In this document: one piece after another, positions 1-26,135 of the stretch
Layout of the letters: each line of letters starts with the position of its first letter
Position numbering within the stretch: position 1 is the first letter of the stretch
IMG/VR virus record: IMGVR_UViG_3300042691_020224
Coordinates: 1 to 26,135 of that record
DNA: 26,135 nucleotides
Reading direction: 5' to 3' (one strand)
Source of the DNA: a virus
Program-made: the position numbers and the translations under genes
Notes under the pieces: model-generated
Database searches by the model: none
Seen by the model: the letters and a program-made list of their open reading frames with translations, nothing else
What the model was told of the DNA's origin: nothing

Positions 1-11
1 CTACCAAAAGT

Positions 12-218
12 ATGCTTGATGGGTGTGCAAAAGAGATTGAAGAAATGGAAGCCGAGGTCGAGCGGCTGAACGGCGAGCTCGGCGAGCTGGAAGGCATCCG
101 GTCCTACCTCAAGTGGAACGGGCTCCAGGCTGATCTGAAAGACTGGCTCGACTGGCGCGCCGGTCGCAACGGATCCGAGATCCCTTTCCCCAAAGACTTC
201 CTCCCACCCAATGCCTGA
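12..218 (+). CDS. Small coiled-coil hypothetical protein, 5' end uncertain
   Basis: The frame encodes at least 68 aa. Residues about 6-30 are rich in Glu and Leu at heptad-like spacing (EIEEMEAEVERLNGELGELE), which suggests a short coiled coil. The rest is charged and contains Trp (WLDWRAG). The frame has no stop upstream before the window edge, so the true start may lie outside and this entry may be partial. The stop codon TGA overlaps the next gene by 8 nt, so the two are probably co-transcribed and translationally coupled. I do not recognise a family. Third-position GC matches the neighbouring genes, which supports real coding. Confidence 0.6.
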   Translation: MLDGCAKEIEEMEAEVERLNGELGELEGIRSYLKWNGLQADLKDWLDWRAGRNGSEIPFPKDFLPPNA

Positions 219-1095
219 CCTAACTCACGCGGATCGCGGCTCGCCCTTCCAGGCGCCGCCGGCGACTCCTTACAACATCATCAGCTTCGGCGCCGGCGTG
301 CAGTCCAGCACGATGGCCCTCATGGCTGCCAAGGGCCTGATCGGGCCGATGCCGGACGCGGCGATCTTCGCCGATGTGCAATCCGAGCCCGAGTCCGTCT
401 ACACCTGGCTCGATTACATCGAGAAGCAGCTGCCGTTCCCCGTGATCCGGGTATCCAAGGGCTGCCTGGAGAAGGACGCCCTGGTCGTGAAGGAATACCT
501 CAAGCGGCCCGGCGAATACTGGGTCAAGTCCCTGATCCCGGCTTTCGTCAAGAATGAGGACGGGTCCAAGGGCATCGTCGGCCGGGCGTGCACCGCCATG
601 TACAAGGTCGAGCAGATCATCAAGGCCTCGCGCAAGGTCGCCCAGATCAAGCGCGGCCAGAAGCATGTGACCCTGACCCAATGGATCGGGATCTCCTATG
701 ACGAGATGCAGCGCATGAAGCAGCCGTCCACCGCCTGGACATTCCACCGGTGGCCCCTGGTCGAGCTCAAGATGACCCGCCAGGACTGTCTGGACTGGAT
801 GGCAGCCAACGGCTACCCCAAGCCGCCCAGGTCCAGCTGCGTGTTCTGCCCCTATCATTCCAACAAGGAATGGATCCGTCTGCGCGATGAGGAGCCCAAG
901 GAATTCGCCAGGGCCGTGGAATTTGAGCGCCAGATGCATGCAGCCAACGCCCGCACAGTCAATCTGCGCGGGGTTCCCTACCTTCACGCCAGCCTGAAGC
1001 CCCTGGATCAGGTAAACCTGGAAGCCGGCGCCGCCGATCCCAAGCAGCGCAACTTCGATTTCAACCAGGAGTGCGAGGGCATGTGCGGAGTCTGA
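211..1095 (+). CDS. PP-loop ATPase, PAPS-reductase-like (adenine nucleotide alpha-hydrolase superfamily)
   Basis: This 294-aa protein has a modified PP-loop near its N terminus (SFGAGVQSS, residues 25-33), the pyrophosphate-binding signature of the PAPS reductase/ATP sulfurylase/N-type ATPase superfamily. A following segment with IFADVQSEPES fits the second strand of that fold. Cysteines occur at residue 127 (GRACTAMYK), as a C-x2-C pair at 210 and 213 (SSCVFCPYHSNKEW) and as C-x3-C at the extreme C terminus (288 and 292, CEGMCGV). These could bind zinc or an iron-sulfur cluster. Such proteins are common in phages and usually annotated as PAPS reductase family, but the true substrate is not established. 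Roles in sulfur transfer or nucleotide modification are possible. It is shorter than DndC and has no partner dnd genes here. It overlaps the upstream gene by 8 nt and is followed 4 nt later by the next gene. Confidence 0.85.
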   Translation: MPDLTHADRGSPFQAPPATPYNIISFGAGVQSSTMALMAAKGLIGPMPDAAIFADVQSEPESVYTWLDYIEKQLPFPVIRVSKGCLEKDALVVKEYLKRPGEYWVKSLIPAFVKNEDGSKGIVGRACTAMYKVEQIIKASRKVAQIKRGQKHVTLTQWIGISYDEMQRMKQPSTAWTFHRWPLVELKMTRQDCLDWMAANGYPKPPRSSCVFCPYHSNKEWIRLRDEEPKEFARAVEFERQMHAANARTVNLRGVPYLHASLKPLDQVNLEAGAADPKQRNFDFNQECEGMCGV

Positions 1096-1099
1096 TCAC

Positions 1100-1309
1100 A
1101 TGAGCGACGCCAACGAACGAAAGCTGATCGCCAGGATCGCCGACCAGGACCTGATCATCCGGCGTCTGATCGGCGCCGGCAACGACATGGCTGCGGCCCT
1201 GGGCGATGGCTGCGCCCACGATGAGGACGGCTGCGATGCCTGTGTCGCCGCCGTAGCCGTATGGGACCGGCTCTACCGGGAGATCAAAAGGAACGACAAA
1301 GCCCCGTAA
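1100..1309 (+). CDS. Small Cys-containing hypothetical protein
   Basis: This 69-aa protein has an Arg/Lys-rich helical N-terminal half (ERKLIARIADQDLIIRRLIG) and a short cysteine cluster (C-x6-C-x2-C within CAHDEDGCDACVAA) that could bind a metal ion. I do not recognise the family. Similar tiny phage proteins with a 'D.CDAC...W..L' end occur in many phage operons, without known function. It begins 4 nt after the PP-loop gene and is last in this transcript. Its final codons form the left arm of the terminator at 1298-1323, and its TAA stop sits in the terminator loop, which leaves no 3' untranslated spacer. Confidence 0.7.
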   Translation: MSDANERKLIARIADQDLIIRRLIGAGNDMAAALGDGCAHDEDGCDACVAAVAVWDRLYREIKRNDKAP

Positions 1310-1323
1310 ACCGGGGCTTTTTT
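1298..1323 (+). terminator. Rho-independent terminator overlapping the 3' end of a gene
   Basis: AAAGCCCCG (1298-1306) pairs with CGGGGCTTT (1312-1320) around a 5-nt loop, and T residues run through 1318-1323. This is a GC-rich stem with a U-tract. It ends the transcript of the three upstream genes. The TAA stop codon of the preceding gene (1307-1309) is inside the loop. Confidence 0.9.
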
Positions 1324-1339
1324 GTGCCCCAATCTTTTT

Positions 1340-1379
1340 TTGAAAATAAGTGCAAAATGCGCTTGCATGATCTGATAAC
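1340..1379 (+). promoter_or_regulatory. AT-rich promoter-like stretch ahead of the structured RNA
   Basis: Directly after the terminator the DNA becomes locally AT-rich. TTGAAA (1340-1345) could act as a -35 element. GATAAC (1374-1379) resembles a -10 hexamer at four of six positions, with GTGCAA at 1350-1355 as an 18-bp-spaced -35. A short inverted repeat TGCAA/TTGCA (1351-1355 and 1363-1367) lies between. The position, after a terminator and before the folded region, fits a promoter. The matches are weak and I infer it mainly from context. Confidence 0.22.
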
Positions 1380-1495
1380 ACAGCCATGTTCCCATCTGTC
1401 GCCAGTACGGGACACGCTACCGACCGCGTCATGCGGGAGCTCAGCGGATCCCTGAAAACGGCCCGTTTTTTGACAGTCCAACCAAACCGACAAGA

Positions 1496-2060
1496 CCTGG
1501 CATAGGCCAGGCACACAACCCAGCTGGGCAACCAGCTGGGCCACTTTACCGGCCCCGTACGGGGCCACCAACCGCATGAAACCGACACACCCGACTCCCT
1601 CAAGAGTCCGGGCCGGTAGGCGCCTAGCCATTGGCGCTGACCCGGCCCGTCATGCGGATCCTTTGGCCCGCAAGGGCCCGCATCAACCAGGTATGACGCC
1701 TATCTTTTGGCGAGCCCCGGCTTCGGCCTAGGGGGTCCGGGTTGATGCGTCACTTTACGCCCGTTCCTACGGGCTTGACTAGCCGGATACTGAGACCGCC
1801 CGCGCCCACTACATTTCCGGGTACACGGCGGTTTCTACGAACCGGCAGTCTTCACTTTCCGGCAGCAATGCCGGCGATCCGGTCCTTCCCCCGCGCAAGC
1901 GGGGATCAACGCCGGCCAGAAACCAATAACCTGGAGCAGTCCCATCGCAAGGTGGGTTTGTACATGACAGGGCGCCGACAGCAATCGGCCCAGATGCCTA
2001 ACACGCCTACGGGGGACATCGTCCGTATCCGGCCACGCGCGCCTCATCTCCGCGTGGTGT
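1496..2060 (+). ncRNA. Candidate large structured non-coding RNA
   Basis: No plausible gene lies here, but exact complementarity covers most of the stretch. Helices seen: 1496-1501/1506-1511; 1519-1527/1532-1540 (9 bp, GCAA loop); 1551-1556/1561-1566; 1572-1579/1650-1657 (8 bp), enclosing 1593-1597/1604-1608 and 1609-1616/1642-1649, the latter enclosing 1620-1624/1633-1637; 1665-1669/1674-1678 (GCAA loop); 1679-1688/1740-1749 (10 bp), enclosing 1697-1700/1709-1712 and a UUCG hairpin at 1715-1735; 1759-1764/1769-1774; 1777-1786/1842-1850 (one bulge), enclosing 1792-1800/1827-1835; 1859-1864/1869-1874 (GCAA loop); 1889-1894/1899-1904 (GCAA loop); 1941-1946/1951-1956 (GCAA loop); 1974-1978/1985-1989; 2033-2039/2051-2057. 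Five GCAA loops fix the strand, because read on the minus strand they would be UUGC. Size, phage setting and ornate folding recall the giant RNA classes GOLLD and ROOL, but I cannot assign it to either. The ends are approximate. Confidence 0.62.
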
Positions 2061-2072
2061 CTCTTTCTACTG

Positions 2073-2489
2073 ATGCGTAAGCAGCAGCCGACCCCCGTGG
2101 ACACGGGCACACAGTCCACCGACGCCGGCGCGGTTCAAGCCGCCGGCAAGCCGATCAAGTCTAAGTTCCACCGGGGCAAGGATGTCACCTTCAAGGTGAA
2201 TTCCAAGCTCACCACGAACCTGATCAACCTCGGGCACCTCGCGTACCAGGCCCTCGAAAAGCCCGGTCACGACATCGACCTGGCGCTGTGCAAGCGCCTG
2301 TGGATTCGGAGCGTCAAACACCTCATCGCCATCCGGCTCGCAGCCGGGGCGAAGGTCCCCGCCATCAAAGGCGTGGATGTCGTCGCCTTCTACGGCGTCG
2401 AAGGCGTGGCGCCGAGCAAGACCGAGGCGCAGATCCGGAAGCTGGAAGCCAAGCTCGCCAAGCTGAAGGCCAAGATCGGCAAGAAGTGA
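2073..2489 (+). CDS. Hypothetical protein with Lys/Glu-rich helical C terminus
   Basis: This 138-aa protein has a flexible Thr/Gln/Ala N terminus (residues 1-30) and a central part (about 35-110) with mixed helices and strands (TFKVNSKLTTNLINLGHLAYQ). It ends in a Lys/Ala-rich amphipathic helix (TEAQIRKLEAKLAKLKAKIG), probably a coiled coil. No family is recognised. The start follows the candidate structured RNA by about a dozen bases, with no Shine-Dalgarno sequence in front (CTTTCTACTG-ATG). The RNA may therefore be its leader or a separate transcript. It is followed by a 14-bp hairpin. Confidence 0.65.
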   Translation: MRKQQPTPVDTGTQSTDAGAVQAAGKPIKSKFHRGKDVTFKVNSKLTTNLINLGHLAYQALEKPGHDIDLALCKRLWIRSVKHLIAIRLAAGAKVPAIKGVDVVAFYGVEGVAPSKTEAQIRKLEAKLAKLKAKIGKK

Positions 2490-2493
2490 ACCC

Positions 2494-2527
2494 ACGGGGC
2501 GCTCATCCAAAACGATGGGCGCCCCGT
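2494..2527 (+). terminator. Strong intergenic hairpin, terminator-like but weak U-tract
   Basis: Positions 2494-2507 pair with 2514-2527 in a 14-bp stem (one G-T wobble) around the loop CAAAAC. The stem base is ACGGGGCGC/GCGCCCCGT. What follows is CCTATTTAT rather than a clean T-run, so termination may be partial. It may instead protect the 3' end of the upstream transcript. Confidence 0.55.
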
Positions 2528-2561
2528 CCTATTTATGAGGGGCGATCCCTTTTTCCCAACC

Positions 2562-2966
2562 ATGAAACACAACCAACCCGGCAAGTGGACCGCGAGCGAG
2601 CTCGCAGACCATGCTGCCAAACAGGTCCCGGCTTACCTTAACAAGCCGACCGAACGCCTGGTGCGGTATTACACCACGCGACAGATCCTGGACAAGCCCA
2701 CCCGGACCGACGCCGACAAGCGCCGGGCCGTCTACGGCGAGCGCCAACTGTACCAGCTCCTGCTGGCCCTCGTGTTCAACTACGCGGGCCCGGGCGCTAT
2801 CGAGGCCCACAGTCGCGGATACTTCCGCTTCCCCACGACCTCGCCGACCGGTACGGAGCACGCGCTCCGGGATCTGTATCTCCAGGCCATCGGGCCCGGT
2901 GGCATCGCCAACAGCGCTTACACGCTCAAGGTGAAGGTCAAGGTGATGAAGGGGGGTTCCAAGTGA
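2562..2966 (+). CDS. MerR-like HTH protein, putative transcriptional regulator
   Basis: This 134-aa protein starts MKHNQPGKWTASELADHAAK. The pattern W-T-x-x-E-L-A, then RLVRYYTTRQILDKPTR, then VYGERQLYQLLLAL (about residues 8-70) matches the winged-helix DNA-binding domain of MerR proteins, whose hallmark is 'R.YY...L..P.R...YG...L..L'. The C-terminal part is unlike the usual MerR effector domains and ends in a Lys/Val-rich tail. I chose the ATG at 2562 because its upstream context (CCAACC) matches other starts here; an ATG at 2535 would add nine residues. Its stop overlaps the next GTG start in the arrangement GTGA, so the two genes are coupled. A role in phage regulation is inferred from the domain only. 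Confidence 0.7.
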   Translation: MKHNQPGKWTASELADHAAKQVPAYLNKPTERLVRYYTTRQILDKPTRTDADKRRAVYGERQLYQLLLALVFNYAGPGAIEAHSRGYFRFPTTSPTGTEHALRDLYLQAIGPGGIANSAYTLKVKVKVMKGGSK

Positions 2967-3427
2967 GCACCCCGGAAACCACCCCGCTGGACCCCAAGGT
3001 GCTGGAAGCCTTCTCCTATGTGATCGTGACCGCCGTCGAAGGCGGTTTCTACACCCGGGACGATTACCGCGAATGGACCGAGTACGCGCATGCGGACGGC
3101 CCGGACGGGGTTTTCCAGGCAGCCATAACTGTCTACCCCAACCGGGTCGGCAAGTACGCCAACGACAAGAAACCGGACCCCATCCGCGTCACCGCGGACT
3201 GGTTCGCCCGGCGCATCGTCCAGGCGTTCCTGCGCGGGATCGACAAGAAGTACCCCGGGCTCGCCTGGCCTCGCAAGCCGGCCGAAGGCCCGGAGCTCCC
3301 GCCGGCGCTGATCGACAAGACAGCCCGGCTGATCCTCGGCGATGAAGATGTCGCCGGTGAGATCGATGTCATCGACGCCGGCGCGCTGCTCCAGGTAGCC
3401 GTCTACGGCGAGGTCATCTACGGATAA
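2963..3427 (+). CDS. Conserved-looking phage hypothetical protein
   Basis: This 154-aa protein begins with GTG inside the preceding gene's stop (GTGA overlap). A run of G six to eleven bases upstream could serve as a rare ribosome-binding site. The sequence VIVTAVEGGFYTRDDYREWTEYAH (residues about 20-43; the core here is AVEGG) resembles small proteins with a 'TAVEGG' motif seen in phages of Actinobacteria and Proteobacteria, function unknown. The middle contains a helical stretch with RRIVQAFLRGIDKKYPG and the C terminus is acidic. It lies in an operon with the MerR-like gene. Confidence 0.7.
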   Translation: MSTPETTPLDPKVLEAFSYVIVTAVEGGFYTRDDYREWTEYAHADGPDGVFQAAITVYPNRVGKYANDKKPDPIRVTADWFARRIVQAFLRGIDKKYPGLAWPRKPAEGPELPPALIDKTARLILGDEDVAGEIDVIDAGALLQVAVYGEVIYG

Positions 3428-3528
3428 CAAGGGCGAAACGCACCGGCACGGGCCGGGCGTCCCGGCGTCTCGCGCCGGCTGACGAGCCCCGTCAGTTAAT
3501 CCAAACCAACCAAAAAAACCGAAAAAAC
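3428..3528 (+). promoter_or_regulatory. Structured leader ending in an A-rich, Shine-Dalgarno-free start region
   Basis: This 101-nt gap holds GC-rich hairpins: GCCGGG (3452-3457) with CCCGGC (3461-3466), and GACG/CGTC around 3482-3494. An unstructured A-rich stretch follows (about 3497-3528) and runs into the ATG of the next gene. The A-rich part contains no GGAG-like element. It looks like an unpaired ribosome landing site. No clear terminator U-tract or promoter hexamers are visible. Confidence 0.35.
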
Positions 3529-3948
3529 ATGATCAAAAACCTCAACCCCGATGTCCTCAAGGCCCTGGCCGCGGACATCGACGCCGCGCTCAAGGCTGTC
3601 GCCGACAAGCATGGTCTCAGCATCAAGACGGGCAACAGTCGCTATGACGACCTGACCGCCGAAATGAAGCTGAAGATCAGCACGATCGATGACACCGGCG
3701 TCACCAACACGCGCGAACGCAACGCGCTCAACACCTGGTCCGATCACCTCTTGAACGGGCTGCAATACGGCGACAAGGTCACGCTGCTCACCCGCAAGGG
3801 CAAGCTGGAGTACTCTGTCTCCGGCTATGTCAGCCGGTCGGGCAAGCTGCAGATGATCGGCCCGGATCAGAAGACCTGGCTGTTCGACGCCGCCGCGGTC
3901 GTGGCGCAGATCAAGGACGGCAAGGCGTCCGTGTCCAAAGCCTCCTGA
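3529..3948 (+). CDS. Hypothetical protein
   Basis: This 139-aa protein has a helical N-terminal half (VLKALAADIDAALKAVADKH, residues 9-28), then a section including TRERNALNTWSDHLL and YGDKVTLLTRKGKLEYSVSGY. The C-terminal strands (LEYSVSGYVSRSGKLQMIG) give the impression of a small beta-barrel. The N-terminal half looks like the small helical proteins of phage accessory operons. I recognise no named family. It is separated from the next start by a single base, so the two are in one operon. Confidence 0.7.
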   Translation: MIKNLNPDVLKALAADIDAALKAVADKHGLSIKTGNSRYDDLTAEMKLKISTIDDTGVTNTRERNALNTWSDHLLNGLQYGDKVTLLTRKGKLEYSVSGYVSRSGKLQMIGPDQKTWLFDAAAVVAQIKDGKASVSKAS

Positions 3949-3949
3949 C

Positions 3950-4378
3950 ATGGGCCTGGACATGTTCGCCCTGACCTGTGACCCGGCCAAGGTCACGCGC
4001 ACCGACCTGGGGGTGGATCAGCTTCCCTCGTGGCACCCGGACAGCCCGGATGACGCGACCATGATCCACACCTGGCGCAAGCACCCGGACCTCCACCAAT
4101 GGATGACCGATCTGTACTTCCGCAAGGAAGGCCTGACCGGGGACATCACCCAGGCTGAAATGGGCCCTGCCTTCAACGCCGGTCAATTCGTGCGCCTCAC
4201 GGACCACGACCTGGACCAGCTTGAAGCCGCCGTCAAAGCCGGCGCGCTGCCCAAAGCCGCCGGGTTCTTCTGGGGCGTCAGCACCCCGGACGACCGCAAG
4301 GACGACCTGGCCTTCATCAAGAAGGCCCGGAAGGCCCTCAAGGCCGGCAAGGCGGTGTTCTACACCTCGTGGTGGTGA
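3950..4378 (+). CDS. Conserved phage 'MGLDM' family protein of unknown function
   Basis: The 142-aa sequence has the features of a widespread phage and bacterial family: N-terminal MGLDMFA, a central TWRKHPDLHQWMTDLY (about residues 41-56), then FVRLTDHDLDQLE, GFFWGVS and the C-terminal KAGKAVFYTSWW. Relatives are sometimes mislabelled phosphoglycerate kinase, but no kinase motif is visible and the function is not known. Length is normal for the family. It starts one base after the preceding stop and ends 21 nt before a strong terminator, so it is the last gene of the operon. Confidence 0.85.
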   Translation: MGLDMFALTCDPAKVTRTDLGVDQLPSWHPDSPDDATMIHTWRKHPDLHQWMTDLYFRKEGLTGDITQAEMGPAFNAGQFVRLTDHDLDQLEAAVKAGALPKAAGFFWGVSTPDDRKDDLAFIKKARKALKAGKAVFYTSWW

Positions 4379-4399
4379 TCGGTTTGGTTGGCTGTCTCG

Positions 4400-4429
4400 G
4401 GCCCGGGGTTCATCCCCCGGGCCTTTTTT
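4400..4429 (+). terminator. Strong rho-independent terminator
   Basis: GGCCCGGGG (4400-4408) pairs perfectly with CCCCGGGCC (4415-4423) around TTCATC, followed by six T residues (4424-4429). It ends the plus-strand operon 2073-4378. The bases after the T-run (TGTGCCC) are the same as those after the terminator at 1298-1323. Confidence 0.92.
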
Positions 4430-4440
4430 GTGCCCGGCGC

Positions 4441-4542
4441 TGTCAGCACATGATCACGAAAACGACCCTTTCCGGTTCGGAAAACCCATTTTGGTTATCC
4501 GAACGGACATAAAAGGCCCGTTCCTGTGATCATACGCTGACA
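4441..4542. repeat. 102-nt imperfect inverted repeat / extended hairpin
   Basis: The outer arms TGTCAGC (4441-4447) and GCTGACA (4536-4542) are exact complements. After a 2x2 mismatch, ATGATCAC (4450-4457) matches GTGATCAT (4526-4533). Further in, AACG/CGTT (4461-4464/4519-4522), CCTTT/AAAGG (4467-4471/4512-4516), GTTCGGA/TCCGAAC (4475-4481/4498-4504) and AACC/GGTT (4483-4486/4493-4496) continue the stem to a small apical loop. The whole segment therefore folds on itself. It lies between a plus-strand terminator and the stop codon of the minus-strand gene at 4548, so it would be that gene's 3' region. There is no U-tract. Possibilities are a processed or stabilising RNA hairpin, a replication element or a small inverted-repeat insertion. 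Confidence 0.75.
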
Positions 4543-4547
4543 CTAGA

Positions 4548-4841
4548 TCAGATCAGCCGGCGCCAGCGCGGCAGATCCTGCCGGGCCTTGCGCAGCTTGC
4601 GCCGATACCGGCGCATCACCAGGGCCTTGCGCGCGCGCCGATCCGCAGATCGGCGCCGGCTCTCAGCCACCTGGCATCGCTGCCTGTCCAGGCGGTCATG
4701 GTACCACGCGAACATGGATCCCACCGGCCCGGACGGCAGCTTCAGGCGCCGGATCACCGCCGGCACGGATCCCGCCGGATCGAGAAATTCGCTGTTTTCG
4801 CCCGGTTCTTTGAGGAACTTTCCTCGTTTTGGGTTTTTCAT
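4548..4841 (-). CDS. Small Arg-rich basic protein, possible RNA-binding regulator
   Basis: This 97-aa frame on the minus strand has third-position GC typical of the phage. The N terminus is MKNPKRGKFLKEPGENSEF. A hydrophobic centre with SMFAWYHDRL follows, and the C-terminal half (about 50-97) is extremely Arg-rich (AESRRRSADRRARKALVMRR). Such a pattern resembles arginine-rich RNA-binding motifs, as in lambda-type N antiterminators, though I see no other homology and the match is by composition only. The start has no clear Shine-Dalgarno sequence. A plus-strand frame over the same bases (4588-4902) is also Arg-rich but has poorer codon character. The gene is divergent from the resolvase, with a 360-nt repeat-containing region between. 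Confidence 0.55.
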   Translation of the reverse strand: MKNPKRGKFLKEPGENSEFLDPAGSVPAVIRRLKLPSGPVGSMFAWYHDRLDRQRCQVAESRRRSADRRARKALVMRRYRRKLRKARQDLPRWRRLI

Positions 4842-4896
4842 TAAACCCCAATGTTTTTTTGAGCTCCCGGAAAGACAAGCCTATCAGCTGACAGTA

Positions 4897-5005
4897 GCGT
4901 AGATCGTTGACTTGCAGCTCTGACTTGCACGCCAGGCGCACGCAACTTCATGCAGATCAGCCCCATGCAGCCAGGCGTAGATCGGCCCGGTGATCGCTGA
5001 CTTGC
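4897..5005. repeat. Cluster of short direct repeats in the divergent control region
   Basis: TGACTTGC occurs at 4908-4915, 4921-4928 and 4998-5005. GCGTAGATCG occurs at 4897-4906 and 4975-4984. GCCAGGCG occurs at 4931-4938 and 4970-4977, and CATGCAG at 4949-4955 and 4964-4970. The repeats lie between the minus-strand gene at 4548-4841 and the resolvase at 5202. They could be operator sites for a phage repressor, or iteron-like replication sites. No coding frame here is convincing. Confidence 0.6.
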
Positions 5006-5016
5006 GCACGAGGAAA

Positions 5017-5169
5017 CACTTTCCTTGCCTGTCTACGCATGAAACCCCCGTAAACATTAGAGGAAAGTGAGGAATCCCTACGGGATAGGTTAAGACGCCC
5101 TAACGGGCTGTCATTAACCCCCTTAGCCGTTGGCAGGGGGCATGACCCGTTAACTCTGATCTCGCGTAG
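5017..5169 (+). promoter_or_regulatory. Structured 5' leader of the resolvase gene with alternative pairings
   Basis: CTACGC (5033-5038) pairs with GCGTAG (5164-5169), closing a domain of about 137 nt. Inside are ATCCC/GGGAT (5074-5078/5082-5086), a longer stem GTTAA-GAC-GCCC with GGGC-GTC-TTAAC (5089-5100/5105-5118, two bulges) and CCCCC/GGGGG (5118-5122/5136-5140) enclosing GCC/GGC. Two further perfect pairings compete with or cross these: CACTTTCCT (5017-5025) with AGGAAAGTG (5061-5069), and TAACGGG (5101-5107) with CCCGTTA (5146-5152). Mutually exclusive helices ahead of a start codon suggest a switch or protein-binding leader. No known riboswitch class was recognised. Confidence 0.5.
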
Positions 5170-5201
5170 GCCGGACCCCATCCTCACAACCTGGACAACC
5201 C

Positions 5202-5636
5202 ATGAAAGTCATCCTGATCGTCAAAGGACACCCCAGACCACAACCCAGACCCAGGTTCATCAACGGACGCGCCGTCAGCTGCGCCGATCCCCTGGCTGCT
5301 GCCTGGAAAGCCCGGATCAAGTCTGCAGCCTCCCAGGTCCACCTGGAGCTCCCCAAAGGCCCCCTCAGCTGCAGCATGTGGTTCCGCATGCCAACCAAGG
5401 ACCAGGCCAGGGCCGAGAAACCCCACACCCAGGTCCCGGACCTGGACAACCTGGCTAAGCTGGTCCTGGATGCGATCCAGGACACCGGTCTCCTGGTCAA
5501 TGACTCCCAGGTCGCCAGGCTCAACCTGGACAAGACCTGGGCGCCCCTGGATCACTCCGGAGTCATGGTTGAGCTCGAAAGCTGGGAACCCTCAGATCAG
5601 CGCGCAGAGCTGCCAAAGCCGGGCTGGCTGGAGTAA
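5202..5636 (+). CDS. rusA: RusA-like Holliday junction resolvase
   Basis: This 144-aa protein matches the RusA family, dimeric metal-dependent nucleases that cut four-way DNA junctions and are common in lambdoid and other phages. The N terminus carries the basic strand KGHPRPQPRPRF. The acidic signature PDLDNLAKLVLDAI (residues 79-92) and LVNDSQVARL (about 98-107) supply the aspartates D80, D82 and D101, corresponding to the catalytic triad of RusA; D90 is also conserved. Length is close to the family's usual 120-140. The start is preceded by ACAACCC rather than a Shine-Dalgarno sequence, and by a structured leader. It would resolve branched intermediates before packaging. It converges with the minus-strand terminase small subunit gene, 55 nt away, and no clear terminator is visible in that gap. 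Confidence 0.92.
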   Translation: MKVILIVKGHPRPQPRPRFINGRAVSCADPLAAAWKARIKSAASQVHLELPKGPLSCSMWFRMPTKDQARAEKPHTQVPDLDNLAKLVLDAIQDTGLLVNDSQVARLNLDKTWAPLDHSGVMVELESWEPSDQRAELPKPGWLE

Positions 5637-5691
5637 GGGGTATCAGGACCCAGGCCAGGGGATCAAAAGGCTTCCTGGGGCATTTACGGGC

Positions 5692-6261
5692 CTACTTTTT
5701 CTCCCCGTTTAGATCTATTACCCCGTCTTTTTGCGAAACTCCCGCTTTTACCGCGCTTTTCAAGTGATCGAAGGTTTGCCGGCCCCGGGTCACGAATTCC
5801 TCCAGCTCGCTCACGCTCATCTGGTGCAGCTGCTTGCCGGATTGCTTCAGCCCCAGCTGCAAGCTCGCAGCCACCGCGCTCAACCCGTGCCCGGACGCCT
5901 CCAGGGTCCACTTGGCTGCCTGGAACCGGACCTGAGCCGGCGAAGCCGGATCGGTCATCAGCTGCTGGATCACAGACCAGGCCCTGGTCGCCCCAGCTGT
6001 CTTGATCTCGGTGTCCCGGCGCAGCTCGACCACTTCCCGTATCCGCGGATCTGCCAGCAGCAGCTTGGCTGCCGGCCCTGGATCGGCGTAGCCGGCTGCC
6101 TCAGCTGCCAGCTTGGCATCGCCGCCGTTGCCGATGTAAAGGTCGCAGAAGCCCAGCTCCTGGTCGGTCAGCGCAGCCGATCCGGCCGCCGGCTTGACCT
6201 GGAGCTCGCCTTTCCAGGAGTCCTTAGCCTGGGTCACATTCGTGGGGGTCTTAGGTGTCAT
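5692..6261 (-). CDS. terS: Terminase small subunit
   Basis: This 189-aa protein has the small-terminase pattern LTDQELGFCDLYIGNGGDAK (from residue 31), followed by LAAEAAGYADPG and LLLADPRIREVVELRRD. This is the Terminase_2-type helix-turn-helix in which an 'A...AGY' helix binds the packaging site. The remaining helical region (RAWSVIQQLMTDPASPAQVR) is also typical, and the C terminus probably contacts the large subunit. It would recognise phage DNA and pass it to TerL. It is encoded opposite to TerL and downstream of the lysis gene (9-nt gap), an unusual position. Its stop is TAG, the only clear TAG stop among the genes here. Confidence 0.85.
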   Translation of the reverse strand: MTPKTPTNVTQAKDSWKGELQVKPAAGSAALTDQELGFCDLYIGNGGDAKLAAEAAGYADPGPAAKLLLADPRIREVVELRRDTEIKTAGATRAWSVIQQLMTDPASPAQVRFQAAKWTLEASGHGLSAVAASLQLGLKQSGKQLHQMSVSELEEFVTRGRQTFDHLKSAVKAGVSQKDGVIDLNGEKK

Positions 6262-6270
6262 AGGGGAAGA

Positions 6271-6714
6271 TCAGCGCGCAAGCTCCTGGACCCGGCGCGC
6301 AGCGTCATACCTGGCTGCCGGCAGATCAGGGTGCCAGGCGTTAAACCGGTAGCGCCGGAAGCCCTCATAGCCCAGGTTCCAGGCCAACCAGGTCTCACAC
6401 GCCAGGGCCGGCCGGCCGATGTCCCTGGTCAGCCTGGCGCGCAGATACGACAGCCAGGTCTCGGCGTAGGCTCGTGCCCGATCCGGGATCGAAGCCGACC
6501 GGTAAGGCCAGGTCGGCAGCCCGGCAGCCTTGCGCAGCCGGCTGCAATCAGCCCAGGCTTTGGCATGCCATTGCAGGACGCCCTTGGCTGCGCCCTGGTC
6601 GCCGTCTATGTTCCGGCCGCCGGTCTCGACCGCCTCGACCGCCTGGATCCACCGGCCCGGCACCGGCTCGGCTACGGCTGAGGCCAGGGCAAGGGCGCAT
6701 AGGGCGATCGGCAT
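6271..6714 (-). CDS. Exported lysozyme / lytic transglycosylase-like lysis protein
   Basis: The 147-aa protein starts MPIALCALALASAVAEP, a short signal-peptide-like segment with a possible cleavage after AVA. The mature part begins WIQAVEAVETGGRNIDGDQG, then AAKGVLQWHAKAWADC. This resembles the lysozyme-fold transglycosylase signature 'E(S/T)GG...GD.G.A.G.LQ' with Glu30 as likely catalytic acid. A later AWNLGYEGFRRY also fits the fold. It would cleave peptidoglycan at host lysis or DNA entry. A GTG further upstream would add 21 Cys-rich hydrophobic residues; I prefer the ATG at 6714. No holin was found nearby. It is co-directional with TerS, nine bases upstream of it. Confidence 0.72.
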   Translation of the reverse strand: MPIALCALALASAVAEPVPGRWIQAVEAVETGGRNIDGDQGAAKGVLQWHAKAWADCSRLRKAAGLPTWPYRSASIPDRARAYAETWLSYLRARLTRDIGRPALACETWLAWNLGYEGFRRYRFNAWHPDLPAARYDAARRVQELAR

Positions 6715-6722
6715 GGCGCAGC

Positions 6723-6735
6723 CTACGCAGCGTAG
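6723..6735. promoter_or_regulatory. 13-bp palindrome just upstream of the lysis gene
   Basis: CTACGC-A-GCGTAG is a perfect odd-length palindrome located 9 to 21 bases ahead of the minus-strand ATG at 6714. It could be an operator or a short hairpin in the mRNA. The same half-sites, CTACGC and GCGTAG, close the resolvase leader (5033-5038 and 5164-5169). Confidence 0.4.
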
Positions 6736-6766
6736 GGCGCAGCATGCAAGGGCAAACCCGGCAGCG

Positions 6767-6896
6767 CACCCACCCACCCTATCGGCGCCCTCGCTCTAGT
6801 GTCTCGCGCGCACGCACGAGGGGATCACCCACCCACGCACCACCCCATCCACCCCATGCACACCCATCCACCGGTCAACCCCCGCCTACGCCCCCA
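6767..6896 (-). other. C-rich/G-rich asymmetric tract with quadruplex potential on the minus strand
   Basis: The plus strand carries repeated CACCC units (CACCCACCCACC near 6767-6778, more at 6826-6872) and CCCCC runs near 6889-6896, broken by a less C-rich stretch at about 6780-6825. The minus strand therefore has several GGG/GGGG runs close together, separated by short spacers. This is the leader side of the minus-strand lysis/TerS transcript and could form a G-quadruplex in DNA or RNA. No gene is supported in 6715-7009. Confidence 0.45.
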
Positions 6897-6926
6897 GATT
6901 TCTCTACTCTTTTTCATCTCCCCGCG

Positions 6927-6943
6927 CGCGGAAAAATTCCGCG
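6927..6943. promoter_or_regulatory. Inverted repeat in the divergent region before the fibre gene
   Basis: CGCGGAA (6927-6933) and TTCCGCG (6937-6943) form a perfect 7-bp inverted repeat around AAA. It sits about 70 bases ahead of the fibre start in a locally AT-richer stretch (6945-7000) that probably holds the promoter of the virion operon. I could not define convincing -35 and -10 boxes. An operator or a short hairpin are both possible. Confidence 0.4.
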
Positions 6944-7009
6944 GCCCAGAAAACTTTGTCCTACATTTTGAGCCGTTGCACTTATTCGCAAGTTTCACAC
7001 CTTGTCACC

Positions 7010-8929
7010 ATGCCAACATCACCGCCCGATCCGTATTCACGCCAATACGACTTCACGAACCATTCAATTCTGCAGCCTAACAGCCCGCAGCCCGGCAACA
7101 AATTGGATCTGGAATTCAATGAGATCCGCGAATCGCTCAACGCAACCATCAGCCGGCTCGGCGAGATCCAACGCGACGACGGCAAGGTGCGTCAGACCGC
7201 TGTTGAGCTGACTGTCGGGCCCCAGGGCTTGCAAGGCCCCAAGGGCGACAAGGGTGACACCGGTGCACAAGGCCCGCAGGGCGTCCAAGGCATCCAGGGG
7301 CAGCAAGGATTGCAAGGACCGCAGGGCGCCACAGGCGCCACCGGTGCAGCCGGCCCGGCTGGAGCGCAAGGTGCGATCGGTTTGACGGGCCCTCAAGGTC
7401 CGCAAGGCGAAAAAGGGGACAAAGGGGACACAGGGGACACAGGGAGCGTGGGCCCACAAGGCCCAGTCGGACCAGTCGGACCAACCGGAGCGACCGGCGC
7501 GCAAGGCCCCGCGGGGGCAACGGGGGCCACGGGGCCTCAAGGCCCCGTAGGACCTCAAGGTCCACAGGGCGACAAGTACGCCGGCACCTCAACGACAAGC
7601 CTAGAGGTGTCGAACGGATCGAAAACGCTGACCACGCAGACGGGCCTGGCGTGGACGAGCCAGCAAGATCTGACAATTGTCTACGATGCGAGCAATCACA
7701 TGCACGCCGTTGTGACGAGCTACAATGCCGGCACGGGCGTGATGGTGGTAGATGTGTCGAACCACACCGGTTCGGGCACATACGCGAGCTGGACGATCAA
7801 CCTGGAAGGCGCAATTGGGGCGCAAGGTCCGGTCGGGCCGCAGGGGGCCACCGGAGCCACGGGGCCAGTCGGACCTGTCGGCCCTGCGGGGCCCCAGGGG
7901 CCTGCAGGAGCCACCGGAGCTCAGGGCCCGATCGGGTTGACGGGGGCTACCGGAGCGACCGGGGCCACGGGGGCGACCGGAGCCACGGGAAGCACGGGAC
8001 CGCAAGGTCCAGCTGGTGCGACCGGAGCCACGGGCCCCCAGGGACCAGTCGGACCAGTCGGCCCTTCCGGACCCCAGGGACCGCAAGGCGTCCAGGGCGA
8101 GCAAGGCCCGCAAGGCATCCAGGGTCCTGTTGGCGATGCTGGCCCGCAGGGTGATCCTGGCGTGCCTGGGTCGATGCTGTTCAACTTCCTGGGCGCGTAC
8201 GACAACGGCGTGACCTATTCGGCAAACGATGCGGTCGTGTACGCCGGCAGCTGCTATGTGATGACGACCTACATCGGCGCCGCCGGCTACGATCCGGTGT
8301 CGTATCCGGGCAGCTGGACGATGGTGGCGAGCAAGGGATCTGACGGAGCTCCGGGCGCCAACGGCCCTACGGGAGATCCTGGCGCGCCGTGCAACATGCG
8401 CGGGGCGTGGTTGAGCGCGACCAACTATTACGCGGGCGATGTGGTCGTGCACCTGGGCACGCTGTACGCGGTGGTCAACAATCACTATTCGATGATCGGC
8501 ACCGAGGAGCCCGGGATCGACACGACCAATTACATCGCCGTGCCGGCGTTGACAGGTCCGCAGGGTCCTGCGGGCGCCGATGGTGCCGCGGGAGCGCAAG
8601 GCCCGCAAGGTCCGGCGGGTTCTCCGGCCAAGACTGTGAACGATGTTTCGGCGACTGTGCCGTACACGCTGCAGCTTTCGGACAACAACAACATCGTCTT
8701 CACGAGCAACACCAACGCCTCTACCGGCATCATCGTTCCGGCTGACTCAACCCTGGATTTCCCGATCGGGGCTACGATCATCATCGTGTCGAGCGACACC
8801 TACAACGGCATCGCGCCCGAGACAGTCGGATGGTATCCGACCATTAACGGCGGCGTTTACGGATCTCAGGTCGGGAAGACAGTCGTGACCCTGGTCAAGA
8901 CTGCCGCCAACACCTGGTATTGGGCCTGA
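7010..8929 (+). CDS. Collagen-like tail fibre / receptor-binding protein
   Basis: The 639-aa protein starts [19 protein letters not shown], the N-terminal pattern of podovirus tail-fibre and appendage proteins, followed by a helical segment ([20 protein letters not shown], 34-53). Two uninterrupted Gly-X-Y collagen rods follow, each of exactly 40 triplets: residues 70-189 and about 267-386. A beta-rich 77-residue module separates them. Downstream, two CBM5/12-like sugar-binding modules ([20 protein letters not shown] and [20 protein letters not shown]) are separated by a 6-triplet rod, and another 8-triplet rod leads to a C-terminal beta domain. Collagen trimers probably give a long shaft displaying host-surface binding heads. 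I use the ATG at 7010 (context GTCACC-ATG), not the in-frame ATG at 6956, which would add an unlikely N terminus. Its stop overlaps the TerL start (TGATG). Confidence 0.92.
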
Positions 8930-10500
8930 TGCCGAAGAAGGAAGACGATGACATGCTTCAGCAGCTCCTGGCTGCCGAGCGCATGTTGCGCATGCGTAAG
9001 GCGCGCGAGAGCATCATCGGTTTCACCAAGTTCACGATCCCGGATCCGGAGGCTCCGGACGACACCTCGCGCAGCCGGTATCAGCCGGTGAAGCACCACG
9101 AGGTGATCGCGGCGGCCCTGGAGGAGGTCGAGGCCGGTCGCATGCCTCGGCTGATCATCACGATGCCGCCCCGGCACGGGAAGTCGGAGCTGGCGAGCCG
9201 CCGGTTCCCGGCGTGGTTCATGGGTCGCGATCCGTACCGGCAGCTGATCTTCTCGACCTACAACGACGACTTCGCCCAGGACTTCGGCCGGTCGGTGCGC
9301 GCTACCATGCGTTCGACCGAGTTCCAGCAGATCTTCCCGGCGTGCAAGCTGCGGACGGGCAGCCAGGCGAGCGACAAGATCCAGACGGAGGAGGGCGGGA
9401 TGCTCAACTTCGTGGGGCGCGGCGGCGGCCTGACGGGTCGCGGCGCGGATCTGCTGATCATCGATGACCCGATCAAGGACCGCGAGGAGGCTGACAGCAA
9501 GAATCTGCGGGACAAGCTGTGGGCCTGGTTCACCGAGGCCGCGATGACGCGACTGATGCCCGGCGGCCGGGTGGTCATCATCATGACCCGGTGGCACGAG
9601 GACGACCTGATCGGCCGCCTGACGGACCCCAAGAACCCGTGTTTCAACGCGGACGAGGCCTCCAGCTGGAAGATCCTGGCGTTGCCGGCGATCGCCGAGG
9701 AGGATGACGCGATGGGCCGCCAGCCTGGCGAGGCCCTGTGGCCGGAGCGATTCCCGCTGCCGGTCCTGGAGGCGCAGCGCCGGATCAACCCGCGCGGTTT
9801 CTCGGCCCTGTACCAGGGCAAGCCCACGCCGGACGATGGCGACTATTTCAAGCGGGATTGGCTGAAGACCTACGATCACCCGTCCCAGCTGCCGGCGAAT
9901 CTCCGGATCTACGGGGCGTCCGACCATGCGGTCTCGGTGGCCCAGGACGCGGACAAGACATGCCTGGGCTGCGTTGGGATCGACGAGGACGACAACATCT
10001 GGGTGCTGCCGGACCTGTTCTGGCGCCGGGCGGCCACGGACGCGGTGTGCGATGGTCTCCTGGACCAGTTCCGGCGCAACAAGCCCCTGCTGTGGTGGGC
10101 CGAGCACGGGCACATCACCAAGGCGATCGGGCCTTTCCTAAGAAAACGCATGCAGGAGGAACGGATCTACTGCGCGATCGATGAGGTTGTCCCGGCCAAG
10201 GACAAGCAGACGCGCGCCCAGGCGATCCGCGGCCGCATGGCGATGGGCAAGGTGTATTTCCCCAGGTTCGCGACCTGGTGGAATGACGCCCAGCTGGAGC
10301 TCCTGAAGTTCCCTTCGGCCCGGCATGACGACTTCGTGGACTGGATCTCCCACATCGGCATGGGGCTGTCGCTCCAGGTGCCGGCCGGCGTCAAACACAG
10401 CGAGCCCCAGGGCCCGCGCACGGGCACCCTGGCCTGGGTGAAGCACTCCTCCAAGATGAGGGAGTGGGGCGAAAACAGGTTGCGGATGTTCTGGAGCTGA
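8929..10500 (+). CDS. terL: Terminase large subunit (packaging ATPase and nuclease)
   Basis: This 523-aa protein is the motor that drives DNA into the procapsid and cuts it. Walker A is MPPRHGKSE (residues 79-87, Lys85), Walker B LLIIDDP (D179, D180) and the coupling motif MTRWHEDD (from 219). The C-terminal RNase H-like nuclease shows YGASDHAVS (D332), WWAEHG (E392) and ARHDDFVD (D467, D468), which matches the expected metal-binding acids. All key residues are present and the length is typical. The ATG at 8929 overlaps the fibre stop by one base; the only longer option is a TTG at 8920. Its TerS partner is on the other strand, more than 2.5 kb away. It is followed 13 nt later by the portal. 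Confidence 0.96.
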   Translation: MPKKEDDDMLQQLLAAERMLRMRKARESIIGFTKFTIPDPEAPDDTSRSRYQPVKHHEVIAAALEEVEAGRMPRLIITMPPRHGKSELASRRFPAWFMGRDPYRQLIFSTYNDDFAQDFGRSVRATMRSTEFQQIFPACKLRTGSQASDKIQTEEGGMLNFVGRGGGLTGRGADLLIIDDPIKDREEADSKNLRDKLWAWFTEAAMTRLMPGGRVVIIMTRWHEDDLIGRLTDPKNPCFNADEASSWKILALPAIAEEDDAMGRQPGEALWPERFPLPVLEAQRRINPRGFSALYQGKPTPDDGDYFKRDWLKTYDHPSQLPANLRIYGASDHAVSVAQDADKTCLGCVGIDEDDNIWVLPDLFWRRAATDAVCDGLLDQFRRNKPLLWWAEHGHITKAIGPFLRKRMQEERIYCAIDEVVPAKDKQTRAQAIRGRMAMGKVYFPRFATWWNDAQLELLKFPSARHDDFVDWISHIGMGLSLQVPAGVKHSEPQGPRTGTLAWVKHSSKMREWGENRLRMFWS

Positions 10501-10513
10501 CGATTTTACCACC

Positions 10514-12643
10514 ATGGAAAACAACGAACCCATCGAAAACGATCTTCCCGACACGGACTCAGCGTCCGAGGGCGAGCCGAGACGCGCCGGCATCAAGCGC
10601 GAGCCTGACGAGAATCTGCGGGCCTCGCGCCGCGCGCTCGTGACCGAATGGACCGGCAAGATCATGCGGGCCAAGAAGCATTGGGAGCTGGCGCACCGCC
10701 GGATGAAGGAGGATTCGGATTTCTACATGGGCAAGCAATGGCCCTTCCACCGCGGCGACGACGACCGCTATGTGGCGAACCTGGCGCAGCGCCATGTGCA
10801 GACGCGCGTGGCGGCGCTGTACGCCAAGAACCCCAAGGCGGTCGCCAAGCGCCGGCGCGTGCTGGACTTCCAGATCTGGGAGGGCAACGCCAGCGAGCTG
10901 ATGTCGGCCCAGGTGGCGAACGACCAATCGATGATGTTCATGGGCGCGCCGAACCCGGCGTCCATGGCGCTCATGCAGGATGTGCAGCAGGGTTTCGAGA
11001 AGCGCCGGAAGCTGGACAAGGTCGCCGAGACGCTGGAGATCGTGTTCAAGCACACCCTGGAGCACCAGAATTTCAAGATCCAGATGAAGCAGCTGGTCCG
11101 GCGCGTCTGCGTCACCGGCGTCGGTTTCGTCAAGATCGGCTACCATCGCGTGATGGGCAACCGCCCGGAGGATGTCGAGAAGATCACGGACATCAGCGAG
11201 CAGCTGCGCACGCTTGAGCGCCTTGAGCTCGACCAGAAGGACGGCAAGTTCGATGAGAACCAGGCCAAGGCCGAGCAGCTGCGGCTGCTCATGAAGGAGA
11301 TCCAGGAGAAGGTCAGCGAGGGCGAGACGATCACGGACGAGGGCCTGGTGTTCGACTTCCCGCAGTCGCAGAACATCATCGTGGACACGCGCTGCCGGCA
11401 GCTCCAGGGCTTCATCGGGGCCGAGTGGGTCGCCCAGGAGTTCCTGCTGACATGCAACGAGGTGAAGGAGGTCTACGGGGTTGACCTGGGCAAGACCTAC
11501 ACGCGCCAGGAGCAGCAGCTGACCGAGTCCGGCATGTCCGAGAAGACCAGCGACGACCTGGCCCGGATCTGGGAGGTCTACAACAAGCGGGACGGCATGA
11601 AGTATGTGATCGCGGACGGCTACCCGGACTTCCTCCTGGAGCCCAGCTGCCCGGACATCAAGCTTCGCCGGTTCTGGCCTTTCTTCTGTCTCCTGTTCAA
11701 CGAGGTCGAGAACGACCGGGACATCTACCCGCCGTCCGACATCCGGCTCCTGAAGCCGATCCAGATGGAATACAACCTCGCGCGCCAGCGGCTGCGGGAG
11801 CACCGCAACGCCAACCGGCCCTTGTATGTGACGCCGATCGGCATGCTGTCCGAGGGGGATGTCAAGAAGCTCATGGACCGGCAGCCCAACGAGGTGATCC
11901 AGCTGAACAGCCTCCAGCCCGGCCAGGCGGTCAACCAGGTGATCCAGCCGATGCAGCCGATCCCGATCGACCCGTCCCTGTACGATACCTCGATGCTCAT
12001 GGAGGACTTGTTCCGCGTGGTCGGCAGCCAGGAAGCCAACCTGGGCGGCGGCACCGGCAACACGGCGACCGAGGTATCGGTCGCGGAATCCAGCCGCATG
12101 AGCTCCCTGGGCTCGCATGTGGACGACCTGGACGAATTCCTGACCGACCTGGCAAAGGCGGCCAGCCAGGTGCTCCTGACGCACATGGACCCCATGACGG
12201 CGACCAAGATTGCCGGCCCTGGGGCGTCCTGGCCGACCCTTTCGGCCCAGGAAATCGCCGATGAGCTCTACCTGGAGATCGAAGCCGGCAGCTCCGGTCG
12301 CCCGAACAAGGCCACGGAGATTGCTAACTTTGAGCGCCTGGCGCCCCTCCTGATCCAGATTCCCGGCATCGACCCGACCTGGCTCGCCAAGGAGGCCATC
12401 AAGCGCATGGACGATGGCGTGGACATGACCGAGGCGGTCAAGGCCGCGATCCCGTCCATCGTGCAGCAGAACGCCCAGAAGCAGATGGGCGAGGCTCAGA
12501 TGGCTGGCGGGCCTGAAGCCATGGGCGGTGCGCCGCTGCCGGGGCCGGAAGCAGCCGCCCCTGGCGCGCCTACTGGCGGCAACGCCCAGGTGCCCAACAT
12601 GCCTCAACCGAAGATGTACGGGTTGCCCACGCCCCCCCAATAA
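10514..12643 (+). CDS. P22-like portal protein
   Basis: The 709-aa length and the order of blocks fit P22-type portals, the dodecameric ring at the packaging vertex. Visible landmarks are an early helix (HWELAHRRMKEDSDFYMGKQW) and the 'RYVANLAQRHVQTRVAALYAK' region near residue 90. A central Glu/Lys-rich coiled section (about 220-275), the FWPFFCLLFNEVENDRDIYP segment (about 390-410) and PSDIRLLKPIQMEYNLARQR, typical of the clip/stem side, follow. The tail is Gly/Pro/Ala-rich (about 660-709). The start has the context TTTTACCACC-ATGG and no Shine-Dalgarno sequence. It is preceded by TerL and followed by the scaffold. Its TAA stop lies in a C5/G5 hairpin loop. Confidence 0.93.
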   Translation: MENNEPIENDLPDTDSASEGEPRRAGIKREPDENLRASRRALVTEWTGKIMRAKKHWELAHRRMKEDSDFYMGKQWPFHRGDDDRYVANLAQRHVQTRVAALYAKNPKAVAKRRRVLDFQIWEGNASELMSAQVANDQSMMFMGAPNPASMALMQDVQQGFEKRRKLDKVAETLEIVFKHTLEHQNFKIQMKQLVRRVCVTGVGFVKIGYHRVMGNRPEDVEKITDISEQLRTLERLELDQKDGKFDENQAKAEQLRLLMKEIQEKVSEGETITDEGLVFDFPQSQNIIVDTRCRQLQGFIGAEWVAQEFLLTCNEVKEVYGVDLGKTYTRQEQQLTESGMSEKTSDDLARIWEVYNKRDGMKYVIADGYPDFLLEPSCPDIKLRRFWPFFCLLFNEVENDRDIYPPSDIRLLKPIQMEYNLARQRLREHRNANRPLYVTPIGMLSEGDVKKLMDRQPNEVIQLNSLQPGQAVNQVIQPMQPIPIDPSLYDTSMLMEDLFRVVGSQEANLGGGTGNTATEVSVAESSRMSSLGSHVDDLDEFLTDLAKAASQVLLTHMDPMTATKIAGPGASWPTLSAQEIADELYLEIEAGSSGRPNKATEIANFERLAPLLIQIPGIDPTWLAKEAIKRMDDGVDMTEAVKAAIPSIVQQNAQKQMGEAQMAGGPEAMGGAPLPGPEAAAPGAPTGGNAQVPNMPQPKMYGLPTPPQ

Positions 12644-12692
12644 GGGGGAAGTGGCTGGATTGCAAAGCCACGGCACCGACAGAAGATCGGTG
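12634..12692 (+). promoter_or_regulatory. Three tandem hairpins between portal stop and scaffold start
   Basis: CCCCC/GGGGG (12634-12638/12644-12648) brackets the portal stop in the loop AATAA. GTGGCT/AGCCAC (12651-12656/12666-12671) and CACCGA/TCGGTG (12674-12679/12687-12692) follow directly. The scaffold GTG begins two bases after the last stem. They may tune translation of the scaffold relative to the portal or mark an mRNA processing site. No U-tract follows, so termination is unlikely. Confidence 0.5.
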
Positions 12693-12694
12693 TC

Positions 12695-13759
12695 GTGGAC
12701 AACCAGACGCTAACAGATCCCGCTGCAGCCCCGTCAGCTGCAGCCACGCCCGAATCGACTCCGGCTCCGGCCGAGGTCACGCAGTCTCCGGCCCCGGAAA
12801 ACGGGTCCGGGCAGGAGACGGCACAGACGCTAAACGAAGTGACCGCTGGTTCGTCGCCGGCGGCCGACAAGGACGCTAAGAAGGAGACCCTGCTGGATGT
12901 CGTGAAGACGGCGTTCAACAAGGAATCCGCGGATTCGTCCACCGCGAAGGCACAATCGGATCCCGCGCCGGATCAGCCTAACGATGCACAGGGCAAGGAC
13001 AGCCAGGTGCAGAAGGATGGCCCCGAAGCGCAGCCCGACTTGCCGTTCCACAACCACCCCCGATGGAAAGCGATGATCGCTGAACGCGAAAGCTTGAAGC
13101 CGGCGGCTGAGCAGTACGGAAAGATCACGACATTCATGAAGACCAACGGCCTGACCCCTCAGGAAATGGCCGAAGGCATGACTGTCATGGCGCTCATGAA
13201 GACCAACCCGGCGGCCGCCTACCAGCAGCTGCAGGGCTATGTCGAGAAATTGGCCCGGTTCACGGGGGATGTACTTCCCCCGGAGCTCAAGGCCAAGGTC
13301 GATGAGGGCCTGACCGATCCGGAGACCGCGAAGCGCCTCGCGCAGCTTGAGGCTGAGCGTGAGTTTTCATACGCCCGCCAGGTGGAAGAACAGCAGCGCA
13401 TCCAGGCCGAGCAGGAGATGATCGTCCGCCAACAGGCGGCCGAAAACTCCCAGCAGATGGTCGCAGCTGTCATGCGTTGGGAACAGGCCGAGCGAGCGAA
13501 GGACCCCGACTGGGCTCAGAAGTACGAGATGGTGCAGGACCGGGTGAAGGCTCTCCTGGCAACGCAGCCGGCTCGCAATCCATCGGACGCAATCCAGATC
13601 GCACAACGCGCCCTGGCCGATGTGAACGCGCGCTTGAGGCCGCTTGCAGGGAGGACGATGCCGCTTAGGACCCCAGCCAGCTCTTTGTCGTCCGCTTCCG
13701 CAACGCCGGCCCCCAGATCCCTCGCGGACCTGGTCCGGATGGGGCTGCAAGGCTCCTAA
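12695..13759 (+). CDS. Phage scaffolding protein (internal assembly core)
   Basis: The 354-aa protein is highly charged and disorder-prone, and sits between portal and capsid genes, the normal place for scaffold. Residues 1-115 are Ala/Pro/Ser/Glu-rich with low complexity (e.g. DPAAAPSAAATPESTPAPAE). Residues about 120-300 are helical with Gln/Glu/Lys heptads (AEREFSYARQVEEQQRIQAE). The C terminus is basic (SLADLVRMGLQ), likely the capsid-binding end. No protease signature is visible. The start is GTG; the first in-frame ATG would remove the acidic N-terminal part. The GTG lies 2 nt after a hairpin. Sequence is not specific enough to name a family, so the assignment rests on composition and position. 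Confidence 0.75.
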   Translation: MDNQTLTDPAAAPSAAATPESTPAPAEVTQSPAPENGSGQETAQTLNEVTAGSSPAADKDAKKETLLDVVKTAFNKESADSSTAKAQSDPAPDQPNDAQGKDSQVQKDGPEAQPDLPFHNHPRWKAMIAERESLKPAAEQYGKITTFMKTNGLTPQEMAEGMTVMALMKTNPAAAYQQLQGYVEKLARFTGDVLPPELKAKVDEGLTDPETAKRLAQLEAEREFSYARQVEEQQRIQAEQEMIVRQQAAENSQQMVAAVMRWEQAERAKDPDWAQKYEMVQDRVKALLATQPARNPSDAIQIAQRALADVNARLRPLAGRTMPLRTPASSLSSASATPAPRSLADLVRMGLQGS

Positions 13760-13783
13760 TACAAACACGAACCAGATACCACC

Positions 13784-14878
13784 ATGCCCGCTACCTTCTC
13801 CAACCTCGACCACATCATCGCCTCGGCGCTGGACTTCCACATCAAGTCCGATGCCTTCAAGCAGACTGTCCAGGAAAAGCCCCTGATCGGCGTCCTCACC
13901 AAGCGCCAGCAGACTTTCCCGGGCGGCAAGGGCGACATCACCCTCCCCGTGACCTTCCAGTCCTCCCTCCCCGCCGTCGCCGGCTACGAAGGGGACGAAT
14001 CGGTCAGCTACTCCAACCCGCAGAACACCCGCCGGGTGTCCTATCCGTGGAAGGAAATCCATGCCGGTATTTCCGTCACCTTGACCGAGCTCAAGATCGA
14101 TGGCATCTCCGTCACGGACTCCGTCACCGGCGAGAACACCAGCAAGCACAGCGGCCGTGACGCGACTGTCCTGACGAACATCCTGAAGGCCAAGCTCGAC
14201 GACATGACCGAAGGCTGGGCTCGCTCGTTCAACGACATGCTCTGGAAGAACGGCGTGGGCACGCCCAAGCTCGTCCCGGGCCTGTCCAGCATCATCCAGC
14301 CCGGCCTTGCCATCACCGGCGGCGCCACGGACCTGAACGCCACCGGCACCACCGGCGGCATCTCCCGTGAGACCAACGCCTTCTGGCGCAATCGCTCGGC
14401 GAAGTTCACCTATGCTGCTGGCTCGACCAACATCATCGATGGCCTCCGATCCGAGATCCGTCAGCTGAAGCGCTACGGCGGCAAGCCGACCACGATCCTC
14501 TGCGGTTCCGGGTTCCTGGAAAAGCTGGAGAAGGAGATCCACAACAAGGGTTTCTACTCCATGACCGGCTTCTCCAAGGGCACGAATACTGTCGGCATGG
14601 GCGCCACCGAGCTCCTGGGTGTCGGCGAATTCGTCTACGACCCGACCCTGGACGGCCTGGCTGACTACGGCGAAGCCGGCGGTGACGGCACCCGCACCAA
14701 CTACTGCTACCTGGTCGATACCGATTCGATCCAGATGTATGTGATGGATGGCGAAGACAAGAAGGTGCACAACCCGGCCCGCCCTGAGGACAAGTATGTC
14801 ATCTACAAGGCGATGACCTGGACCGGCGGCTTGGTCGCCAAGCAGCTGTCCGGCAACGGCGTGTACAAGGCTGTCTGA
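13784..14878 (+). CDS. Major capsid protein, HK97-fold type
   Basis: This 364-aa protein lies directly after scaffold and before a strong terminator, where the main shell gene is expected. Motifs typical of this capsid group include LIGVLTKRQQTFPGGKGDIT near residue 35-54, the YEGDESVSYSNPQNTRRVSY segment and the C-terminal KAMTWTGGLVAKQ. The pattern matches HK97-like coats of podoviruses with P22-like portals. It makes the icosahedral shell by assembling around the scaffold. The start context is GATACCACC-ATG without Shine-Dalgarno. The terminator 20 nt after the stop is consistent with its high-abundance transcript. Confidence 0.9.
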   Translation: MPATFSNLDHIIASALDFHIKSDAFKQTVQEKPLIGVLTKRQQTFPGGKGDITLPVTFQSSLPAVAGYEGDESVSYSNPQNTRRVSYPWKEIHAGISVTLTELKIDGISVTDSVTGENTSKHSGRDATVLTNILKAKLDDMTEGWARSFNDMLWKNGVGTPKLVPGLSSIIQPGLAITGGATDLNATGTTGGISRETNAFWRNRSAKFTYAAGSTNIIDGLRSEIRQLKRYGGKPTTILCGSGFLEKLEKEIHNKGFYSMTGFSKGTNTVGMGATELLGVGEFVYDPTLDGLADYGEAGGDGTRTNYCYLVDTDSIQMYVMDGEDKKVHNPARPEDKYVIYKAMTWTGGLVAKQLSGNGVYKAV

Positions 14879-14898
14879 TCCAGATCAGCATCCTACAC

Positions 14899-14929
14899 AA
14901 AGGGGGCCTTCAGGGCCCCCTTTCTTTTT
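14899..14929 (+). terminator. Rho-independent terminator after the capsid gene
   Basis: AAAGGGGGCC (14899-14908) pairs with GGCCCCCTTT (14914-14923) around TTCAG, followed by a T-rich tail (14921-14929). It should stop or attenuate transcription between the capsid and the tail genes, lowering tail expression relative to capsid. Confidence 0.9.
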
Positions 14930-14964
14930 GCCCATCAGCCAGGCCGGTGCAGATTGTTTTGACC

Positions 14965-15282
14965 ATGCAAACCGCTGTCATCCTGGTGCTGTTGAAAGGC
15001 AATGTGCAACATTCGGTTCCCGTCTACGCCACGGCCCCCGAATCCCTGATCATCAAGAATCTCCACGGGGAGGGCTCGATCAGCTCGGTCTCGATCAGCG
15101 GCCAGGTGAAGCGATCCTCGGCCGAGGAGGCCGCCCGCTTGCGCGCCGAATACGGCCCTGATGAGTTTGCCAAGGCCTTCCCTGGCGCGAACCCCAAGCT
15201 GCCTGAGACTTTCTCTGAAATCGGCCTGGTGGTTGAAGAACCCGAAACCAAGCCCGCCAAGAAGGCCGCGGCTGCCGAATAA
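14965..15282 (+). CDS. Small protein between capsid and tail genes, possible head accessory protein
   Basis: The 105-aa protein is the first gene after the capsid terminator. The N-terminal half is beta-rich (AVILVLLKGNVQHSVPVYAT), the middle is a helical stretch (SSAEEAARLRAEYGPDEFAK) and the end is Lys/Ala-rich (KPAKKAAAAE). No family is recognised. Position and size would suit a head decoration, completion or neck protein, but that is only an inference. I use ATG at 14965 (context TTTTGACC-ATG); a GTG at 14947 would add six residues. It ends 3 nt before the next gene. Confidence 0.6.
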   Translation: MQTAVILVLLKGNVQHSVPVYATAPESLIIKNLHGEGSISSVSISGQVKRSSAEEAARLRAEYGPDEFAKAFPGANPKLPETFSEIGLVVEEPETKPAKKAAAAE

Positions 15283-15285
15283 GCC

Positions 15286-15987
15286 ATGGCCCGGGGAACC
15301 AGCTTGCTGGCCCTGCGCGACCAGCTGAAGGCCGAGATCGGGGCGTCCCCGAATGTCGCCATGGGGGTCAACACGATCGAGCAATTCGACAACCTGTTGC
15401 GCCGGACGCAGCAGCGCCTGTGGAACGACTTTGACTGGAGTTTCGCGATGATCGAAAGGGATGAGCCCATGGTCAACGGGCAGCGGTACTACACATTCGA
15501 TCCGGACATCGATTTCGACCGGATCACCGAGGCCCATGTCAAATACGGCAACATCTGGCACCCCATCGACTACGGCATCGGCCCGGCTCAGTACAACAAC
15601 CACGACTCAGATGACGGAGCCAAGGTCGAGCCGATCGTCCGGTGGCGTCATTACGAGGGCAACCAGTTTGAGGTCTGGCCCGTACCCACGACCGACAACC
15701 AGGTCGTCCGGTTCAAGGCGGTCAAGAAGCTGCCGCCCCTGGTCAACACGACCGATGTCGCGGCCCTGGACGACACCCTGATCGTCCTGTACGCTGCCGC
15801 CGAATACCTGGCGCGCACCAAGGCAGCGGACGCCGCGGCGAAGCTGAGCCAGGCCCAGGCCCATTTCAACCGCCTCAAGGGCCTCGGGCTCAAGACGGAC
15901 CGGTTCATCTACGGCGGCGGCGTCGATCGCGCCGAGCGCCTACGCATCGTTGGCGGTCGATTCGTCCGGGATGACCGGCCCTACTGA
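15286..15987 (+). CDS. Tail tube protein A-like head-tail connector
   Basis: This 233-aa protein has the look of podovirus tail tubular protein A / gp4-type adaptor. The N-terminal helix LLALRDQLKAEIGASPN is followed by NLLRRTQQRLWNDFDWSFA (about 46-64), the YYTFDPDIDFDRITEAHV strand region and WPVPTTDNQVVRFKAVKKLP. A C-terminal helix (AAAEYLARTKAADAAAKLSQ) completes it. Such proteins form the ring under the portal. The 1-nt overlap of its stop with the next start (TGATG) and the position before the tail tube B gene agree. Confidence 0.8.
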   Translation: MARGTSLLALRDQLKAEIGASPNVAMGVNTIEQFDNLLRRTQQRLWNDFDWSFAMIERDEPMVNGQRYYTFDPDIDFDRITEAHVKYGNIWHPIDYGIGPAQYNNHDSDDGAKVEPIVRWRHYEGNQFEVWPVPTTDNQVVRFKAVKKLPPLVNTTDVAALDDTLIVLYAAAEYLARTKAADAAAKLSQAQAHFNRLKGLGLKTDRFIYGGGVDRAERLRIVGGRFVRDDRPY

Positions 15988-18900
15988 TGCCGTACATCGT
16001 TGTCGAGAGCTTCAAGGGTGGCCTGGATCGCCGGCGGTCGGACCTGGTGTCCGCGCCCGGGATGCTGATCAAGGCCGAGAATGTCCATGTGACGCGCGGC
16101 GGCGAGATCGAGAAACGCAAGGCGTTCGTGGCCGTGGACGCCGGCGTGGATACCGAGCACACCAACCCGTTTGAAGGCACCTTCGGCATGGAATCGACCG
16201 GCGAAGGGACGACTGTATTCACGACCAGCTATCAACAGGTCTCCTGGTACAACGCCGGCCGTTGGATCAGGTTTATTTACATTTATTCGGGTGATCATGG
16301 GTTGGCTACGATTGGACACGACAAGCTTTTCTATCGTTTCGGAAACCGGCCGGCCAACGAAACCCACCAGGCTGATCTCCCGAATCTATCAATTTCCGAT
16401 CCGCAAATACAGATTCCTGAATTTTGTGATACTATTGAAATCAGCTTTGATCAACCCGCCCAGAATGGTCCGCTTCAGAATTCGTTTTATGTGAAGCTAA
16501 GGAACAATCAGTATTCGGTCGTTCTTGTTTGTGACGATGGATTGGTGCAGGAAGGCGTCGCGCTTGATGTTGACACGAAAACATTGGATTACGGCGACAT
16601 TATGATCGTCAATCTTGAGAGAAAATACGCCACCAGCGTGTCGTACAATTGGGGCGGCAACACGGCTGGATCTTCTTTGGCAAGCAGGTTCCAAGTCTAC
16701 AATCAGTCCGTAGGAACACCGGCCGTGATACTCAAAGGTCATGCGTTCGATGTCCCAAAGGACATCTATGTCGATCTGACCGGAGGTAGTAATCCTAACT
16801 GGACATACCCGTCCCCGTTTATTCGCGGCGCTTGGGTTTCAGAGCAGGGTATTTCTAACTTTGCATTTATTGTTTCTGAGACAAGGCCGTGGGATCCGAA
16901 TTATCATGGCGTGCGACAACTAAGCGTCCCTCTTGCCTGGAATAGGAAAAGTATTCGCCAGAGAATCACCTCGATTTACACCGACATCAAGGTCGTCGAG
17001 GTTGATCATCCTGACAAGGTGCAGCTGACCGGGATCGTCTATTCGACTGTCTACGGCGGCAAGTCGTTCGTCCTGGCGAAATTCGCCAACGGGGATGTCC
17101 TGCCGTTCTATGACGGCAAGCTGGTAGGCGCGTTCACGGACGGCGTCTATCGCGAATACTACGGCGGCCTGTACCGGTTCATCGAAAGCATCAAGGACCT
17201 AGCCAAGGGTGGCATCGACCTTGCCAAGGCCAATTACGATAATGACACAAGCAACGACGACCCGATCAGGAAATACACGATCACGAGCACCCAGACCCAG
17301 AACGGCGCCAGCCTGACGATCGCCGGGCCGATCAACGCCGACTTCAAGGTGGACGCCTTCATCGACAGCCCATGCTCGTACACGATCGAGACGATCCAGA
17401 AGCCGGTTGCCCCTATCGCCGACATCAGGGCGACCGCCAGCATGACCCTGGCCGGCGGGTCCAACGGCTCCGCGACCACCGGCCTGACCCTGCGCAAGAT
17501 CGGATACTACGGGAATGTCGTCCCGCCGATCAGCGGGATCTTCGTGACGACCGATTACGATGACCCCAGCGTCAACATCGCCGGCGCCATCGAGCTCACC
17601 GGCCTGAATCGTTCCGGCAGCGAGACGATCGCCTACCCGTTCACGGGATACACCAGCCCGGACGCCTGGCACGAGAACCAGCAGCTGGCCTACGCGATCT
17701 CGTTCTTCATCAATTCAAACACCCCTGTCACCGGATTCTATTCAAATTACAGCAATTACGGGCACGGATGGGCGATGAAGGACCCGGCCAGCTTCACCAT
17801 CACCAGCACGCCCAAGCTCGGCGGCCCCATGAACGGGCGAGGGGTCTGGATCGAATTCACCTCGCCGGTCAACATCCTGGACCCGAACCCCCTGGACAAT
17901 GTCTTCATCGAGGAATTGATCGACCCGGCAACCACGCGCGTCAGCCCGTTCGATCCGACCCGGTGGGTCGCCCGGCTCGGGTATTCCTACCAGGAATACC
18001 CCACGACAACCACCTACGGGAAGCTGATCAACGGAGCCAGGAATTCGGTTGATTCCGTGGTAGCCAACGGGGTCGAGCTTCTTTCGGACATCGACCCGTT
18101 CACGATGGGGTCTCCTACGCCTGACAAAGCCCAGTATTTCAGCACAACCCTTGATCAGCTCAATTTCGATGTGATCAACAGCATCAACCATGGGTCGGCC
18201 ACGCATGGGTACTCAGCGGTCAAGGAAGGTGAAAAGATCGTGATTTCGTCCAATGTGCTCGGGGCTGCCGGCAACAACAAGTCAATCAGAGTCACGACCA
18301 GCGGTACTGTGACCCGGCCCGGCATGGTCAATTTCGGGGGAGGCCGGGACAATTACGATGGCGCCGGCAAGATCATGCGCATCAATTTCAACGGCACCCC
18401 TGTTATCGGAAACAAGTGCTGGATCATGATCACCGATCCGACCAGGCCTGGAACCCCGTACAAATTCGGCGCCACCCGCATGGCCGGGAAAAAGGGGTCG
18501 TTCTGTTTCACCTACAAAGGCAAGCAATACATCGGGGTCGGCTCGGTCCTGTATTTTTCGTCCCTGAACAACCCGACCAAGTGGGACACCTATGACACCG
18601 GTTCCGGGTTCATCGACATGGCGAACAACTTCGGCGGCCGGGACGACCTGACCGGGGCCGGCGTCTACCAGAACAACATCGCGGTGTTCACCGAACGAAA
18701 CTGCCAGCTTTGGTTTTTTGACCCTGATCCGAACCAGAATTCACAGCGCCAGGTCCTGGACAACACCGGCTGCCTGGCTCCCAACAGCGTGGTATCGGTC
18801 GGCGCAACCGACCTTTTCTACCTGTCATACAACGGCATCCGGTCGCTTCAATCGCGCGAGAGCACGGACGCGGCCTACGCCAACGACATCGGCTCCCCGA

Positions 18901-19487
18901 TCGATGAGATCGTGATCGCCATCCTGGCGAGCCTGACGCCCGAGCAGCGCGCTGCCGCCAAGGGCCTGATCGAGCCGGTTGATGGCCGGTATTGGATCAG
19001 TATCGGATCGCGCCTGTTCGTCCTGTCGTATTTCAAGGGGTCCGGCATCCTGGCCTGGAGCGAGTATGTGCCAGGGATGACGATCGATGAGATGGTCACT
19101 TTCAAGGACAAGGTCTACATCCGATCCGGGAACAAGATCTACCTGTACGGCGGCCCGGACGGGAACACCTACGACAGCTGCCCGGTCGTGGTCGAAATGC
19201 CCTACCTGGACGCCAACAAGCCGGCCACATTCAAGGCCGTCAACGGGATGGACATCACATGCCAGGGCACCTGGAAGGCGTTCATGGGCTTCGATTACAC
19301 CAACGCCAACGCCCGGGATGAGATCGCCACCTTCACCCAGCCGTCCTTCGCCCTGGGCAAGATCCCGGCTACCGGCATCGGGACGCACATCGGCGTCCGG
19401 CTGACCAGCAATCACTCCGGCTATTCCAAGCTGGCGAATGTCATTGTGCACTACGATGAGCTTCACTCCAAACACGACGCCGGATAA
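15987..19487 (+). CDS. Tail tube protein B-like nozzle protein with an extra internal domain
   Basis: The protein is 1166 aa. The N terminus (VVESFKGGLDRRRSDLVSAP, then VHVTRGGEIEKRKAFV) and the C-terminal half match tail tubular protein B / nozzle family proteins. C-terminal landmarks are GGGRDNYDGAGKIMRI, the 'LYFSSLNNPTKWD..D' motif, FTERNCQLWFFDPDPNQNS, VLDNTGCLAPNSVVSV and YLSYNGIRSLQSRES. T7 gp12 is about 800 aa, so roughly 350 residues are extra. Residues about 92-325 are encoded by a strikingly AT-richer block (about 16260-16960) and lack the family motifs, which suggests an inserted or replaced domain. It would form the distal tube through which DNA leaves. Confidence 0.82.
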   Translation: MPYIVVESFKGGLDRRRSDLVSAPGMLIKAENVHVTRGGEIEKRKAFVAVDAGVDTEHTNPFEGTFGMESTGEGTTVFTTSYQQVSWYNAGRWIRFIYIYSGDHGLATIGHDKLFYRFGNRPANETHQADLPNLSISDPQIQIPEFCDTIEISFDQPAQNGPLQNSFYVKLRNNQYSVVLVCDDGLVQEGVALDVDTKTLDYGDIMIVNLERKYATSVSYNWGGNTAGSSLASRFQVYNQSVGTPAVILKGHAFDVPKDIYVDLTGGSNPNWTYPSPFIRGAWVSEQGISNFAFIVSETRPWDPNYHGVRQLSVPLAWNRKSIRQRITSIYTDIKVVEVDHPDKVQLTGIVYSTVYGGKSFVLAKFANGDVLPFYDGKLVGAFTDGVYREYYGGLYRFIESIKDLAKGGIDLAKANYDNDTSNDDPIRKYTITSTQTQNGASLTIAGPINADFKVDAFIDSPCSYTIETIQKPVAPIADIRATASMTLAGGSNGSATTGLTLRKIGYYGNVVPPISGIFVTTDYDDPSVNIAGAIELTGLNRSGSETIAYPFTGYTSPDAWHENQQLAYAISFFINSNTPVTGFYSNYSNYGHGWAMKDPASFTITSTPKLGGPMNGRGVWIEFTSPVNILDPNPLDNVFIEELIDPATTRVSPFDPTRWVARLGYSYQEYPTTTTYGKLINGARNSVDSVVANGVELLSDIDPFTMGSPTPDKAQYFSTTLDQLNFDVINSINHGSATHGYSAVKEGEKIVISSNVLGAAGNNKSIRVTTSGTVTRPGMVNFGGGRDNYDGAGKIMRINFNGTPVIGNKCWIMITDPTRPGTPYKFGATRMAGKKGSFCFTYKGKQYIGVGSVLYFSSLNNPTKWDTYDTGSGFIDMANNFGGRDDLTGAGVYQNNIAVFTERNCQLWFFDPDPNQNSQRQVLDNTGCLAPNSVVSVGATDLFYLSYNGIRSLQSRESTDAAYANDIGSPIDEIVIAILASLTPEQRAAAKGLIEPVDGRYWISIGSRLFVLSYFKGSGILAWSEYVPGMTIDEMVTFKDKVYIRSGNKIYLYGGPDGNTYDSCPVVVEMPYLDANKPATFKAVNGMDITCQGTWKAFMGFDYTNANARDEIATFTQPSFALGKIPATGIGTHIGVRLTSNHSGYSKLANVIVHYDELHSKHDAG

Positions 19488-19489
19488 AC

Positions 19490-19864
19490 ATGTGTCTCCT
19501 TGAAGATCCAAGCAATTTGAGCGCGAAACAAAATCGCGACATAAATTTCCTGTTTCCGAACGCCAGAACCAGCCCTGTTTTCAAGCAGATGCAGGACGCT
19601 TACAAGGCCAGGAAAAATTCCCCCCCTCTCCTTAATTTCGGCGGCCAGGCTGCGCCAGGATCGGTTCCTCAATACGACCCATCGAAGAAACCAACGACAT
19701 TCTTTGAGGCAAAGCCGGTCCAGGCGGCTTCCTCAGGCGACCTCCAGGCGCAGCCAGGTCAATCGCCGGCAACGGCTCCGATCGCGTCCCTTTTCAACAC
19801 CACCCAAAATCCCGCTGGGAAAATCGCAGGAGGCATGGCTGGAACCATGAAGATCGTGCCATGA
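19490..19864 (+). CDS. Hypothetical protein with Met-Cys start, in virion cluster
   Basis: This 124-aa protein begins MCLLEDPSNLSAKQNRDI. Most of it is Pro/Gln/Ala/Ser-rich and probably disordered (e.g. PVQAASSGDLQAQPGQSP), ending with AGGMAGTMKIVP. No catalytic or fold motif is visible. The Met-Cys start is shared by two of the three following genes and by T7 gp14-like proteins, so a virion-associated role is possible. It begins 2 nt after the tail gene and its stop overlaps the next start (ATGA). Confidence 0.6.
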   Translation: MCLLEDPSNLSAKQNRDINFLFPNARTSPVFKQMQDAYKARKNSPPLLNFGGQAAPGSVPQYDPSKKPTTFFEAKPVQAASSGDLQAQPGQSPATAPIASLFNTTQNPAGKIAGGMAGTMKIVP

Positions 19865-20340
19865 GGATTGTTGAGCTGACATTCGACCGGGTGAAACATG
19901 TAGCCGTCAACATGCGCGCCAAGGACCGCGAGGAAATCTTTGCAACGCGCTGGAGCGAGGATCCCGAGGTTGTCGCCGAAACGATCGATACATTGAAACC
20001 GATCGGGTTCGTGGCCCTGGCCGACGATGACGAGCCTGTCTGCGTCCTGGGTGCCTACGAGATGTGGCCCAAGGTAATGTCCGTTTTCATGTTCGCCACG
20101 GACAGGTGGAAGGAAGTTTCGATCGGGACGACCAAGGCGGTGAAAAGGATGCTGATCCCCTACGCATTGTCGGAGAAAGTCATGCGGGCCGAGTGCAAGT
20201 CTCTCTCAACGCATGATGACGCCCACCGGTGGCTTGAATCGCTCGGCGCCTCCAAAGAGTCGGAGCACCCGTACTACGGAAAAAACGGGGAGACATTCTT
20301 CACTTACAGCTGGACCAACCCGCCGGCTAAAACAAACTGA
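19861..20340 (+). CDS. T7 gp13-like internal virion protein with GNAT-type fold
   Basis: The 159-aa protein resembles the T7 gp13 / DUF2833 family, a degenerate GNAT acetyltransferase-like fold found in podovirus internal virion proteins. Landmarks are the start MRIVELTFDRVKHVAVNMRA and IGFVALADDDEPVCVLGAYE (about 50-69), which fits GNAT strands. The FMFATDRWKEVS segment and 'LSTHDDAHRWLESLGASKES' followed by FTYSW at the end match the usual 'A..WL..LGF' C-terminal motif. No clear acetyl-CoA loop is seen, so catalysis is doubtful. It overlaps the gene before and is 5 nt from the next. Confidence 0.75.
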   Translation: MRIVELTFDRVKHVAVNMRAKDREEIFATRWSEDPEVVAETIDTLKPIGFVALADDDEPVCVLGAYEMWPKVMSVFMFATDRWKEVSIGTTKAVKRMLIPYALSEKVMRAECKSLSTHDDAHRWLESLGASKESEHPYYGKNGETFFTYSWTNPPAKTN

Positions 20341-20345
20341 CGATC

Positions 20346-20957
20346 ATGTGTTTCGGAGGAGGAGGAGATTACGGCGCGCAAGCGCGCGCTGACGAGGAAG
20401 CTCGAAAGGCTCGCATCGCCGCCGGCATGTCGGCGATCAACAGCACCTTCAAGCAGTTCAACCCGGATTTTTACGCCCGCCGTGAGAACGCCGTGAAAGA
20501 GACCCTGATGCCTCAGTTGAACGATCAATTCGACAAGACAAAGGAACAGCTTCAGTACAACCTGGCGCGATCCGGGCTGACGGACTCCAGCGTCCGGTCG
20601 GCTAACGAGGGCGAGATGAGACGCCAGATGGCTATGAATGAGGCCACGATCGCAGGACAGGCCACGGACGCCGCCAATCAGGCCCGCAGGGAGGTCGAGC
20701 AGAACCGGGCTGAGCTGATCGGGCAGCTGAACGCCACGAGCGATTCAACCCAGGCGGCACAGAACGCTCTTTCGCGAGCAGCCATCGCATCCAACCAGCC
20801 GTCAATTTCACCCCTGGGGATGATGTTTCAGAATACCACCGGGCTCCTGGGGGCTGCCAGCCAGGCCGGCGCCTACGACCGGAACGCCCCAGGTTTGAAG
20901 GCCTTCGGATTCCCGCGCAGCTCGATCGGCGTAGGCAAAGAAAGGACTGTTTCCTGA
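20346..20957 (+). CDS. Internal virion (gp14-like) protein, Met-Cys type
   Basis: This 203-aa protein starts MCFGGGGDYGAQARADEEAR and is almost entirely helical and charged, with Ala/Gln-rich heptads (e.g. ATDAANQARREVEQNRAELI). The C-terminal part has small residues and Gly (TTGLLGAASQAGAYDRN). This organisation is typical of the small internal virion proteins of T7-like podoviruses. The assignment is by composition, N terminus and neighbourhood. The ATG is followed shortly by a GGAGGAGGAGGAG run inside the coding sequence. It ends 1 nt before the next gene. Confidence 0.6.
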   Translation: MCFGGGGDYGAQARADEEARKARIAAGMSAINSTFKQFNPDFYARRENAVKETLMPQLNDQFDKTKEQLQYNLARSGLTDSSVRSANEGEMRRQMAMNEATIAGQATDAANQARREVEQNRAELIGQLNATSDSTQAAQNALSRAAIASNQPSISPLGMMFQNTTGLLGAASQAGAYDRNAPGLKAFGFPRSSIGVGKERTVS

Positions 20958-20958
20958 C

Positions 20959-21810
20959 ATGTGTGACATTGCTTCAGTAGCGATCCTTGCTACCGGCCTG
21001 TCGGTAGCTGCCCAGGCAAAGGCGCAAAAACAGGTCAAGGAGGCCCAGCGCAGGGCCCAGCAAGCCGAGCTTGAAAGGCAGCGCGTGATGCGCGAACAGG
21101 CCAGTCAGCTGTTCAATCAATCCCTGGCATCCGAAGGCAAGGAAGCCACCATCAAGGCCGAAGACGAGGCGATCGCAAAACGCCAGGCAGATGTGGCCGA
21201 GGTGCAAGAAAGCGCCCCTAGCACGGACATCGGTTCGTCCTACGGCAACGAATCCAAGATCGTCGCCGATGAGTCACGGGTTCGCACTTCTGCCGGCAAG
21301 GCTGCCGCCAATTTGGATGCCAACGCCAAGGCCAAGTTGGCTGCCTTTGGCGATGCGGCCCAGCTCAAGGCCATCAAGAACGCCAGGGCCAGCACGGATC
21401 TCGGGATTGTAGCCAGGAACCAAGCCGGATCTGCCGCCGCTTTTGAAGCCGAAATGGCCCAAGCCGGCCAGGCTGGAGACCGCATGAGGAACATCGGGTC
21501 GGCTCTTTCAACCATCGGTGGCCTGACCGGCATGGCTGCCGGGGCCGGCTGGGGCAACAAAACGGCCGAACAGGTCGCGAATTCATCCCTGGATAATGCC
21601 GGCTTTATCAACTCCCTGGACGGGGCCGATAGCCTGAGGCCTGTTGGCGATGGCAATTATCTGCACATGCAGACCAACAAGATCATCCCGGGTTCGGAGA
21701 TTAACTGGAATCATTTTGGATCCGCACAAACCAATACCACCCCGGCTGTCTACAAGCCGTTCATGGCTGTTTCCGATTGGTTTTCCACGAAGAAAGATGA
21801 GATCAAATAA
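20959..21810 (+). CDS. T7 gp14-like internal virion protein
   Basis: The 283-aa protein starts MCDIASVAILATGLSVAAQA, then a long charged helix (QVKEAQRRAQQAELERQRVM), closely matching the pattern of T7 gp14-type internal virion proteins (Met-Cys, short hydrophobic helix, then long charged helices). A Gly/Ala/Thr segment near residues 172-196 (ALSTIGGLTGMAAGAGWGNK) could be a membrane-interacting stretch. Such proteins leave the capsid on infection and help to form the channel across the host envelope. It follows another Met-Cys gene. Confidence 0.7.
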   Translation: MCDIASVAILATGLSVAAQAKAQKQVKEAQRRAQQAELERQRVMREQASQLFNQSLASEGKEATIKAEDEAIAKRQADVAEVQESAPSTDIGSSYGNESKIVADESRVRTSAGKAAANLDANAKAKLAAFGDAAQLKAIKNARASTDLGIVARNQAGSAAAFEAEMAQAGQAGDRMRNIGSALSTIGGLTGMAAGAGWGNKTAEQVANSSLDNAGFINSLDGADSLRPVGDGNYLHMQTNKIIPGSEINWNHFGSAQTNTTPAVYKPFMAVSDWFSTKKDEIK

Positions 21811-21812
21811 TC

Positions 21813-22928
21813 ATGCCTGATTATTCCGGATACATCCCACGCCAGCAGCAGCAGGACCCAAACCTGGCTGCCTGGGCGCAGATCGGCGGCAACATCGCCA
21901 ACATCTTTGGGCTCGATCCGGCCAAGGCCGCCGAGGCCCGCCGCGGGCTGCAGCAGGAGGATTACAACGAGCTGCGCAACCAGGCGCAGATTCGGCAGCA
22001 GCTGGCTAACAAGCGCCTGGGCGAGCTGTTCAAGCGAATCAACCCCATGACCGGTGAGTTTGACAACCCTTCCGATTACCAGGAATACGCCAGCCTGACC
22101 GGTGAATTGGGCAGCAATCCCAACACCCGGCTTGGGACCGGCTTTGGCGCCAGGGAGCTTCAGATGCGTCTGGAAGCCGAGGACCGCAGGAACGCCGAGG
22201 CTGATCGCCGGGCCGGCTTGAAGCGTGACGCTGACGCCAAGGAGGCTGCCGCCAAGCAAGCTGCTGAAGACGCGCGAAAAATTGCCTCAGAATTTGATCA
22301 AAGGGCTAAATGGGGAGGCCGCACAATCAGGTTTGTTCCTCCACAGGCTTATGATGATTTTTCTAGGGCCTTTGATGCTACCGGACCGAGAAATCTTAGC
22401 GAACGATTTCAGCCTACGCGAGAGACTTCGGGACTTCCGGCCAATCAACAGCTTTTTGAGGTGACTCCGGCTTTCACCGAATGGATGAATAAAAACAATC
22501 TCGGAACCCCTACAGTTTCTGATGCTGATGTCAGATACGGATCTAGCGAATTTCAGTCAGGGAAGGCAGAGCTACTGAACGCCATTGCCCTAAAATTTGG
22601 AATCAGCCAACAGGACATTCCTAGATACCCAGGATTGGTTGACCTTGTTGAGCGAATCTACGCCGGCCACATGAACGCGCAGATTTCCGATCCCGAAAAC
22701 ACGCCTATTCCTGCGGTCAGCACCCAAGGGCAGATCGACAAGATCATCAGAAAAGCCCAGGCAGATCCTTCAACGGCACCTGAATACATTCTCATCAGGG
22801 TTCCGAAGGTTGATCCTCAGACGGGTGATGTCACTTTCTCGTACATGAGAAAGAAAATGTCTGCCATTCTGAAGATGTCTCCGGATAATCCGAATCATCC
22901 GATCAACATCTTGCAGGGGGCTCGTTAA
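21813..22928 (+). CDS. Hypothetical virion-cluster protein with compositionally distinct C-terminal half
   Basis: This 371-aa protein has an N terminus with tyrosines and Gln/Arg helices (MPDYSGYIPRQQQQDPNLAA) and a Lys/Ala/Arg-rich helical middle (about 115-150). The C-terminal half (about residues 150-371) is encoded by visibly AT-richer DNA (about 22270-22925). No family motif is recognised. Between the gp14-like and the large internal protein genes, it would suit an internal virion or ejection-protein role (T7 gp15 position), without sequence proof. It ends 2 nt before the next gene. Confidence 0.6.
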   Translation: MPDYSGYIPRQQQQDPNLAAWAQIGGNIANIFGLDPAKAAEARRGLQQEDYNELRNQAQIRQQLANKRLGELFKRINPMTGEFDNPSDYQEYASLTGELGSNPNTRLGTGFGARELQMRLEAEDRRNAEADRRAGLKRDADAKEAAAKQAAEDARKIASEFDQRAKWGGRTIRFVPPQAYDDFSRAFDATGPRNLSERFQPTRETSGLPANQQLFEVTPAFTEWMNKNNLGTPTVSDADVRYGSSEFQSGKAELLNAIALKFGISQQDIPRYPGLVDLVERIYAGHMNAQISDPENTPIPAVSTQGQIDKIIRKAQADPSTAPEYILIRVPKVDPQTGDVTFSYMRKKMSAILKMSPDNPNHPINILQGAR

Positions 22929-22930
22929 TA

Positions 22931-25402
22931 ATGGCTGAGGAGCCGTTCAATTACGAAAAATGGAGGTACGGGTCTAAGCCTCAGCCGGCCCCGGGCGTCC
23001 CGCCCATGGTCGTCCCGCCCCTGGCCCCTCCCGCGTACAGGCTGAATTCACTCAAGCAAGGCGATCCGTTGGCTCTGATGAGCCCTGATGAGCTATCGTC
23101 CCTCAACGCGCGCGAGTCCGGCCTGTCTTTTGAAAGATCCGGTGACTCAGGCTACACATTTTCAAACCCGCAGACCGGCGAGTACGGGCTGTTCGACCCA
23201 TCTGAAACGACTAAGAGGCTTGTAAAAACAGACACAAGGGTCCTGACCGAAGGGTCTCCCAAGATGCTGCTACCGGCCGGTGTCAGGCGGCAGTTCAAGG
23301 TGGGCCAGAGACCATCAAGCGCCCAGGAATTTTTCGTAGTTCCCCAGGGGGCTGTTCCCGATGATTACTGGAAGTTCAATCCTGATGCATGGAAAACCCT
23401 TGAGAACGATCCGTTGGTAATTTCTAACGCCCGGCGACTCCATCAGGTGGACAAAGATGGAGGTGATTTTGAACAGAATCGCGATTATTACATCAAACAG
23501 GCCGTCGATGCCATGAGGCGCCAGGTGATCGCCCAGCACTACGGGCAAGGAAACATCGCCCATGCGTTTTACGATGACCAGCCCGAGCCAGAGCAGCCCA
23601 AGGTCCTTCCTTCAAAGCTCCCCTTTGGCGTGCCTGGCGTACCGGCGCTCCAGGTCAATCTCCCTGGATTGCCCACCATGTTCGGCGCGGTAAACGCGGC
23701 CCTGGGCAGCGCGTATGACGCAGCAGCCGGTGACAAGATGTGGGAATTCGGCAGATCCATGCGCGACCAGGCTGATCCCAGCGTGCTTGCCGGGCTGTTT
23801 GACGCATCTCAGCGCAGAGATCTGAGGCGCAACAAGCTGGAAAGCTTCAATGCCCCGGAAATTCTTGGTGACGGATCGGAAGCATCAAAATTCATCAACG
23901 CGCAATTCCAGTCCAGGTACACGCCGGAGCAGATTGCCGTCATGACCCCTGACGAACAGAGGAAAATCGGCTACGACATCGCCGGCGAATACCTCAGGAC
24001 CAAGGCCACGAATGACCTGAAACAGGTTTTTTCGATCAACAAGAACAAGAAGGAAGGGGTGTCGGAATTCCTGACCGAGGAAGCCTACAGCCCGGACTGG
24101 AGCCTGTCCAAGCTGACGCAGCAAGCCGCCGGATCCGCGGTGCCTACGGCCGCGCCCATGCTTGCGTCCATGCTTGGCAGCCTGGCGACCGGCGGCCCGT
24201 GGGGAGGCAAGGCAGCCTCGGCTGCCGTGACCTACAAACTTTCCACGGATTCCGAATTCATGGCTCAGATGGGGCAATGGGCGTCAAAGAACGGGATCGA
24301 CATCAACAACGACCCTGAGGTCGTCATGCAGCAGATGCTGGATCTTTCCAACAAGGACCCGGAAGGGTTCTCCAATGCTTTGCGCGAGATGGTCCACAAG
24401 GCTCGTGTTGCCGGCGGCTTGGAAGCCGGCGTTGCTTTCGCCCTGAACGAGGGCCTGGAGCACATCAAGATCCCTGGTGCCAGGGAAGGGTCGGTCTGGG
24501 AGGCCATGAGGAAGATCGGCAACAAGGACATCTCACAGGTCCTGGCGCCGCGCATCGCCAACATGCTCCAGGAGACCGGCAAAGAAGCCCTGGAAGAATA
24601 CATGACCGAGGTCCTTGTCGGCCTTGGCAAGGGCGTAGACGAAAAGATCCAGAAAGGCGACCCTGTCTGGGAATCCACCAAAAACAGCGTCAGGGAGCTG
24701 ATGGATTCCTACAAGGGCGACGAGCCCAACGCCGAATCCGAGCAGCGCAACACCGCAGCCCAGATCGGCGCTTACATGAGCCTCATTATGAAGGGTCTGA
24801 CCGGCAAGGGCAACCCGGACACAGCCCTGATCAGGCAAGCCAGAAGCCAGGCTGCCAGGGCCCTGGCTGAAAAATACAGGGGCAAGAAGCTAGTGACCGC
24901 CGAAAAGATCGAAATCGCCCTGGCTGACATGGAAAACGCCGCCACGGCTGACCGCCTGGACAAGATCAACGAGGTGATGATCCTTGAAGGGCACGGCAGC
25001 CTGTGGGATCGGCGGGACAATGTCTCGCCCCCGGAAATGGAGCTGCCGCCCAATGTCAGATCACCGGACGGAACGCCATCCGGGCAGGATCTGCAAAGCG
25101 AAGCCGAGGCCATGCGCGCCAGGGCCGAACAAGACGCCAAAGACAGGGCCGCAAAGGACGCCGAGGAACAGGCGCGCCGGCAATCCTTTAACGAGGAAAC
25201 CGCAGCCTACCAAAGAGCCCAGGATCTGGAGAACGAGAGCGTGCTGGCATTTCAGGAGCTAAAAAAGGCGAACGAAGAATACCGACAGGCCCTTAATGAA
25301 TACAGGCCTGACTCAGACGCACCTGAGTTTCTGAGAATTCGTGATGCGCTTCTTGACGCCAGGGCGAAGTACGAAGAAATCGAGCGCCGCCGCGGCAAGT
25401 GA
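22931..25402 (+). CDS. Large internal virion / ejection-like protein
   Basis: The 823-aa protein is long and helix-rich with no enzyme motif that I can see. It starts with a Pro-rich segment (residues about 15-36). Two hydrophobic, small-residue segments (about 400-425, AVPTAAPMLASMLGSLATGG, and about 494-510, GGLEAGVAFALNEGLEHI) could insert in membranes. The last 100 residues are a strongly charged coiled coil (e.g. EAEAMRARAEQDAKDRAAKD). Position after gp14-like genes and size fit the T7 gp15/gp16 ejection proteins or 'large polyvalent protein' types. No lysozyme or transglycosylase active site is visible, unlike T7 gp16. Confidence 0.6.
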   Translation: MAEEPFNYEKWRYGSKPQPAPGVPPMVVPPLAPPAYRLNSLKQGDPLALMSPDELSSLNARESGLSFERSGDSGYTFSNPQTGEYGLFDPSETTKRLVKTDTRVLTEGSPKMLLPAGVRRQFKVGQRPSSAQEFFVVPQGAVPDDYWKFNPDAWKTLENDPLVISNARRLHQVDKDGGDFEQNRDYYIKQAVDAMRRQVIAQHYGQGNIAHAFYDDQPEPEQPKVLPSKLPFGVPGVPALQVNLPGLPTMFGAVNAALGSAYDAAAGDKMWEFGRSMRDQADPSVLAGLFDASQRRDLRRNKLESFNAPEILGDGSEASKFINAQFQSRYTPEQIAVMTPDEQRKIGYDIAGEYLRTKATNDLKQVFSINKNKKEGVSEFLTEEAYSPDWSLSKLTQQAAGSAVPTAAPMLASMLGSLATGGPWGGKAASAAVTYKLSTDSEFMAQMGQWASKNGIDINNDPEVVMQQMLDLSNKDPEGFSNALREMVHKARVAGGLEAGVAFALNEGLEHIKIPGAREGSVWEAMRKIGNKDISQVLAPRIANMLQETGKEALEEYMTEVLVGLGKGVDEKIQKGDPVWESTKNSVRELMDSYKGDEPNAESEQRNTAAQIGAYMSLIMKGLTGKGNPDTALIRQARSQAARALAEKYRGKKLVTAEKIEIALADMENAATADRLDKINEVMILEGHGSLWDRRDNVSPPEMELPPNVRSPDGTPSGQDLQSEAEAMRARAEQDAKDRAAKDAEEQARRQSFNEETAAYQRAQDLENESVLAFQELKKANEEYRQALNEYRPDSDAPEFLRIRDALLDARAKYEEIERRRGK

Positions 25403-25465
25403 ACACCTACTAAATGTGGTATTTAAATGCGTTGCTTAGAAAATTGACCTAAAGAAAATCCCACC
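25403..25465 (+). other. Short AT-rich spacer before the last gene
   Basis: This 63-nt gap is visibly AT-richer than the genes around it (e.g. TGGTATTTAAATGCG, TTGACCTAAAG). It ends in CCCACC before an ATGG start. A promoter is plausible, but I see no well-spaced -35/-10 pair. Confidence 0.35.
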
Positions 25466-26135
25466 ATGGCAAACATCAAGGTAGACCCGCGCACCCTTAT
25501 TACAGGCCGTCCGCAAGGCCTTCCGGCAACCCCGGCCAGAGAAAGTGGCGTGGCGCCCGAAGGCTTTCTTGGCAATCCTCTCCTGGAGGGAGCAGCGCAG
25601 CGTCTGCAGGACGCCGTTGTAGCGTCAACCCCTAGCGCGCAGCCGAGCGCGCCGACCCTGCCGACCAGCGGCGTGGACACGATCCTGAATCCGTTCGTGC
25701 AGCCCGAGGGCGTCCCGGCTGGCGCGCCGACTGATCTGTCATCCCTGTTCGGCATGGGCGCCGCCGGTCTCGGCCCGGTATCGCCGGCTCCGATGTCCTC
25801 GCCCGACCTGGGTATTGGGCTGCCGTCCTATGACGCCGGCATGGCTCCGACCATGGCGCCGGCCGTTTCTCCGTTTGCCCAGCCCCAGGTCCCGCCCCAG
25901 CTGGCGATGGGCCAGGCCCAGGGCCAGGCGATCACCGGGGCCACGACCTTGGCTGATCTGGTTTCCCGTGGCCTGGGCGGCCAGATGCCCCAGATGCCCC
26001 AGGCGCCTCAGATCCCCCAGCTGGCCGCCCAGCCTTTTGCCCAGGCCATGCCTCAGGCGATGCCCCAGGCTCCCGTTGCAGCCCCGCAGATGGCGCCCCA
26101 GGCTGCTTTCCCCCAGGCCCCTGGGATTGCCCAGC
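25466..26135 (+). CDS. Pro/Gln/Ala-rich low-complexity virion-cluster protein (3' end outside window)
   Basis: At least 223 codons are open to the window edge; no stop is present, so this is partial. The start MANIKVDPRTLITGRPQGLP has the context AAAATCCCACC-ATGG. The sequence soon becomes low-complexity: Pro/Ala/Ser-rich, then runs of 'QMPQMPQAPQIPQLAAQ' and 'MPQAMPQAPVAAPQMAPQ', with periodic Pro-Gln. Disorder is very likely. It is immediately after the large internal protein gene, so it may be another internal or linker-type virion protein whose structured domain lies beyond the window. No family is recognised. Confidence 0.7.
   Translation, partial: MANIKVDPRTLITGRPQGLPATPARESGVAPEGFLGNPLLEGAAQRLQDAVVASTPSAQPSAPTLPTSGVDTILNPFVQPEGVPAGAPTDLSSLFGMGAAGLGPVSPAPMSSPDLGIGLPSYDAGMAPTMAPAVSPFAQPQVPPQLAMGQAQGQAITGATTLADLVSRGLGGQMPQMPQAPQIPQLAAQPFAQAMPQAMPQAPVAAPQMAPQAAFPQAPGIAQ

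Follow-up and report, generated by a model that had tools for sequence, protein, structure and literature searches.

A modular array of structured RNAs in a group of tailed phages, with units exchanged at CTTT spacers and tRNA genes in the same slots

The locus and its relatives

The window, by which we mean the whole stretch of DNA analysed, is an IMG/VR virus record of 26,135 bases containing genes for a large terminase, a portal, a capsid protein and a collagen-like tail fibre, which identify it as a tailed phage. An array of folded, non-coding sequence is flanked by a PAPS-reductase-like gene and a small open reading frame (211-1309) on one side and by a gene for a basic protein of 138 aa on the other (Table 1). 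A sequence-only reading of this DNA had proposed a large structured RNA at 1496-2060. A highly structured non-coding RNA locus is present, but its extent had to be redrawn: the conserved unit runs from about 1393, where a leader module follows a promoter-like block some 100 nt earlier than had been proposed, to 2072, ending at the start codon of the downstream gene.

A search of IMG/VR with the downstream basic protein gave six relatives, to which L014 was added by a pattern of module B, L034 by a neighbouring protein, L113 by a pattern of module J (a unit of certain relatives, described below) and L118, L120, L121 and L122 by a final leader pattern. The relatives, numbered L002-L122, comprise thirteen loci in addition to the window. 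About eleven distinct arrays remain once near-duplicates are merged (L005 with L007, and L034 with L120 over the portion present). These arrays fall into two clades of one phage group, clade 1 comprising the window, L002-L007 and L014, and clade 2 comprising L034, L113, L118, L120, L121 and L122. The gene order flanking the array is kept among the relatives. Relative to the window, the terminase of L113 is 79% identical and the early proteins of clade 2 are about 40-67% identical. The sample therefore covers about a dozen arrays from a single phage group, several of them on contigs that are fragments, and the families of modules A to F were found in this group only. A DNA search of GenBank phages and plasmids gave no match to the array, and GTDB genomes searched for the host by the terminase and by an exact tRNA-Glu pattern returned nothing. 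A scan with a module C pattern recovered only arrays already known and chance matches in coding sequence, and modules D and E were absent from phages carrying a distant relative of the gene at 3950-4378 (among L035-L110). Two further loci, L008 and L016, were set aside as chance pattern matches without an array.

Table 1. Features of the array and its borders in the window
Feature	Position	Strand	Content
Intrinsic terminator of the upstream gene, insulating the array	1298-1325	+	GC stem and T run
Putative promoter block	1365-1390	+	CTTGCAT ... CATGTT; conserved in 10 aligned arrays
Module A (leader)	1393-1465	+	Closing stem CUGUC...GACAG; optional inner hairpin with ACCGA/GAGCUC internal loop
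Module B	1466-1547	+	Near-invariant TTTTTTGACAGTCCAACCAAACCGA, then two hairpins, the second (1519-1540) GCAA-looped; end CCACTTT
Module C	1549-1664	+	5' hairpin; closing stem CCGCATGA/TCATGCGG; two inner hairpins; end GGATCCTTT
Module D	1665-1756	+	GCAA hairpin; closing stem 1679-1688/1740-1749; UUCG loop; end TCACTTT
Module E	1757-1858	+	5' hairpin; closing stem 1777-1786/1842-1850; inner helix; end TTCACTTT
Module F	1859-2057	+	Several hairpins with GNRA loops at 1865-1868, 1895-1898 and 1947-1950
Linker to the start codon	2058-2072	+	TGTCTCTTTCTACTG, containing the last CTTT
Gene directly 3' of the array	2073-2489	+	Basic protein, pI 10.2, predicted helical; homologues in both clades

Equivalent terminator stems with T runs occur in most other aligned arrays, though not in L034 or L113 as aligned; in the window, a consensus terminator scan gave only an overlapping site at 1313-1330. 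The left element of the promoter-like block is CTTGCAY throughout, and the right-hand element is CATGTT in the window and CATAAC in clade 2. A sigma-70 consensus scan gave no match at the block. The position of the conserved block right before the leader, together with the upstream terminator in most arrays, suggests a dedicated promoter. At the other border, the basic protein gave a structure model of moderate confidence (pLDDT 68.7) with no fold match in structural comparison; a basic protein predicted to be helical could be an RNA-binding partner of the array.

Folded modules and their sense strand

The predicted minimum free energy of 1496-2060 on the plus strand is -278.4 kcal/mol, compared with -224.8 +/- 6.3 in 100 dinucleotide shuffles, none of which was as low (z -8.56); on the minus strand the z score is -4.01. 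In a 200-nt scan of the entire window, the array appears as a run of low plus-strand values, and only a long hairpin at 4401-4600 and one segment containing the upstream terminator are lower. The three long-range helices proposed in the sequence-only reading (1572-1579/1650-1657 and the closing stems of modules D and E, the latter with one bulged A) are exact, and so are the five GCAA tetraloops, at 1528-1531, 1670-1673 and the three GNRA positions of module F, and the UUCG loop at 1722-1725. The stem of the GCAA hairpin at 1947-1950 includes one U-G pair. Perfect tetraloop hairpins with stems of at least 5 pairs number seven in the array of the window, four of them GNRA; 2000 mononucleotide shuffles gave means of 0.90 and 0.025, respectively. 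Across nine arrays, which are related and so not independent, GNRA loops account for 22/49 such hairpins on the plus strand and 0/49 on the minus strand, and the variation seen in the loops stays inside GNRA (GCAA, GUAA, GCGA and GAAA). This strand bias and the compensatory changes described below establish the plus strand as the sense strand, as had been proposed. No reading frame continues across the point where L003 lacks the 92 nt of module D, which bears out the earlier view of the locus as non-coding, and long stop-free frames of the arrays fall in differing frames and strands. A small open reading frame in module C (ATGAAACCG...) was rejected on inspection; its frame is broken in L002 and its indels track the helices.

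The proposed helices are upheld in homologues by compensatory changes in modules B, C, D, E and F, most strongly in module E. There, all 120 of 120 cells (24 pairs in 5 sequences) are paired and 10 pairs are altered on both sides, where shuffles gave 5.5 and slid controls 0-1; these counts come from a small number of sequences, and the shuffle counts are not probabilities. The second hairpin of module B reads CCCAGCUGG-GCAA-CCAGCUGGG in the window and, with compensatory changes, UCCUGCCGG-GCAA-CCGGUAGGA in L006 and CCCUGCUGG-GCAA-CCAGCAGGG in L014; in L034 it is ACCGGGCA-GAAA-UGCCCGGU, and GAAA on a different stem is also found in L113. In module F, the stem of the hairpin at 1941-1956 differs in each of four phages, with a GCAA loop in the window and GUAA in L002, L003 and L005, and over the whole module these three relatives combine stem compensation with switches among GCAA, GUAA and GCGA loops; its conserved segments are CCAGAAACCAAUAACCUGG and GACAGGGCGCCG..GCAA..CGGCCCAGA. 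In modules D and H and in the module C of clade 2 pairing is preserved as well, though double changes are fewer. With L034 left out of the training set, covariance models still recovered its module D (E 1.5e-4) and its E-like module (E 1.3e-7) in the expected places. The layout of module C recurs in clade 2, where a model of it gives no match to the clade-1 copies; we describe the two as similar in layout and do not claim homology. The 3' arm of the module A closing stem extends into module B.

Exchange at CTTT sites and tRNA genes in the slots

Each module ends in (A/C)CTTT, and it is at those points that the arrays differ from phage to phage. The motif [AC]CTTT occurs at 6.06/kb in the arrays and at 1.12/kb in the remaining window. 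In folding with a span limit of 160 nt, pairs across the CTTT cuts averaged 2.81 (pooled), compared with 9.46 for the mean of all positions. Not one of 5000 shifted cut sets fell as low; the cut sets themselves had been picked from the motif and from comparative boundaries and not blind. In place of the one nested fold first envisaged, the locus is a chain of modules split by CTTT. Full-length folding without a span limit does predict long-range pairs across CTTT sites, and the contrast is then weak, which leaves room for a higher-order fold.

Entire modules appear, disappear or change places at the CTTT sites, and arrays differ in how many modules they have and of which kind. Module D is common to the window, L002, L034, L118 and L122; L003 lacks exactly its 92 nt, and there GGATCCTTT runs directly into ACGCCCG. 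In L002 a module J of 189 nt is inserted between D and E, L113 is without 259 nt (D and an E-like module) that its sister L034 carries, and in L003, L004 and L005 the inner part of module A is swapped for a short hairpin. The order A-B-C is constant in clade 1, where C comes before the D slot, whereas in clade 2 the C-like module comes after D, J or H.

The same slots hold tRNA genes in several relatives: Glu(UUC) once in L002 and twice each in L006 and L014, Asp(GUC) three times in L004, and Ile(GAU) twice in L118. The window itself contains no tRNA that we could find. The slot tRNAs end in CCA or similar and are followed directly by NTTT or a close variant, and in L002 the tRNA-Glu gene lies immediately before the same CTTTCTACTG that is found in the linker of the window. 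The three tRNA-Asp(GUC) genes of L004 are consecutive (4864-5096), with differing bodies and 4-nt NTTT spacers. Between the two tRNA-Ile(GAU) genes of L118 there is a further tRNA (12637-12706; Rfam, 43.6 bits) with an odd anticodon arm, for which ARAGORN made no call. Some module 3' ends, such as GGAUCCUUU at 1655-1664 of the window and AGAUCACCUUU in L002, resemble the 3' tail of 16S rRNA, perhaps by chance.

These comparisons bear on whether the locus acts as DNA, for instance through hairpins serving phage replication origin, packaging or recombination. Dense inverted repeats and frequent exchange of units would suit such an element; however, the stems accept G-U pairs, GNRA loops are confined to one strand (0/49 on the other) and plus-strand tRNA genes occupy the same slots, and we consider a DNA-level role very improbable. 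They bear equally on the suggestion that the array is a large leader of the gene at 2073. The array does reach the start codon, and the gene or a homologue directly follows it in several relatives and lies downstream of it in both clades, as might be expected if it controlled the gene in cis, for example by autoregulation through the basic protein. Against this, small coding cassettes occur within the series downstream in L004, L005, L007 and L014 and so come between array and gene, as do tRNA genes in several relatives; the content of the array changes fully while the gene stays, and no Rfam leader or riboswitch model matched above its gathering score. We regard control in cis as improbable. 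The coding cassettes of these four loci are headed by a GGCCGYGCAATTCCGCGCGGCC hairpin and, as is the case for the RNA modules, a CCTTT comes after them.

Modules also recur across the clades. Between the window and L122, module D is 96% identical, whereas two neighbouring proteins are only 42.5% and 51% identical. Module H is common to L005/L007 and L118/L121/L122, in different slots, and module J to L002 and L034/L113. A sub-helix with the internal loop ACCGA-CC...GG-GAGCUC is found in leader A of the window, L002, L006 and L014, and the internal loop recurs on different flanking stems in module E of L006 and L014. Such likeness across the clades may reflect either recent transfer or strong constraint.

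Comparison with known RNAs, expression and possible function

No Rfam 15 model matched the window at the gathering score, and a permissive scan of 1270-2120 (E up to 10) gave no match to GOLLD, ROOL, HEARO, OLE or group I/II introns, the families suggested by the sequence-only reading. In the other arrays only tRNAs reach the gathering score; the GOLLD model gave no match in L034 at E up to 1 or in the other arrays at the gathering score, and the ROOL model none in the window, L034 or the other arrays. Module J, about 190 nt long (L002 5440-5628, L034 4541-4734, L113 10650-10842), contains the long conserved stretches UUAACCAGGCUCC, AGGAUCAUGCCCC and CCAUGGAAA, has no Rfam match in L002 or L034 and is, of all the units, the strongest candidate for a new class of ribozyme or aptamer. 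Ornate folds and conserved internal loops, those of module J above all, could point to modules that are ribozymes or introns, but group I/II, HDV, hammerhead and other Rfam ribozyme models found nothing even at permissive thresholds, and we give this reading the least credence of all.

The array might instead be one giant RNA of the ornate GOLLD/ROOL kind, with tRNAs plugged in and peripheral domains that can be exchanged, perhaps assembled into a homo-oligomeric particle. This would account for the length of about 650 nt and the many GNRA loops; the fixed A-B-C start in clade 1 could also mean joint function. A homo-oligomeric nanocage is characteristic of ROOL. As in GOLLD and ROOL, dense structure of 500-900 nt is phage-encoded near or around tRNAs, with terminase, portal, capsid and tail genes in the window and tRNAs in the relatives; GOLLD linkers sometimes contain tRNAs, and both families lie near tRNA islands (PMC12286853). 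GOLLD, however, has a universally conserved 3' region and a variable 5' region (PMC12286853), the opposite of the arrangement here, where the 5' leader (A/B) is most constant and the 3' modules vary. The array consists of independent modules with CTTT punctuation and has neither a single conserved fold nor a match to an Rfam model; its modules vary singly, differ in number and kind, take up different orders in the two clades and share slots with tRNA genes, coding cassettes interrupt the series, and few local pairs cross the CTTT sites. One giant RNA, as the sequence-only reading had favoured, thus appears unlikely.

In kind, the array is best placed with phage tRNA operons; what is new is its many RNA families, its CTTT punctuation and the exchange of its units. 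The tRNA operon of bacteriophage T4 also encodes two further stable RNAs. It resembles the array as a polycistronic phage cluster of stable RNAs, and its dimeric tRNA precursors, whose spacers are likewise under 5 nt, are processed much as is proposed below (PMC11143913); in L002, L004, L006, L014 and L118, tRNA genes take their place among the other units, separated by short spacers. The array departs from the T4 operon in having more uncharacterised structured RNAs than tRNAs, and in the exchange of whole units between phages at CTTT. The ncRNAs of phiKZ detected by Grad-seq are abundant single RNAs of about 100 nt from intergenic space (PMC8545117), comparable with one module in size. In mycobacteria and their phages, tRNA arrays with GOLLD inside are reported (PMC5966550; PMC7549688 as cited in PMC12286853); they combine long tRNA sets with one ncRNA, whereas the present arrays have many ncRNA families and few, repeated tRNA isoacceptors. 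A limited literature search found no description of such an array.

The array is probably a tRNA/ncRNA operon transcribed as one polycistronic precursor from a putative promoter of its own, with cuts at the CTTT spacers that release separate RNAs, which may act in trans. Transcription would start from this promoter near 1393, pass through modules A to F and continue into the gene at 2073. Each autonomous unit has its own closing terminal helix, then a short 3' tail and CTTT. If the encoded CCA-CTTT ends of the tRNAs are a guide, the precursor would probably be cut in the U-containing spacers, with RNase P acting at the tRNA 5' ends, to give separate RNAs of about 80-200 nt. A tRNA functions only once excised, and the units next to it share its spacer, which makes excision of the other units probable as well. 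The GNRA loops may be retained for tertiary docking or protein binding.

As an array of small folded RNAs, the locus looks like an RNA toolkit built to change. Most plausibly, the freed RNAs might target the host in trans, affecting its translation or its defence nucleases. Such a role would account both for the speed at which entire units are exchanged and for the repetition of tRNA isoacceptors. Repeats within one array (Glu twice, Asp three times, Ile twice) and fast unit turnover would fit decoys or replacements that counter a host defence cutting tRNAs. The codon usage of the window phage shows no obvious rare Glu, Asp or Ile codon that those tRNAs would serve, although codon supply could also be their role. 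We tentatively raise the further possibility, which we do not think likely, that the array is the RNA equivalent of a cassette array: a phage platform on which autonomous RNA effectors (decoy tRNAs and uncharacterised structured RNAs) are gathered, reshuffled and traded at CTTT borders, serving as a rapidly evolving, RNA-based island for counter-defence or host takeover.

Phage-encoded structured RNAs are few and poorly understood, and at least eight undescribed families of them are gathered at this locus. Natural events of gain, loss and exchange delimit each RNA unit, and the unit borders predict processing sites. The repeated isoacceptors in shared slots make the link to anticodon-nuclease defence directly testable, and the array may bear on the origin of ornate phage RNAs such as GOLLD near tRNA islands.

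Two other regions of the window attracted attention. A long, near-perfect hairpin at 4440-4545 (z about -7.5 on both strands), kept in L002, L003, L009 and L014, sits between a plus-strand gene and a minus-strand open reading frame and is possibly a bidirectional terminator or another RNA. The region at 4840-5200, kept in L003, L002 and L009, is non-coding, with repeated GACTTGCA-type words and several hairpins, and is a possible origin or second RNA region.
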